The notes under the pieces are model-generated. The model saw only the letters and a program-made list of their open reading frames with translations, searched no databases and had not been told where the DNA came from. Position numbers and translations under genes: made by a program. This document shows positions 1 to 58,534 of a stretch of DNA of 58,534 nt, piece after piece. Source of the DNA: Verrucomicrobiota bacterium (GTDB taxonomy: Bacteria > Verrucomicrobiota > Verrucomicrobiia > Opitutales > Puniceicoccaceae); contig JBCDMB010000022.1 of assembly GCA_038744685.1 (NCBI GenBank), forward strand, positions 1 through 58,534. Direction: 5' to 3'. The stretch's first letter is position 1; each line of letters opens with the position of its first letter.

Positions 1-189
1 CTCCTGCGCTGCCGGGTGCGCTACTTCACCGACGGCAGGATTCTCGGCTCAGAAGCCTTCGTCAGAGAACAGGCTGTGGCCCAGCCGCCGCCCGCTTCCG
101 TAAGACCCCCGGGACCCAAGCCCATGAGAGGGGCAAACTGGAGGGGTCTCTCCACTCTCGGAGGATTGCGTAAAGACTTATTCGGGTAG
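1..189 (+). CDS. REP-associated tyrosine transposase (RAYT), C-terminal end only
   Basis: Frame 1 is open from the window edge to a TAG at 187-189 (62 codons). The start of the gene lies outside the window. The segment CRVRYFTDGRILGSEAFV near the start matches the conserved C-terminal stretch of IS200-like REP-associated transposases (TnpREP/RAYT, Y1 family). These are usually single-copy, domesticated enzymes linked to REP palindromes. The catalytic HUH and Tyr residues would lie upstream and cannot be seen. The tail is rich in Pro and Arg. REP-like doublets at 39436-39502 and 28677-28826 could be its substrates, which is inference. It converges on purC with only 12 bp between the stop codons. 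Whether the gene is intact upstream is unknown. Confidence 0.72.
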   Translation, partial: LLRCRVRYFTDGRILGSEAFVREQAVAQPPPASVRPPGPKPMRGANWRGLSTLGGLRKDLFG

Positions 190-201
190 GATGGAAGATC
201 C

Positions 202-1176
202 TCAACAAAGAGAGCGATTCACCACTTGATTGATGGTTCCTAACTCTGTCTCTGTGTCACTTGGAAGAGGAACAGATTCGCCGACCAGAGCCATGTAAAT
301 CGAGTGATATCGGTTGGTGAGCTCCAGTCTAAGTTCGGGAGGGGCTTCAGGTAGCCTTTCATCGTGGTATGGGTCGCAGCGGTTGGCGAACCAGAGCCGA
401 ATAAACTCTTTATCGACGCTATCAGGTTCCTCGCCGAGAGAGAGCCGCTCTTCTAAAGTGTCCAATCTCCAAAAACGACTCGAATCAGGAGTGTGGATTT
501 CGTCAATGAGAACGAGGGATCCGTCTTCTATTAGGCCCATTTCATATTTCGTATCCACGAGAATGAACCCAGACTCCCGGACTTTTCTCTGCCCAAATTC
601 AAAGAGCTCAAGAGCTTTTTTGGAGGCAAGACTCCAAACTTCTTCGCTTACTATTCCTGAGTTCACAGCTTCCTCTCCGGAAATCGGCTGGTCGTGAGAC
701 TGTGCTTTTGTTGTTGGCGTCAGGATGGGTTGAGGGAGCTCATCGTTCTTTCTCAAACCATCTGGAATGATATTTCCGCAGTAATTACGCGCCCCTTCAG
801 AATAGTGGGTCCAAAGTGACGTGGAAGTTGATCCCGTAAGGTATCCTCGGACTACAAATTCAAGAGGAATCGGCTTACAAGCCTCTGCGATCGTAACGTT
901 CGGATGAGGAACGCTGATTAGATGATTCTCAATGATTGGTTCAGTTTCTCGAAACCACCAAGCACTCAGCAGATTCAGGATTCTGCCCTTCAGTGGAATC
1001 GTCGTTATGGAACGATCAAACGCACTTAGGCGATCCGTGCACACCAACGCGATCCTGTTATCGCTCCGGTATATGTCGCGGACCTTTCCTTCTACTTTGC
1101 CTGTCCGGCAATCAGTCTTTTCGATTATTTTTCCGAGTAGCTCCGCTTCAGAGAGGGGAAAGCCAGAGGTATGCAT
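202..1176 (-). CDS. purC: Phosphoribosylaminoimidazole-succinocarboxamide (SAICAR) synthetase
   Basis: 324 aa, the length of the longer yeast-like SAICAR synthetases rather than the ~240-aa Bacillus type. It joins CAIR and aspartate with ATP to make SAICAR in purine synthesis. Family features visible are the N-terminal GKVRDIY nucleotide-binding strand near residues 30-36, SAFDR (about 50-55), the VVRGYLTGS loop (about 108-116) and LVDTKYEMG followed by IDEIHTPDSSRFW in the C-terminal half. It is the last gene of the minus-strand order purL-purM-purQ-purC, 15 bp after purQ, so it is almost certainly cotranscribed. No clear terminator follows before the convergent transposase end. The call is firm. 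Confidence 0.96.
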   Translation of the reverse strand: MHTSGFPLSEAELLGKIIEKTDCRTGKVEGKVRDIYRSDNRIALVCTDRLSAFDRSITTIPLKGRILNLLSAWWFRETEPIIENHLISVPHPNVTIAEACKPIPLEFVVRGYLTGSTSTSLWTHYSEGARNYCGNIIPDGLRKNDELPQPILTPTTKAQSHDQPISGEEAVNSGIVSEEVWSLASKKALELFEFGQRKVRESGFILVDTKYEMGLIEDGSLVLIDEIHTPDSSRFWRLDTLEERLSLGEEPDSVDKEFIRLWFANRCDPYHDERLPEAPPELRLELTNRYHSIYMALVGESVPLPSDTETELGTINQVVNRSLC

Positions 1177-1191
1177 CTTCTGTTTTTCTGG

Positions 1192-2481
1192 TTAGACCTT
1201 TTTCAGAAAGGCCTCTGGATCTAATTCGCCTATGGTATCCGACACCGGATTGTGTAAAATATGGGTGGATAGAACTTTCGGAAGCTGGGTTTTGCGAAGC
1301 TCAGCCGATTGGAATCTGAGAATCCACAAGACGGATGAGTTTAGTTGACTGGGATACTCGAGGTGAAACCGGCGTTGAAGCGTCTCCAAAACCCGTTTCC
1401 CACGCAAGTCATCGGTAGGGGAGACGCAGACAACCGCAACTTTCGAGGGATCGCCTGGGTCTGATCGGTCGACAAACTCCTTGTTAGAGTTAAAGAGCTC
1501 ACCAGTCTCTTTAAGTTCAGTTTCCCAATTCTCGGGAAAATCGGAGTGTTCCAGCTCCCATAAAATCCTTCGCTCGACCGAGACATCGAAACCGATTCTA
1601 CGCAGGCTTTGTTCCACCGACTTTGCTGTTGTATCCGTGATAATTAGTGAAACGGGTAAGGTCACGGAACCCGCTGAAACTGAACGCTCTTCGACCTGCT
1701 CATTCTCCACATGAAATTCCAGCGGACGAGAATCGTGGGTCTGCCCGCGCTCCATGTATTCTCTCATGGACGAGAATATTGCATTTCCGTTCGGTGTTCT
1801 TTCAGGATGAGGCATCATCGCCATCACATTGCCCGCGGGATTCGAAACAGCAGCAAGGTTCTCAGCGGATCCATTCGGGTTCGTTGGGAAGTGATTCTCA
1901 ATGTTTCCAGATTCCGCAGAATACTGAAACACTCCCTGTCCGCGTTCCATTATCTCCTCAAGGAGACTTGGATGGGCTAAAAAACGCCCTTCAGCATGTG
2001 CAAATGGTATGTTGAGTTGATCGCCCTTCTCAATGTGGCGCGTGAAGGCCGTTCTATCCGGATCGACAGCACTCTTCACAAAACACCAGTCATTGAAAAA
2101 CCCCGAGCCAAGGAGGTGCTCACCAACCTGACGACGATTCGGAGCTAATGACATGGCCACTTTGTTTCCAGAAACCCCTGGAACAAGGCCACTCTCAACC
2201 AGTATTTGTGCACCGTTGCAGATACCAAGGACTGGCTTTCCGGTCTCCGCTTCCCGTTTAATGATTTCGAGGATTGGATCCAGCGACGCGAGAACTCCTG
2301 CCCTCGATCTATCTTCGTAGGAAAACCCTCCTACGAGAAAGTATCCATCATAAGATGACAATTCCGCTGACGAGCGGTTCCATAGGAACTCCTTTGGGTG
2401 CATCCCGTTTCTCCGGATAGCCGCTGCTGACTCCGCCTCGCAATTGCTTCCGGGAAACTGGATGATTGCGACCTTTTTCAT
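1192..2481 (-). CDS. purQ: FGAM synthase glutaminase subunit PurQ with a C-terminal PurS-like extension
   Basis: 429 aa, far longer than the 225-270 aa of ordinary PurQ. Residues 1-245 are a class I glutamine amidotransferase: catalytic Cys88 in GICNGAQ, and His225/Glu227 in MMPHPERT. It supplies ammonia to PurL for FGAR to FGAM conversion. The remaining ~160 residues (about 270-429) look PurS-like. Residues about 347-420 follow the PurS pattern, with DLRGKRVLETL in the first helix and a final HILHNPVSDTI resembling the family's LLANPVIEDY end. Residues 277-345 may be a second, more diverged copy. No separate purS is present here although PurL is of the small type that needs PurS. Lies 6 bp after purM. 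The PurS assignment is by eye. Confidence 0.93.
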   Translation of the reverse strand: MKKVAIIQFPGSNCEAESAAAIRRNGMHPKEFLWNRSSAELSSYDGYFLVGGFSYEDRSRAGVLASLDPILEIIKREAETGKPVLGICNGAQILVESGLVPGVSGNKVAMSLAPNRRQVGEHLLGSGFFNDWCFVKSAVDPDRTAFTRHIEKGDQLNIPFAHAEGRFLAHPSLLEEIMERGQGVFQYSAESGNIENHFPTNPNGSAENLAAVSNPAGNVMAMMPHPERTPNGNAIFSSMREYMERGQTHDSRPLEFHVENEQVEERSVSAGSVTLPVSLIITDTTAKSVEQSLRRIGFDVSVERRILWELEHSDFPENWETELKETGELFNSNKEFVDRSDPGDPSKVAVVCVSPTDDLRGKRVLETLQRRFHLEYPSQLNSSVLWILRFQSAELRKTQLPKVLSTHILHNPVSDTIGELDPEAFLKKV

Positions 2482-2487
2482 TCTTTC

Positions 2488-3528
2488 CTAGATAAGAGAA
2501 ACCTTTCGATCCCCAGGGATTACGGCCCCAATTCGAAATGCGTTGCTTCCGGCTTGTTCGGCAATTTGTAGGGCGCGGGTAACTTCTTCTTCAGGCAAAA
2601 TGCCGACGAGTCCAATTCCCATGTTGAACGTTCTGTACATTTCCCTCTCATCGATTTCGCCCAATTCCCGGATGACAGAAAAAACAGCAATTTCCGGCCA
2701 AGAGCCTTTCTTGATTTCGACGGAAGTTCCCTCCGGTAGTATTCTGGGGATATTTTCCAGGAAGCCTCCCCCCGTTATGTGTGCTAGACCTTTGATCGAA
2801 ACTTCTGATTCAATCCATCGGTCTATTGGTTTTCGGTAATTCAAATGAGGCTCAAGAAGCGTGTCCCCTACAGACGCGGTGAGGTCCTCCAGACGATCTT
2901 CGGTAGTAAGTCCCGCAATCTCGAAAAACACTTTTCGGGCAAGAGAAAAACCGTTGGTATGCAAACCGGAGGAGGAAAGGGCGATTACCACGTCTCCTGG
3001 GGTGATCGAAGATCCGTTTATGATCTTTTCCTTGTCAACTAGGCCACTTACGCAGCCAACGATATCATGCTCGCCCGGCAGATAGGTTGACGGCATCTCC
3101 GCCGTTTCACCACCTACAAGAGAGATTCCATTTTCGCGGCAATTTTGAGCCATGCCGGCAACAATCTCCTCCACAACAGCAGGATCGAGCTTCTCGTTAG
3201 CGATGTAATCGAGGAAACTAACGGGCTGCGCTCCGTGAACGAGAATGTCGTTCGTAGTCGCGCTTACTACGTCTATGCCAAGATTGAAATACTTTCCTGC
3301 CATCCTGGCCACTGATACTTTTGTTCCAACGCCGTCGATACTCTGGATAAGCACTGGGTTTTGGTAGCGTTTGAGAGCAGCGCCTAGTTCCACCATCGAA
3401 CCAAACGACCCCACACCTGTCAGAACATCCGGGCCGAAGGTGCTCTTGGCGAGTGGCGCGATCCGATCAACCGCTTCATTTCCTGCGTCTATGTCGACAC
3501 CCGATGATTTATAATCAGCTTTGCTCAT
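2488..3528 (-). CDS. purM: Phosphoribosylformylglycinamidine cyclo-ligase (AIR synthetase)
   Basis: 346 aa, standard length. It closes FGAM to AIR with ATP, the step directly after PurLQS. Diagnostic features are YKSSGVDIDAGN at the N-terminus, the SIDGVGTKV ATP/phosphate loop near residues 63-71, the GGETAEMPSTY motif mid-protein and THITGGGF-type sequence (AHITGGGFLENIPR) in the C-terminal domain. The start ATG overlaps the 3' end of purL by 14 bp, so translation is probably coupled to PurL. The product channels to the next step encoded elsewhere, since no purK/purE is in the window. No anomalies. Confidence 0.97.
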   Translation of the reverse strand: MSKADYKSSGVDIDAGNEAVDRIAPLAKSTFGPDVLTGVGSFGSMVELGAALKRYQNPVLIQSIDGVGTKVSVARMAGKYFNLGIDVVSATTNDILVHGAQPVSFLDYIANEKLDPAVVEEIVAGMAQNCRENGISLVGGETAEMPSTYLPGEHDIVGCVSGLVDKEKIINGSSITPGDVVIALSSSGLHTNGFSLARKVFFEIAGLTTEDRLEDLTASVGDTLLEPHLNYRKPIDRWIESEVSIKGLAHITGGGFLENIPRILPEGTSVEIKKGSWPEIAVFSVIRELGEIDEREMYRTFNMGIGLVGILPEEEVTRALQIAEQAGSNAFRIGAVIPGDRKVSLI

Positions 3529-5899
3529 GGAGATGGTTCATTTGGGAGTCGAGCTTTTCGCGTAATCCGCATTCCCAGACAGTCTTTAGTTCATTGAGCG
3601 GGATCTTAATATTGGATCCGAGGATAAAGTCGTCGCTGTTTGCGGTTTTGCCAACGGCTTCGACAGGAACGTTATGAGCTTTCGCTTTCGTCAGAAAAAA
3701 CTCCTTGTTTTTGTCTTCTACCTCAACGATGAATCCTCCGAATTCACCGAACAAAACTGACGGATCGGTACCTTTCTCGAAGGAGATCCCATCAAAACTG
3801 ACCCCGCCTTCAACTGCTGCTTCCGCAAGTGCAACTGCAAGGCCTCCATCGGACACGTCGTGGCAAGAGAGAATCACCCCTTCCTCGATCATCTCAACGA
3901 CCATGTAAGCGTCTCGCTGAATCACCTCTGGATCTGGGTCTGGAATTGTCCCGTGGGTTCCTCCCTTACTTTCCAACCAGAGCGATCCAGATAGTGAACG
4001 AGCAAACGCGCCCACGTGGAACACGAGGGAACCGGCTCTGGAAAACCCGAATCCAACCACTTTTGAGGCATCAGGCATTCTGCCGACGCAAGAAATCATG
4101 GGGCTGGGTGGGATAGCACGTCCCTGAGACTCGTTGTAAAGAGAGACGTTGCCGGCGATGATCGGAATGCCGGACTCGGGATAGTCAAAAAGAGTGACGG
4201 ACTTAGCGGCCGAAGCTACTCCTTCGACTCCAGCAACAAAGTCTCCCATCTGGTCCGGTTTTTCTGGATTTCCGTAGCACAGGCAGTCTGTAAAGGCGAC
4301 GGGCCTTCCTCCGACAGCGCATACATTTCGAAAGGCCTCAAAGACTGACCACTGCGCTCCTGCTCTGGCATCGATACGATTGTAGCGGGGATTTTGGTCG
4401 AGGCTCACAACTGCGCCTGCCTTGCGAATTTCTTCTGGCCAGACCGGATCTTCGAAAGGACGAAATACTCCGGCATCACCACGACCCGCCTCTAACTCGG
4501 TAGCGCCTTGAACCTGTTTGTCGTAGGATTCAAAAACAGGTTTCCTTGAGGCCACGTTATGGTGCCCCATGAGTGACAGGAGGTCGGTTGAAAAATCAGA
4601 TGCAGAAAAAGAAGGAATGCTCTCGGATGCTGTATATCTTTCTGGAAGAGAGTAATCCCGATCATAAAGGATTCCCTTCGTGACTTCAGAGGCTGAAGCC
4701 TCGACGAGAATCTCACCGTTCCATGTTACGCGGTAGAGTCCGTCGCCCCGGATTCGCCCTACCACTGCCGCTCTGGCCCCAGAAGAGACCTCCGGCAACG
4801 CAAAAGTCTGATTATAGTGTTCCAGGACTATTTGTTTAAGGTCTTCAGGGACGACCCACATGAAGCGTTCCTGGGTTTCCGAGCAGAGGATCACGTGCGG
4901 CGGGAGTCCTTCCATACCAACCGGGACTTTGTCCACTTCCACCTCGGCTCCGTAACCAGCGGCCTCAGCCAGCTCTACGCTTGCACAGGCAATACCCCCT
5001 GCGCCAAGATCCTTGAAACCTACCCGGTTGATCGCCTGGTTATCTATTAAGATCCTATGTAGGGCATAAGTTGCCTTAAGAAGGTGGCGTTCCAGAAAAG
5101 CGTTTGGCTCTTGAACTGCACCTTTGTTTTTCTCTTTCTCCCTTTCATCCAGCTCGCCAGAGGCAAAACTTGCGCCGCCAAATCCGCTGTTGTCAGTAGG
5201 CTTTCCCACAAGGATAAGATGATAGCCTTCCGCATTCTCCGGAGCATAGGAGTGGAGAATTTCATCTTCTGCGATAGCGCCCAAGGTCAGCACCGTAACG
5301 AGGCAGTTGTCGTTGTAGCCCGGATCAAAGAATATGTCGCCGCAGACGTTGGGGATACCAAGGGGATTTCCGTATCCAGCTATCCCTGCGACAACTCCCT
5401 CCTGAATCCACTTGCTCTTCGGAAGGTCAACGTCGCCGAAGCGCAACGAATCTCCGACTGCTATTACCTTTGCACCCATACAGCATACATCGCGAACGTT
5501 TCCTCCGACACCAGTAGCAGCTCCCTCATAAGGGACTACTTGAGATGGATGATTGTGGCTCTCGTGGCTTACCGCCAATCCAAAACGGCGACCCTTAGCG
5601 TCCCGGGCAATTTCGACAATACCAGCGTCTTCAGTTGGACCCAGGATTACGCTGGGTCCTTCCGTGAGAAACTGCTTTAGGTGAGTCCGGCTGCTTTTGT
5701 AGGAGCAGTGTTCGGAGCCTTGAATTGACCAGAGAACACACTCTGCGAGAGTCGGTGGACGCTTAAGGATTCGATTTTGGATTGTGCGTGCCTCTTCAAC
5801 CGTAAGAGAGAGATGGTGGTCGCGGAGAAGGGAGGCAATGGCCTCCTCACTAAGGCCATTGAAGTCTAAAGAAATCGGTTGTGCATGAAGAGGAGGCAT
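3515..5899 (-). CDS. purL: Phosphoribosylformylglycinamidine synthase large subunit, small-type PurL
   Basis: 794 aa, in the range of small PurL proteins (about 720-800 aa), which lack the built-in PurS-like and glutaminase domains of the 1,300-aa form. It converts FGAR to FGAM with ATP and ammonia delivered by PurQ. Visible signatures are GSEHCSYKSS with catalytic His64, SHESHNHPS (residues 111-119) and the Mg-binding VGGNVRDV segment. Two repeated AIR-synthetase-like halves follow, with KDLGAGGI and SCHDVSDGGLA. It is the first gene of the minus-strand pur operon. The upstream 262-bp divergent region holds the nested palindrome at 6016-6060. No strong Shine-Dalgarno precedes the ATG. Confidence 0.96.
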   Translation of the reverse strand: MPPLHAQPISLDFNGLSEEAIASLLRDHHLSLTVEEARTIQNRILKRPPTLAECVLWSIQGSEHCSYKSSRTHLKQFLTEGPSVILGPTEDAGIVEIARDAKGRRFGLAVSHESHNHPSQVVPYEGAATGVGGNVRDVCCMGAKVIAVGDSLRFGDVDLPKSKWIQEGVVAGIAGYGNPLGIPNVCGDIFFDPGYNDNCLVTVLTLGAIAEDEILHSYAPENAEGYHLILVGKPTDNSGFGGASFASGELDEREKEKNKGAVQEPNAFLERHLLKATYALHRILIDNQAINRVGFKDLGAGGIACASVELAEAAGYGAEVEVDKVPVGMEGLPPHVILCSETQERFMWVVPEDLKQIVLEHYNQTFALPEVSSGARAAVVGRIRGDGLYRVTWNGEILVEASASEVTKGILYDRDYSLPERYTASESIPSFSASDFSTDLLSLMGHHNVASRKPVFESYDKQVQGATELEAGRGDAGVFRPFEDPVWPEEIRKAGAVVSLDQNPRYNRIDARAGAQWSVFEAFRNVCAVGGRPVAFTDCLCYGNPEKPDQMGDFVAGVEGVASAAKSVTLFDYPESGIPIIAGNVSLYNESQGRAIPPSPMISCVGRMPDASKVVGFGFSRAGSLVFHVGAFARSLSGSLWLESKGGTHGTIPDPDPEVIQRDAYMVVEMIEEGVILSCHDVSDGGLAVALAEAAVEGGVSFDGISFEKGTDPSVLFGEFGGFIVEVEDKNKEFFLTKAKAHNVPVEAVGKTANSDDFILGSNIKIPLNELKTVWECGLREKLDSQMNHLHEQS

Positions 5900-6015
5900 C
5901 TACCGCGAGCTGACCGTCTCGGTGCGAACGAGTCAATTCCTGTCTCGTGACAGCAACGATTTTCGCGCTTTCAGGAGATTTCGGATTTTTTCCCATTCTG
6001 GATCCGTCGGTCAAA

Positions 6016-6060
6016 ATCGAATATTAATAATTGAAAATCAATAACTTATGGATATTCGAT
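6016..6060. promoter_or_regulatory. Nested AT-rich palindrome between divergent purL and thioredoxin gene
   Basis: A perfect 9-bp inverted repeat, ATCGAATAT at 6016-6024 and ATATTCGAT at 6052-6060, encloses a second small palindrome, TTGA-AAA-TCAA at 6031-6041, with nearly the same centre. It lies in the only non-coding stretch (5900-6161) from which both purL (minus) and the thioredoxin-fold gene (plus) must be transcribed. This layout suits an operator or promoter region, perhaps for purine control. No known PurR box or PRPP/guanine riboswitch fold was recognised, so its function is inference. Confidence 0.4.
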
Positions 6061-6161
6061 CGGATGATGACCCACATTTTCTCCGATGAAAAGGCTCGCA
6101 AAATGGCACTAAAGAGTAGATGGTTCTTACCTAATCTTACTTTAATCAGGAACTTACAGCC

Positions 6162-6668
6162 ATGAAACTCTTTCTTTGCTTACTTTTTGCTGTCGCCAGC
6201 TCCTTTGCTTTTGGAGGAAGTCTCCAAGACAAAATTTCTGGCGATTTGGTTCGCCTTGATGGTGACGCCCTCGTTCCAGCCTCTGATGCTTTGGACGGCA
6301 AGGATGTAATTGCCGTATACTACTCAGCTCACTGGTGCCCACCTTGTCGGCAATTTACTCCGCAACTATCCGAGTTCTATGATCAGGCTTCGGAAGAATA
6401 CCCAAACTTCCAGATGATCTTTATGAGTAGCGACCGAGGATCAGATGCCATGGAAGAATACATGGAGTGGGGCAAAATGAACTTTCCTGCCGTGAGCTTC
6501 GATGAACGGCAGGCTTCCGGCTTGGGAGAGTTTTCTGCCCGCGGAATCCCTTATCTCGTGGTTCTTGATGGTGACGGGAACCAGATCCTCGGAAAGGCCC
6601 CGGGCGAAGACTACAAGTCTCCCTACCAAACGTTAGAAGAGTTGAATTCCCTTCTGGCCTCGCAATAG
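6162..6668 (+). CDS. Exported thioredoxin-fold protein, nucleoredoxin/TlpA-like
   Basis: 168 aa. An N-terminal signal peptide (about residues 1-19, hydrophobic FLCLLFAVASSFAFG) indicates export to the periplasm. The active site is HWCPPCRQF, with Cys59 and Cys62 in a CPPC motif. The following PQLSEFYDQ and the later RGIPYLVVLD (cis-Pro loop) fit the nucleoredoxin/tryparedoxin branch of the thioredoxin family. Its role is probably thiol-disulfide exchange, but the substrate is unknown. It is a single gene, divergent from purL and separated from the channel gene by about 130 bp. The start is the only ATG that keeps the signal peptide. Only a weak ribosome site precedes it. Confidence 0.85.
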   Translation: MKLFLCLLFAVASSFAFGGSLQDKISGDLVRLDGDALVPASDALDGKDVIAVYYSAHWCPPCRQFTPQLSEFYDQASEEYPNFQMIFMSSDRGSDAMEEYMEWGKMNFPAVSFDERQASGLGEFSARGIPYLVVLDGDGNQILGKAPGEDYKSPYQTLEELNSLLASQ

Positions 6669-6798
6669 GTCGTCTAGACTTATCCGGTAACTCCCTGTAG
6701 CGGACATTCCGGAAAACGACCGTAAAAGCTCTTTATCGGGAACAGCGTTTCCGAGTGTATAGGTTTGTGGATTCTTCTATCTGAAAACGGAGTAGGTG

Positions 6799-8496
6799 AT
6801 GAAATTCCTTGGTTCACAGTTTTCTTATTTCATAAGGGACCCCCAGGCCCGCAGGAATCTTGGAGCACTGAAGACGTATCTGTTTTTCCTCCTCGGGATT
6901 ATAGTTCTATATTCAGTTCTATTCCACGTCGTCATGCTTTGGGAGGGGCAGGATCATTCGTGGCTCACCGGTTTTTATTGGACGCTCACTGTGATGAGCA
7001 CCCTTGGTTTCGGTGACATTACTTTCGATAGCGATATCGGCCGTTTATTTAGCGTTCTCGTGATGTCCTCAGGAGTAGTTCTACTCCTGATCATGCTCCC
7101 GTTTGCTTTCATTCGTTTTTTCTACGCACCATGGCTCGAGGCTCAGATCCGCGCCAAAGTTCCGACGAAGGTAGCTCCCGAACTAGAAAATCACGTGATC
7201 ATTTGTCAGCGAGATTTCATTACAAATGGACTGGTCCGTAAACTGAAACTCAATGACATCCCCTATTGCATTCTTGAAGGCGACCATCAAAAGGCAGCTC
7301 AACTCCGGGAAGAAGGTCTGACCGTTGTAGCAGGACAGATTGATGACACGCAGACATTTGAGAACGTCAATGTGAACAAAGCGCGGCTTCTTCTGGCCAA
7401 CGCAGCCGACGCAGTAAACACAAACATCCTACTGACAGTTCGGTCGATTAGCTCGACGATACCGATCATCGCTTTGGCAGAGGAGGACGATTCGATCGAC
7501 ATTTTTTCGATGAGCGGAGCAACCTACCCGCTGGCACTGAAAACGAGGCTCGGCGAACACTTGGCGACCCGTATTGGTTCAGGAACAGGGACGGCACAGG
7601 AGGTGGGTCGGTTCAAGGATCTCGTGATCGTTGAGTTTCTCGTCCACGGTACTCCTTTGGAGGGTAAATCGCTACTAAAGGCGGGCATAAGGGAATCGAC
7701 CGGTATGAACGTGGTAGGTCTATGGGACTCGGGTCGACTTTGTTCCGTCGATCCGAACAAGCCGCTAGGGGAGACCTGTGTCCCCGTAGCCGTAGGAAGG
7801 CAGGAACAGGTGGATCGCCTAAATAAGCTACTTGGGTCTGGTGATGCGGGACAGCATGAGGTGCTTGTGATTGGCGGGGGAAAGGTGGGTCGATCGACGG
7901 CTACCGCTCTCCGGAAAAGGGGAGTGATCGTTCGCATTGTGGACCAAAATCCGGCTTTGGAGAAAGAGTTGGCACCGTTTTGCGACAAGGTTATTATCGG
8001 GAATGCTGCCGACCGGAAAGTGTTGGAAGCCGCTGGTGTGGGGACCGCAAATGCTGTCGCACTTACCACCCATGACGATGCACAAAACATTCATCTCGCC
8101 GTGTACTTTCGCCGCCTGAAACCGGAATTGGGAATCGTGAGCCGTATCACCCGCGAGCGAAACATCGATGCGATTTATCGGGCCGGTGCTGACTTCGTTC
8201 TGAGCTACGCTTCGCTGGGATGCGAGTTTATCACTGCCTACTTGTTGAAAAGGGAGCCCGTAATGGTCGGAGAAGGCGCTGACTTTTTCTCAGTGGATGT
8301 TCCCGCGAGCCTCGCCAATAAAACTCTTGCCGAAAGCGGTATTGGCTCGGAAACAGGCTTGGTCGTAATTGCATTTGAATATGGAGGCCAGACTACGACG
8401 AACCCGCCCCCGACAGTCGTCCTCCAATCGAAGGGAAAGCTTCTTCTTCTTGGCACGAATGCTCAGCGAGAGAGATTTAATGCAGTGTTCGGCTAA
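6799..8496 (+). CDS. Potassium channel with two tandem RCK (TrkA-N/TrkA-C) units
   Basis: 565 aa. A two-helix pore domain (TM at about 25-45 and 75-100) carries the selectivity filter TLGFGD. Two complete RCK units follow. The first (about 133-330) begins VIICQRDF and lacks the Gly-rich nucleotide motif. The second (about 350-566) begins VLVIGGGKVG, a canonical NAD-binding Rossmann start. Each is followed by a TrkA-C-like lobe. The protein should form a ligand-gated K+ channel in the inner membrane. Most bacterial channels carry one RCK unit per chain, so this arrangement resembles BK-type tandem RCK channels. An ATG at 6799 has GGAG 6 bp upstream; an in-frame GTG at 6796 is the alternative. 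The gene stands alone. Confidence 0.9.
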   Translation: MKFLGSQFSYFIRDPQARRNLGALKTYLFFLLGIIVLYSVLFHVVMLWEGQDHSWLTGFYWTLTVMSTLGFGDITFDSDIGRLFSVLVMSSGVVLLLIMLPFAFIRFFYAPWLEAQIRAKVPTKVAPELENHVIICQRDFITNGLVRKLKLNDIPYCILEGDHQKAAQLREEGLTVVAGQIDDTQTFENVNVNKARLLLANAADAVNTNILLTVRSISSTIPIIALAEEDDSIDIFSMSGATYPLALKTRLGEHLATRIGSGTGTAQEVGRFKDLVIVEFLVHGTPLEGKSLLKAGIRESTGMNVVGLWDSGRLCSVDPNKPLGETCVPVAVGRQEQVDRLNKLLGSGDAGQHEVLVIGGGKVGRSTATALRKRGVIVRIVDQNPALEKELAPFCDKVIIGNAADRKVLEAAGVGTANAVALTTHDDAQNIHLAVYFRRLKPELGIVSRITRERNIDAIYRAGADFVLSYASLGCEFITAYLLKREPVMVGEGADFFSVDVPASLANKTLAESGIGSETGLVVIAFEYGGQTTTNPPPTVVLQSKGKLLLLGTNAQRERFNAVFG

Positions 8497-8734
8497 GAAT
8501 GATTAGAGAAATCCTCTCTTGATTCCCCTGCGCCATTGTTTCCAATTCAAGATTAGCAGGAATTTCGGCGGACTTGGAGGAGTGGCTTTCGGTGCGAATT
8601 GAATCAACGGTTTGGAAGCTCTTGGTTGCTGAAGTGCCGATGAATTCCATGGTTTTGGGAGACTGCTCACTTTTGTTTTGCGAAGTCTTTACTGAGTTCT
8701 CATTCTCATCGTAAATCATTGAAAACGAGCAGGT

Positions 8735-9628
8735 ATGGAGACACTTGGCAATAAACTGGAAGAAGCGCGGAAACGAAAAGGTGTCTCTCTGAGGGAGGCC
8801 GCTGAGGCCACCAAGATTAGGATGGAATACCTGACCCGATACGAGAGCGACGATTTTGACCTGCCGCTCCCTCCCATCTACCAGCGGGGTTTTATCAAAA
8901 TTTACGCACGCTACCTTGGCGAGGACCCCTCGGCTGTTGCAGATGAGGTTCAAGCTCGTCTTCATCGCACTCAAGCGGCTCAGGGTCGGGGAGATGCAAA
9001 ACCTTCGCTAGGCCAGATGGAGCTTGGTTCAAAACGCAAGCGGGCTGCGGCACCAATTTCGGACGCACCAGACGAAGAGTACTCGGCCACGCCGGATGAG
9101 GCTGAAGGGACTGAAAAGCGGTGGCGACTCCCTCAAATTCGCGTGCCTGGGTTACACTCTAGAGGGGACGATCCGGAATACGATGATTTGGAGGAAACGG
9201 GAGAGCCAATGGATCGGACCTTCTACCTCAAAGTCGCTGTGGTTGTCGGCTCGGTTACAGTTGCTGTCGTTTTATTGATTGCGTTGATCAAGCTCATATC
9301 TGGTGGAGAAGAGACCCCTCTCAACCCTGAACTTTCAGATTCCGGAAGTTCTGCCGAAATCGTTGGCGCCTCAGATGCCGAATTGTTCCCTGAATCTGCT
9401 GACCTAACCATTCGAGCTGTAGGTGGACCAACTTGGATTATGGTTGACGATGTTGCATCTGGCGAAACGTTGGAGCGGTTTTCCCTGGACCCGGGTCAAA
9501 GTCGACTGGTTGAGAACGAAGGAGAAGTTTTGGTTTCTTACACGCAAGGAGAGTATCTTGAGGTCGTGCGAGGAGGCGAGTCTTACAGACCCTCCCGATC
9601 GGGGGTCGGCAAAATCAGGATCCCGTAA
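8735..9628 (+). CDS. RodZ-like membrane protein with N-terminal helix-turn-helix
   Basis: 297 aa. Residues 1-70 form a RodZ/XRE-type helix-turn-helix (LGNKLEEARKRKGVSLREAA, then YQRGFIKIYARYLG). An acidic linker follows, then one transmembrane helix (about 165-187, VAVVVGSVTVAVVLLIALI) and a periplasmic C-terminal beta domain of the DUF4115 type (TWIMVDD to the end). RodZ proteins link MreB to the cell-wall elongation machinery. Here the gene heads the type II secretion operon: its TAA overlaps the next ATG (TAATG). Similar HTH-membrane proteins appear next to pilus and secretion genes, so a role in siting the apparatus is possible but unproven. The 238 bp upstream hold no gene and presumably the operon promoter. 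Confidence 0.82.
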   Translation: METLGNKLEEARKRKGVSLREAAEATKIRMEYLTRYESDDFDLPLPPIYQRGFIKIYARYLGEDPSAVADEVQARLHRTQAAQGRGDAKPSLGQMELGSKRKRAAAPISDAPDEEYSATPDEAEGTEKRWRLPQIRVPGLHSRGDDPEYDDLEETGEPMDRTFYLKVAVVVGSVTVAVVLLIALIKLISGGEETPLNPELSDSGSSAEIVGASDAELFPESADLTIRAVGGPTWIMVDDVASGETLERFSLDPGQSRLVENEGEVLVSYTQGEYLEVVRGGESYRPSRSGVGKIRIP

Positions 9629-9990
9629 TGGACGAGTCGCTTGAAGAAGACGTCAAAGAGCTGGAGGAAAATCTGCGGGAAAAGGAGTCTCAGCAGGAGC
9701 TCTTCCAGCGGAAAGTCTTCGTGATAGGCGAGCTACACACTCGCCGAGCCCTGTTGGCGAATCGGGTAGGGAGAGTAAAGAGTGAATCCATGATGAGGTA
9801 CGATGACCTTGAACATGAGGCGAGAGTCGAAGCAGAGGGTCTCGGTAAAGAAATGGCAGGTATCTCCAAGTCCATCAGTGATTTCCGGCCGGAATCACTT
9901 GCCGATCTAGATTCGTTTCGCGAAGAAACCAGTAAGCGATTTGACGCCGTGGAAGAGAAGATTTTGGCAGCGGAAGGGCAGTTGGAGTAA
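9628..9990 (+). CDS. Small coiled-coil protein of unknown function
   Basis: 120 aa, strongly charged and predicted almost wholly helical: DVKELEENLREKES and the C-terminal SKRFDAVEEKILAAEGQLE show heptad-like spacing. There is no signal peptide, membrane helix or Cys. The start codon overlaps the stop of the RodZ-like gene (TAATG), so it is translationally coupled. It sits between the RodZ-like protein and the first pseudopilin gene. I do not recognise the family. By position it could be a cytoplasmic assembly or adaptor protein of the secretion system, which is inference. The overlapping start of the next gene lies inside its 3' end. Confidence 0.75.
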   Translation: MDESLEEDVKELEENLREKESQQELFQRKVFVIGELHTRRALLANRVGRVKSESMMRYDDLEHEARVEAEGLGKEMAGISKSISDFRPESLADLDSFREETSKRFDAVEEKILAAEGQLE

Positions 9991-10435
9991 CCGCTTCGGA
10001 AGGGTGGAGTCCGCTTTCACTCTCCCAGAAGTTCTCCTTGCTTTGGCCCTTTTGACCGTTGCCGCTGTTGCTGTTGGAGGGGCAGTCCGGTCCTCCCTCG
10101 ATCTACTTACCCGGGCCCGCTTTGTGGAGCAGCCACCTATTGGTTTCTCAATTGCCATGGATGCCTTGCTGAAGACCCAGAGCGTGGACGCGGCAGAGGA
10201 GGGAGATCGGATCAATTTGCCCGATGGAGAAACGGTGCGTTGGAATGCAGATGTAGAGGATACTGGAATTCCGGATCTCTTTCGCGTTTCGATAGAAATC
10301 GAGGTCGGCGATCGTGAAGGAACACGGGAAGTTCTCCTTTTTCGTCCCTCTTGGTCGAATGCGATTGATCGAGGACCTCTCATGGAGGACGCCCGGCGCG
10401 ATATCGAGGACCGACTTGAGGAGGTAGAGCGGTGA
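9941..10435 (+). CDS. Type II secretion minor pseudopilin (GspI/GspH-like)
   Basis: About 164 aa if it starts at TTG 9941, or 143 aa from GTG 10004. The class III prepilin signature SAFTLPEVLLALALL is followed by more hydrophobic residues, as in pseudopilins. The residue before the cleavage point is Ala rather than the usual Gly, and the Glu at +5 of the mature protein is kept (FTLPE). The basic stretch before the signature (KRRFWQRKG) favours the upstream start, but neither start has a good ribosome site. It is assigned to GspI/GspH by its position directly before a GspJ-like and a GspK gene. The C-terminal half is acidic. The stop overlaps the next start (GTGA). Confidence 0.78.
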   Translation: MTPWKRRFWQRKGSWSNRFGRVESAFTLPEVLLALALLTVAAVAVGGAVRSSLDLLTRARFVEQPPIGFSIAMDALLKTQSVDAAEEGDRINLPDGETVRWNADVEDTGIPDLFRVSIEIEVGDREGTREVLLFRPSWSNAIDRGPLMEDARRDIEDRLEEVER

Positions 10436-11043
10436 GGAAATCCAAGACCGGAACACAATCGGCGTTTACTTTAGTTGAGGTCCTCATCGCCCTTGCGCTC
10501 TCGGCAGCCATTTTTGCAGCGGCTATCAATCTACTTCTCGGAATTGTTGCAGCATGGGAAAAGGCGAGGGAGGGGGATTTGGAGGCGGATTCGGAATTTC
10601 GATTGTTCTCATTTCTTCAGGGGTACCTGCAATCATTTGGAGAAGACGATCTTTCCGTTGAGACTTTGCCGGGCGAACTGGCGGACTACTGGATTACATT
10701 CACGATCGAAAATAGTCCACTCACTCGGGACGTCCAGCAGGAGTGGAAGACCGAGCGTTTTGCCTTAGTGGTCGAGCGCGACGAAATTCGATTGGTGCCC
10801 GTGGTAGGTGAAAACGAGGATCGACCGAGAACGGAGGATGGAGTCCTACTCTACGGAGAAGGGGTGGAGGTTGAATACTGGGTTTGGGACGAAGCGCGGG
10901 AGCGTTGGGAGGCAGAAGAGGAGTTAGAGAGCCGAGGGGGAGTGGAGCCATCTCTGCCAGAATATCTGGTCCTCACTTATCCAGATGAAACGGTAAGGTG
11001 GATACGGTTGGGAAGTCCAGAGGGAGATCTTGCGCTGTGGTGA
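10432..11043 (+). CDS. Type II secretion minor pseudopilin (GspJ-like)
   Basis: 203 aa, the usual size of GspJ. The N-terminus MRKSKTGTQSAFTLVEVLIA is a prepilin peptidase site with a basic leader, Ala at -1 instead of Gly, Phe at +1 and Glu at +5. A hydrophobic helix and a globular domain follow. GspJ works in the tip complex with GspI and GspK, and the gene lies in exactly that order here. The start is the GTG of a GTGA overlap with the previous gene. The acidic stretch near the C-terminus (WEAEEELES) is unusual but not disruptive. Confidence 0.82.
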   Translation: MRKSKTGTQSAFTLVEVLIALALSAAIFAAAINLLLGIVAAWEKAREGDLEADSEFRLFSFLQGYLQSFGEDDLSVETLPGELADYWITFTIENSPLTRDVQQEWKTERFALVVERDEIRLVPVVGENEDRPRTEDGVLLYGEGVEVEYWVWDEARERWEAEEELESRGGVEPSLPEYLVLTYPDETVRWIRLGSPEGDLALW

Positions 11044-12140
11044 GAGAAGCTAAGCGATTCTGCAAGGGTGGAGTTCTTCTGGTAGTGCTCGGAGTGCTGG
11101 CGGCTATGGGAGTGGTGGTTTCGCTCTTGGCAAGCTATACACTCGAGCGCGCACTCCTCGCGGAGACGCGTGGAGCGGAGTCCATTTCCGGGGTGAACAT
11201 AAAGCTTTCAAGTGCTATCGAGACGGGCGTCGCTGCTCTGAGTGCTTTCGAAGAAGTGGCTGGATCTTTGCATAGCCCTTCAGAGGGATGGGGAGTCCCA
11301 GCGGAGGTGATGAGTGGATGGCCATCTACCCTCGAAGGAGTGACAGTTGAGATTTTCGACGAGTCCTCAAAGCCGGGACTTTCTCTTTTGGCAGAAGACG
11401 ATCTTAAGGAACTGTTGGACGAAGCAGGTTTTTCGAAAGGTGAAGCATCCGAACTTGGTGACCTTCTTCTCGATTGGATCGACGAGGATAGTGATCAAAG
11501 GTTTCAAGGAAGAGAGAACAGCGCGGTCGGCCGTGACGACGATCTCTGGATTGCGAATCGACCGCCCCGTTCGTGGGATGAAGTCTGGGAGATTCCTGAA
11601 TGGAAAGAGGTAGCCTTCGATGAAGAAGGAAATCTACGGGATTGGGCCTCACGCTTCTCGAGTCTGTTCAGTCTCGACCACGATCTTCCTGCAAATATCA
11701 ACACGGTGGACAGAGACTTGGTCGAGTGGCTGAGTGAAGCTAACCTGATCAGCAATCCCTTATGGCTGGATCGTCGGGATGGAAGGGACAACGAGCTGGG
11801 TTCTGAGGACGACAGGATTCTCACGGAAATTCCTGAGGAGGCCTCCCTGGGTGACTTATTCTCTGCCGAGAGTCAGGTTCTCCGCATCCGGGCTTCAGCA
11901 GAAGTAGGAGAGCGTTCTGTGTGGAAGGAGGTTTGGATTTCAAGAGAGACAGAAAGTGACAATGATCGCGGAAGTGAGGATCCCGATATCGAAATTCCCT
12001 CTGAACCAGAGTTGGATTTGCCGAGAGAGAATGATGAAAGTAACGGTGAAGGAGCAGCTGGTGTTTGGGGTGAATGGACTATCTTTGATGTCCGGGGAGG
12101 GCTGGCCTTGAGCCTTGAAGAAGGGGCTGAAGAAGAGTAA
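11040..12140 (+). CDS. gspK: Type II secretion minor pseudopilin GspK
   Basis: About 366 aa. The mature N-terminus GGVLLVVLGVLAAMGVVVSLL is typical of GspK, which lacks the Glu5 of other pseudopilins. It is followed by a large globular region with LPANINTVDRDLVEWL, the GspK SAM-like segment seen as the conserved 'NINT' motif. GspK caps the pseudopilus tip with GspI and GspJ. I chose GTG 11040, which overlaps the preceding TGA as GTGA like its neighbours; an in-frame GTG at 10998 would add 14 residues that do not look like a leader. The C-terminal third is very acidic (about 310-350) and of low complexity. Confidence 0.85.
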   Translation: MREAKRFCKGGVLLVVLGVLAAMGVVVSLLASYTLERALLAETRGAESISGVNIKLSSAIETGVAALSAFEEVAGSLHSPSEGWGVPAEVMSGWPSTLEGVTVEIFDESSKPGLSLLAEDDLKELLDEAGFSKGEASELGDLLLDWIDEDSDQRFQGRENSAVGRDDDLWIANRPPRSWDEVWEIPEWKEVAFDEEGNLRDWASRFSSLFSLDHDLPANINTVDRDLVEWLSEANLISNPLWLDRRDGRDNELGSEDDRILTEIPEEASLGDLFSAESQVLRIRASAEVGERSVWKEVWISRETESDNDRGSEDPDIEIPSEPELDLPRENDESNGEGAAGVWGEWTIFDVRGGLALSLEEGAEEE

Positions 12141-12141
12141 G

Positions 12142-13263
12142 GTGTCGGCCGTGAGTAGTGGTGAAAAGCAGGAGCTTTCTGGCAGGGTCGTCTTCGTGCC
12201 TGCTCACCTCGTCGTGTATCAGTATTTTGAAGCCGTTGAAGGCATTTCGGATGAAGAAGCGGAAGAGGCGGCACTTCTCGCTTTTGAAGAGGAATCTCCG
12301 TTTCCACCTGAACAGATCGCTACAGGAAGAATCGTTTCGTCCGATGGAGCTGTCGCAGTTTGGGGATGCGAGGAAAATTCACTTCCCGAAGCGGGAAGTG
12401 ATCAGTTTCTCCTGCCTGAGTTCTTTCCTTTGTTGAGTTTTTCTCGGGATGCCGGTGCCTGTGAAATTTGCGAAACTGCCAACGGTTCTTTCGTTTTGAT
12501 TTTCGACCAAGCCGGTTCACTTCCGACCGAGATTATTGGATTTTCCAACAGAACGGCCGATTCTTCGTTTTGGGATGACGTCGAGGGGGCATTTCGCTTT
12601 TTGGGAAGAAGGTGGCCGGGAAAAGACGGTTTTAAGAGACTTGGAATCCGTGAGGTATCTGCGGACTCCCGAGGCAAGTTCCGCTCTGTCACAGAGATTG
12701 GAGACGAAGACCAGTTTGAGTGGAGCCTCCAAGGTCAATCGCTCTGGAAGGCGGATCTGCGGGCATCGGAATTGATTCAAGAGTTCATTAGCCAAAAGAA
12801 GGCAGGAGAGCGACTTTGGCTGGGTGCAAAAGTTGCAGCTGCAATTCTTTTGTTGGTATTTCTCTCTCAGGGGGTTCTCTTCGCTTTGAACTTCTGGGTA
12901 GCCGGAAAAGAAAGGAAGGAGTCCGCGCAGGGACCGGATGTTCGAGCAGTCGAGGAAAGAGCGAACCTAGTCTCCCGTCTTGGAGATCTTGGAGAATCGC
13001 GGGTTTCAGTCTTCGAGCGGCTCGGTCAACTCAATCTTCTTCGACCCAACGGGGTTCAGTTTCTCAGTGTTGAATTTGAGGAACCGGATCAGTTTACGGT
13101 GGAGGGTCGAGTCACTCAGGTAGGGGTTCTCAATGAGTACATGGACCGCCTTACGGCGGATCCTCGTTTTCTTCTGGTCGAGCTTCCCCGTCCTAGATCT
13201 CGGGATGGACGCGTTGAGTTTGAACTGGAAGTCAGGGTTCCGAACCGGGAGATTGGATTGTGA
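12142..13263 (+). CDS. GspL-like inner-membrane secretion protein
   Basis: About 373 aa from GTG 12142; a TTG at 12115 would extend it by nine residues. The N-terminal ~220 residues form a soluble domain that opens with GRVVFVPAHLVVYQYF, like the actin-fold cytoplasmic domain of GspL/PilM. One transmembrane helix follows (about 237-258, VAAAILLLVFLSQGVLFAL), then a periplasmic ferredoxin-like domain with VQFLSVEFEEPDQFTVEGR. GspL recruits the ATPase GspE to the membrane and pairs with GspM, the next gene. Sequence similarity is weak, so the name rests on domain layout and position between GspK and a GspM-like gene. It overlaps the next gene as GTGA. Confidence 0.72.
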   Translation: MSAVSSGEKQELSGRVVFVPAHLVVYQYFEAVEGISDEEAEEAALLAFEEESPFPPEQIATGRIVSSDGAVAVWGCEENSLPEAGSDQFLLPEFFPLLSFSRDAGACEICETANGSFVLIFDQAGSLPTEIIGFSNRTADSSFWDDVEGAFRFLGRRWPGKDGFKRLGIREVSADSRGKFRSVTEIGDEDQFEWSLQGQSLWKADLRASELIQEFISQKKAGERLWLGAKVAAAILLLVFLSQGVLFALNFWVAGKERKESAQGPDVRAVEERANLVSRLGDLGESRVSVFERLGQLNLLRPNGVQFLSVEFEEPDQFTVEGRVTQVGVLNEYMDRLTADPRFLLVELPRPRSRDGRVEFELEVRVPNREIGL

Positions 13264-13832
13264 TTCAGGTGCGGGAACGGTTTTTTCGTCTCAGTCTGCG
13301 GGAAAGAACAATCGCGGTAGCTCTGATTCTAGGGATCGGTCTTTTTTGGGGGTCTTCGGTTCTTGGAGGTTTGCGAGATGCTTTTGAGCGGAATGGTAGA
13401 GTCTCTGCTGAGCTGGAGTTTCAGGATACCGTTCTTGGTCGCAAGTCTGCCATCGAGAGTGAGATAGCGGTAAGACTGGAAGAGATGGATGCTGAAAGGT
13501 CTCTGTCTGCGTCTACATTTGTCGAAATTGTAGACGAAATTGCCAGGGGTGTTGGTCTTTCTCCGGATATGGATCCGGTTGAGACGTTGCGGGGCGAGAT
13601 GGTTTCCGTGCATCAATTGGACCTAGGATTCGACGATATCCAGCTTGTTCCGCTCATTGACTTTATCCGTCGTATCGAAAATGATGGGATCCCCGTATCG
13701 ATAGAAGAAATGCTGCTTTCCGTCAATGAGAGGGCGCCAGAGCGTCTGGACATTGTCCTCCGTCTCGCTGGTTTCGAATTCGATTCGGGATCTCCTGCGC
13801 GGTCTCCCGCGGGGCTTTTTGCCAGTCAATGA
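13260..13832 (+). CDS. GspM-like inner-membrane secretion protein
   Basis: 190 aa. A short cytoplasmic N-terminus (RERFFRLSLRERTIAVALIL) leads into one membrane helix at about 17-36, followed by a periplasmic helical and alpha-beta domain. The motif LSLRERTI just before the membrane helix is typical of GspM. GspM holds GspL at the inner membrane. The start GTG overlaps the GspL-like stop (GTGA), and the stop overlaps the secretin start (ATGA). No anomalies beyond low sequence conservation, which is normal for the family. Confidence 0.78.
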   Translation: MIQVRERFFRLSLRERTIAVALILGIGLFWGSSVLGGLRDAFERNGRVSAELEFQDTVLGRKSAIESEIAVRLEEMDAERSLSASTFVEIVDEIARGVGLSPDMDPVETLRGEMVSVHQLDLGFDDIQLVPLIDFIRRIENDGIPVSIEEMLLSVNERAPERLDIVLRLAGFEFDSGSPARSPAGLFASQ

Positions 13833-15889
13833 ATACTTTGATTCGATCAGTTACCTTATGTATCGCGATTCTTTTTGGAATCGGGACGGCGACGATCCGT
13901 GCTCAGGATGACGCGTTTCTTTTCGTAGATGCGGATCTGGACACAGTCTTCACTGAGTTGGAGAGGTTGACGGGTAAGTCTGTCTTACGTCCGCAGTCCC
14001 TTCCGAACGCCCGGATCACCTTCCTACCCACTCAGACGCTCACCAGCGAAGAGAGAATTGTAGCTCTGGAGAGTTTACTGAGTCTAAACGGGATCTCTCT
14101 CGTCGAGTTGTCGGATCGGTTTGTCAAGGCCGTTGCCAGCGCAGCAGTTCTTTCGGAGTCTCCGAATTTGATCGTCGGGTCGACTCTCGGCATGGCACCG
14201 ACCGAGGCCGTTTTTGCAAAAATCTTCAAGTTGGATTTTCTTACTGCTGACGAGGCAACGGCATCTATCCAGCCTCTCCTTGGAGGAGCAGGCCTCGTCA
14301 CGATTCAAAAAGCGAATTGGATTCTTGTCGCGGATGCGTTGACCAATTTGCAACGGGTAGAAGAGGTCTTGCAGCAAATTGACCGCAAACAGGCAGCGAA
14401 CGAGGAGATCCGTTTCTTTCAGATACGTCATATTCCGGCAGAGGACCTGCAAAGGAACCTGGAAGCTTTTCAAACCGGACCTCTGGCGCGGTATTTCTCA
14501 GGAAGCACCGTTATCTCTTCAGTGGAGCGGTCAAACCAATTGGTAGTCGTCGCCCACCCGGATAGTATGGAGTTCATCGAGGGCCTAGTCGAAGAATTCG
14601 ATGTTGATGCACAACCGTTGACCTCCAGCAAAGTCTTTTACATCCGTCACGCGGTCGCCGAGGAGGTCGCGAACGTCATCACCCAGTTGATCGATAACCA
14701 GAGGGGTCAGGAAAACGAGCAAGTTTCAGTTCAGCGTGAGGGTGAGATCGGTGAAGTCCAGGGCCAGGTAGAGACTTTAGTTGAAGTGCAAACGCCGACA
14801 CCAGAACCTACAGCAGCAGCAGCCGCTGCCGCAGCGAGGACCGCCGCGCTCATGCAGTTTAGCCCGTTCGCGAGTCTGGTTTTCGATGAGCGGAGCAACT
14901 CGGTCATTGCCTATGGCACGGCAAACGATATCGAACAAATTGGAATACTAATTGATCAGATCGACATCCTTCTCGCACAAGTACGGATCGAAGTGGTGAT
15001 TGTTGAGGTCACCCTTGACCAGGATCAAGTCAGAGGTATCGATGTATTCGGTCTGCAATACAATACGGAAGGAGAGAGCCAGTTGCGTCTTGCCGAGGTC
15101 AATGGAGCAGAGCTTCCACTGCGGGTTGGGGCAGCAGTCTTCAGCGCTTTTTCGCTGCGGGATTTCTCGTTGCAAACCGTATTTAACGTGGCTCGCGGCA
15201 ACGGGGATGTGACGGTTCTCTCGGCACCGACGATAATGACCACTCACAACCGGGAAGCCCGGGTAGAAGTAGGGGAGACCCGACCGATCGTTACCGGTTC
15301 GGTGATTAACAATGATGCCAACGCCACCCGAAGCACGGTCGAGTTTCGGGACATCGGTATTCAGCTAACGGTGAAGCCTCTGATCGCAGAGACAGGAGTC
15401 ATCCAGATGGAGATCCTTCAGGTGGTGGAAAATATCGTTTCGATCATCACGGACTCTGACAACCCCGACTTAAATGGGCAGCCAATTATCGGAACTCGTG
15501 AGGCAGAGTCCTTTATTAGCGTCCAGGACCAAGAGATTATCGTCCTCGGAGGATTGCAGGAGCGTCAGCGCAATCTCACAAAAAACAAGCTCGCGATTCT
15601 GGGTAATCTGCCAGTGGTCGGGGAATGGCTTTTCACTCGTCGCGACAACGAGGTAAGAACCCGGGAGCTTCTGATTTTTATCAAGCCAAATGTTATGCTT
15701 GCTCCCTCGGCCGCGAATGAAGACGCGAACCGACTCCTGGACAATCTCGATGAACGCGATTCAGTAAGGAGCTATCTCGATACGGGTGAATTTGATTCAA
15801 TGAATGTTCCGAGGATCAACCCGGACATAAGCGTGGTAGAACCCTTTGATGACGATGCTGTTGCAGATGGCGTGCGAACGGCAGATTAG
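13829..15889 (+). CDS. gspD: Type II secretion outer-membrane secretin GspD
   Basis: 686 aa with a signal peptide (about 1-25, ending RAQ). N-domains occupy about 28-370. The first begins FLFVDADLDTVFTELERLTG, and repeats of the FYIRHAVAEEVANVI and FFQIRHIPAEDLQ kind mark the ring-building domains. The C-terminal secretin barrel starts at VRIEVVIVEVTLDQDQ and includes the VEVGETRPIVTGS and IIVLGGLQERQ motifs. It forms the outer-membrane pore. A linker at about 320-340 is low complexity, with a run of eight alanines after a Thr/Pro/Glu-rich stretch. It ends in a variable acidic tail. The start overlaps the GspM-like stop and the tail overlaps the next gene. Confidence 0.94.
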   Translation: MNTLIRSVTLCIAILFGIGTATIRAQDDAFLFVDADLDTVFTELERLTGKSVLRPQSLPNARITFLPTQTLTSEERIVALESLLSLNGISLVELSDRFVKAVASAAVLSESPNLIVGSTLGMAPTEAVFAKIFKLDFLTADEATASIQPLLGGAGLVTIQKANWILVADALTNLQRVEEVLQQIDRKQAANEEIRFFQIRHIPAEDLQRNLEAFQTGPLARYFSGSTVISSVERSNQLVVVAHPDSMEFIEGLVEEFDVDAQPLTSSKVFYIRHAVAEEVANVITQLIDNQRGQENEQVSVQREGEIGEVQGQVETLVEVQTPTPEPTAAAAAAAARTAALMQFSPFASLVFDERSNSVIAYGTANDIEQIGILIDQIDILLAQVRIEVVIVEVTLDQDQVRGIDVFGLQYNTEGESQLRLAEVNGAELPLRVGAAVFSAFSLRDFSLQTVFNVARGNGDVTVLSAPTIMTTHNREARVEVGETRPIVTGSVINNDANATRSTVEFRDIGIQLTVKPLIAETGVIQMEILQVVENIVSIITDSDNPDLNGQPIIGTREAESFISVQDQEIIVLGGLQERQRNLTKNKLAILGNLPVVGEWLFTRRDNEVRTRELLIFIKPNVMLAPSAANEDANRLLDNLDERDSVRSYLDTGEFDSMNVPRINPDISVVEPFDDDAVADGVRTAD

Positions 15890-16421
15890 ATGGTCCGTAG
15901 GATTGATCCTGACAATTCTCGGGGTGTCGGTCGGTTCGTTGGTGCAGGGGCAGACGGCTCCCATTGAGAGTTTAATCAATCGGTCTCCTTTTTTGCCGCC
16001 CGGTTACAGGACGACGCCGGTTCAGCCTCCAAAGCCTGTCTCGCCTCCAGTGGCAGCCGCGGCGAGCCGGTTTGAACTTGTGGGCGTCTCTACCAACAAC
16101 GGAGTCGTTAGTGTTTCACTCAGGCGTTTGGGTGAACCGAGAGGTACCTGGCTGACGCCAGGGGATCGAGTGGACGATGTGAAGTTTGTTCGCTTTCATC
16201 TTGCCGCGAGAGAGGCGGTCGTCGAGGTTGCCGGTAGGAGAGAGACGATTCCACTCAAGCCACCCTCGATCAGTGCGATGCCGCCACCAAACCCGGCTGC
16301 CAATCAGCGACCGCCGCAGACGCCCGTCGCAAATAACCAAGTCCTTCCCAGTCCCCCGACTGGAAACCAGAATGCGGCCCGGATCCCCGTTCGGCGGCGA
16401 GTGATTGTCCCGACAGAATGA
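15867..16421 (+). CDS. GspC-like exported or membrane-anchored secretion protein
   Basis: About 184 aa from ATG 15867; ATG 15846 would add seven residues. An N-terminal hydrophobic helix (about 9-28, SVGLILTILGVSVGSLVQG) is a signal or anchor. A Pro-rich spacer and a compact beta domain follow (about 65-125), with FELVGVSTNNGVVSVSLR and TWLTPGDRVDDVKF. That pattern resembles the homology region of GspC or the lipoprotein PilP, which bind the secretin. The C-terminal 60 residues are Pro/Asn/Gln-rich and probably disordered. The reading frame overlaps the secretin 3' end by 23 bp. The family assignment is by layout and position only. Confidence 0.62.
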   Translation: MACERQIRWSVGLILTILGVSVGSLVQGQTAPIESLINRSPFLPPGYRTTPVQPPKPVSPPVAAAASRFELVGVSTNNGVVSVSLRRLGEPRGTWLTPGDRVDDVKFVRFHLAAREAVVEVAGRRETIPLKPPSISAMPPPNPAANQRPPQTPVANNQVLPSPPTGNQNAARIPVRRRVIVPTE

Positions 16422-18133
16422 GTGTTTCCATCGATTTTCCTTCTCCTCAACAGCAGGTTTCTGAAGACCGCTTGCTGAACGGTTTGGGGGTAGAACCGGA
16501 TGAAGAGTGGTTTGCAACGGACCGTCAGGGAAAGATTCGCTACCTGGCTAGAAAACTTGGCATTTCAGAAAACGAGACCTCCCGGCGAGTGGCTGCAGTA
16601 GCGAAAATTCCATTCGTGGAAGATTTTTTGGTCGACGAAGACCAGATGGAGCGGGCGCCCACCCGTTTACTTCATTCCCTGCAGTTTCTGCCAGCGAAAG
16701 CAGACCGCAGCGGTGAAAGATCCTTAATGGAAGCCGTTACAATTTGGCCTCTGAGTCCGGTTGAGCAGCGCTGGATTCGGACCCTGTCGGGCCAGTGGCC
16801 AATCGTCCGGCTTGGGACAATGGAGAAAATTTCGGACCGGATAACCGAGCGTTACGGAGTTGGTTCTGCGAGTTTGGAAGGGCAGGAATCAATCGTCGCA
16901 GAAGAGGAATTGAGTGAGGAAGAGGACGAAGACGCAGCCGTAATCCGTTTCGTCAACGAAGTCATCCGGCAGGCGTTGGAGAGCCGAGCAACTGACATTC
17001 ACTTCGAGCCGCACCGAGAGAAGTTGGCGATTCGCTATCGGATCGACGGTGAACTGACGAAAGTGGCGGTTCCGGAGAACTTGCAGAGTTTTCAGGCCGC
17101 TATCATTTCGCGGATTAAGATTATGGCTCATCTGAACATTTCGGAGCGTCGTCGCCCTCAGGACGGTCGTATTGGCTTCCAGTGGGGCAAGGATGAGATC
17201 GATATTCGTATTTCGACTTTTCCAACACTCTACGGTGAAAGTGTGAGTCTCCGTCTTCTCAATCAAAAGAGCCAGGCCATGAGTGTAGATGATCTGGGAC
17301 TGCGGGACTTTGAAAAGAAGATCGTGGGTGAGGTGGTGCGTCGACCCAATGGAATCATTCTTGTAACTGGACCTACTGGTTCGGGAAAGTCGACCTCTCT
17401 TAATGCCTTTATCCGCATGGTGCATTCTCCCAACAAAAGGATCATGACGGTTGAGGATCCGATTGAGTATGAGGTTCCCGGTGTCAATCAAACCCAGATC
17501 CGCGAAGACCTTGGCCTTACCTTTGCCCGTTCACTTCGTCACATCTTGCGGCAGGATCCCGACATCATCATGGTAGGTGAGATTCGCGATCGCGATACAG
17601 CTGAAATTGCGATTCGTGCCTCTCTCACGGGTCACTTGGTGCTTTCGACTCTTCACACTAATGATGCGCCCGGGGCACTAACGAGGCTGATCGACATGGA
17701 AATTGAGCCGTTCCTCATCGCTTCGAGTGTCGAGCTGGTAATTGCCCAAAGACTGGTCAGACGTCTTTGTACTCATTGTGCGGAAAAGCGTCTGGTTCCC
17801 CCAGATCAGGTGCTTTCGATGAGGCGGATGTTGGATCTATCGATAGAGGGATTTGACCCGAGTACAGTGTCCCTTTCCTATCCGGTAGGTTGCGAATGGT
17901 GTCGTGGTCTTGGATATCGAGGGAGAGTGGGGGTTTTTGAGATGTTGGAGGTCCAGGCGGCGGCCCACGATCTCGTTCTCGAACGGGCTTCTTCCAAACG
18001 GATCCGAGAGGCGGCTATGGCGGACGGGATGAAGACCCTACAGGAGAGTGCATGGGACTTGATGATATCTGGCATCTCTTCGCCCGAAGAAGCACTACGG
18101 CATGTGAGGACTTCGGAGGAAGAGTCAGTATAA
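16418..18133 (+). CDS. gspE: Type II secretion ATPase GspE
   Basis: 571 aa. The N-terminal MshEN-like domain (about 20-150) is followed by the RecA-like core. Visible motifs are Walker A GPTGSGKST (about 318-326), the Asp box TVEDPIEYEVPG, Walker B DPDIIMVGEIRD, and the His box TGHLVLSTLHTND. A zinc-binding insertion has two cysteine pairs (CTHC and CEWC). GspE powers pseudopilus assembly from the cytoplasmic face and would dock on the GspL-like protein. An acidic linker EEELSEEEDEDAA precedes the core. The ATG overlaps the preceding TGA (ATGA). A firm call. Confidence 0.96.
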   Translation: MSVSIDFPSPQQQVSEDRLLNGLGVEPDEEWFATDRQGKIRYLARKLGISENETSRRVAAVAKIPFVEDFLVDEDQMERAPTRLLHSLQFLPAKADRSGERSLMEAVTIWPLSPVEQRWIRTLSGQWPIVRLGTMEKISDRITERYGVGSASLEGQESIVAEEELSEEEDEDAAVIRFVNEVIRQALESRATDIHFEPHREKLAIRYRIDGELTKVAVPENLQSFQAAIISRIKIMAHLNISERRRPQDGRIGFQWGKDEIDIRISTFPTLYGESVSLRLLNQKSQAMSVDDLGLRDFEKKIVGEVVRRPNGIILVTGPTGSGKSTSLNAFIRMVHSPNKRIMTVEDPIEYEVPGVNQTQIREDLGLTFARSLRHILRQDPDIIMVGEIRDRDTAEIAIRASLTGHLVLSTLHTNDAPGALTRLIDMEIEPFLIASSVELVIAQRLVRRLCTHCAEKRLVPPDQVLSMRRMLDLSIEGFDPSTVSLSYPVGCEWCRGLGYRGRVGVFEMLEVQAAAHDLVLERASSKRIREAAMADGMKTLQESAWDLMISGISSPEEALRHVRTSEEESV

Positions 18134-18139
18134 GGCGTC

Positions 18140-19363
18140 ATGCCCACTTTCCAATACACCGCGCGTGACTCCCGCGGAAAGGCAACAGGCGGAGAGATCG
18201 ACGCGGCAGATCGGGTGCAAGCTACCCGTCGTTTGAGAGGGATTGGTCTTCGCCCTACAGGAATTAGTGAGAAGGCGTTAAAGAAGTCGAAGAGTTCACC
18301 CAAAAGGCGTAGCTCTTCACGCAGCATCAGGGATTCGGATGTGGACGCACTTCTCAAGATGCTTCTTGGCCTTGTGAAGGGGGGAATGGCCATCGGGGAC
18401 GCCGTGCGCAATCTCAGGGATCGAGCCAGCTCGCCGGTGCTTCGCGATCTTGCTTCAAGAGTGTGGGCGCGCCTTAGCGATGGATCGACTCTTGGGCAGG
18501 CATTGAAGGATGCAGCCCCTGGGCGAAACCGCGAAACGATGAACACGGTAATCGAGATCGGAGAGCAGACCGGAAATTTGCCACCGATTTTGGAAGAGCT
18601 CTTAGAGCAGCGGGACGAGAGCAGGGCAGTCCGGAGAAAATTGATCGGTAGTCTTCTTTATCCGACTTTTCTCTTCGGTATGGCTCTTGCCGTAGCGGCT
18701 TTCCTCCTGTTTTTTCTCATGCCTCGGGTTCAATCTACTGTGGAGGGGTTGGGCTCAGGATTATCTCCTTTTGCCGCGTTTCTGATCGGTGCTTCGAATT
18801 TGCTTCTCCTTGCAGCGCCGATTTTAGCTGGCATTGCCCTGGTTGCTCTCATCGTTTCTGCGATCATGCATCGTACACCGGAAGGTAGGTATCGCTTTGA
18901 TCGGTTCCTTCTGAAAGTGCCTGTTGTTGGTGCGATTGTGAAGGATGCGGAAGTATACCGGCTTTGTAGTATATTGGCGTTACTTCTCGGAAGCGGTATC
19001 CACGCGTCCCAAGCATTTTCCCTAACCCGTCAAGCGATCCGTAATCTTGAGCTTCGAAAACGCTTCGAGGAAGTCCGCAGTCTTGTGAATGAGGGGGCAT
19101 CCGTGGCTGTCTCGCTCCAGCAGCATGGTCTGTTGGATCCCACTGCATCAGACTTGTTGAAGGTGGGCGAAGAGACCGGAGAGCTTTCACATGGTTTCGA
19201 TGGACTGCGGGCCGACTACCGAGAATCTCTGGGTGACCGGCTGCGGAATCTCACCGTGATCGTCTCTGGCGGCGCGATTGGAGGAGCCTTTCTTTTCGTT
19301 ACCATGGTGGCACTTGCAGTGGTTACATCGATCTTCCAAGTGGGTAACTCGATTGGGCTTTAA
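18140..19363 (+). CDS. gspF: Type II secretion inner-membrane platform protein GspF
   Basis: 407 aa, standard length. The N-terminus MPTFQYTARDSRGKATGGEI is characteristic. Two GspF repeats follow with three membrane helices (about 170-195, 215-240 and 375-400), and EIGEQTGNLPPILEEL and VGEETGELSHGFD are the paired conserved motifs. It is the platform that transmits ATPase work to the pseudopilus. It lies 6 bp after gspE. Its TAA stop (19361-19363) is the left copy of the target duplication of the miniature element that follows, suggesting the stop once overlapped the ATG of the lipase gene. Confidence 0.95.
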   Translation: MPTFQYTARDSRGKATGGEIDAADRVQATRRLRGIGLRPTGISEKALKKSKSSPKRRSSSRSIRDSDVDALLKMLLGLVKGGMAIGDAVRNLRDRASSPVLRDLASRVWARLSDGSTLGQALKDAAPGRNRETMNTVIEIGEQTGNLPPILEELLEQRDESRAVRRKLIGSLLYPTFLFGMALAVAAFLLFFLMPRVQSTVEGLGSGLSPFAAFLIGASNLLLLAAPILAGIALVALIVSAIMHRTPEGRYRFDRFLLKVPVVGAIVKDAEVYRLCSILALLLGSGIHASQAFSLTRQAIRNLELRKRFEEVRSLVNEGASVAVSLQQHGLLDPTASDLLKVGEETGELSHGFDGLRADYRESLGDRLRNLTVIVSGGAIGGAFLFVTMVALAVVTSIFQVGNSIGL

Positions 19364-19642
19364 TACCAAATTTAAGAATGATTGACAGATATGGTGCAGC
19401 TCGGAATCGAAGCAGCGCAAGGCGCGGGGATCGGATGCCTATCGAGATACGCGTCGATCCCTTCAACGCCGCGAACTTCGATTCCGGGCGCATCCTTTCA
19501 GGACGGGCGTGGGATGAGCCTGAGCAGTCCCGCGGACGCGGGACCCGATTGGCACGGGTCGCAGACCCGCCTCCAATCGGGCCGCCTCACTCAGACTCAT
19601 CTCCCATCCCGCCATAACTATCAATCATTCTTAAATTTGGTA
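19364..19642. mobile_element. 279-bp miniature inverted-repeat element (MITE-like) with two internal hairpins
   Basis: Perfect 22-bp terminal inverted repeats lie at 19364-19385 (starting TACCAAATTTAAG) and 19621-19642, extending imperfectly about nine bases inward (ATGG at 19391-19394 against CCAT at 19612-19615). The element is flanked by TAA on both sides (19361-19363 and 19643-19645), a probable 3-bp target duplication. Inside are two adjacent long hairpins. One has arms 19403-19412/19476-19485 and an inner pair 19427-19433/19455-19461. The other has arms 19544-19552/19573-19581 plus imperfect outer pairing from about 19502 to 19613. There is no coding capacity. The 3-bp duplication is compatible with an IS5-like source, but no transposase gene is in the window. 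Confidence 0.85.
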
Positions 19643-19644
19643 TA

Positions 19645-21093
19645 ATGCGTTCTTTACCGAAGCTGGGTTTCCTACTTCTCGCTCTAGTCCTCCTTGGAGG
19701 GTGCAAGACTGCTGTAAAGGCACCAGATATCCCTGAAATCTACCGCTTGCCGGCTCGCTATGAAGGCGTGGATCGAAACCCGGTAATCGTGGTTCCGGGA
19801 ATCATGGGCTCGATCCTGGAACAAGAGGGCACGGGAGTTCCAGTCTGGGGTGCATTTTCAGGAGAATTTGTTGATCCGGAGACGCCTTATGGAGCTGCCC
19901 TTGCTGCTCTTCCAATGGCTAAAGGAGTACCCTTGTCAGACCTACAGGATGACGTTGTTTCGACTGGGGCACTGGACCGACTCAGATTTGATCTTTTTGG
20001 TCTTCCCATCGAACTCTCTGCCTACGCCAACATTATGCGAACTCTCGGAGTGGGCGGGTATGCTGATGAAGATCTAGGGCGTGCAGGGGAGATTGACTAC
20101 GGAGACCGTCACTACACTTGTTTTCAGTTTCATTACGATTGGCGCAGGTCAAACGTCGAAAATGCTGCGCTTCTCGACGCTTTCATCCAAGATAAGGCAG
20201 AATACGTCAGGCAGCAACGGAGGGAACGTTTTGGCGAGACAGATGAACCTGTCCGTTTCGACATTGTTGCCCATTCAATGGGTGGTTTAATCACGCGGTA
20301 TTACCTGCGATACGGTGCAGAGCAGCTTCCCTCGAATGGAAGCCTTCCTGAGATTACCTGGGAGGGAGCCAAACACGTGGAAAAAGCAATTCTGGTTGGC
20401 ACACCGAACGGTGGCTCAACTGACTCGATTCATCGCCTAGTAGATGGATTGGACCTCAGTATCCTTGCGCAATATGACCCGGTAATCATTGGTACTTTTC
20501 CTTCTCTCTATGAGTTGATGCCAAGGGGAAGACAGCAGGTTCTTCAGGTCGATGGGGTGCCGACTGAATGGCTGGAACCAACGGATCCATCGGTCTGGTT
20601 TCGATTCGGATGGGGACTGGCGGCAGATGGTAAAGAAGCAGAGTTAGCGAGAATCCTCCCCAACGTTCCAGTGGACCAACTCAAAGAAATCGCCCGTGAT
20701 CACCTTGAGAAGTGTCTTCAGAACGCCCAGCAGTTCCATGAGGCGATTGATCGACCGGCCAGTCCTCCGCCCGGAACGGTGATTGAATTGTTCGCCGCTG
20801 ACTCTGAACCCACGCCATCGCTTGTTCTTGTCGATCCGGCGACCTACGAGATTCGTCAGACTCAATTGAGACCCGGTGACCGGACCGTTTTGCGAACGAG
20901 TGCTCTCATGGATGAGAGAGTTGGGCAGAAGTGGGTTCCACGGCTTCGATCTCCAATTCAATGGAACGCAGTGACCTTCATTTTCTCGGATCACCTAGGG
21001 ATGACACGCGATCCGGTCTTTACGGACAATATTCTCTACCGGCTCCTCGAAGCTCCGAGACCGACTCAAAGGGAGACACGAAATGGTTTGTAG
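19645..21093 (+). CDS. LCAT/PGAP1-like alpha/beta hydrolase, lipoprotein
   Basis: 482 aa. The N-terminus ends in a lipobox (LVLLGGC, Cys20), so the protein is probably lipid-anchored in the envelope. The core shows the lecithin:cholesterol acyltransferase-like opening PVIVVPGIMGS and the nucleophile elbow AHSMGGL with Ser211. Late Asp and His residues (SDHLGM near 452) could complete the triad. It should be a lipase, esterase or acyltransferase acting on lipids; the substrate is unknown. The ATG lies 2 bp beyond the miniature element, so no native ribosome site remains. Removing the element gives TAATG, i.e. a stop/start overlap with gspF. It overlaps the next gene by 11 bp. Confidence 0.85.
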   Translation: MRSLPKLGFLLLALVLLGGCKTAVKAPDIPEIYRLPARYEGVDRNPVIVVPGIMGSILEQEGTGVPVWGAFSGEFVDPETPYGAALAALPMAKGVPLSDLQDDVVSTGALDRLRFDLFGLPIELSAYANIMRTLGVGGYADEDLGRAGEIDYGDRHYTCFQFHYDWRRSNVENAALLDAFIQDKAEYVRQQRRERFGETDEPVRFDIVAHSMGGLITRYYLRYGAEQLPSNGSLPEITWEGAKHVEKAILVGTPNGGSTDSIHRLVDGLDLSILAQYDPVIIGTFPSLYELMPRGRQQVLQVDGVPTEWLEPTDPSVWFRFGWGLAADGKEAELARILPNVPVDQLKEIARDHLEKCLQNAQQFHEAIDRPASPPPGTVIELFAADSEPTPSLVLVDPATYEIRQTQLRPGDRTVLRTSALMDERVGQKWVPRLRSPIQWNAVTFIFSDHLGMTRDPVFTDNILYRLLEAPRPTQRETRNGL

Positions 21094-22291
21094 TTTCGTA
21101 AAGTCTTGTATCAGAAGTCCGGCTTTGGCATTTGCGGCTCTGTTCCTGACGGCTTTTCTCAACGGGGAAGAGTGGTCTCTTCGTCAGTGGACAAGCGTTG
21201 ACGGTCGAGAGATGCAGGCTCGGTTGATCGAGATTCGTGATGACGGTCAGGTCACGATTGAGCGGCAGGACGGCTTTCGCTTTACCTTGGACCGAAGTCG
21301 TTTTTCGCCAGCAGATGTTGCCTACATTGAAAAACAAGAAGCCATTGGCAGAAGTAAGGAAATCGATTGGAAGATGCCTTCAAATTCGCCTTTTTATGTT
21401 ATCAAATCCGTGCGGAAGACGAAGGTTGATGGGTACATCAGGACGGAGGAAGGATGGGAACATGGAATCAATGCAATCGAGGTGATTGTCGAATATGAAG
21501 GTGAACGAATAAGCGTAAAGGGATCGATCGCGGCATACTTCTTCGATCGAGACGATCAGTTGATTCGCCATTTTAAGGAAGCATCTCGAATTGAAGTCAG
21601 TAACGAGGTATACGAGGATCCACCTAAGTCATTTGAGCCGGGAGAACGGTACAATGTCTATTTTCCAATTTCAAAGTTTCTGGAAGGAAGAGACTGGGAC
21701 ACGGTTTTGGTAGTTTTCTCGGGGCCTGATGGTATATCAGCGGAGATGGATCCGCGCCGCTCTTTTGAGGATTTTGCGTTCAGCGAGAAAGAGAGGTTGT
21801 TTCCGGATTGGGACCCGAGTCTCCTAGTGAAAGACGATACAGAAACCATAGCCCCTACTACCGAGCTGGAACTGGAGATAAGAAGAGTCCGCCGATCCGA
21901 CTGGCCGCTCAGCCTTCTGTTTAATGGGGACTGGAGGCGAGGTGGCGACTGTATCGAAAGTGAAGTTCGAGTGAGGGGTGGTCTTCCCTCGAAAACCCCG
22001 GAGGTCCGGTTGTACCTTTTTGATAGAGAGAATCAGTTAGTAGGTCAGCGAAATAAGCCTTCGATGGCGGCAATTGGAGGTCAGGAATATGTTCAAGTGC
22101 CCAAAATCTCTGAGGAGCGTGATTGGTATCCGGTTGTCTTTGCTCTCGATGAAGATCTGGAAAGACTCGACTGGAGAAGCGCGGTTGTTGTGTTCTCAAT
22201 CGGTAAGCAGTCTGTCGCAGAGATATACTCGCGATCAGGAGCGGAGCTGGAAGATGTTAGTTTTCCCGAAAAGAAACGTTTGGGCTTCTGA
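21083..22291 (+). CDS. Exported SHD1-domain protein of unknown function
   Basis: 402 aa. A signal peptide (about 1-28, ending FLNGEEW) is followed by an SHD1 domain at about 30-82 (RQWTSVDGREMQARLIEI, FTLDRSRFSPADVAYI). This small domain is common in exported Planctomycetes and Verrucomicrobia proteins. The rest holds two similar beta-rich segments of roughly 130 residues, one at 110-235 and one at 260-400. Each ends in a pattern like RDW..V.V.FS/.LD and SFPEKKRL or FSEKERLFPDW, suggesting an internal duplication. The enzymatic role is unknown. It overlaps the lipase stop by 11 bp and probably closes the secretion transcript. Confidence 0.78.
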   Translation: MVCSFVKSCIRSPALAFAALFLTAFLNGEEWSLRQWTSVDGREMQARLIEIRDDGQVTIERQDGFRFTLDRSRFSPADVAYIEKQEAIGRSKEIDWKMPSNSPFYVIKSVRKTKVDGYIRTEEGWEHGINAIEVIVEYEGERISVKGSIAAYFFDRDDQLIRHFKEASRIEVSNEVYEDPPKSFEPGERYNVYFPISKFLEGRDWDTVLVVFSGPDGISAEMDPRRSFEDFAFSEKERLFPDWDPSLLVKDDTETIAPTTELELEIRRVRRSDWPLSLLFNGDWRRGGDCIESEVRVRGGLPSKTPEVRLYLFDRENQLVGQRNKPSMAAIGGQEYVQVPKISEERDWYPVVFALDEDLERLDWRSAVVVFSIGKQSVAEIYSRSGAELEDVSFPEKKRLGF

Positions 22292-22380
22292 TAGCAGTCG
22301 TCGCGAAAAAACAGAGGTATCCCAAGACTGAGAGTGTCCGGGGTTCCGAATCACAGGCACTGTTTTGTGAGGAATTTGCT

Positions 22381-23019
22381 CTAACCCTTTACTTCGGGAT
22401 TCATCGAGTAGGTTCCCATATGAGAAGCACTTGCGAGAATATGTCCCTCCATGGCTTCCCGTGCAGTTTGACCAGTGAACTCGCCCTGTAGGCCCAGTGT
22501 GTCGATATCGAGGGCGAAGACCTCAAAGTGGTAGTGATGCACAATAGTGTCATTCCAAGGAGGGCACGGGCCATCGTAACCTCCGTAGACGCCCTCCATG
22601 TCGGGGTCTCCTGCAAACCATGCGGTGTAATCGTTCTGTCCCGTCACGCCATATTGAGTCGAACCTACCTTCTTACCTCTTGGAGTGACACCCACACTGG
22701 CGGCACCCTCGTCCAAACCTGAGACATCGGCGGGTATATCGACCAGAACCCAGTGAAAAAAGTCCACGCGGGGCAGATCTGCAGGCACGACTTTGCCTTC
22801 CTGGTTCACGTCTTCTCCTGACGAAGGCACGTCCGGATCGTAACAGATGATTGCGAACGATTGAGTGTTTTCAGGTGCATCCGACCAAGTGATCGCAGGA
22901 CTTACGTTGTCACTTGGGGCGAACGGAGACTCTTGGCCCGGCCGACCAAAAGCGAATCGGGTAGGGATGGGAGAGCCGTAGCCCCACGAGTCAATGTCTA
23001 TGGTGAATGGTTTGTTCAT
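22381..23019 (-). CDS. YbhB/YbcL-family PEBP (Raf kinase inhibitor-like) protein
   Basis: 212 aa, a little longer than the ~160-180 aa of E. coli YbhB because of an extra loop around EDVNQEGKVVPADLPRVDF. Family motifs are SPAITWSDAPENTQSFAIICYDPDVP near residues 40-65, FFHWVLVDIP, and YGGYDGPCPPWNDTIVHHYHFEVFALD. There is no signal peptide, so it is cytoplasmic. The biochemical role of bacterial PEBP proteins is poorly defined. The gene stands alone between the secretion operon (convergent, 89 bp away) and a long gap with no clear gene. Confidence 0.92.
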   Translation of the reverse strand: MNKPFTIDIDSWGYGSPIPTRFAFGRPGQESPFAPSDNVSPAITWSDAPENTQSFAIICYDPDVPSSGEDVNQEGKVVPADLPRVDFFHWVLVDIPADVSGLDEGAASVGVTPRGKKVGSTQYGVTGQNDYTAWFAGDPDMEGVYGGYDGPCPPWNDTIVHHYHFEVFALDIDTLGLQGEFTGQTAREAMEGHILASASHMGTYSMNPEVKG

Positions 23020-23597
23020 TTTTCTACATTCTTTGGTGGTAGGGAAATTGAGATGGGCTCCTAGAAGAGGTGTTTTTCTGTCGAACTGAAATGCCGCCAG
23101 GCGGGCGGAAAGGGGACTCCGTTTCTGTGTCTTTTTATGCTGTTCGGTTGTATTCGATGCAAGCCAGTAGCTTCGTTCTGTTCCTCAAGGAGTTGCGATC
23201 AATTCCCTCAATCGAGTGGGTTTCTTCTAGCCTAGCAAAGGGTGATTTCGGAACCGATTGCAGAATGACTTTGAAATACCCGTAGCCACTTCTTTAGGAA
23301 GCAGCGCCAGTAAAGAAGACTGGTTCTCGTGCGGAGGAGGTTTTAGATTGGTCGTAGAAGGACTGGCTTGCGGGGTTGTCGGATCAGTGGCATCAGATAC
23401 TTTAAGTAACGTCGAGAGCTTCCTCACTGGGGTTCCGTTCGGTAAAACGGCTTTCTACCCGTCCTTCGAGCCGGATGTCTAGCACGGTCCTTTCGTAGAC
23501 AAATCCTCCTCTTCTAGACGTATCCCAAGTAGGTTTTTTATCAGGATACATCAGCTTTCTCTTTGACCTCTCTTAAGGAAAGCTTCGTTGTCGAAAG
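23020..23597. other. 578-bp stretch without a convincing gene
   Basis: This divergent gap between the PEBP gene and the HAD phosphatase must carry both promoters. A short GC-rich palindrome-like run lies at 23092-23107 (GCCGCCAGGCGGGCGG). An open frame at about 23246-23482 on the plus strand can only start at TTG and has no family resemblance, and an overlapping minus-strand frame is equally weak. It could be a decayed gene or a small unannotated one. Nothing further can be supported. Confidence 0.4.
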
Positions 23598-24209
23598 ATG
23601 AGCATTACCTTGCCCAAGGGAAATTTCGAGGCCTACATCTTCGACTGCGACGGTACTTTGGTCGATTCAATGCCGCTTCATCACGAGGCATGGAATCATA
23701 GTCTTCGTTCTTCAGGAACCGAGTGGGACCTTCCCGAAGACTATTTCTACAGAACTGCGGGAAAGTCTCTCCACCAGGTGATTGAGGAGCTGAACGAGAT
23801 TTACGATGAAACCCTGATCCCAGAATCCGTGGGTGTTATCAAGGAACGCTTTTTTCATGACCGGATCACCTCGTTGAAGGCCTTCCCTGATGTAGTGGGG
23901 CATTTGCGGGATGCTCATGAACGTGGACTCCCTGTGGCGGTGGCTTCAGGAAGTGTGCGAGAGGCTGTGGTTCGATCTTTGGAAGTAACCGGGATTGCCG
24001 ATTTGATCGACGTCATCGTCGCCGCTGAAGACGTTGCGAGGGGAAAGCCGGCGCCTGACTGTTTCCTTCTGGCGGCGGAGCGCCTGAGAGTTCGTCCCCA
24101 GGGTTGTCTGGTCTTTGAAGACGGGGTGGCTGGTCAAGAGGCCGCTGAGACCTGCGGAATGACTACGGTTATGGTTGATGCTCGGCGAGGGGTGGCAAAA
24201 GCCCACTAA
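23598..24209 (+). CDS. HAD-superfamily phosphatase, beta-phosphoglucomutase/YqaB-like
   Basis: 203 aa. Motif I FDCDGTLVDS carries the nucleophile Asp near residue 15, followed by MPLHHEAWNHSL, the cap sequence shared by YqaB-type fructose-1-phosphatases and beta-phosphoglucomutases. Motif II is VAVASGS, motif III GKPAPDCFLLAA and motif IV VFEDGVAGQEAA. It is likely a small sugar-phosphate phosphatase in the cytoplasm; the substrate cannot be told from sequence. It converges on the pseudouridine synthase gene with 5 bp between stops. The start ATG follows a purine-rich stretch (TCGAAAG) rather than a strong ribosome site. Confidence 0.9.
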   Translation: MSITLPKGNFEAYIFDCDGTLVDSMPLHHEAWNHSLRSSGTEWDLPEDYFYRTAGKSLHQVIEELNEIYDETLIPESVGVIKERFFHDRITSLKAFPDVVGHLRDAHERGLPVAVASGSVREAVVRSLEVTGIADLIDVIVAAEDVARGKPAPDCFLLAAERLRVRPQGCLVFEDGVAGQEAAETCGMTTVMVDARRGVAKAH

Positions 24210-24214
24210 GAGGA

Positions 24215-24991
24215 TCAAGTCATTTCTCGGGCTTCCCAAAAGGAGGAAAGATCCGAAGGCAAAGGGGCCTCAAGGCTAGGCAACCCGAGATCATTGCTGA
24301 GTTCCCAAGAGTCGCAATGAAGTGCTTGGCGATGGAAGGCTAATCCTGAGGCGAGGCGATCGGTCCAACCCTCTGAACAAAACTCAAGATAGAAGGTTTC
24401 GTCGGGTCCGTAGAGTTTGTCTCCGAGGAGAGGAATGCCGAGGTGAGATGCGTGAACGCGGATTTGGTGTTTACGCCCACCGTCTGTATGGACTCTGCAG
24501 AGCGTAAACTGTCCGTCTGTCTTGAGAGGTTGGAAATGGGTGCGGATCGACGGGTCCCTCTCGGCTGGGTGCGTGGTCATTTTCACACGAACTTCGCTGG
24601 TCTTGTCCGGAACGATTCGAGCATCGACCGATTGAGGTTCAGTCATTTTACCTTCCACGATTGCGAAGTAAGACTTTCGAACTTTTCGCGCTTCGATTGC
24701 CATCTGGATAAACCGGGCGGCTCCACGGTCTTTCGCAAAAACGACGATTCCACTCGTTTCGCGGTCTAGCCGACTGACAAGGTGGAGTCTTTCAATATCC
24801 AGATATCGTTTCGCTGCGCCAACCAAACTGGAACCGGGCCCCGTCTTGGAAGGATGGCAGACGAGCCAGCCGGGCTTATCTACTACCAGCACTCGCTCAT
24901 TCTCGAAAAGGATAATCGAGTTGAACTCGTCTTCCCGAATCTCCGGAGCCTCAGGCTGGATGAATCGTTGGTCAGGAGAGTGGAGGAGCAT
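24215..24991 (-). CDS. RluA-family pseudouridine synthase
   Basis: 258 aa. The catalytic motif HLVSRLDRETSG places the essential Asp at residue 76. Later motifs GGRKHQIRVHASHLGIPLLGD match RluA/RluC/TruC-type enzymes. There is no S4 RNA-binding domain at the N-terminus, so it is of the short RluA/TruC kind. The target uridine in rRNA or tRNA cannot be assigned. It is separated from miaA by 66 bp on the same strand; both act on structured RNA, but a shared transcript is only possible. Confidence 0.92.
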   Translation of the reverse strand: MLLHSPDQRFIQPEAPEIREDEFNSIILFENERVLVVDKPGWLVCHPSKTGPGSSLVGAAKRYLDIERLHLVSRLDRETSGIVVFAKDRGAARFIQMAIEARKVRKSYFAIVEGKMTEPQSVDARIVPDKTSEVRVKMTTHPAERDPSIRTHFQPLKTDGQFTLCRVHTDGGRKHQIRVHASHLGIPLLGDKLYGPDETFYLEFCSEGWTDRLASGLAFHRQALHCDSWELSNDLGLPSLEAPLPSDLSSFWEAREMT

Positions 24992-25057
24992 TGCTAGGTG
25001 GAGTTCTCTAGAGAATAGGTTTGGTGGCCGAATTTCGATCTTCGAAGGTCGAAGATC

Positions 25058-25948
25058 TCAGAGAATCTCATCTCCGGATTCGATTACTTTCGTCTCCGGA
25101 AGGCGGTTGCGGATCCAGCGTCGTTGTCTCTTCGATAGCCGAATCGTATTCTCGGTGATGCTTTTACCGAGGTCGGCAGGGTTTGTCGGAGCTTCCAGAA
25201 AGGAGAGAGTCTCTCGATATCCGATTGCATTTGAGAGAGTGGGATTCTTTCTCAGACCGCGATTTACCAACTCCCGAACTTCATCGATCAAACCGGCTTC
25301 CAGCATCTGTCGGGTTCGGGCCTCTATCCGCGATTGCAACTCTACCTCACCAGGATCGACCAGGTACCACCTCCGATCAAATTCCTCGAAAGCGCAGGGC
25401 GAATCCTGATGCCGTTTCTTCAGCTCGGCGGTCGTTAGATCGGTCGCTAGACAACGCTCAAGCGCGGGAGCTATCCGTCTTGGATTATTCAGGTCAATGG
25501 TTGGTTTTGGGTCTACGGCTAGCAATCGGTTCCGCAAGCCTTCGATACCTCCATTGGAAGCAATAGTTTCCACTTCCCGACGAATCGATTCTGGGATGTC
25601 TACGTTATCGGGAGCGGGATCCGAGTAAGCGGTGAGATAAAACCCACTTCCTCCGGTGACCAGAATCGGACGATCTTGTTCCACGGCTCTGGCCAGGATA
25701 GACTTGGCATAATCGATGTAGAGCGAAAGGTTGAAAACCTGATCCGGTTCACAGAGATCGATTCCGAAATGGGAGATTTCGCGTCGCTCTTCGGCAGTTG
25801 GTTTGGCAGTTCCAATATCTGCTCCCCGATAAAAGAGAAGCGCGTCGCACGAGAGAATCCATCCACCGGTTTGACGAGCCCAATCCAGCGCAATAGCTGA
25901 TTTACCAGCCGCTGTAGGTCCAGCAAGCAGGCGGATAGGAATGCCCAT
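25058..25948 (-). CDS. miaA: tRNA dimethylallyltransferase
   Basis: 296 aa, standard. It transfers a dimethylallyl group to A37 of tRNAs reading UNN codons. The P-loop GPTAAGKSA is at residues 10-18, SCDALLFYRGADIGTAKP is the substrate segment (the common form has SADSMQVYRGMDIGTAKP, so two positions differ), and GGSGFYLTA and AIGYRE are further family motifs. The start lies directly beside the stop of the SDR gene (TAGATG), so the two are probably cotranscribed. A firm call. Confidence 0.96.
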   Translation of the reverse strand: MGIPIRLLAGPTAAGKSAIALDWARQTGGWILSCDALLFYRGADIGTAKPTAEERREISHFGIDLCEPDQVFNLSLYIDYAKSILARAVEQDRPILVTGGSGFYLTAYSDPAPDNVDIPESIRREVETIASNGGIEGLRNRLLAVDPKPTIDLNNPRRIAPALERCLATDLTTAELKKRHQDSPCAFEEFDRRWYLVDPGEVELQSRIEARTRQMLEAGLIDEVRELVNRGLRKNPTLSNAIGYRETLSFLEAPTNPADLGKSITENTIRLSKRQRRWIRNRLPETKVIESGDEIL

Positions 25949-26779
25949 CTACTCAACCGGCTTTTGGTGGCGTTCGAGGCGCAGTTTCCTCATCAGAATT
26001 CCTGTGCCACGGGTGATCCAAGTCTTTGGGAGTTTGCTGGATAGTGCGGCCATCGTCTTATTGCCGAAGCCGCAGGTGACTAATGATTTTCCCTTAGCAA
26101 GAGCTCTGAGGGAAATATCAGCTACTTCCTCAGCGGTTTGACCAGAACCTTTTTTCAAAGGTGCTTCCTCAAAACCGGCTGCCCGGAAAAAGGCTGTCTC
26201 TGTGGGTCCCGGACACACGCACAATACCTGGACGCCATCAGCCCGCCACTCGTCAGAAAGTGCCAAACTCCAATGGAGGAGAAAGGCCTTGGTCGCTCCG
26301 TAAGCAGAGAGAAATGGGGTTGGTTGAAAAGAGGCTGTGGACGCAATGTTCATGACTGCTCCTTTTGTTTTTAACAAATCATTTGCAAGGGCACCAGTGA
26401 GCCAGACCGGTCCTCGAACATTGACGTCAAGCATCTCCAGATTCCGGTCCGTATTGGGTGCTGGAAAAACACCGTAACATCCGAATCCGCTGTTGTTTAT
26501 CAATAAGATACGTTTTCCGTGGTCGGTTTCACGAATCCACTCTCTGCAGCCTTCAACCGCTGATTCAGTCGACGAAGAATCGGCCAAATCGCAGGATATT
26601 GCAGTCAAACGGTCGCCGACCCCTTCAATTTCAGGAGAGGACCGAGAAAGGTTGCAAAAGGCTAAGTCGGGCCCCAAAATCAGGAGTTGCCGGATTAAAG
26701 CGGCGCCTATGCCAGACGAACCACCAGAAATGATCACTCGATCGAAAGAATTAATCGCAGCAGCAAGGCTATTTTTCAT
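25949..26779 (-). CDS. Short-chain dehydrogenase/reductase
   Basis: 276 aa, classical SDR. The NAD(P)-binding motif GGSSGIG is at 19-25, the NNSG motif near 95-98, and the catalytic Ser147, Tyr160 and Lys164 are present (SAYGATKAF). The late PGPTETAFF motif matches the usual PG-T segment. The substrate is unknown; family relatives include DltE/YqjQ-like oxidoreductases. It sits directly upstream of miaA with no gap. No membrane segments are evident beyond a weakly hydrophobic N-terminus. Confidence 0.92.
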   Translation of the reverse strand: MKNSLAAAINSFDRVIISGGSSGIGAALIRQLLILGPDLAFCNLSRSSPEIEGVGDRLTAISCDLADSSSTESAVEGCREWIRETDHGKRILLINNSGFGCYGVFPAPNTDRNLEMLDVNVRGPVWLTGALANDLLKTKGAVMNIASTASFQPTPFLSAYGATKAFLLHWSLALSDEWRADGVQVLCVCPGPTETAFFRAAGFEEAPLKKGSGQTAEEVADISLRALAKGKSLVTCGFGNKTMAALSSKLPKTWITRGTGILMRKLRLERHQKPVE

Positions 26780-26850
26780 ACGGCAGACTTTAACAGGTGT
26801 CTTTGGAAGGCACCCTTTGAAACACTAAAACTAAAAATAAAGGAAAAGGC

Positions 26851-27219
26851 ATGAAGCAACATGATGTCATCGTCACTGGTCGCAATCTCGAACTTACCGA
26901 GTCCATGAAAGAGGCGGTCTACCGGAAGGCAGAAAAGCTATTTGAGCATGAGGAACGGATCATTCGATTGCGGGTTGAACTGGAGTACAACAAAAACGTG
27001 ACGAGTCAGAATGAGCAGATTGCAAAAGGCCATATCGAGATCGAGGGGAATCCGCTAATCACCACTGAGCAGTCGGACAATATGTACAACTCGATTGATC
27101 GTATGGTCGACAAGCTCGACCGGATGTTGCGTCGGCGCTCCCGTCTCCGCCGAGTGAAGCGAAAGGATGTCCACTCGGTAGATGTTCCTGCACAACTGCC
27201 AAAGGCTAGTGTCGCATAG
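26851..27219 (+). CDS. hpf: Ribosome hibernation promoting factor, short type
   Basis: 122 aa with an HPF/RaiA fold: VIVTGRNLELTESMKEAVYRKAEKL at the start, then a strand-helix pattern ending MYNSIDRMVDKLDRMLRR. This is the short form that lacks the C-terminal dimerisation domain of long HPF, and a basic tail follows. It binds the 30S subunit and silences ribosomes in slow growth. A clear ribosome site (AAGGA, about 26839-26843) precedes the ATG, stronger than for most genes here. A strong intrinsic terminator follows at 27275-27308, so it is its own transcription unit. Confidence 0.94.
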   Translation: MKQHDVIVTGRNLELTESMKEAVYRKAEKLFEHEERIIRLRVELEYNKNVTSQNEQIAKGHIEIEGNPLITTEQSDNMYNSIDRMVDKLDRMLRRRSRLRRVKRKDVHSVDVPAQLPKASVA

Positions 27220-27274
27220 GGCGTTTTGATTAAACAGAACTTCTAAGGGCTAGTTATACGCCTCGTTTTTTCTG

Positions 27275-27308
27275 CGTCACCCAACATTGTTTGGGTGGCG
27301 TTTTTTTT
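27275..27308 (+). terminator. Intrinsic terminator after hpf
   Basis: A 10-bp stem (27275-27284 with 27291-27300; core CACCCAA/TTGGGTG, one G-U pair) with a 6-nt loop is followed by eight T residues at 27301-27308. It lies 56 bp beyond the hpf stop on the plus strand. Confidence 0.92.
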
Positions 27309-27462
27309 GGATCGATTCTTTGATCGGGAGGCAGAGGATTTTACCACCGAATTCCTGGCTCCCGGTTACGTGCAAGCGACAATTCTAGCCTATTGAATCT
27401 TCGTGGTTCCCGAACAGGTATGAGTCTCGACAGTCCAATCGGTAAGAGGTATCCCGTCATCT

Positions 27463-28662
27463 ATGAAGCCAAAGAAAGTAGCTTTTTTAACCGCTGGTGG
27501 CCTTGCTCCTTGTCTCTCTTCCGCTGTCGGAGGACTGATCGAGCGTTATTCGGAAATCGATCCTTCGATTGAGTTGATCTGCTATCGCAGTGGATACAAG
27601 GGCCTGCTCCTAGGCGATTCGATCACTGTGGATTCTGGAATGCGGAACAATGCGGGAATCCTTCATCAGTTTGGCGGAAGCCCGATTGGTAATAGTCGGG
27701 TGAAGCTCACCAACGTAAAAGACTGCGTCAAGCGGGGACTTGTAGCCGAGGGAGAGGATCCGCAGAAAAAAGCGGCTGAACAGCTGGTCGCGGACGGTGT
27801 GGATGTTCTCCATACGATAGGAGGAGATGATACCAATACTGCGGCTGCGGACCTGGCGGCATATCTCAAAAACAATGACTACGATCTTACGGTAATCGGT
27901 CTTCCCAAGACAATCGACAATGACGTCATCCCGATTGCGCAGAGTCTGGGAGCCTGGACAGCCGCAGAGCACGGCGCCCGTTTTTTTGAGAACGTCGTCG
28001 CGGAGCACAATGCCAACCCGCGGATGCTGATCATTCATGAGGTGATGGGTCGGAACTGCGGCTGGTTGACTGCGGCAACCGCGAAAGAGTATCGCAAGAT
28101 TCTTGACGGCAAGGAGTGGGTCCCTGGTCTAGGTTTGTCGCGGGAGCGCTATGAAGTGCATGGAGTCTTTATTCCAGAAATGGAGTTAGACCTCTCGACT
28201 GAGGCTGCCCGTTTGCACCGGGTCATGGATGAGCAGGACTGTGTCAACCTGTTTATCAGCGAGGGTGCCGGAGTGGAAAGCATTGTCGCTCAAATGGAGA
28301 AAGATGGTGAGGAAGTTCCGCGGGATGCCTTTGGTCATGTAAAACTGGACGCGGTCAATCCGGGAAAGTATTTCGGAAACAAGTTTGCGGAAGAGCTCGG
28401 TGCTGAAAAGGTGCTTGTGCAAAAAAGTGGCTATTTCGCCCGTGCCGCAGCGGCCAATGCGGAGGATCTTCGTTTGATCAAAGGCTGTGCGGATCTCGCG
28501 GTAGAATGCGCCTTGCGGAGGGAAGGAGGCGTAATCGGACACGATGAGGAACAGGGCCATGTCCTGCGGGCCATCGAGTTCGACCGAATCAAGGGAGGTA
28601 AACCATTCGACTTCAAGGTCGATTGGTTCCAGGCACTTCTGCAAGCAATCGGGCAGGTGTAG
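27463..28662 (+). CDS. pfp: PPi-dependent phosphofructokinase
   Basis: 399 aa. It phosphorylates fructose 6-phosphate using pyrophosphate, reversibly, in glycolysis. The N-terminus VAFLTAGGLAPCLSSAVGGL is the phosphate-binding loop. Two determinants of PPi use are visible: the second Asp of GGDD (residues 120-123, Asp123) and Lys149 in PKTIDND. ATP-dependent enzymes have Gly in both places. MGRNCGWL follows as in family members. The length fits the intermediate PPi-PFK group rather than the long plant-like type. It is a monocistronic gene with a REP-like hairpin element just downstream. Confidence 0.93.
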   Translation: MKPKKVAFLTAGGLAPCLSSAVGGLIERYSEIDPSIELICYRSGYKGLLLGDSITVDSGMRNNAGILHQFGGSPIGNSRVKLTNVKDCVKRGLVAEGEDPQKKAAEQLVADGVDVLHTIGGDDTNTAAADLAAYLKNNDYDLTVIGLPKTIDNDVIPIAQSLGAWTAAEHGARFFENVVAEHNANPRMLIIHEVMGRNCGWLTAATAKEYRKILDGKEWVPGLGLSRERYEVHGVFIPEMELDLSTEAARLHRVMDEQDCVNLFISEGAGVESIVAQMEKDGEEVPRDAFGHVKLDAVNPGKYFGNKFAEELGAEKVLVQKSGYFARAAAANAEDLRLIKGCADLAVECALRREGGVIGHDEEQGHVLRAIEFDRIKGGKPFDFKVDWFQALLQAIGQV

Positions 28663-28676
28663 GTAATTAGAAAGAC

Positions 28677-28826
28677 GGAGCGGCGACTTCAGTCGCCGAG
28701 GTAGGAAGTGACCAAAAAAACGGCTAGGCGGCAAGTTGTTTGGTATCTCCCGCGGATCATTTTTCTGGTCTTGGCGGCAGCTAAACCGACTTCGCTAGAG
28801 CTTAGCCGGTCAAGAGCAGCCGCTCC
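28677..28826. repeat. REP/REPIN-like inverted element
   Basis: GGAGCGGC at 28677-28684 and its complement GCCGCTCC at 28819-28826 bound a ~150-bp segment. The left end carries a tight hairpin, CGGCGACTTCAGTCGCCG (28681-28698), and the right half has a weaker hairpin with arms GCTAA/TTAGC near 28782-28806. The GGAGCGG...GACTT...AGTC style resembles the doublet at 39436-39502 and REP families served by RAYT transposases. It lies between the convergent genes pfp and the binding-protein gene and may also slow transcription. The family link is by eye. Confidence 0.55.
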
Positions 28827-28839
28827 ATCACGGGTACAT

Positions 28840-29985
28840 TCACTCTAGCTTTTCGTAATAGAAAAACTCATGATCGGGAAGGATCTCAGGATGGAAGATG
28901 TGGATGAGATCGGCCAGCACCTTGTTTGGATAGATGATGCCTGACTCCCAAAAGTCGTTTCCACCGTTCTCCGCCACGCGCTTAGTCCGATTGTAAACCT
29001 CTCCGCTTTCGAGGGGTGGCAGCAATCGGAATCGGGGATCTGCCTGAGAAAGAGAGGCGAGGCTTTCGAATTGTCCGGGATCCAACCAAAAATCGGCGGA
29101 GAATCCGAGCTGAAGTGCCGATTCCAGGCCGATTGGAATGCTGCCTGTGCGGTCGACCTTTGTCCCCAAGTAGTCTGCGCCTGCATCATCCAGTAGTTTC
29201 GCGGTGAAACCTTTGTTTCCCGGGATATGCCAAACTCCTCCAAAGGGTGCGGATAAAAGCACCTTTGGGCGCTCCCGATTTTCTGAGCGGACTCGCTTCT
29301 GCAAGGCGTCGTATTCTTCGCTTACCTCTGCATAGATCTGGTCTGCCTGCGAAATTCGATCCGTAAGAATTCCAAAGAGTTTAATCCATTCTGCGCGTCC
29401 AAGGGGGTTAGGCTCGGTCCATGCGGAGGTAATGATGACTGGGATACCCGCGCTTTTGAGCTGCTTTTCGAGGTGATTGTCCTCTGGATTGATGCGGGTG
29501 AGGAGAACCAAGTCAGGATTGGCCGCGATGATAGACTCTAGCCCAGTGACACCGGTTCCTCCAACCTCGACGATCTCGCCAGCCCCTACCGCTTTCCGCA
29601 AATTCTCAGTAAAGGCGTAGGACGCGTCGTCGACAGCTACTACCCGGTCGAGTGAGTCCAATTCGTTGAGGGGTCCCAGGTAGGTTGTGGATAGCGATAC
29701 GATTCGTTCGGCTGGAAACGGTATGGTGGTTTCGTTTTGGGAACTCCGCTCGATGACGGTTGGTATTTCCGAACGGGGAACAAGATGGTAGGATGAAAAG
29801 TTCTCGGGAAAAACAGGATCACGGATTGAAACCAGAAAGCCAGAGTCCGATTCTTTTATAGAGAGGTTTTCCGCCTTTGTAATCGTGAGTGCGTTGACTC
29901 CGGATAAACTAAAGACAGCCAGAACGAGTCCCAACAGCGCCAAGCTTGAGGCAGAGGGCCGCAAACTTAGGACATCGACTCGCAT
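28840..29985 (-). CDS. BtuF/FecB-like periplasmic binding protein (helical backbone metal receptor)
   Basis: 381 aa. A hydrophobic N-terminal segment (about 12-34, ALLGLVLAVFSLSGVNA) looks like a signal peptide. From about residue 95 the protein matches vitamin B12/siderophore binding proteins: PAERIVSLSTTYLGPLNELDSLDRVVAVDD, then GGTGVTGLESIIAANPDLVLL, and later IWHIPG-type (VWHIPGNKGF) residues. It probably captures cobalamin, iron chelates or another metal complex. No ABC permease, ATPase or TonB receptor lies next to it, so the partners must be elsewhere. The N-terminal ~90 residues before the binding domain are extra. Confidence 0.8.
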   Translation of the reverse strand: MRVDVLSLRPSASSLALLGLVLAVFSLSGVNALTITKAENLSIKESDSGFLVSIRDPVFPENFSSYHLVPRSEIPTVIERSSQNETTIPFPAERIVSLSTTYLGPLNELDSLDRVVAVDDASYAFTENLRKAVGAGEIVEVGGTGVTGLESIIAANPDLVLLTRINPEDNHLEKQLKSAGIPVIITSAWTEPNPLGRAEWIKLFGILTDRISQADQIYAEVSEEYDALQKRVRSENRERPKVLLSAPFGGVWHIPGNKGFTAKLLDDAGADYLGTKVDRTGSIPIGLESALQLGFSADFWLDPGQFESLASLSQADPRFRLLPPLESGEVYNRTKRVAENGGNDFWESGIIYPNKVLADLIHIFHPEILPDHEFFYYEKLE

Positions 29986-30024
29986 GGGGACAGATCTCAG
30001 TCCCGGTTTCCCCCAGTCAATCGT

Positions 30025-30690
30025 CTACCGCCGAGATGCGAGAATGAAGTAGAGCAACCAAGCAAGAGAGCTGATGAAGGCTGCAACGTAAGTCCAAGCG
30101 GCGGCGTTCAAAGTCTTTTTCACGCCGGGAAGTTCATCGCCGTCGATGATCCCGAGGGAGTCAAGCTGGACGACGGCCCGTTTGCTCGCATCAAACTCGA
30201 CCGGAAGTGTGATCAGTTGAAACACGGTGAGGATCGCGTAGGCAACGACGCCCAGCAAAATCAGACCGGTGAAGTGAAACAAGAATCCGCCGATAATGGC
30301 GAACGGTAAAATTTGTGAGGCGAAACTGGTCGCCGGAATGAGTGCCATGCGAGCCTGCAACATGGAGTATTTGTTCTTGTGCTGGATGGCGTGACCCGCT
30401 TCGTGAGCTGCCACTCCAAGAGCAGCAAGACTAGTGCCGCGGAAGTTCTCTTCGCTCAAGCACAGCCTTTTATGGTTTGGATCGTAGTGGTCAGTCAGGT
30501 GGCCTTGAACAGGGTGAATAGAAACGTCCCGTATCCCAGCCTGCTGCATGACGTATTTTGCCGCCTCAGCACCCGTGATGCCGCTGCGAGAGCGGACTTG
30601 GGCAAATTTTTTGTAGGTAGAACCCACACGATGCTGCGCCCAAAGACCGAGAATAATGGTGGGGATGATCAAAATCAGGTAGAGTGCCAT
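30025..30690 (-). CDS. YugP-like membrane zinc metallopeptidase
   Basis: 221 aa, family PF04298 (neutral zinc metallopeptidase 2). The zinc motif HEAGH is at residues 96-100, preceded by LGVAA and followed by AIQHKNKYSM as in B. subtilis YugP. Membrane helices lie near 1-20, 120-160 and 195-218. The substrates are unknown. The protein ends in ASRR, a short positively charged tail. The gene stands alone; the 279 bp upstream contain no gene and presumably its promoter. Confidence 0.92.
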   Translation of the reverse strand: MALYLILIIPTIILGLWAQHRVGSTYKKFAQVRSRSGITGAEAAKYVMQQAGIRDVSIHPVQGHLTDHYDPNHKRLCLSEENFRGTSLAALGVAAHEAGHAIQHKNKYSMLQARMALIPATSFASQILPFAIIGGFLFHFTGLILLGVVAYAILTVFQLITLPVEFDASKRAVVQLDSLGIIDGDELPGVKKTLNAAAWTYVAAFISSLAWLLYFILASRR

Positions 30691-30969
30691 GGTGTAAATT
30701 GTGTTTAGGTAAGAGTGAGCATTTATAGTTCCGTACTCAAATCTATCGAACTGAATTCTCTAAGAGTATGTATGGCTTTGCAGATGAGAGGGTTAGGCGT
30801 CTGGTTCTAAAGATTGAGGGATTCGTGACCCTGATTTTCGCTGCGCATACTGAGTCAAACTGACTCTTTTGGGTCCCAATTTTGCTCGAATTGCGTGTGT
30901 TTAGTTCGATTGAGTGATCCCGCAGCAAAGGGTGCCCACGAGGAAAAAGGGAAGCCCCTAAAGTTTTTG

Positions 30970-33048
30970 TTAGGATCCAGTTCCGGCTAGCCCAGCCCGG
31001 CGAAGGAGGGCATCGGGGTCGGGATCTCTGCCTAGAAAATCGCGAAATAAATCTTCCGGCGGTTCGCTGTTTCCTTTTGCAAGAACCTTGTTGCGAAAAT
31101 CGCCACCAGTATTCGCGTTTAGGATTCCTTCGTCAAGAAAACGGCTAAAGGCGTCAGCGTCCAACATCTCTGAGTACTTGTAGCTGTAGTAGCCTGCTGC
31201 GTATCCGGTAGAAGAGCCGAAGAGATGGGTGAACCGCGGCATCATGGTGGGAGGCTCTGTGTTCAATGGGAACCGGTATTGGCTGACCTTCTCATCCAGA
31301 AACGTGAAAACCTCCTCTTCCGAAGAAAATGATCGTCCGAAGTGAAGTTCCAAGTCGCTCTTTGCAAACAACAGCTGGCGCATCGTCATCACTGCACTTT
31401 GAAAGTTTCTCGCCCGAACCATTTTCTGAAAGAGATCTTCAGGAATGGGTTCGGTTGTCTCGTAGTGCCGTGCAAACAAGTCGAGGCTCTCGCGTTCCCA
31501 GCACCAGTTTTCCATGATTTGCGAGGGCAACTCGACGAAGTCCCAAGCAACATTGGTCCCAGAGAGTCTTTTCACCGAAACCGTGCTGCACAGATGGTGA
31601 AGGAGGTGCCCGAATTCGTGAAAGATAGTCTCCACCTCGCGGTGAGTGAGAAGTGCCGGCTGATCTCCTGAGGGTGGCGTGAGGTTTCCGCAAATAACGC
31701 CGTAGTGCGGCTCCGAATCACTGGGTTCAACAGGTTGGCCGGTGAAAAGTGGATTCATCCATGCACCGTCCCGTTTTCCCTTTCGGGGATACCAGTCAGC
31801 GTAGAAGGTTCCGAGAAGTCCGCCTTTGGAATCATGTAAATCGTAGTATTCCACAAGGGGGTCCCAAACCGCACCTTCATCGGTTTCTTTTGGTCGGATC
31901 TCCACTCCGAATACTCTTTCGGCTAACTCAAAAAGACCGCGTTGCACGGATTCAATGGGGAACCACTTGCGGAGCTCCTCTTCCTCGAAATCGTATAGCT
32001 TTTTCCTCAACCTTTCAGACCAGTAGGAAACCTCCCAAGGCTCGAGTTTTCGGTGGGCGGTGTTGGTTTCCGCCGCTCGGAAATCTTCGAGCTCGTTTAC
32101 TTCGGCACGAAACTTTTTGGAAACTCGGCTATGAATATCCTCAACGAATAAGAGCGCAGCCCGCCCCTCTTTAACCATTCTTCTTCCTGTAGTGTAATCC
32201 GCAAAAGTATCAAAACCTAGAAGATCTGTTTTCTCTTTTCTTAGGCTCAGAATTTCCAGAATAAGTGGTCGATTGTTGTATTTTTCGGTGTCACCGATCT
32301 CGCTTGCTGCCTTCCAAATCTCTTTCCTGAGTTCTTCGGAGTGGGCGTATTGAAGAACCGGAATGTAAGAGGGTGCCTGTAGGGAGAAGCGCCAGACTGG
32401 CTTGTCTTCAGTTCCCAAGCCTCGGGATTTTGCGTCTTCGCGGGCTGCGTGAAGGACAGTTGGTGGCAGCCCATCCAAAAGAGACGGATCATCGACGGTT
32501 TTTTCCCAGGCTTCAGTCGAATCGAGAACATTCTCAGTGAATTTCTGAGTGGTTGCAGCGAGATCGGATTCGATTGTCCGTAGACGTTCTTTCTCGACAG
32601 GGCTCAGTCGAGCTCCCGCTTCTTCAAAGTCTCTTTTTGTCTCTGCCAGATGACGCTGCTGAGCTCGGTCGGATGGCTGCGGTCCTTCATCAGCTATCTT
32701 GCACACGCGGACCCAGAGTTCCTCTCGGAGACAGATCCCTGCATAAAAGTCACTCACCTTCGGCAATGCCTTGTTGTAGGCCTCGCGAAACTCATCATCC
32801 ATTCGAACGCTGCTCAAGTGGCCAGCAAGGTTCCACGCGTCCGAAAGCGGTTCCGTTGCTTTCTCCATGGCAACAATGACGGTTTCATAGGTGGCTGCTT
32901 CCAAAGGAACGCCTTCTATCTTGCTCAGACCGTCCTCGGCTGCCACCAGTGCTGCCTCGATATCCGGCAAGAGTGCTTCTGCGGTCAGTGAGGACCAATT
33001 CACGGGCCGGGTTTCGGAAAGAAACGGATGGTCTTTTTGAGCAATCAT
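30970..33048 (-). CDS. M3-family zinc oligopeptidase (oligopeptidase A/PrlC-like)
   Basis: 692 aa, typical of oligopeptidase A. The zinc site is HEFGH at about 477-481 in the context TIFHEFGHLLHHLCS, and the third ligand Glu lies in the ENWCWERESL segment. GYAAGYYSYKYSEMLDADAFS near the C-terminus is a family hallmark. It degrades short peptides in the cytoplasm, including cleaved signal peptides. The start at ATG 33048 gives the usual length. It is divergent from tatA with 128 bp between. Confidence 0.95.
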   Translation of the reverse strand: MIAQKDHPFLSETRPVNWSSLTAEALLPDIEAALVAAEDGLSKIEGVPLEAATYETVIVAMEKATEPLSDAWNLAGHLSSVRMDDEFREAYNKALPKVSDFYAGICLREELWVRVCKIADEGPQPSDRAQQRHLAETKRDFEEAGARLSPVEKERLRTIESDLAATTQKFTENVLDSTEAWEKTVDDPSLLDGLPPTVLHAAREDAKSRGLGTEDKPVWRFSLQAPSYIPVLQYAHSEELRKEIWKAASEIGDTEKYNNRPLILEILSLRKEKTDLLGFDTFADYTTGRRMVKEGRAALLFVEDIHSRVSKKFRAEVNELEDFRAAETNTAHRKLEPWEVSYWSERLRKKLYDFEEEELRKWFPIESVQRGLFELAERVFGVEIRPKETDEGAVWDPLVEYYDLHDSKGGLLGTFYADWYPRKGKRDGAWMNPLFTGQPVEPSDSEPHYGVICGNLTPPSGDQPALLTHREVETIFHEFGHLLHHLCSTVSVKRLSGTNVAWDFVELPSQIMENWCWERESLDLFARHYETTEPIPEDLFQKMVRARNFQSAVMTMRQLLFAKSDLELHFGRSFSSEEEVFTFLDEKVSQYRFPLNTEPPTMMPRFTHLFGSSTGYAAGYYSYKYSEMLDADAFSRFLDEGILNANTGGDFRNKVLAKGNSEPPEDLFRDFLGRDPDPDALLRRAGLAGTGS

Positions 33049-33176
33049 AGAAAAATGGTGGACTGGTTCGATTCAGTAAGCAAGAGACCTGGCGGGGTAA
33101 TTTTCCCTCGATTTACGTTTTACGCAGGTTGACGGTTTTGTTTTACAATTCGGCAGCGTTGGTGCATGTTTGAGAC

Positions 33177-33434
33177 ATGTTAGGATTCGTTCAAAACCTC
33201 GGGGCGATGGAAATCTTCCTGATCCTTCTCATCGTTCTTCTTTTGTTCGGCGCGAAAAGGTTGCCCGAGCTCTCTCGCTCTATGGGTAAATCCCTGCGCG
33301 AATTTAAGAAGGCGACTACAGAAGTGGAAGAGGAGATTAGGACAGCGATGGACGAGGAGCCTTCCGAAAAAAAGGCGAAACCTCCGATTGATACAGCTGT
33401 TTCCACCACTCCCGAATCAGAAAAGAAGGCGTAG
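33177..33434 (+). CDS. tatA: Twin-arginine translocase subunit TatA/TatE
   Basis: 85 aa. A short periplasmic N-terminus is followed by one membrane helix with the family sequence AMEIFLILLIVLLLFGAKRLPEL, then the amphipathic helix SRSMGKSLREFKKATTEVEEEI and a charged, disordered tail. It forms the pore of the Sec-independent export path for folded proteins. An in-frame ATG at 33207 could be used, but the longer form fits the family better. No tatB or tatC is in the window. It converges on leuS. Confidence 0.93.
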   Translation: MLGFVQNLGAMEIFLILLIVLLLFGAKRLPELSRSMGKSLREFKKATTEVEEEIRTAMDEEPSEKKAKPPIDTAVSTTPESEKKA

Positions 33435-33490
33435 GGCTCTTCACCTCTCGTTCTGAGGATTTATCGCGGACGAACACCCGCGGGAGAATT

Positions 33491-36088
33491 CTAGTTCGCG
33501 ACGAAGTTTACGATCTTGCCTGGGACGAAGATTTCCTTGCGGATTTCTTTCCCCTCTAGAAACGCAGAAACTCTTTCGGCTGTTCTCGCTTCGGCTAGCA
33601 CCATGTCCTTGCCGGCTTCTTTATCGAACACCATCTCTGCCCTCACTTTTCCGTTCACCTGAATGACATAGGTAACCGTGTCTTTGGTCAGAAGGGAGAG
33701 GTCAGCTTCGGGCCACGGATGCATGGATATACTCGGAATGCCGCCCAGGCGAGACCAGATCTCTTCGGACAAATGAGGTGCGAAGGGAGCCAAGAGCTGA
33801 ATAAACTGCTTTGCGGTCTCGAGATGGATCGTCTCGGATTTGGCCAGCTGGTTGATACAGATCATCATCTGTGAAATTGCGGTGTTCAGACGTAGGCCGC
33901 GAATATCCTCGGTTACCTTGTGAATCGTTTCGTGGAGAATCCGGCGGTTCTCGGCAGTTTCATCAACGTCGGATTGAATCCGTTCGGATTTTTTTCCATC
34001 CATCCCGATAAACGACCTCCAAACCTTCTTGAGGAACCGAGATACCCCTTCGATCCCGGAAGGGTTCCAAGGCTTCATGTCTTCGAGTGGTCCGAGAAAC
34101 ATCTCGAATAGACGAAGGGAGTCGGCGCCATATTCGTCGATAACGACTTCGGGGTTGATCACGTTTCCGCGACTCTTCGACATTTTTTCGCCGTCTTCCC
34201 CCAGAAGGATTCCCTGATGAAAGAGTTTGCGGTAAGGCTCGTCGGTCGAAACTGCGCCTACGTCGAAGAGGACTTTGTGCCAGAACCGCGCATAAAGAAG
34301 ATGAAGGACCGCATGTTCAGCGCCGCCTATATACAAGTCAGGACTTTGCCAATAGCGCTCCTTTTCCGGATCAACAAGTGCATTGGAATTATCCGGATCC
34401 ATGTAGCGGAGTTGATACCAGCATGATCCCGCCCACTGCGGCATCGTATTGGTCTCTCGGCGAGAAGAGACCCAGTCATCACCCGGACAATCTCCTTCCG
34501 AAAGTGGACGGGTTTCACCTGTCTTTACGTTGAACCACACATGGAGCCAATCGGGTATGGCTGCGAGAGGGCTCTCACCGGTTCCTGATGGTTGAAAGCT
34601 CTCTACTTCTGGAAGCGTAAGTGGAAGCCTTTCGGGAGGAACGGGAAGGGCGAAGCGGACGGCACCATCAACAAGACAGGTTACTGGTTCAATCGGTAAG
34701 CAACGCCCTACCGGCGATTCCGGATCGTCAGCTGCTTTTTTCCAGCTTTCTTCGGCCACCCAAACCAAAGGAATCGGCTCCCCCCAGTAGCGTTGGCGCG
34801 AGAAAATCCAATCGCGCAAGCGATAATTTACGGATGCTTTTCCAGAATCCTGAGACTCGAGGTAATGGGTGATCTTTCCCGCCGCTTCGTCCGAAGGAAG
34901 TCCCGAAAAGTCACCCGAGTGGACAAGGTGTCCTTTCTCTGTGAACGGCAATTCAGGAGAATGACCATTACCCCCTGAGTTTTTAGGTTCAATCACCCGT
35001 TGGACAGGTAGTTGGAACTCGCTGGCAAATTCAAAATCCCTTTCGTCGTGTGCGGGCACGGCCATGATGGCACCGGTTCCGTAACTTGCGAGTACATAGT
35101 CGGCTACCCAGACCGGAATCCGCCCGCCATTGACCGGATTGATCGCGTGCGCACCGGTGAAGATTCCCGTTTTCTCCTTCGCCAAATCCGTTCGATCAAG
35201 GTCGCTTTTGGAACGTGCGCTCTCGCGGTAAGCCTCTACCTCTTCTCTTCTTGATTGGCTGGTAATTGAATCGACGAGAGGATGCTCGGGAGCAAGTACA
35301 AGGTAAGTGGCTCCAAAAAGAGTGTCCGGCCGGGTTGTGAATACCGTTACCTTCGGACGAAGGCCAACATCGATGGTGAACTCAACTTCCGCACCTTCAC
35401 TCTTTCCAATCCATGCCCTCTGCTGCCGTTTGGTAGAGTCCGGCCAATCAAGGTCTTTCAACCCGTCCAGTAGACGATCCGCATAGGCGGTTATTCTCAG
35501 GACGACCTGACTCAGGTTGCGGCGTTCAACAGGATGGTTGCCTACTTCTGATCTCCCTTGCACCACTTCTTCGTTCGCCAGAACCGACCGAAGCTCCGGG
35601 CACCACCAGACGGGGCGCTCATCAACGTAAACCAGTCCGAGTCGAAACAGTTGAAGGAAGATCCATTGGGTCCACCTGTAGTAATCCGGGTCGGTTGTGT
35701 TGATTTCGCGACTCCAGTCGATGGCGAATCCGATTTGTTTGATCTGCTTTCGGAAGTTTTTGACGTTGGACGCGGTCGTTTGAGCAGGGTGGGTGCCAGT
35801 CTTGATGGCGTACTGCTCGGCGGGAAGGCCGAACGCATCCCAGCCCATGGGATGAAGGACGTTGAATCCGCAAGCCTTCTTGAAGCGGCAGACAATGTCG
35901 GTCGCGGTGTAACCTTCGGGATGACCGATATGCAGTCCGGCACCCGAGGGGTAGGGGAACATGTCCAAACCGTAGAATTTCGGTTTATTGGTAGGATCCT
36001 CAGCGCGGAAGGTAGCGTTTTTTTCCCAATACCGCTGCCAAAATTCCTCAATTTTAGCGGAATCGTACTGATCGCAGTCTGCGTGCAT
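33491..36088 (-). CDS. leuS: Leucyl-tRNA synthetase
   Basis: 865 aa, class I synthetase of bacterial length. The HIGH box reads HIGHPEGYTATD (from residue 53), and the KMSKS box GEKMSKSRGN lies near residue 635. The large editing domain in between holds FTTRPDTLFGATY and VPAHDERDFEFA, and NYRLRDWIFSRQRYWGEPIP marks the return to the catalytic core. It charges tRNA-Leu. It follows the LysM gene by 10 bp on the same strand, so it may share a transcript with metY and the LysM gene. A firm call. Confidence 0.97.
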   Translation of the reverse strand: MHADCDQYDSAKIEEFWQRYWEKNATFRAEDPTNKPKFYGLDMFPYPSGAGLHIGHPEGYTATDIVCRFKKACGFNVLHPMGWDAFGLPAEQYAIKTGTHPAQTTASNVKNFRKQIKQIGFAIDWSREINTTDPDYYRWTQWIFLQLFRLGLVYVDERPVWWCPELRSVLANEEVVQGRSEVGNHPVERRNLSQVVLRITAYADRLLDGLKDLDWPDSTKRQQRAWIGKSEGAEVEFTIDVGLRPKVTVFTTRPDTLFGATYLVLAPEHPLVDSITSQSRREEVEAYRESARSKSDLDRTDLAKEKTGIFTGAHAINPVNGGRIPVWVADYVLASYGTGAIMAVPAHDERDFEFASEFQLPVQRVIEPKNSGGNGHSPELPFTEKGHLVHSGDFSGLPSDEAAGKITHYLESQDSGKASVNYRLRDWIFSRQRYWGEPIPLVWVAEESWKKAADDPESPVGRCLPIEPVTCLVDGAVRFALPVPPERLPLTLPEVESFQPSGTGESPLAAIPDWLHVWFNVKTGETRPLSEGDCPGDDWVSSRRETNTMPQWAGSCWYQLRYMDPDNSNALVDPEKERYWQSPDLYIGGAEHAVLHLLYARFWHKVLFDVGAVSTDEPYRKLFHQGILLGEDGEKMSKSRGNVINPEVVIDEYGADSLRLFEMFLGPLEDMKPWNPSGIEGVSRFLKKVWRSFIGMDGKKSERIQSDVDETAENRRILHETIHKVTEDIRGLRLNTAISQMMICINQLAKSETIHLETAKQFIQLLAPFAPHLSEEIWSRLGGIPSISMHPWPEADLSLLTKDTVTYVIQVNGKVRAEMVFDKEAGKDMVLAEARTAERVSAFLEGKEIRKEIFVPGKIVNFVAN

Positions 36089-36098
36089 AAATCCCCGG

Positions 36099-36755
36099 TT
36101 ATTCCGGAAGATTCAACTTCTGTCCAACCCGGATTACGTTGGGATCAATGGTTGGATTGGCATCCAGAAGATCAGGAACACTAAAATTCAACCTGCGGGC
36201 AATATCGACCAGGGTATCTCCAGATTTAACTGTATAAGTGGGTGGCGCTGATTCTTGGACAGAAACGGCTGTTGCGGTCGAAGGTTCAGGCGAAGCCGGC
36301 CCATCGTCGATTGTTTCTGGTTCGGGCGCCGGTTCGCGAACGATCTGCACATCCTGAGGTATGGCGGGAATTCGCATCGCAAGATCCGTAATGGCTTCCT
36401 TTTGGGAGGTAAGACCGTTGATCAGCTCGGACGCGACCCGGCGGGTCGACGTGATCTGGGTCGTGTTGGTCTCAATCCGATTGGCGTTCTGCTCGACCGA
36501 AAAGCTCATTTCCTGAAGTTGTTGAGTGCTCAACTCAAGACTCTCCCGCACCTGCATCTCGAGTTGGACGACTTTCTCCTCGCTTTCATCCAGCAGCTCC
36601 ACCGTGCGCTCAAGACGGCGTTCGGAATCCTTCGCTACGTTTCGCGCATCGATACCAAGATAAAGGCATACCAAGCTGATGACGATTGCCCAGATGCCAA
36701 CCCACAGAGCGAGCGAACCGAAGCCAGCTTGTGACGAGACGGATGGCTCTTGCAC
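36099..36755 (-). CDS. Membrane-anchored coiled-coil protein with C-terminal LysM domain
   Basis: 218 aa from GTG 36755. One membrane helix sits near residues 14-36 (LALWVGIWAIVISLVCLYLG). A long coiled coil follows (about 40-130), then a Pro/Glu-rich linker and a LysM domain at about 172-217 (YTVKSGDTLVDIARRLNFSVPDLLDANP). LysM binds peptidoglycan, so the protein should span from the inner membrane to the cell wall. The GTG begins 1 bp after the metY-like stop and has GGAG seven bases upstream, inside the metY end, so translation is coupled. A longer frame to 36800 exists but overlaps metY. Function unknown. Confidence 0.82.
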   Translation of the reverse strand: MQEPSVSSQAGFGSLALWVGIWAIVISLVCLYLGIDARNVAKDSERRLERTVELLDESEEKVVQLEMQVRESLELSTQQLQEMSFSVEQNANRIETNTTQITSTRRVASELINGLTSQKEAITDLAMRIPAIPQDVQIVREPAPEPETIDDGPASPEPSTATAVSVQESAPPTYTVKSGDTLVDIARRLNFSVPDLLDANPTIDPNVIRVGQKLNLPE

Positions 36756-36756
36756 C

Positions 36757-38061
36757 TTAGCTCTCCAAGGCTTGCTGGATGTCTGCCAAAATGTCCTCAC
36801 AGTTCTCGATCCCTACAGAAAGACGAACGTAGTCTTCGGTCACTCCGGAATCGATCTGTTCCTCCGAGGTGAGCTGGCTGTGGGTCGTAGTAGCCGGGTG
36901 GATTGCAAGAGACTTTGCATCGCCGATGTTGGCAAGATGGCTGAACAGGTTGAGGTTCTCGATGAACTTCTTTCCACCTTCGATTCCTCCTTTCACGCCA
37001 AATCCTACAAGTGCTCCGTACATGCCGGGGGCCATGTATTTTTTCGCGAGTTCATGGTAGCGGCTCGATGACAGACCGGGGTAATTCACCCACTCAACTT
37101 GATCATGCCCTTCCAGAAACTCAGCAACCTTCATTGCATTCTCGCAGTGACGCTCCATGCGAAGATGAAGGGTTTCAAGCCCTTGTAGTTTCATCCAAGA
37201 ATTGAAGGGGGAGGGGCAGGCTCCGATGTCACGGAGGAGCTGGAGACGCATTTTTAGGATGAAGGCTACGTTGGCTCCGCCGAGAGGCGGAAAATTTTGG
37301 AAGGTGTCCCAGTAAACCAGACCATGGTAGCTTGGATCGGGCTCGGTGAATCCGGGGAATTTTCCAGAACCCCAGTCAAAGTTCCCTCCATCGACGACGA
37401 TTCCTCCAATCGAAGTTCCGTGTCCACCGATAAACTTGGTCGTGCTATGGACGACGACATTAGCGCCCCATTCGAGTGGGCGGTTGAGGATTGGACTGAG
37501 CGCTGTGTTGTCGATTACAAGAGGCACCCCAGCTTCTTTAGCTATCGCGGCGACTTCTTCGAAAGGGAAAATGTTGAGTCGCGGGTTACCTAAACCTTCC
37601 CCGTAGAACAGTTTAGTGTTCGGCTTAAGTGCTTTGCGAAAAGCCTCCGGATCGTCGACATCGACGAACGAAACTTCGATACCGAGCTTGGGAAGGGTGT
37701 AGTGAAAGAGGTTGTAGGTGCCGCCGTAAAGCTGGGAAACAGAGACCATGTGATCTCCTGCACCCATAATGGTGAGAATCGTGTCGGTGATTGCGGCCTG
37801 ACCGCTTGAATGAGCGAGTGCCCCGGTTCCTCCTTCTAGTGCGGCAAGTCTCTGTTCGAGGACATCGTTTGTCGGATTATTCAGACGGGTGTAAATATGC
37901 CCTAGCTCCTTGAGTCCAAAAAGATTGGCCGCGTGTTCCGTATCGCGGAAAACGAAACTTGTCGTTTGATGGAGGGGTACAGCGCGGGCGCCGTTTGTGG
38001 GATCAGGATTTTGGCCGGCGTGAAGAGCACGGGTTCCGAGGCCTGTGTTTTGTAATTCCAT
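36757..38061 (-). CDS. metY: O-acetylhomoserine aminocarboxypropyltransferase (MetY-like)
   Basis: 434 aa from ATG 38061. A TTG at 38097 would add 12 residues that do not resemble the family. It is a PLP-dependent Cys/Met-metabolism enzyme that makes homocysteine from O-acetylhomoserine and sulfide. It begins [22 protein letters not shown], has [22 protein letters not shown], and carries the PLP lysine in [13 protein letters not shown]. The [11 protein letters not shown] motif and [14 protein letters not shown] end are diagnostic. Length and the [10 protein letters not shown] segment favour MetY over MetB/MetC. The LysM gene begins 1 bp past its stop. Confidence 0.93.
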
Positions 38062-38178
38062 AAGGGTTAAGAGTGAACGAGTTGCGGTTGAGTGCAAAGA
38101 AAAATGGCCGTTGACAAACGGTTGGTATCCTTGGCGTGAGCAGGGCTCTTCCTGGGAAGAAAAGGCTGGTTGGCGGGA

Positions 38179-38745
38179 CTAGAATCCCCGTTTCGGGGTA
38201 GCTTCATCGGGAAAAACGGTATCGGGCGAGACTTCCACCTCGGTCTGTCTCCCGAGAAACTCCAGAAGGATGCGAATACGATCCCGCGCTGGAAGTACTT
38301 CCGAAACCACTGCCTGCAAATCCTTGAAAGGTCCCTCTGTTATGGTAACCGCCGCTCCCACCTCAATGATCGGATCCGGGCTATCGAAAGTTTCGTTCGG
38401 TATACGGGACCGCAGCTCATCGATGAATTCTCCGGGAACAGGAGGAACATGGTTTCCGTAACGGACAATGCCAATCACCCCGGGGATGGAGAGAAGGTGC
38501 CGAAGGTGCAGATCGATCGTGCAAGCGGCGAAAAGATATCCGGGAAAAAGAGCCTCGGTGAAGCGCGCTTTACCCTTGCGAGTATTTTTAGTGAAAGTGA
38601 TGCGAGGTGCAAAAACCTCGATGCCCACCCGACTTCGAATATGGGCTCCGGCAAGATGCTCTTTTTTGGTTTGGCAACGGAGGCAATACCACGCGATGTC
38701 AGCAGTGTTATCGTTTTCGTCCTGTATTGATGTTAGGTCTTTCAT
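38179..38745 (-). CDS. NusG-family transcription elongation/antitermination paralogue
   Basis: 188 aa. An NGN domain (WYCLRCQTKKEHLAGAHI, then FPGYLFAACTID) is followed by a KOW domain (GAAVTITEGPFKDLQAVV). The N-terminal YxxxxxxxKE pattern and lack of ribosomal-operon context suggest a specialised RfaH/UpxY/LoaP-like paralogue rather than housekeeping NusG, which normally sits beside secE and rplK. Such paralogues help polymerase through long envelope or polysaccharide operons; the target here is unknown. The start overlaps the DUF192 gene stop (ATGA). Confidence 0.88.
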   Translation of the reverse strand: MKDLTSIQDENDNTADIAWYCLRCQTKKEHLAGAHIRSRVGIEVFAPRITFTKNTRKGKARFTEALFPGYLFAACTIDLHLRHLLSIPGVIGIVRYGNHVPPVPGEFIDELRSRIPNETFDSPDPIIEVGAAVTITEGPFKDLQAVVSEVLPARDRIRILLEFLGRQTEVEVSPDTVFPDEATPKRGF

Positions 38746-39287
38746 TGGTCGGCTTTGATCGCGAACGATTCCGGGTCTTCACCTCTTTCCCGAATACCCG
38801 TTTTCAGGGCTTGAAGGTCGATACTTGCCCCAGGCCCGATCGCTTTCTCCTGAAACCAACCTTTGTTCATTTCGACGGCGATCACGATGTCGTCACGAAA
38901 GGAGCGGACTGGCACTTCAACGTGAGGGTGCATTTGATGAACTTCGCGAAGAATGCCATCTCCTGTGAAGAAGCCAATGTCCAGGGGAATGAACGTATCC
39001 TTCATCCAGAAACTCGCTTTTTGGGGGCTTTGGTAGAGAAAGGCCATCCCATCATCTTCGCCTAAACTGTCCCGGTTTTTTAGTCCCTCCTGTTTTTCGG
39101 GGATAGTCAAAGCGAGCTCGAGGTGTGCAGCCTGACTCGCAATCGGTATGAGGAACTTGTCTTCTGATCCAGCTCTCTCGGGAACGACATCACAACCGGT
39201 CCCCGCACCTAGCAAATAAACTAGGAAAAGCGGTAGAGCGGTCATCCTGAGGACTCCTGCGGCTGGGGTTTTGGTCTCTGATTTCAC
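38742..39287 (-). CDS. DUF192 exported protein
   Basis: 181 aa from GTG 39287; ATG 39245 would give 167 aa. A hydrophobic leader (TALPLFLVYLLGAGTGC) ends at a Cys that may be lipidated, though GTGC is a poor lipobox. From about residue 55 it matches DUF192 (PF02643): HLELALTIPEKQEGLKNRDSL, then GMAFLYQSPQKASFWMKDTFIPLDIGFF and later VIAVEMNKGWFQEKAIGPGA. The function of the family is not established. The stop overlaps the NusG-paralogue start by 4 bp, so the two are translated together. Confidence 0.85.
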   Translation of the reverse strand: MKSETKTPAAGVLRMTALPLFLVYLLGAGTGCDVVPERAGSEDKFLIPIASQAAHLELALTIPEKQEGLKNRDSLGEDDGMAFLYQSPQKASFWMKDTFIPLDIGFFTGDGILREVHQMHPHVEVPVRSFRDDIVIAVEMNKGWFQEKAIGPGASIDLQALKTGIRERGEDPESFAIKADQ

Positions 39288-39762
39288 AATTTGAAGCCTG
39301 AAAGAATAGAGATAAGAGATGACTCGGCAATCGCGAAGAGAGTCTGGTTTAGAGGGAGGAATTGCTTTGTTGGGATACCGAAGTGATCTCCTGACCGGGT
39401 GTAATTACAAGTGCGGGGTATCGGGCTAATGGCACGGATGCGGACTACAAGTCCGCGCTCCTCAAGACCACCACAATGGAGCGCGGACTTTTAGTCCGCT
39501 CCGTCAGAGTGGTGTGGTTTCCATATTACCCCGTGGCTCTAATTGCATCCATTCTGACCTTGTCCCACATTACTATTGAAATACCCGTGTGGAATCATTG
39601 AACAATCGGTTTCACCAGTTGGGAAGACCGCATGTTTCTTTCGATCATGTGCTGAAATGATAGGAAGACTGCTGTTGAAGATTAAAAGAATTCTCGTGGT
39701 TTTTGGAGGGGTGATCCGGCATTGCCGTAGCTTGGTAAGGTCTTCAACCTCCTTCATTACTA
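39288..39762. other. 475-bp intergenic region without a gene
   Basis: This divergent gap between the DUF192 gene and the M24 peptidase gene contains the REP doublet at 39436-39502. No open frame here has convincing composition or a family match. Promoters for both flanking genes must lie here, but no clear -35/-10 pair stood out. Confidence 0.5.
39436..39502. repeat. REP doublet (REPIN-like)
   Basis: Two hairpins in opposite orientation, GCGGACTACAAGTCCGC at 39440-39456 and GCGGACTTTTAGTCCGC at 39483-39499, are separated by a 26-nt spacer. With flanks, the left copy ending GTCCGCGCTCC is the near-perfect reverse complement of the right copy starting GGAGCGCGGAC. This is the classic inverted REP pair mobilised by RAYT transposases, matching the transposase tail at 1-189. 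Confidence 0.85.
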
Positions 39763-40890
39763 ATGAATGAATCGTCCCGAGAGATGTTGGCCTTTTATGC
39801 CAGTCCTGAAAGAGACGCTGATCTTTTTTACTGGGGTGGATTTCGTGCGCCGGATCCTTTTCTTGCTTTTGAGATAGAAGGGAAGCGTTTTGCCGCCCTT
39901 TCCTCCCTTGAATTCGGGCGGGGACAGAAAGAGGGCAAGTTTGATGTGGTGTTGCCTCTAGAGGAGTTGATGAAGGAGTCTGGTGCGGGAAATGATATTG
40001 CTCGGCAGATTCTCTTTTTGGCTTCTGAGCATGGAGTAAGCAGTATCCGAGTTCCGGACGACTTTCCGGGCAAGATCGCCTGTGACCTGAAAGAGGAAGG
40101 AAGTTTCGGCCTAGAATTCAGCAGCCGACCAGTCTTCAAAGATCGGTTGCGGAAGAGTGTTTCAGAACAGGAATTCATCCGGAGTGTAAATAACGTGATC
40201 TCTGGTGCGTTCGATGAGGTGCACAGGGTTTTGGCTGAGGCCGCAATCAAGGACGGTAGTCTTTGGTATGAAGGGGACCTCTTGCGATCGGAGGATGTCC
40301 GTCAAATGATCGCTGTTTACTGTCTCAAGCATGGATGTTTGGCGGAAGGCACCATTGTTGCCGGTGGAGATCAGGCGTGCGATCCTCACGAGCGCGGGTC
40401 TGGGGCACTTCCAGCGGATTCTCTGATTATCGTCGATATTTTTCCCAGAAGTGAGCAAACCGGATACTTTGGTGACATGACTCGCACCTTTTTAAAGGGT
40501 AAAGCTTCGCCTCAACAGCGGAAGCTGGTCGACGCGGTGCGCGTGGCTCAGGAGATGGCTTTGGCAACGGTTTCTTCTGGGGTGGACGGACTTGAAATCC
40601 ACCGTTCAGTCAACGACTCATTTGAGAAAGCTGGTTTCGAGACAGGTAAAAACGAGAAAGGCTACTTCGGATTTTTTCATGGAACTGGACATGGACTCGG
40701 TCTGGAGATTCACGAAGAGCCACGGGTATCGCGACAACCTTTCAGTCTTGAGTCGGGAATGGTCACAACGATCGAGCCGGGCCTTTATTATCCAGGCTTG
40801 GGAGGCTGTCGAATTGAGGATGTGGTCGTGGTTCAGGAAAACGGAATGGAAATGCTATCGGCTCATCCCAGAGAGTGGGAGATCGCGTAG
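39763..40890 (+). CDS. M24-family metallopeptidase (Xaa-Pro aminopeptidase-like)
   Basis: 375 aa. The pita-bread metal ligands are all visible: Asp225 (IIVDIFPR), Asp238 (FGDMTRTF), His310 (FFHGTGHGLGLEIHE), Glu338 (VTTIEPGLY) and Glu352 (CRIEDVVVV). The N-terminal ~125 residues form a creatinase-like domain (ADLFYWGGFRAPDPFLAFE). It should remove N-terminal residues, probably before proline, in the cytoplasm. It is the first gene of a four-gene run with hldA, gmhB and a histidine kinase (18 bp to hldA). Confidence 0.9.
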   Translation: MNESSREMLAFYASPERDADLFYWGGFRAPDPFLAFEIEGKRFAALSSLEFGRGQKEGKFDVVLPLEELMKESGAGNDIARQILFLASEHGVSSIRVPDDFPGKIACDLKEEGSFGLEFSSRPVFKDRLRKSVSEQEFIRSVNNVISGAFDEVHRVLAEAAIKDGSLWYEGDLLRSEDVRQMIAVYCLKHGCLAEGTIVAGGDQACDPHERGSGALPADSLIIVDIFPRSEQTGYFGDMTRTFLKGKASPQQRKLVDAVRVAQEMALATVSSGVDGLEIHRSVNDSFEKAGFETGKNEKGYFGFFHGTGHGLGLEIHEEPRVSRQPFSLESGMVTTIEPGLYYPGLGGCRIEDVVVVQENGMEMLSAHPREWEIA

Positions 40891-40908
40891 GGTCTTTAGA
40901 TCACCGTA

Positions 40909-41919
40909 ATGAAGGAGTTGTTGGAAAAACTGACGGGCAGGAGAGTTCTCGTTATCGGAGATGTTATGTTGGATCATTACATCTGGGGCGATGCGTCCCG
41001 AATTTCTCCGGAGGCACCCGTTCCCGTGGTCGATGTAACAAAGGATTCGTTCGCTGCTGGAGGAGCCGCAAACGTTGCTCTGAACATTGCCTCTCTGGGT
41101 GGCAGTGCAGTCCTTGCCGGTTGGACCGGAAAGGATGAGGCAGGCGTAAAATTGTCCGAAATCTTAACCGCTGCCAAAGTCGAGAGGTGCAACGGTTTTG
41201 TCTCCGAAAATCTTCCCACGATTCGGAAGACCCGAGTGATGGTGAGGAATCAACAGCTTTGCCGAATTGATCGGGAAGCAGATGCGGAAAGTTATCGTTT
41301 GGATGGCAAGGAAGCTCTGGACACTATTCAGTCTGCGGTATCCGATTGCGCAGCGGTCTTGTTGTCTGATTACGGCAAAGGAGCAGTGCGCGATGGCATC
41401 GTCGAGGCCGTTTTGAGAAAGGCAGAGCAACAAGGAGTTCCTGTCGCTCTTGACCCAAAGCCACGGAGGAGGCTTCGGTTTTCAGGAATTGACGTGATCA
41501 CCCCGAACCGGACGGAAGCACTTGAATTGGCTGGTTTTTCCTCTCAGCACCGGGGCGCCTTCCCGTATGAGGAGGTTTGCGCTCAAATTTGGGAAAATTA
41601 TCAGCCAGGCAGTCTGGTCATTACTCTTGGAGCCGAGGGTATCCTCTTGAGCACGGAAGGTAGGGTTGACCAGATCATTCCCACTTATGCCCGGCAGGTG
41701 TTCGATGTCTCAGGGGCTGGAGATACAGTCATAGCTTCCCTGCTCCTCGCACTATCTGCTGGGGCTGATCTCGTGACGGCGGCACGGTTGGCGAATCTCG
41801 CTGCGGGTGTAGTCGTGGCGAAGGTGGGAACAGCAACAGTCAACAGCGAGGAGATACTGGATTTTCTGTCGCGGCACCCTGATCGCGATTTTGTTCAGGG
41901 GGCAGAGTCGTCTTTGTGA
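40909..41919 (+). CDS. hldA: D-glycero-beta-D-manno-heptose-7-phosphate kinase
   Basis: 336 aa, the kinase half of HldE (RfaE domain I) as a separate protein. The opening RVLVIGDVMLDHYIWGDASRISPEAPVPV is diagnostic, GGAANVALNIASLGG forms the substrate site, and FDVSGAGDTVIASL holds the catalytic Asp of the ribokinase fold. It makes heptose 1,7-bisphosphate on the way to ADP-heptose for the LPS inner core. The next gene, gmhB, encodes the following step and overlaps it as GTGA. The nucleotidyltransferase half (HldC) is not in the window. Confidence 0.94.
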   Translation: MKELLEKLTGRRVLVIGDVMLDHYIWGDASRISPEAPVPVVDVTKDSFAAGGAANVALNIASLGGSAVLAGWTGKDEAGVKLSEILTAAKVERCNGFVSENLPTIRKTRVMVRNQQLCRIDREADAESYRLDGKEALDTIQSAVSDCAAVLLSDYGKGAVRDGIVEAVLRKAEQQGVPVALDPKPRRRLRFSGIDVITPNRTEALELAGFSSQHRGAFPYEEVCAQIWENYQPGSLVITLGAEGILLSTEGRVDQIIPTYARQVFDVSGAGDTVIASLLLALSAGADLVTAARLANLAAGVVVAKVGTATVNSEEILDFLSRHPDRDFVQGAESSL

Positions 41920-42473
41920 GTCCGGTGTCTCAGGGGGCTTTGTTTTTAGACCGGGATGGGACTTTGATCCGCGATCAGAATTACCTGTCTGATCCTTCTA
42001 AAGTGGAGCCGCTGCCGGGTGCTGGAGAAGCTCTCTTGCGTTGCAGAAAGGCGGGACTTTTACTTTTTTTATTTACCAACCAGAGCGGAATTGGACGGGG
42101 GTATTTCAGCATGGAAGATGCGGAGGCGTGTAATCGTGCGACCGAGGTGAGACTCGGGCTTACCGGCGGTTTTGACGAAATTTGTATCGCGCCTGAGACA
42201 CCTGAAGATCCTCCGGTCTACCGGAAGCCGTCACCACGATTCATCTTGGAAATGATCGCTAAACACAATCTTGAGCCCTCGCGTGTTTGGATGATTGGAG
42301 ATCGTGCATCTGACGTAGAGGCAGGTCTTGCTGCAGATGTCCATGGCGTTTTGATCGCCGAGCCAAACCGCCATAAAGAAAGTAAGTGGCCTGTGTTTTC
42401 TACGGTCGCTAAGTTCGTAGAGTGGCTGTTTACGACTGATGATCTGGTAGAAACGAATGGGGTAGTTTCATGA
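41916..42473 (+). CDS. gmhB: HAD-IIIA phosphatase, GmhB-like (heptose 1,7-bisphosphate phosphatase)
   Basis: 185 aa. Motif I is LFLDRDGTLIRD, followed by NQSGIGRGYFSMED, YRKPSPRFI and VWMIGDRASDVEAG. The order hldA-gmhB and the GTGA overlap support removal of the C7 phosphate from heptose 1,7-bisphosphate. Typical GmhB binds zinc through a CxH...CxC loop, but here the matching segment reads IAPETPEDPPVYRKPSP with no Cys. It is therefore a zinc-less variant, or it may act on another phosphosugar. It starts at GTG and overlaps the kinase gene downstream as ATGA. Confidence 0.88.
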   Translation: MSPVSQGALFLDRDGTLIRDQNYLSDPSKVEPLPGAGEALLRCRKAGLLLFLFTNQSGIGRGYFSMEDAEACNRATEVRLGLTGGFDEICIAPETPEDPPVYRKPSPRFILEMIAKHNLEPSRVWMIGDRASDVEAGLAADVHGVLIAEPNRHKESKWPVFSTVAKFVEWLFTTDDLVETNGVVS

Positions 42474-44173
42474 GTGTTTCGGAGGTTGATGGCAGGACGG
42501 TCGAATCTCTCTACCGGATCAGTAGTTTGGTTGGGGAAACCGATGATCCCCAAAGTGCCCTCTCGGTGATTTTGGAGGAGATGGTCAGGGTTTTCGGTGC
42601 AAGTAGTGCCTCGGTGGCTCTGATTCACCCGGACAGCCGCGAGCTCCGGATCGAGGCTGCCAGTGGCCTGCCGCAGGAGATTATTGATTTCCCGCTCAAA
42701 TTAGGGATCGGAGTGACCGGTTGGGTTGCTTTGCATGGTGAACCGCTTCTCGTCACTGACACCCACAAAGATCCTCGCTACGTTGCAATTCGGACGGATA
42801 TCCGGAGCGAGGTTGCCGTTCCGATGGAGGATAAAGGCCAGGTGATTGGAGTCGTGAACCTTGATAGCGACAAGCCCAATACCTTCTCTGATAAGGATGT
42901 TCTCCTTCTCCGTTTGCTGACGAGAGAGGCCACTCGAGCAATTCAGCAACTCTGGGTGGTTCGGCAGCTCCGGACCACTGTCCGCCAGATGGATGCTTTG
43001 CTGCAGGTCGGGCGTTCGATCATCTCCAAGACGGACCTGGGCACAATCCTCGACGCGATAGCGAAAGCTACCCGGGATTTAATCAACGCCCGATTCGCTG
43101 CGATCTTCCTTCTGGATGAAGCAGGAAAGTTCCTCGAGATGTATTCAATACGTGGTGACGGATGGGATGATCCTTACAGGGAGCGTTTGTCTCTTGATGA
43201 GAGCACTGTTGGTACTGCAATCAGGCACCGGAGGCAGGTGGAGGTTCTCGATTTAGCGCGGACAGAGGAGCACCACTTTGTGCCGATGGTTCAAAAGTTT
43301 GGACTGGTTTCGATGCTGGCAACTCCCTTGGTCTATGAAGATCGGGGAGTTGGAGTTCTTTGTGCGTACACCGACAAGGTTCATCGCTTCAATAACGATG
43401 AAAAGAAAGTGGTTTCGGGAATTGCCAGTCTTGGTGCGGTGGCGATTGAAAACTCACGCCTCTACCGCCGGATATTTGAAACGGAGGAGAAATTAAACCG
43501 TAATGACAAATTGACCACACTAGGGCTTTTATCTGCTGAGATTGCCCACGAGATCCGCAACCCGCTAACTGTGATGCAGCTACTCTTCAAGTCGGTTGAT
43601 TTCGACTTTTCAGTAGAAGATCCCCGAAAGGAGGACGTTCGTATTATCGGGGAAAAAATCTCTCAGCTAGAGACGATCGTCAGCCGCGTTCTCGATTTCG
43701 GAAAGTCGGGAGATGGCATGCGCGGACGGTTTAAGGTGGAGGAGATCGTTCGGGAGACTTTGCAGTTGGTCAGAATGAAACTCTTTCAGTCGGATGTTCG
43801 ACTTCGTTTCACCCGTCACCCGGATCTGAGGGATGCCGAAGTGGACGTGAACAAAGGCCAGATACAGCAGGCTCTGTTGAACCTGATTATCAATGCCATC
43901 GAAGCGATGCCGAATGGTGGCGAAATCCGTGTCCGCCTGGACCCGGAAGAGGACCGGAAAGTGCGAATATCCATTGCGGATACGGGTGATGGAATTGCTC
44001 CCGAAATCGGAGACAGGATCTTCGAATCCTTTCTTACTGGGCGGAAAGATGGCTCCGGCTTGGGCCTTTCGATCGCTAAAAGGATCATACGTTCCCACCG
44101 AGGTAATATTGAGCTCATTTGGACGGGGGCGGAAGGCACGTGTTTCGATATAATTCTTCCGCTGGTTCGGTAG
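42470..44173 (+). CDS. Soluble GAF-GAF sensor histidine kinase
   Basis: 567 aa with no membrane helix. Two GAF domains occupy about 25-165 and 190-335. The dimerisation domain carries the phosphoacceptor in EIAHEIRNPLTVMQLL (His360), and the ATPase domain shows the N box (LLNLIINAIEAMPNGG), G1 (IADTGDGIAPE) and G2 (GSGLGLSIAKRI). It should sense a cytoplasmic ligand or redox state. No response regulator lies nearby, so it is an orphan kinase. Its ATG overlaps the gmhB stop (ATGA). The phosphate operon follows 161 bp later, but no PhoB/PhoR-like partner is present, so linking the two would be guesswork. Confidence 0.92.
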   Translation: MSVSEVDGRTVESLYRISSLVGETDDPQSALSVILEEMVRVFGASSASVALIHPDSRELRIEAASGLPQEIIDFPLKLGIGVTGWVALHGEPLLVTDTHKDPRYVAIRTDIRSEVAVPMEDKGQVIGVVNLDSDKPNTFSDKDVLLLRLLTREATRAIQQLWVVRQLRTTVRQMDALLQVGRSIISKTDLGTILDAIAKATRDLINARFAAIFLLDEAGKFLEMYSIRGDGWDDPYRERLSLDESTVGTAIRHRRQVEVLDLARTEEHHFVPMVQKFGLVSMLATPLVYEDRGVGVLCAYTDKVHRFNNDEKKVVSGIASLGAVAIENSRLYRRIFETEEKLNRNDKLTTLGLLSAEIAHEIRNPLTVMQLLFKSVDFDFSVEDPRKEDVRIIGEKISQLETIVSRVLDFGKSGDGMRGRFKVEEIVRETLQLVRMKLFQSDVRLRFTRHPDLRDAEVDVNKGQIQQALLNLIINAIEAMPNGGEIRVRLDPEEDRKVRISIADTGDGIAPEIGDRIFESFLTGRKDGSGLGLSIAKRIIRSHRGNIELIWTGAEGTCFDIILPLVR

Positions 44174-44204
44174 AAACTCGCGGAACGGAAGGGGTGCAAT
44201 TTCT

Positions 44205-44222
44205 TGTTACGGCAATGTAACA
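44205..44222. promoter_or_regulatory. Candidate operator upstream of pstS
   Basis: A perfect 6-bp inverted repeat, TGTTAC-GGCAAT-GTAACA, lies 112 bp before the pstS ATG and 31 bp after the kinase stop. It is in the only non-coding segment that can hold the pst promoter. It is not a direct-repeat Pho box of the E. coli form. It could be a regulator site or a short hairpin. Confidence 0.4.
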
Positions 44223-44334
44223 GATGGAGCGGGCTTTGGCCTTGTTCCGCATGCGGGCGTCATCAATCAATGAGGGGCTGGCTGTTTCCAGCATCACTGA
44301 TACTTAAAATCCACAATCAGAAAAAACTGAACGC

Positions 44335-45144
44335 ATGAATCAGAAATTAAAACTCCTCTCTTCTGTTGGTTTGGCAGCAGGATTCGCGGTTTCGTCCGCA
44401 GTCGCTGACACGATCATCATCAAGGGTTCCGACACTCTCGGTGCCAAGATGATTCCTCAGATCGCAGAAGCCTTCAAGGTCCAGCACCCGACGATCGACT
44501 TCGCTATTGCAGCTGAAGGGTCTTCGACCGGTGTTGCGGCGATCATCGATGGTACTGCCGACATCGGAATGTCGAGCCGTGACGTTAAGGACTCCGAAAT
44601 GGCGAAGGCAGAAGCGAATGGTGTAAACATCATGAAGACCACGGTTGGTCTTGATGGAATCGCTATCATCGTGAATGAGTCGAACCCGATCACGGACATC
44701 ACTTTGGATCAGGTGGAAGAGATTTTCACTGGGGATACCACTGACTGGGCATCGATGACTGGAAAGCCCGGTCAGATCTCGACGTACACTCGCAACACCG
44801 CTTCCGGCACCTACGCTGTGTTTAAGGAAATGGGAATGGACGGTCGCGAGTATGCTCCAAACGCCCAGAAAATGGCCGGTAACGAGCAAATCGCTTCTGA
44901 AGTCGCCAACAATCCGAATGGGATTGGCTATGTGGGACTCGCCTACATCAACACTCCTGGCGTCAAGGTTGTCCCAGTCGACGGACTTGCTCCTGACAAT
45001 CCCAAATATCCAATGGCTCGCCCACTATTCGTTCTCACCAACGGCTTTCCGACCGAAACGGATGTGGCGCAGTTCATGAACTTCTCTCTCAGCCTTGCTG
45101 GTCAACAGATCGTTCGGAAGAACGACTTCATTCCCGTCAAGTAA
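44335..45144 (+). CDS. pstS: Phosphate ABC transporter substrate-binding protein
   Basis: 269 aa with a signal peptide (about 1-24, ending SAVADT). The mature start IIIKGSDTLGAKMIPQIAEAF and AAEGSSTGVAAIIDGTADIGMSSRD are phosphate-contacting segments of PstS, and TRNTASGTYAVFKE is the third loop. It captures phosphate in the periplasm. It is of the compact type, shorter than E. coli PstS. It is followed by a strong terminator-like hairpin before pstC, as often found where the binding protein is made in excess. Confidence 0.95.
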   Translation: MNQKLKLLSSVGLAAGFAVSSAVADTIIIKGSDTLGAKMIPQIAEAFKVQHPTIDFAIAAEGSSTGVAAIIDGTADIGMSSRDVKDSEMAKAEANGVNIMKTTVGLDGIAIIVNESNPITDITLDQVEEIFTGDTTDWASMTGKPGQISTYTRNTASGTYAVFKEMGMDGREYAPNAQKMAGNEQIASEVANNPNGIGYVGLAYINTPGVKVVPVDGLAPDNPKYPMARPLFVLTNGFPTETDVAQFMNFSLSLAGQQIVRKNDFIPVK

Positions 45145-45170
45145 GGGATCAAGGCAGTTTTGCTTTTTTG

Positions 45171-45207
45171 GAGGATCGTAGGCCTACCCCTGCGATCCTC
45201 TTTTTTT
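45171..45207 (+). terminator. Terminator/attenuator between pstS and pstC
   Basis: The stem GAGGATCG (45171-45178) with CGATCCTC (45193-45200), extendable by a G-U and an A-T pair, is followed by seven T residues (45201-45207). It lies 26 bp after the pstS stop and 92 bp before pstC. It probably ends most transcripts after pstS, with partial readthrough into pstCAB-phoU. Confidence 0.9.
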
Positions 45208-45299
45208 CCGAAATCGGAACAACCTTTAGGTTTTCTAGCTTTATCAGGAATCCTTTTCTAGAGTAAGACTCTTCAAACCCTTCCAACGGCACAATCTCA

Positions 45300-46886
45300 A
45301 TGGCTGAGAAAAAATCCGAAACGAAAAGCGACTTTTCGAGCGATTCTCTTCGTAAATCCGATCGCTTTCGAGTTCTAGGCCTCGATAAGGGCGATTTCAT
45401 TCGATACTTCTTCGGGAGTAACGCCTTTGTTGCTCTCCTGATCCTCGCTCTGATTACCATCTTCCTTTTCAAGGAAGGGGCAGGATTCTTCGGGCAGTAC
45501 CGAGAGGATCTAACGGTATACCAGCGGGCCGGACTGCAATATGTCGACATCGTGGGAGAGCAGACGGGCGACTACATCGCGCTCAAGCAGTTCTACGACA
45601 AGATCCGCAACGACCAGATTGCGATCTTCTACAAACAGGGGATGGAGTTTGCCGAGGTGAAGGAGGAGCTCGCCGACGAGTTTGAGTTTGGCCAAGAGTT
45701 TACCGCGGCGGGCCGGCCCTTGGAGAGGTTGCTTTCCCGAATGCGCTCAGTTGCCAAGGAAACGAAAGACAATTTCTACGCGAATCAGTCGAATATCGAG
45801 CGAAGAGACAATTTGATTCGAAACGGTCAACCAGAGTTGGCTGCAAACATTTCCATCATTGATTTTACTGAAGAGTATTGGCGGGATCGGGTAGCCCCCC
45901 TGAAGGCTTTCTTCGACGAGTACATTGAAGTCACTTCTGCTTTGGAAAGCGAACTGGTTGCCCTGCAAAGTAAGGTTCCGGATGCGACGATTGAGAAATT
46001 CCAGAAAGACGTTGATCGCTTTCGAGAGCTTCTCCCTCAGTATCTGGATACTTTCCCAGGGTACATTGAAAAACTGGAGAACTGGAAGCAGTTTGAGAAT
46101 GTTCCACTCTACAAGTCCGTCACCGCTTTTCTTTTCGGTAAAAAATGGCTGACTGGCACTGCTTGGCAGGAGTTTTACGGGATCATTCCTCTTTTTACCG
46201 GGTCATTTTTGATTGCGGTCATCGCAATCGGTATTTCGGTTCCCTTCAGCGTGGGCGCAGCGATCTACGTGAATCAGATTGCGACACGGAGGGAGCAGAA
46301 CCTTATCAAACCCTACATCGAGTTCATTGAAGCGCTTCCCTCGGTAGTCCTTGGATTCTTCGGGATCGTAGTTTTTGGAGAGGTCCTGCAGAACCTGTTG
46401 GGCCTGGAGCAACGACTCAATGCGTTCGTCGCGGGAGTTCTTCTCGCCTTAATGGCAGTGCCAACGATTTTCACTTTGACAGAAGACGCGATCAATAACG
46501 TTCCCCGCGCCTTTAAAGAAGCGTCCTTTGCGATGGGTGCGACTTCGATGCAGACTACGCTCAGGGTTATTGTTCCGACTGCCCTTTCTGGCATCATCTC
46601 AGCGTGTCTTCTCGGATTTGGCCGCGTGATTGGAGAGACCATGGTCGTGCTCCTGGTCGCGGGAAATCGGATCAAGATTCCCGATCTTGGCTTAGGGCCA
46701 GCGATTATCTTTGAACCGGTCCATACGATGACGGGGATCATTGCTCAGGAACTTCCGGAGGTGGTTAACGGCAGTCTACACTATCGAGCGTTGTTTATGG
46801 TCGGTATTGTTCTCTTCTTCGTTGCACTAGTCATCAACTTTTTGGCGCAGAAAATCGTGAAACGCTTCAAGCTTTCAGCTGATTGA
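45300..46886 (+). CDS. pstC: Phosphate ABC transporter permease PstC with large periplasmic insertion
   Basis: 528 aa against roughly 300-320 in E. coli. The first membrane helix is at about 41-63. A ~205-residue segment (about 66-272) then precedes the usual PstC core, which resumes at FLFGKKWLTGTAWQEFYGIIPLFTGSF. The insertion is charged and mostly helical, with no membrane helix, and should lie in the periplasm. The core has five further helices and the EAA-like loop FKEASFAMGATSMQTTLRVIVP that docks on PstB. It works with PstA, PstB and PstS. The insertion keeps the frame and composition of the rest, so it does not look like a misassembly. Confidence 0.93.
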   Translation: MAEKKSETKSDFSSDSLRKSDRFRVLGLDKGDFIRYFFGSNAFVALLILALITIFLFKEGAGFFGQYREDLTVYQRAGLQYVDIVGEQTGDYIALKQFYDKIRNDQIAIFYKQGMEFAEVKEELADEFEFGQEFTAAGRPLERLLSRMRSVAKETKDNFYANQSNIERRDNLIRNGQPELAANISIIDFTEEYWRDRVAPLKAFFDEYIEVTSALESELVALQSKVPDATIEKFQKDVDRFRELLPQYLDTFPGYIEKLENWKQFENVPLYKSVTAFLFGKKWLTGTAWQEFYGIIPLFTGSFLIAVIAIGISVPFSVGAAIYVNQIATRREQNLIKPYIEFIEALPSVVLGFFGIVVFGEVLQNLLGLEQRLNAFVAGVLLALMAVPTIFTLTEDAINNVPRAFKEASFAMGATSMQTTLRVIVPTALSGIISACLLGFGRVIGETMVVLLVAGNRIKIPDLGLGPAIIFEPVHTMTGIIAQELPEVVNGSLHYRALFMVGIVLFFVALVINFLAQKIVKRFKLSAD

Positions 46887-46895
46887 GGATATCCA

Positions 46896-48464
46896 ATGGA
46901 AGATTCAATGACAGAAAAAGAAAAGGTCGAGAAGTCTCCCTTTGGTCGCAGGCCTACCCGGGCAAAGAGAGTTCAGGCGGTGTCCTTTTGGTTCTTTCGG
47001 GCGATTACCTACGGGATCATTCTTTTCGCAACTTATATTTTTGCCGATATCGCTTGGAACGGTTCAAAAACGATCTTCCGGGCTTCCTTCCCTTTCATAA
47101 ATACTCAGTTCTTCACTGGCTTCCCGGAGACCCTTTACGTCTTTGATTGGTATACGGTAGAGGATGCAGAAGGAACCCAGGAGGTTTCCGGTGAGCAACT
47201 CAACCAGATGGTTCGCGCAGAGAATCGTGCCATTTCGCAGATCGACTATCATGACGGAAAGTTCACCTTCCTTTTCAACTTCGTTGAGCAACCTCCTTTG
47301 GATCCGGACGGGTTTTTCAAGTTTCTCAGCGACGAAGGAGTCAACTTAAAGATTACCTCCTACCAGGAGTATGAAAAGTCTTCGACCGTCTTTGATCAAT
47401 GGAGAAGAGATAAGGGAATTCCTTTGACCGAGAGCTTGGGTTCGAAGGTGTTTGCCTACTCGGGAGGGGGAATTCTCCCGAATATCGTCGGAACCTTCTT
47501 GCTGACAATTGGTGCCGTCATCATCGCATTGATTCTCGGAACTCTGGCAGCAGTCTTCTTGAGCGAATATTCGAAGCCCGGCCGGACTCTCAGCACGATT
47601 CGGCTTTCGATTCTGAATCTTGCGGGTGTTCCCTCGATTGTCTTCGGGATCTTTGGTTTTGGTGCTTTCGTTCTTACGGCTCCGGTTTTCACAGATGATC
47701 CTCAGGAAGCTACGCTTTTCTCATTCAAGACTCCGATCAAGAACGTTCAGACGGTAGAAGTGGTTTCGATGGCAGAAGCGGAGGATCTCACGTCTGAGGC
47801 AGAGGTTTCCAGCTTCCCGGATGCAAAAGACTTTCAGGTCATCGTCGAACGGTGGAAACTCTTCGGGATTCCCTTGCCAGGAAAGGAAGTCGTTTCTTTG
47901 CGACCGTTTGGAGAGGGCACGCCCATTCCGAAGCCAGTTACGACAGCTTTAGGGTCAGTATCATTCAGTTTTGAAGGATGGAACGTCTCGCTTCTTGCGG
48001 GAGCCTTCACCCTCGCATTCATGGTACTACCGGTGATCATCGCGGCGAGTGAAGAATCGCTTCGAGCGATCCCGAAAGGCTTTCGAGAGGGTTCCTTGGC
48101 CTTGGGTGCCACGAAATGGACGTCGATCCGAACCAACGTCATTCCCTACGCCATGCCGGGGATTCTGACGTCATCGATCCTCGGTATCACGCGGGTAGCA
48201 GGTGAAACGGCGCCAATCATGTTTACGGCCGCGTTTGCCTCGGCTCCCGGAATGCCTTGGGACAAAGGGTTTTGGAATATGTTTATGGAGCCAGTCATGG
48301 CTCTTCCTTACCACATCTACGTAGTAAGCCTGAAAATACCCCAGAATGAATACACGGAAAAGATGCAGTACGGCACTGCATTCATCTTTATGATTATTGT
48401 CGGCCTGATCGCATTCGCGTCCATTGTTCTTCGGGTGAGAGCCCGTAAGAAGTATCAGTGGTAG
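46896..48464 (+). CDS. pstA: Phosphate ABC transporter permease PstA with two periplasmic insertions
   Basis: 522 aa against about 280-300 normally. After the first helix (about 35-52) an extra segment runs from about 65 to 185. The core resumes at [22 protein letters not shown] second insertion, about 263-360, separates the [15 protein letters not shown] helix from [23 protein letters not shown]. The EAA loop [23 protein letters not shown] and the [12 protein letters not shown] motif are intact. Both insertions follow helices that exit to the periplasm. A GAGG ribosome site lies 8 bp before the ATG. It is the only permease partner to pstC, which is enlarged as well. Confidence 0.93.
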
Positions 48465-48492
48465 GCCCCTAGATTTTCCATCGACGAATATA

Positions 48493-49284
48493 ATGAGCGA
48501 GAACGACACCAATATTTCGACCGAAGCACCGACCATCATTGAGGTTGAAGACTTTAGTTTTGCCTATGGAGAGAAACAGGCTCTCTTCAACATCGACCTT
48601 GATATGAAGGAGCGTGAAGTGACCGCCTTCATCGGGCCGTCGGGTTGCGGGAAGAGCACACTTCTCCGCTGTATCAACCGGATGAACGATCTCGTCGCAG
48701 TTGCGCGAATCACGTCCGGTAAAATCAAGATTCGGGAGGTGAACATCAACCATGACGATATTGATGTGATTGAACTCCGAAAACGAGTGGGGATGGTGTT
48801 TCAAAAGTCCAATCCTTTCCCGAAGTCCATTTACGAGAATATTGCCTATGGACTTCGTATTCAGGGGATCAACAAGAGGTCCACCCTGGATGAAGTCGTG
48901 GAAAAGTGTCTGCGAGGAGCCGCTCTTTGGGATGAGGTGAAAGATCGGTTAAATGACAGTGCCTTGGGAATGTCCGGTGGCCAGCAGCAACGTCTTTGCA
49001 TTGCCCGATCCCTCGCGGTTGAACCCGATATTCTCCTGATGGATGAACCCTGCTCCGCACTCGACCCGATCGCCACTGCGAAAGTGGAGGAACTGATCAG
49101 TGAGCTGAAAAAGGAATATACGATCGTTATCGTTACTCACAACATGCAACAGGCGACCCGGGTTTCGGACCGGACCGCTTTCTTTTACCTCGGGAAGCTG
49201 GTAGAGTATGATTCCACTGAGAAAATATTTATGAACCCCACTGAAGAACAGACGGAGGCTTACGTTTCCGGGCGCTTTGGGTAA
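48493..49284 (+). CDS. pstB: Phosphate ABC transporter ATP-binding protein
   Basis: 263 aa, standard. Walker A is GPSGCGKST, the signature motif [18 protein letters not shown], Walker [16 protein letters not shown], and the switch His lies in [19 protein letters not shown] after Walker A and [19 protein letters not shown] at the Q loop are specific to PstB. It drives uptake through PstC/PstA. It lies 28 bp after pstA. The insertions in the permeases are not mirrored here, so the cytoplasmic side is conventional. Confidence 0.96.
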
Positions 49285-49321
49285 GGAAGGACCGACCGGA
49301 CACTTTAACAACTAATCTGAT

Positions 49322-50026
49322 ATGGAACGCAATTTTCACACCGAACTGGAAACCATTCGCCAAGATCTCGTTTTTATGGCCGAAAAGGCGATGCACAGCA
49401 CCCGTAGAGCGATGGAAGCACTGGAACGCAAAGATGCCTCTATTGCCAGTGAGGTCATCGACCTTGATGGAGAGATTGACGAGCTCGAGCTGAAAATCGA
49501 CCAAGAAGCCGTTCGTTACATGACTCTTTTTCAACCGGTCTCAGCCGATGTCCGCTTGATCGCGGTCGCGATCAAATGTTCACACGATCTCGAGCGGATA
49601 GGGGACGAAGCTTCCAGTATGGCAAAACGGATCGGCCGGATTTTGAATTCCGCTGCAAATGGTAATTCAGTACCGGATAACCTTGTCGCAGTTCCGCAGG
49701 CGGCATCCCTAGCTGTAGAGATGCTAAGGGAGTCGATTGAAGCTTTCATCGATGAAGATATTGAAAAGTGCGTTTCGATCATTCGGCGTGACAAGCAGGT
49801 GGATTCGATGAACCGAAGCAACTTTCAAGCGTTCACGGATATGCTTTCAGAAGGTAACCACAAGACTGAGACCCTTCTCGAGTTGGTCTTTATCTCAAAG
49901 TCTCTCGAGAGAATTGCAGATCATGCAACCAACATCGCTGAGGAAGTGATCTATCTCCACAGTGGTAGAGAGGTTCGGCATGCTGGTATCAAAAAGGGCA
50001 ACATACCACCTGAACTCACCTCATAA
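49322..50026 (+). CDS. phoU: Phosphate transport regulator PhoU
   Basis: 234 aa, two repeats of a three-helix PhoU domain. Each repeat carries the metal-binding acidic pattern: DLVFMAEKAMHSTRRAME and ECSHDLERIGDEASSMAKR-like (CSHDLERIGDEASSMAKRI) in the first, KSLERIADHATNIAEEVIY in the second. PhoU dampens phosphate uptake and signalling to the Pho histidine kinase when phosphate is ample. It is the last gene of the pst operon. No phoB/phoR is present here. Confidence 0.95.
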   Translation: MERNFHTELETIRQDLVFMAEKAMHSTRRAMEALERKDASIASEVIDLDGEIDELELKIDQEAVRYMTLFQPVSADVRLIAVAIKCSHDLERIGDEASSMAKRIGRILNSAANGNSVPDNLVAVPQAASLAVEMLRESIEAFIDEDIEKCVSIIRRDKQVDSMNRSNFQAFTDMLSEGNHKTETLLELVFISKSLERIADHATNIAEEVIYLHSGREVRHAGIKKGNIPPELTS

Positions 50027-50112
50027 CTCACGTGTTATACCGTGGAATTGGCGGCAGGTTCGCCAACCTTTTGTAGTTTGTAGAGACGACCGTTCTGTCC
50101 CACTCTGGCGGC

Positions 50113-51009
50113 ATGGTAGCGGTCTTTTCTCCGGCAAAAATCAATCTCTTTCTCGCGGTAACCGGAAAGCGGGACGATGGATTTCATGACCTGGTTTCGC
50201 TCGCCGCCCCTTTGGCCCATGGGGATGACCTCTCTGTTGAGATCATCTCTTCCGAATCAGACGAGCTTCAATGCTCGGACCCCAACACCCCTTTGGATGA
50301 ATCGAATCTCGTTCTGCAAGCGGCACGGGAATTCAGGGTAGAGACTGGGATTTCGGCCCACTTTCGTTTTCGCCTTGAAAAGAGGATTCCCTTGGGTGGT
50401 GGATTTGGAGGAGGCAGTAGTAATGCGGTCGCTGCGATAAAGGCGATGAACCAGCTAGTGGATAGACCGCTGGACAAAGGCCGGATGCACCTGCTGGCCT
50501 CTGGGATTGGCTCTGACTGTCCGCTGTTTCTTTCTGGAGATCCAGTGATTATGCGGGGAAGGGGAGAACGGATAGAAGAACGCTCTGACTTACGGCCCCT
50601 CCTAGCCGACTGGAAAATCGCATTATTTGACCCGGGATTTCATGCCTCGACGGCTTTGCTTTTTCAGTCCTTGGCGAATGAGGCAGAATATGTTCCCGCA
50701 GAAAGGGCCGAAAGTGATCTTTCCTCATTGATCAAGAATCTCGAGGAAGGTAGTCTTGCGGGTCCCCTCACTAATAGTTTTTCTCGGCCGCTTCGAGCAA
50801 AGTACTTTTTCTACAATACTCTTTTCGATGAGTTCGAAGAATTGGGAATTTCTTCCTACGGGATTACTGGAAGCGGGAGCGGTTGCTTTGCTCTCTATCG
50901 CGAGAAAAGGGAGTTTGATGCTCTTTCTGGCCTTGAGAAGCGGTTGTTTGGAAGAAAAGGATTTATGATTGAAACCGAATTTCTCACTTCCGAAGATAGC
51001 CAGCGATAA
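50113..51009 (+). CDS. ispE: 4-diphosphocytidyl-2-C-methyl-D-erythritol kinase
   Basis: 298 aa GHMP kinase of the non-mevalonate isoprenoid path. It opens FSPAKINLFLAVTGKRDDGFH, carries the ATP loop PLGGGFGGGSSNA (93-105) and SGIGSDCPLFLSGDP with the catalytic Asp, and ends with GITGSGSGCFAL. It adds the 2-phosphate to CDP-methylerythritol. It is 86 bp after phoU and 23 bp before ptsI. The last residues are charged and variable. A firm call. Confidence 0.95.
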   Translation: MVAVFSPAKINLFLAVTGKRDDGFHDLVSLAAPLAHGDDLSVEIISSESDELQCSDPNTPLDESNLVLQAAREFRVETGISAHFRFRLEKRIPLGGGFGGGSSNAVAAIKAMNQLVDRPLDKGRMHLLASGIGSDCPLFLSGDPVIMRGRGERIEERSDLRPLLADWKIALFDPGFHASTALLFQSLANEAEYVPAERAESDLSSLIKNLEEGSLAGPLTNSFSRPLRAKYFFYNTLFDEFEELGISSYGITGSGSGCFALYREKREFDALSGLEKRLFGRKGFMIETEFLTSEDSQR

Positions 51010-51032
51010 GAAGGGGCCTCACTTCAATTCCT

Positions 51033-52826
51033 GTGTCCGACGAAACCAAAGAAATCGTAATGAACGGTATTCCGGCCGCGCCCGGAGTAGTGGTTGGCCC
51101 AGCTTTTGTTTACCGGCACCAGGAAGTGGATGTCCCGGTCTATCAGGTTCCCGAGTCGAGGAGGGAGCGGGAACAAGAACGTTTTGAAGAGGCTTTGCTG
51201 GCAACCCGATCCCAGATCCTTCGGGTGCGTCATGAGATTCAGGAAAAGATCGGGGAGTCCGAAGCGCAGATATTCGACGCTCACCTTTTAGTTTTGGAGG
51301 ACAAGGCTCTCATTGATGAGACTATCACAGCGTTTGAAGAGACCGGAAACAATATCGAGCATTGTTTCGCATTGGTGGCGGATCGCTACATCGAATTTTT
51401 CGATTCGATGGAAGATGAGTATCTGAGGGAGAGAGTTGCGGATATTCGTGATGTCTCCAAGCGGGTATTGTCGAATCTTCTCGGGGAGACGAGCCTCGGT
51501 TCGATGGGGGCTGATGCTCTTTCTGAACCTCACGTTTTGATCTCGAACTCGATCAACGTTACCGATGTGGCTCAAGTAAGTCGGGAAAAGATCCTTGGGT
51601 TCGTTTCGGAGAGCGGAGGAAGAACGAGTCATGCGGTGATCATGGCCCGCTCGATGAAAGTGCCAGCGGTGGTCGGAGTCGAAGACGCCAGCGAGGTGAT
51701 TGAGATTTCCGATACGGTCATCATAGATGGTTATGAAGGAATTCTTATTCTTAACCCTTCGGAGGAGACCCTTTATCGGTACGGACAGATTTCGAAGAAA
51801 AGGGATTCGATTCGGAAGATGTACGAGTCGAAGGTCGCCTTGCCCTCCGAGACGGTTGACGGTAGTAAGGTAAGAATATTTGCCAACATCGAAGAGGCAG
51901 GAGAGGTTTCCGCCGTCGTCGATAGTCGGGCCGAAGGTGTCGGTCTTTTCCGCACGGAAGGGATCGTTCTTCGGGAAAGACAGGCGCTTGCCTCTGAGGA
52001 TCTCCAATTTGACCAATACCGGAGGGTGGTGGAGCAACTCGCTCCATTGCCGGTTGTGATTCGAAGCCTCGATTTGGGAGGGGATAAGGCGCTACCGGGC
52101 AACTTGTTTGGAAAGGAGGAGAATCCTTTCATGGGGTTCCGCGCAATCCGCTACTGTTTGAAAAACCCGGAGGTCTTCAAAGAGCAACTGAAAGCAGTTC
52201 TGCGGGCAGCCACTTACGGTAAGGCGAGGCTGATGTATCCAATGATTAGCGGAGTCCGAGAATTATTGGAGGCAAATCAGATTCTCGAAGAGGCCAAGGA
52301 AGAGTTGCGGGACAAAGGGATCAATTACCTAAAGGACATAGAGGTCGGTAGCATGATTGAGATTCCAAGTGCCGCTTATACGGCTGACGTGATCGCGGAG
52401 CACTGTTCTTTCCTCAGTATTGGGACCAACGATCTGATCCAGTATCTCTTGGCGGTTGATCGGGGAAATGACAGCATTGCTCATCTCTATGACCCGAGTC
52501 ATCCGGCGGTGTTGCGCACGATCCAGACTATAATCCAACTAGCCCATGAGCAAGATACGCCTGTTGCCGTTTGTGGAGAGATGGCGAGTGATCCCTTGTA
52601 TGTTCCGTTGCTTGTAGGAATGGGGGCAGACGAGCTGAGTATGTCTCCCAGTCTAATTCCGGAGGTGAAGTTTATGATTCGCCATATTTCGATCAACGAT
52701 GCCCGCGATTTGGCGTCCGAAGTCTTGGAACTACGACGTCCCAGACAGATCTTCCGCAGACTTCGCGAATTCTACAAAGGAGTGGTTAGGGACACTGTGG
52801 GAGACGATATTTTCGGGTCAGCATAA
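51033..52826 (+). CDS. ptsI: PEP-protein phosphotransferase (enzyme I of the PTS)
   Basis: 597 aa from GTG 51033; ATG 51060 would also fit. The phospho-His domain has SGGRTSHAVIMARS with His200, and the PEP-binding TIM barrel shows GVGLFRTEGI, VIRSLDLGGDKALP, SIGTNDLIQYLLAVDRGND and the Cys motif VCGEMASDP. It passes phosphate from PEP to HPr. No HPr or enzyme II gene lies in the window, so it may serve a regulatory PTS here. Length is slightly above the usual ~575. It ends 177 bp before a strong terminator. Confidence 0.95.
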   Translation: MSDETKEIVMNGIPAAPGVVVGPAFVYRHQEVDVPVYQVPESRREREQERFEEALLATRSQILRVRHEIQEKIGESEAQIFDAHLLVLEDKALIDETITAFEETGNNIEHCFALVADRYIEFFDSMEDEYLRERVADIRDVSKRVLSNLLGETSLGSMGADALSEPHVLISNSINVTDVAQVSREKILGFVSESGGRTSHAVIMARSMKVPAVVGVEDASEVIEISDTVIIDGYEGILILNPSEETLYRYGQISKKRDSIRKMYESKVALPSETVDGSKVRIFANIEEAGEVSAVVDSRAEGVGLFRTEGIVLRERQALASEDLQFDQYRRVVEQLAPLPVVIRSLDLGGDKALPGNLFGKEENPFMGFRAIRYCLKNPEVFKEQLKAVLRAATYGKARLMYPMISGVRELLEANQILEEAKEELRDKGINYLKDIEVGSMIEIPSAAYTADVIAEHCSFLSIGTNDLIQYLLAVDRGNDSIAHLYDPSHPAVLRTIQTIIQLAHEQDTPVAVCGEMASDPLYVPLLVGMGADELSMSPSLIPEVKFMIRHISINDARDLASEVLELRRPRQIFRRLREFYKGVVRDTVGDDIFGSA

Positions 52827-52839
52827 CTCGGGGCAGATT

Positions 52840-52861
52840 ATTTGTAAATAATTTGTAAATA
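52840..52861. repeat. Tandem 11-bp direct repeat, twice ATTTGTAAATA
   Basis: ATTTGTAAATA occurs at 52840-52850 and again at 52851-52861 without a gap, 13 bp past the ptsI stop. Each unit is itself close to palindromic (ATTT-GT-AAAT). One helical turn spacing suits cooperative protein binding. It is the start of the untranslated stretch that ends in the terminator at 53004-53038. Confidence 0.5.
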
Positions 52862-53003
52862 AAAGGGATTCGGGAATGTTTCGGATCTGAATGGCTCTTT
52901 TTCCTCGATAAATTGAACAATACGCGGGCAGAGGGGTCTCACTCTTTGAAACCGACTTTATCCGAGTTTTTCATGGTTTCAGTTTAGTTTGTTTTGTGCA
53001 CTC

Positions 53004-53038
53004 GCACCCCTTCCGAAATGGAAGGGGTGCTTTTTTTT
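53004..53038 (+). terminator. Strong intrinsic terminator after ptsI
   Basis: A perfect 11-bp GC-rich stem, GCACCCCTTCC (53004-53014) with GGAAGGGGTGC (53020-53030), a 5-nt GAAAT loop and eight T residues (53031-53038). It lies on the plus strand between the convergent genes ptsI and rmuC. The minus strand has no matching T run, so it serves plus-strand transcripts only. Confidence 0.95.
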
Positions 53039-53053
53039 GGGACCAGGGAAAAA

Positions 53054-54385
53054 TCACTTCCCTTCAAGGGCTTGTTCCACTCGGTCGGGGTCCAACTCCT
53101 TTTTGGTCTTCAGGCCCAAATCCTTCATCCTCTCTATCGTGCGTACGGCATTACCTCGGCCCGTGCTTAACTTCGCACTGGCGCTTTCATGTGCATCACT
53201 GGCTTGGCGAAGGCGTTTTCCGACCTCGTCGAGATCTGTCGTAAAACCTACAAATTTATCGTAGAGTTCACCGCCAAGCCGGGCAATTTCCAGAGCATTT
53301 CGGTTTTGTTTTTCCTGCCGCCACAGCGAAGCGACCGTTTTGAGAGTGGCGAGTAGAGTCGTCGGCGTTACCAACACGATCTTTTTGTTGAAGGCGTAGT
53401 CGAAGAGAGCAGCGTCGTTGCGGAGAGCTTCGACAAAGGCGGGTTCAATCGGAACGAAAAGGAGGACGATTTCGGGGGAGCTTAGACCTTCAATAGAGTC
53501 GTATTCTTTGCCAGCAAGGTTATCGATGTGTGAGCGGATGGACAATAGATGTTCCTTCAGGGCAGCCTTTCGTTCCTCGGCTCTTTGGCTCTCCGTCAGC
53601 CGAAGATAGGCCGTAAGCGAGACCTTGGCATCGATAATTAGGTGTTTGTCTTCAGGTAGGTAGACAATCACGTCTGGTTGCTTGCGGGTAGAATCGTCTC
53701 CAGTGTGGCTTTCCTGAACCCGGTATTCCTCTCCCTTTTGCAACCCAGAGCTTTCGAGAACCTTTTCCAGAATAAATTCACCCCACATCCCCTGCGACTT
53801 TTGTCCTTCGAGTGCACGGGTGAGATTGCGCGCCTCCTCGTTCATACTGGAGCTCGTCTCCTTCAGGTTCTTAAGCTGTTCGCGAAACTCTGTTTGATGA
53901 GTGATCCCTTGCTCCTTCAGGGAGATCACCGATTTGTGAAAGTCTTCGAGCTTCTGTCCGACCGGTTTCAGAATGCTTCCGAGTTTCTCTTCCTGAATCG
54001 CCGTCACCTTCTTTGAACTCTCGTGGAGTACTCGGTTTGCCAGGTTTTCGAATTCCTTCGTAAGGCGCTCGACTTCTTTATCCCGTTGAGCGGTCATTTG
54101 CTCGATTTTTTGCCGTTCGTTTTCTAGATCGGCAGTCAGCGAGGAGTTTTGCTTACTGAGCTCAACGGTGCGGCTGCGCTCGTTTTCGAGATCGGAGGCC
54201 AGCTGATCGGTCCGCTTCTGACACTCTTCCAGTTGAACCTGAATGCGGACCGCCGAGTCGAGCGACTGCTGCTGTTCATCGGACAAGGAGGAGGACTCCC
54301 GTCCTACTTTTCGACCAATAAAGAATAGAGCGATCGCAAGTGCCGCCAAAGCGATGACTGTAAAGGCAATAGCGACTGATTCCAT
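53054..54385 (-). CDS. rmuC: RmuC-family DNA recombination protein
   Basis: 443 aa. An N-terminal membrane helix (about 5-25, VAIAFTVIALAALAIALFFIG) is followed by a long coiled coil (about 35-180) and the RmuC nuclease-like domain: GQKSQGMWGEFILEKVLESSGLQKGEEY, then PDVIVYLPEDKHLIIDAKVSLTAY, where the Asp and Lys of DAK match the PD-(D/E)xK-like core. RmuC limits inverted-repeat rearrangements in E. coli by an unknown mechanism. The gene stands alone, 69 bp after the lipoprotein gene. Confidence 0.93.
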   Translation of the reverse strand: MESVAIAFTVIALAALAIALFFIGRKVGRESSSLSDEQQQSLDSAVRIQVQLEECQKRTDQLASDLENERSRTVELSKQNSSLTADLENERQKIEQMTAQRDKEVERLTKEFENLANRVLHESSKKVTAIQEEKLGSILKPVGQKLEDFHKSVISLKEQGITHQTEFREQLKNLKETSSSMNEEARNLTRALEGQKSQGMWGEFILEKVLESSGLQKGEEYRVQESHTGDDSTRKQPDVIVYLPEDKHLIIDAKVSLTAYLRLTESQRAEERKAALKEHLLSIRSHIDNLAGKEYDSIEGLSSPEIVLLFVPIEPAFVEALRNDAALFDYAFNKKIVLVTPTTLLATLKTVASLWRQEKQNRNALEIARLGGELYDKFVGFTTDLDEVGKRLRQASDAHESASAKLSTGRGNAVRTIERMKDLGLKTKKELDPDRVEQALEGK

Positions 54386-54454
54386 AGCCTAGACGTGTCT
54401 CAATAATGGGGTAGGGTGCGCGAAGTGATCTTGGACTCCAGAGAGGTTGGGATC

Positions 54455-55339
54455 TTACTCTGCATACTTCGTCGGTACTTTTAACTGTCCACTATCTGAG
54501 CCAATGAACAAATCAGCACTGTGTTGCATAGGAGAATCGCTATCACTGAAGTATAGGGTCATCACCCAATCAATGGGTAGGCTGTAGCGATAATAGTTAC
54601 CGTCCATGTCCTGAAGTTCACTTTGGTTGTCAGGATGTTCGGCATCAAAACGCATGAAACGATACCTCTTAATATCTTCGTTTGATACGTACTTGAGGAA
54701 GCTCAGGATGGTATCGATTCCCGAAGAATCGTCTTCATCTTTGTGCACGAAGGATGAAAGTTCCTCGTCATCCGATTTCTCCAGAGCAGATAGTAGCTGG
54801 GACACAAAGACCTTTTGTTCATCACTCATATCTCCGGGCACAAGATTTCCGTCCGTGTCCTCAACAAGATTAGAAAGAAACTTGTTCTCTTGGACGATTA
54901 CCGTTGTGGGGAGGTATTCTCTCTCCTCATTGATCTGTGCTCTGATTCTTTCTGCGTCTTCCATGGAAAGTGGATTGCCGAATGAAACCGAATTCCCTGC
55001 AATCGAAGTGATCATGCCGTCTTCGACCTCAACAGTCACTTTACCCATAAATCCTTCTGCGATCTTCGATGAAACAATCATCTCCGAAGGGAAATCCGGA
55101 TGGAGCGATTTTCCTACGGCTAAGACCTGAACAACGCTTCCGTCTGTCGGAGCGTGAAATTCGATCCAGTCAATTCCCGAATCCGGCGTAACGTGAACAA
55201 AATCAATCACGTCCCCCTTATCGTTAAGGGCAATCGCTGTTGCATTTGCATCGGTGAGTCCGGGTAACTCAAATTCGTTTTTCTTCTGACAGCCTGAAGC
55301 GGCCAGAAGTAAGGTTGAGAGCAGGACAAACTTTTTCAT
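54455..55339 (-). CDS. Lipoprotein of unknown function
   Basis: 294 aa. Signal peptide with lipobox LLLAASGC (Cys17) followed by QKKN, so it should be lipid-anchored, and the absence of Asp at +2 suits the outer membrane. The rest is acidic (many Asp/Glu, for example SDDEELSSFVHKDEDDSS) with mixed alpha-beta character and no recognised domain. Short Gly/Asp turns such as EDTDGNLVPGDMSDEQ resemble calcium-type loops but are not clearly EF-hands. It lies 11 bp downstream of comM, so it is probably cotranscribed. The function cannot be told. Confidence 0.75.
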   Translation of the reverse strand: MKKFVLLSTLLLAASGCQKKNEFELPGLTDANATAIALNDKGDVIDFVHVTPDSGIDWIEFHAPTDGSVVQVLAVGKSLHPDFPSEMIVSSKIAEGFMGKVTVEVEDGMITSIAGNSVSFGNPLSMEDAERIRAQINEEREYLPTTVIVQENKFLSNLVEDTDGNLVPGDMSDEQKVFVSQLLSALEKSDDEELSSFVHKDEDDSSGIDTILSFLKYVSNEDIKRYRFMRFDAEHPDNQSELQDMDGNYYRYSLPIDWVMTLYFSDSDSPMQHSADLFIGSDSGQLKVPTKYAE

Positions 55340-55350
55340 GATTGCGTGGT

Positions 55351-56892
55351 TTAATAGAAGAGGTTGCGGTCGAGACTTCGATACTGAATTGCCTCGAGAA
55401 GGTGGTTCGCCTGAATATCTGAAGACTGGTCCAAATCAGCGATGGTGCGCGACACTTTTAGGATCCGATCGTAAGCGCGCGCTGAGAGGGATAGCTCCTC
55501 CATGGCGTTTTGAAGGAGTCCACCCAATTCGGAGCTCAATGGACAGTGGGTCCGGATCTGGCGGTGCGACATGGTTGCGTTTGCGGTTGCCGCGGTGCCA
55601 TGAAAGCGGGACTGCTGCACTGAACGCGCTTCAACCACCCGCTCGCGGATGGCCTTGGAAGTCTCACCGGTCTTCTCCTCGCGCAACTCCGCGAGGGTGA
55701 GTGCCGGAGCTTCCACGTGAATATCAATCCGATCGAGGAGGGGACCGCTGATTCTAGACCGATACCGTTGAATCTGCGCCGGCGTGCTTCGGGTTTCCCG
55801 TCCTTCCTGGCCTGTATATCCATCGGGTGTGGGATTCATAGCAGCAACCAGCATGATTGAAGCGGGGAGGGTAATCTTTCCTGCGCTGCGTGAAATGGTC
55901 ACTTCACCGTCCTCCAAAGGTTGTCGTAACACTTCAAGGGTTGAGCGGCGAAATTCGGGAAGCTCGTCGAGAAACAGAACTCCATTGTGCGCGAGCGAGA
56001 TTTCTCCTGGACCTGGGATAGAGCCCCCACCAAGAAGACCAACGTCGCTGATTGTGTGATGGGGAGAACGGAAAGGACGCTCAAACCAACGTTTTTGTGA
56101 ATCGTTCCGGGTAATACCGGCTACCGAATGGATGCGAAGGATCTCAAGATACTCCTCAAGAGTTGGCTCTGGCATGATGGAGGAAATCCGTTTTGCCACC
56201 ATTGATTTACCGGAACCTGGTGGCCCAATAATGAGCAGATTATGAGATCCAGCCACCGCGATCTCGACCGCCCTTCGCAAGCCGTGCTGCCCCTTGATTT
56301 CTGAAAAATCAAGGTCCTCTTCGACTGGACGGCGTCTGAGGAACGGGCTCTCTGCTGCAATTGCTGGCGAAATGGTCGCTGAGCCTTCGAGAAAGTGAAC
56401 TGCCTGTTCGAGGGAATCGATCGGGAAGACGCGGATCCCCTCGACCAAGGCAGCCTCCTCAGCTGTCTTTCGCGGAAGAAGGATGCCTGCTTTTCCTTCC
56501 TGTCGGGCCAGAAGAGCAAGGGAAAGACCGCCCCGGATCGGACGAGTCTCACCGGATAGGCTCAACTCGCCCGCAATCAAATACTCTGAGAGGCTGTCTC
56601 CATTCATCTGGCTGGTAGATGCGAGGATTCCCAGCGCGATGGGAAGGTCAAAGCTCGGACCTTCTTTCCTCAAGTGTCCCGGAGCCAGATTGATCGTTGT
56701 CCTTGTTCGAGGCGCGTCAAACCCGCTGTTGCTTAGGGCGGAAGTCACTCTATCCTGCGACTCTTTTACAGCAGCGTCCGGAAGCCCGACCAAAACAAGG
56801 CGTGGATCCCCCGCCTCACCAGTGTTCACCTCGATCTGCACCGGAAGGCCATCGATACCCGATAACGCTCCCGACTGAACTACTGATAACAT
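55351..56892 (-). CDS. comM: ComM/YifB-family Mg-chelatase-like AAA+ helicase
   Basis: 513 aa from ATG 56892; GTG 56898 is an alternative. The N-terminal Lon-like fold ([47 protein letters not shown]) is diagnostic. Walker [12 protein letters not shown] lies at about 223-231 and Walker [14 protein letters not shown] follows, with the GVLF and C-terminal PCPCG-like zinc region reduced here: the usual CPCGY segment is replaced by [10 protein letters not shown] without Cys. ComM promotes branch migration during natural transformation. It heads a two-gene minus-strand unit with the lipoprotein gene. Confidence 0.92.
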
Positions 56893-57038
56893 GATCACTA
56901 GTTAGGATACGTGCTTCAGGATGTCACGCAGAAACGTAGTTGATTGAGGGGCAATTCCTTTCGAAACGGTTTGTCGTTCTTACGATTGTAGATGTTTCTT
57001 GCTCTATCGTTTGGATTTGGCTTTCCTGCTCTGGGGTG

Positions 57039-57455
57039 ATGCGAACTTCTAAAAAGACAATCGCAAACAGATCGAGGGTGCTCGTTTTTGCGTTTCTTGT
57101 TGGATTTCCCTCTTTTTCGACTGCCGCTGCTGAAGAGGACTTTCGTGAGTTTCCGGAAGGGACAATCTATCGTTTTGTTTTGGATCAACGTTCGGATATC
57201 CAGCCCGTAGAAGGAGGGCGGTTTTTAAGAATTCTATCCGAGAACGAGAGAAAGGAGACCTTTGAGAGAATCATCCGAAAGGATCGTGTTCAATCGATCA
57301 CAAAGAAGGTTGGAGGTCTCCGAAGGGCTAATGATGGGGATATTCAAGTGAGATTTCTACCATTTGAGGATATGCAGGGAATCAGCTACATTGAGTTGAT
57401 CATTGATGACAAACTGATGTCGATGGAAGAAGTTATCCAGATGTTCAGTGATTAG
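57039..57455 (+). CDS. Small exported protein of unknown function
   Basis: 138 aa from ATG 57039. A longer frame to 56940 would put an extra hydrophobic stretch first and is less likely. A signal peptide (about 1-29, VLVFAFLVGFPSFSTAAAE) is followed by about 110 residues: EDFREFPEGTIYRFVLDQRS, then FLRILSENERKETFERIIRKDR and a C-terminal MSMEEVIQMFSD. There is no Cys and no known motif. It is charged and probably periplasmic. It stands alone, divergent from comM. The family is not recognised. Confidence 0.62.
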   Translation: MRTSKKTIANRSRVLVFAFLVGFPSFSTAAAEEDFREFPEGTIYRFVLDQRSDIQPVEGGRFLRILSENERKETFERIIRKDRVQSITKKVGGLRRANDGDIQVRFLPFEDMQGISYIELIIDDKLMSMEEVIQMFSD

Positions 57456-57476
57456 GATTGTGGGGTTTCTACCATT

Positions 57477-57608
57477 TCAATCAGAGGGTTCTTTGGGCGC
57501 ACGCTGTTCTTGAATCAACTTTTTTACCTTGAGGTCGAATCCATCTTCCTCACCGGCTTCCTTCTGATGTTCCAGTTCCTCTTCGACAAACCTCTGTCGT
57601 TTTTCCAC
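57477..57608 (-). CDS. Possible 43-aa charged small protein
   Basis: A minus-strand frame from GTG 57608 to TGA 57477-57479 encodes 43 mostly helical, charged residues (EKRQRFVEEELEHQKEAG, DLKVKKLIQEQ). The frame is open for 16 more codons upstream (including SNSSHSYNYGNR) but has no ATG, so it may be the tail of a decayed gene. Composition looks more protein-like than its surroundings. No family is known and no good ribosome site is visible. Confidence 0.3.
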   Translation of the reverse strand: MEKRQRFVEEELEHQKEAGEEDGFDLKVKKLIQEQRAPKEPSD

Positions 57609-57719
57609 GAGTCGATTACCGTAGTTGTATGAGTGAGAGGAATTGCTGTATGAAGGCTATAAATTGCGAGGTCTGACCACGTCGAAAGAAACGTCGATCA
57701 TTGATAATATGACGGCTTT

Positions 57720-57962
57720 ATGCCGCGTAAGAAGAAGCCAGTCAAAGACCTTGTAGCAGTCAAGTTGGGGCAAACAATTTCAGAGCGTCGCAGGGTTCGC
57801 AAGCTTTCACAAGAACGACTTGCAGAATTAGCCGAACTTTCACGAGCATATATGGGATGCGTGGAACGTGGGGAATTTAACGCCAGCCTTCCAGCCCTGT
57901 ATCGCATAGCAAAAGCTCTCAAATGGACGATGGCAGATATGTTTTTGCATGCTGACCTCTAA
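57720..57962 (+). CDS. Small XRE-family HTH regulator
   Basis: 80 aa, a single helix-turn-helix domain: LGQTISERRRVRKLSQERLAELAELSRAYMGCVERGEFNASLPALYRIAKALKWTMADMF. It matches the Cro/CI (XRE) fold, with SRAYMGCVERGE as the recognition region. The tail after the domain is only a few residues. Such stand-alone regulators are often found beside restriction-modification or phage genes. The neighbourhood is AT-rich and the following frames are unidentified, in keeping with an accessory region that continues beyond the window. Confidence 0.82.
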   Translation: MPRKKKPVKDLVAVKLGQTISERRRVRKLSQERLAELAELSRAYMGCVERGEFNASLPALYRIAKALKWTMADMFLHADL

Positions 57963-58074
57963 AAACAAGGATCACTACTCTTCTTGATTAGATTGGCTTA
58001 AACTAAGTTTTGTCAATAAGTCCTAACGAAAATAGGCTTGCACATCTTATGCGTGGTCTAACCATGCAGCCATT

Positions 58075-58425
58075 ATGACATTTTTTGGCTTTTCCGTATG
58101 GAAAGACTATGGCTCGCTACACTGTATGGCTCCCGGCAATCCCTCCGATATTTGGAAGGCTATTTTTTTGTCCAAACCCCTAAAATTTGAGGGCTTTTCT
58201 GACTTTAAATATCCGTTTACAGCATTCCTTGAGGAACTGGATTTGACGGATGATTTGATAAGTCCCTTGCTGAAATACTATGCGCCCACCATCTCAATCC
58301 TTGTTAATTGCTGCCGCTGGAATCCGCGCCTTTGTCCATTATCCAGTAGTTCCGGCACATCTATTGGCAAGATAGCAAACACATCCAAAGACCAGGTCGC
58401 GTGGACAAATTCCGGATCGAGCTGA
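58075..58425 (+). CDS. Unidentified ORF in AT-rich right-end region
   Basis: 116 aa. The first ~75 residues have a plausible protein pattern (DIWKAIFLSKPLKFEGFSDF, then TAFLEELDLTDDLISPLLKYY). The last 40 are Ser/Cys-rich and look less natural, so a frameshift or spurious extension is possible. An opposing frame (58278-58511) is also open over the same stretch. Base composition is lower in GC than the core genes. No family was recognised. It could be a cargo gene next to the XRE regulator or non-coding. Confidence 0.3.
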   Translation: MTFFGFSVWKDYGSLHCMAPGNPSDIWKAIFLSKPLKFEGFSDFKYPFTAFLEELDLTDDLISPLLKYYAPTISILVNCCRWNPRLCPLSSSSGTSIGKIANTSKDQVAWTNSGSS

Positions 58426-58432
58426 AAAAGAG

Positions 58433-58534
58433 ATGTTCCAGGGCAAAATTCGGCTTTCGATCCAAGGCGAATCGAGATTCGTTGAGGTGAGAAAACGGAT
58501 TTTGCGCCAAATCAGCTCGAATCCAGCCACGGGA
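58433..58534 (+). CDS. Possible start of a gene running off the window
   Basis: From ATG 58433, preceded by a purine-rich AAAAAGAG, 34 codons are open to the window edge (MFQGKIRLSIQGESRFVEV at the start). The composition is plausible but no domain is recognisable from so short a piece. The opposite strand is open here too, so the coding strand is uncertain. Confidence 0.25.
   Translation, partial: MFQGKIRLSIQGESRFVEVRKRILRQISSNPATG

Follow-up and report, generated by a model that had tools for sequence, protein, structure and literature searches.

A MITE at a gspF-lipase stop/start overlap belongs to a structured group with a retained core and changing ends

The element at the gspF-lipase junction

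The window analyzed here, a 58,534-nucleotide stretch from a Verrucomicrobiota bacterium of the Puniceicoccaceae (GCA_038744685.1, contig JBCDMB010000022.1), contains a type II secretion operon in which a small element separates gspF from a lipase gene. For the gspF product, TIGR02120 was the top NCBIfam match, yet it scored under the family cut-off. The features of the junction are listed below; R1 and R2 are covariance models described in a later section.

18140-19363, + strand: gspF, type II secretion inner-membrane protein F (T2SSF, PF00482, E = 2e-36)
19361-19363, no strand: left TAA copy of the target site duplication, which is also the gspF stop codon
19364-19642, no strand: MITE, 279 bp, of the L001-L003 subfamily, with about 10 bp extra in arm 2
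19364-19385, + strand: left terminal inverted repeat, TACCAAATTTAAGAATGATTGA
19392-19614, + strand: whole core (200 bits with model R1, 165 bits with model R2)
19395-19492, + strand: core arm 1, a variable stem-loop enclosed by a bulged motif
19415-19424 and 19464-19473: bulged motif of arm 1, 5' part GCGCAAGGCG and 3' part CAACGCCGCG
19493-19503, + strand: small linker hairpin, ATCC..GGA, joining the arms
19504-19611, + strand: core arm 2, with the arm 1 motif inverted; 3' part CGCCTCACTC at 19583-19592
19621-19642, - strand: right terminal inverted repeat
19643-19645, no strand: right TAA copy, whose final A begins the lipase ATG
19645-21093, + strand: LCAT-like lipase with a lipoprotein-type N-terminus (LGGC) (PF02450, E = 3e-9, and sequence)

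The original prediction, made from the letters of the window, had described a 279-bp element with perfect 22-bp inverted ends, two strong hairpins and a TAA on either side, and each of these points was confirmed. The ends, TACCAAATTTAAGAATGATTGA and TCAATCATTCTTAAATTTGGTA, match exactly, the 32-bp arms at the ends of the element are 94% complementary, and positions 19361-19645 hold precisely the element and both TAA copies. Deletion of the element together with one TAA leaves TAATG, as had been stated. The sequence folds far below its shuffles (z = -12 and -13 for the two strands) into a long end-stem that bears the two arms and the small linker hairpin. In the window copy, the GCGTT side of the arm 2 motif is lost and an extra hairpin, GTCCCGCGGACGCGGGAC, is found instead.

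The other junctions of the operon overlap or nearly do so, again as predicted: three overlap by 4 nt (13260/13263, 13829/13832, and 16418/16421), 21083/21093 overlaps by 11 nt, and 18133/18140 are 6 nt apart. Neither protein was damaged by the insertion, since the gspF stop codon and the lipase ATG are both kept and both genes are intact. Judging from the 279 bp of strong hairpins that now lie between the two genes, their translational coupling has probably been lost, and it is plausible that the insertion also removed the ribosome-binding context of the lipase gene. Consensus scans detected neither an intrinsic terminator nor a sigma-70 promoter in the element. The right end and the TAA target together form TGGTATAAT (19638-19646), a perfect extended -10 that ends on the lipase start codon; transcription from it would start inside the lipase gene, and a consensus scan detected no -35. 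The lipase, a lipoprotein encoded within a type II secretion operon, is possibly a lineage-specific substrate of that system. A search of 102 further genomes from the order did not recover its gene; because no relative searched has the gene, no empty TAATG site was recovered.

A mobile family that duplicates TWA

A search of the organism's own genome for further copies of the ends, which the original prediction had proposed, showed that the element is multicopy, with about 10 near-complete copies, several of them truncated by contig ends. This repetition within the genome excludes chance as the origin of the element. The sister species carries 21 full-length copies that are 77-83% identical, together with short deletion derivatives of 106-254 bp that retain the same ends and the TTA duplication. 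No DNA-level copies were found in a third species of the genus, in another genus of the family, or in about 370 further genomes from the order, all the genomes compared being drafts, and a search of a plasmid collection gave no match. Most copies are placed between genes, as predicted around them by a simple codon-usage scorer.

The trinucleotides flanking 36 copies were TTA/TTA in 16, TAA/TAA in 13, and imperfect in 7; thus, 29 of the 36 show an exact 3-bp TWA duplication, and the insertions occur in both orientations. TWA stands on both flanks of 30 copies, and the two flanks match in 29 of these (P = 3e-8 versus independent flanks), which excludes a merely symmetrical target. A 2-bp duplication (TA) next to an odd additional base was considered and ruled out, because the choice between TAA and TTA is independent of element orientation. 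Since the flanks match and the base at W is unrelated to the orientation of the copy, the duplication comprises 3 bp and has the sequence TWA. A coding function was also rejected: the 87-aa frame of the window copy is interrupted by stop codons in each of the 11 other copies checked, so the reading frame is not kept and there is no conserved coding capacity.

The element thus has the features that define a MITE, namely terminal inverted repeats, a length below about 500 bp, multiple copies, a target site duplication and no conserved ORF. We conclude that a non-autonomous MITE inserted at TAA and duplicated it, and that the family has multiplied in the genus. The proposal of a miniature mobile element that duplicated TAA on insertion therefore stands. 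Its description as a recent arrival finds no support in the nearest copy, which is only 95% identical.

Insertion precisely at a stop codon is what a preference for TWA leads one to expect. The duplication falls on a predicted stop codon in 5 of the 36 copies (three TAA on the + strand and two TTA on the - strand), and among the TWA sites of the window that lie at least partly outside coding sequence, 17 of 170 (10%) are stop codons, so there is no enrichment of stop codons among the insertions. Because the element duplicates TAA, it regenerates the stop codon by construction, and here the ATG of the next gene is left as well. The exactness of the junction, though neat, is therefore ordinary. 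The operon shows how a TAA-targeting element can enter where a stop and a start codon overlap and leave both proteins whole.

A candidate mobilizer

Within the genus, a single element combines related ends with a gene: a 1,135-bp element of the IS630 family in the sister species (NF033545, E = 2e-59). Its ends, TACCTCATAATAAAAGGTTTGA and TACCTAATCTAAAAAGGTTTGA, are identical to the MITE ends at 18 of 22 positions on one side and 15 of 22 on the other, and TTA lies on its left flank, the side that is readable. A transposase 67% identical to this one occurs in an Opitutales MAG, in an element whose ends read TACC../..GGTT and which is flanked by TTA on either side. The organism's own genome gave no match to the sister-species transposase, and no autonomous element with the ends of either of its two MITE families (A, that of the window, and B, described below) was found there, only MITE ends.

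IS630 elements usually duplicate TA, not 3 bp. The TA duplication of the IS630 type was not found here, where the duplication is 3-bp TWA. TWA is also a habit of IS5/PIF types, and for these two reasons we regard the IS630-family transposase of the sister species as the likely, not proven, mobilizer. If instead an IS5/PIF-Harbinger-type transposase moved the element, the 3-bp duplication would be accounted for directly, such elements duplicating TWA or TNA (PMC2213677 gives a 3-bp duplication as typical of PIF/Harbinger), and the lack of an IS630 transposase in the own genome would cause no difficulty. We nonetheless consider this assignment unlikely, because the only full element of the genus with TACC ends encodes an IS630 transposase and has TTA on its readable side, and a second IS630 relative likewise combines TACC with TTA.

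A folded core under exchanged ends

When the copies of the genus were aligned, 97% of the cells in 101 base pairs were paired, and 30 pairs had changed on both sides. The own genome also holds a second MITE family with ends TACCACTTCGAAAAAATTCTGG and TWA duplications, which has the same core with its stems replaced yet complementary. Its copies lie at C16:38686-38952 and C32:12291-12557 of the own genome (G000) and at the ends of C1, C13, and C47; four copies end at contig breaks, so these repeats probably broke the assembly. A third variant of the core is present in the sister species.

We then looked for the core with covariance models, whose E-values are rough. Model R1 matched in 19 of 132 relatives, with many full-length matches (E down to 1e-24) where blastn gave little or nothing. 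Because the core is pseudo-palindromic, matches fall on both strands. Most of the cores inspected lie within inverted ends of about 20-34 bp, including TACCACTTTTCACTAAG, TAGAACCTATCTCAAA, TAGGCAGTGTCTGG, AGAGGGCGTCTAAAAAGT, TAGAGCACTTTTCATCTA, and others, and the ends of 15 lineages have a mean identity of 35% past the first three bases. Around the cores of L135, L136, L145, and L172, inverted ends are poor or undetectable.

For model R2, 23 divergent cores were aligned on sequence alone. In this alignment, the paired fraction of cells was 89%, compared with 38-43% in controls that had been slid; both sides had changed in 47 of 61 pairs, which remained paired, and the covariation score was 0.58, against 0.17 in shuffles. 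Of 387 genomes from the phylum, 24 gave R2 matches to the core, other classes included, and some of these matches are single-arm; the 363 genomes without a match argue for its specificity. Thus, elements whose ends are unrelated share a two-armed core with covarying stems and a fixed motif, both across the order and in some further families of the phylum, and the window element is a member of a phylum-wide group of structured MITEs in which the core is retained and the ends change. The original prediction had treated the hairpins as incidental cargo, a view overturned by the covariance models and the motif, which show that, across the phylum, no other part of the element is as well conserved.

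The most constant feature is the bulged motif, GCAAGGCG-hairpin-CAACGCCGC, which is present once per arm in opposite orientations and is nearly invariant. The invariant or near-invariant positions of arm 1 read 5' GCGCAAGGC-G .. C-AAC-GCC-GCG 3', and those of arm 2 read the same in inverted orientation, while the stem sequence is free. In cores outside the model, GC(A/T/C)AGGCG and AACGCC are present in nearly every arm 1 and in most second arms.

Simpler forms were also seen. Four single-arm elements of 114-125 nt that carry the motif (L173, L174, L176, and L178, in G576, G516, G505, and G406) have other inverted flanks and come from more distant families of the phylum; they could represent a simpler ancestor. 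The matches in a pattern scan of IMG/VR were mostly due to chance, with two real single-arm cores, both with the bulged motif and on contigs classed as viral (L248:11831-11952 and L263:2307-2401). A TAGAACCTGTTTAC-like sequence lies near the core in L263.

Origin and maintenance of the core

Taking these observations together, we judge it probable that the element is a MITE inserted at TAA, with a conserved two-armed core, mobilized by an IS630-type enzyme, and with ends that have been exchanged. According to this explanation, an IS630-family DDE transposase like that of the sister species would act on the TACC ends and insert the element at TWA. The paired ends and arms would form a branched hairpin, either as single-stranded DNA at the replication fork or as RNA if transcribed. 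The core would be kept since its motif or fold helps the element to persist, for example by being bound by a host or transposition factor, and the ends would be exchanged to match whichever transposase is present. The missing empty site, the own genome without a candidate transposase, the 3-bp duplication where IS630 elements usually make one of TA, the rough covariance E-values with matches on both strands, and the cores without clear ends count against this explanation.

Its main competitor takes the element for an ordinary MITE with an unselected interior, in which the core is inherited baggage and the arms are matched by template-switch correction. Covariation in palindromic DNA can indeed also arise by such correction without selection. 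MITEs are commonly palindromic (PMC2229807), and in our data end repeats and stems vary in concert even among copies of one genome, as an unselected interior would predict. However, stems and ends have diverged almost fully between lineages, whereas the partly unpaired motif is nearly invariant and holds in cores outside the model as well. Arm correction explains matching arms but not the preservation of a specific, partly unpaired sequence, and for this reason we infer that the motif or the fold is under selection and give the unselected interior a minor share of the probability. If the element were instead a structured RNA gene, or a regulator acting in cis on the gspF-lipase operon, and were kept for a role at this site, the strong fold and the covariation would be accounted for, but this is very improbable given the copies at unrelated loci, the target duplications, the insertions in both orientations, the lack of any Rfam covariance-model match up to E = 5, and the lack of the lipase gene here in every relative searched.

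Returning to the selected core, we tentatively suggest a wider reading, which we find somewhat less convincing than its opposite: a phylum-wide mobile class may be defined by the folded core rather than by the ends. It would consist of two inverted copies (sometimes one) of GCAAGGCG-stem-CAACGCCGC, read by a putative factor, and would repeatedly gain new terminal repeats and so change its transposase.

Comparison with known elements and significance

Several known repeats resemble the element in part. RUP of Streptococcus pneumoniae, a 107-bp MITE of IS630-Spn1 that inserts at TA, is likewise a small intergenic non-coding element with inverted ends in common with an IS630-family IS (PMC2229807), whereas the window element has 279 bp, duplicates 3 bp (TWA), and contains a conserved two-arm core that occurs under many different ends. 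ERIC and Correia (NEMIS) are structured MITEs that also lie between co-transcribed genes, and they are known to affect mRNA stability; they differ in sequence and size, and a core kept under changing ends is not described for them (PMC2229807). In CIR of Caulobacter and Brucella, a linker joins two arms and the fold is kept across genera (PMC2229807). Unlike the window element, CIR has no inverted ends and exposes GANTC; in our group, this sequence is not conserved, occurring as GAATC/GATTC in family A and missing from most other lineages. REPIN and GTAG repeats share the conserved hairpin motif in an inverted pair, but the group described here has DDE-style inverted ends and a target duplication, and in the invariant columns of alignment A5 neither a GTAG nor a CGTC tag stands at the base of the hairpin. 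GTAG repeats are abundant in Opitutus terrae (PMC3733652). In the open-access subset of the literature on Verrucomicrobia MITEs, no report describes such an element, and the family is absent from both this literature and Rfam.

A fold that recurs in distantly related bacteria inside completely different ends is unusual. By the usual definition, a MITE has ends that match a transposase and an interior that is disposable. Across this phylum the pattern is reversed: the ends turn over, and the structured core with its fixed bulged motif persists. The motif and the covariance model provide a concrete means to find out whether such interiors are bound or used, and by what.
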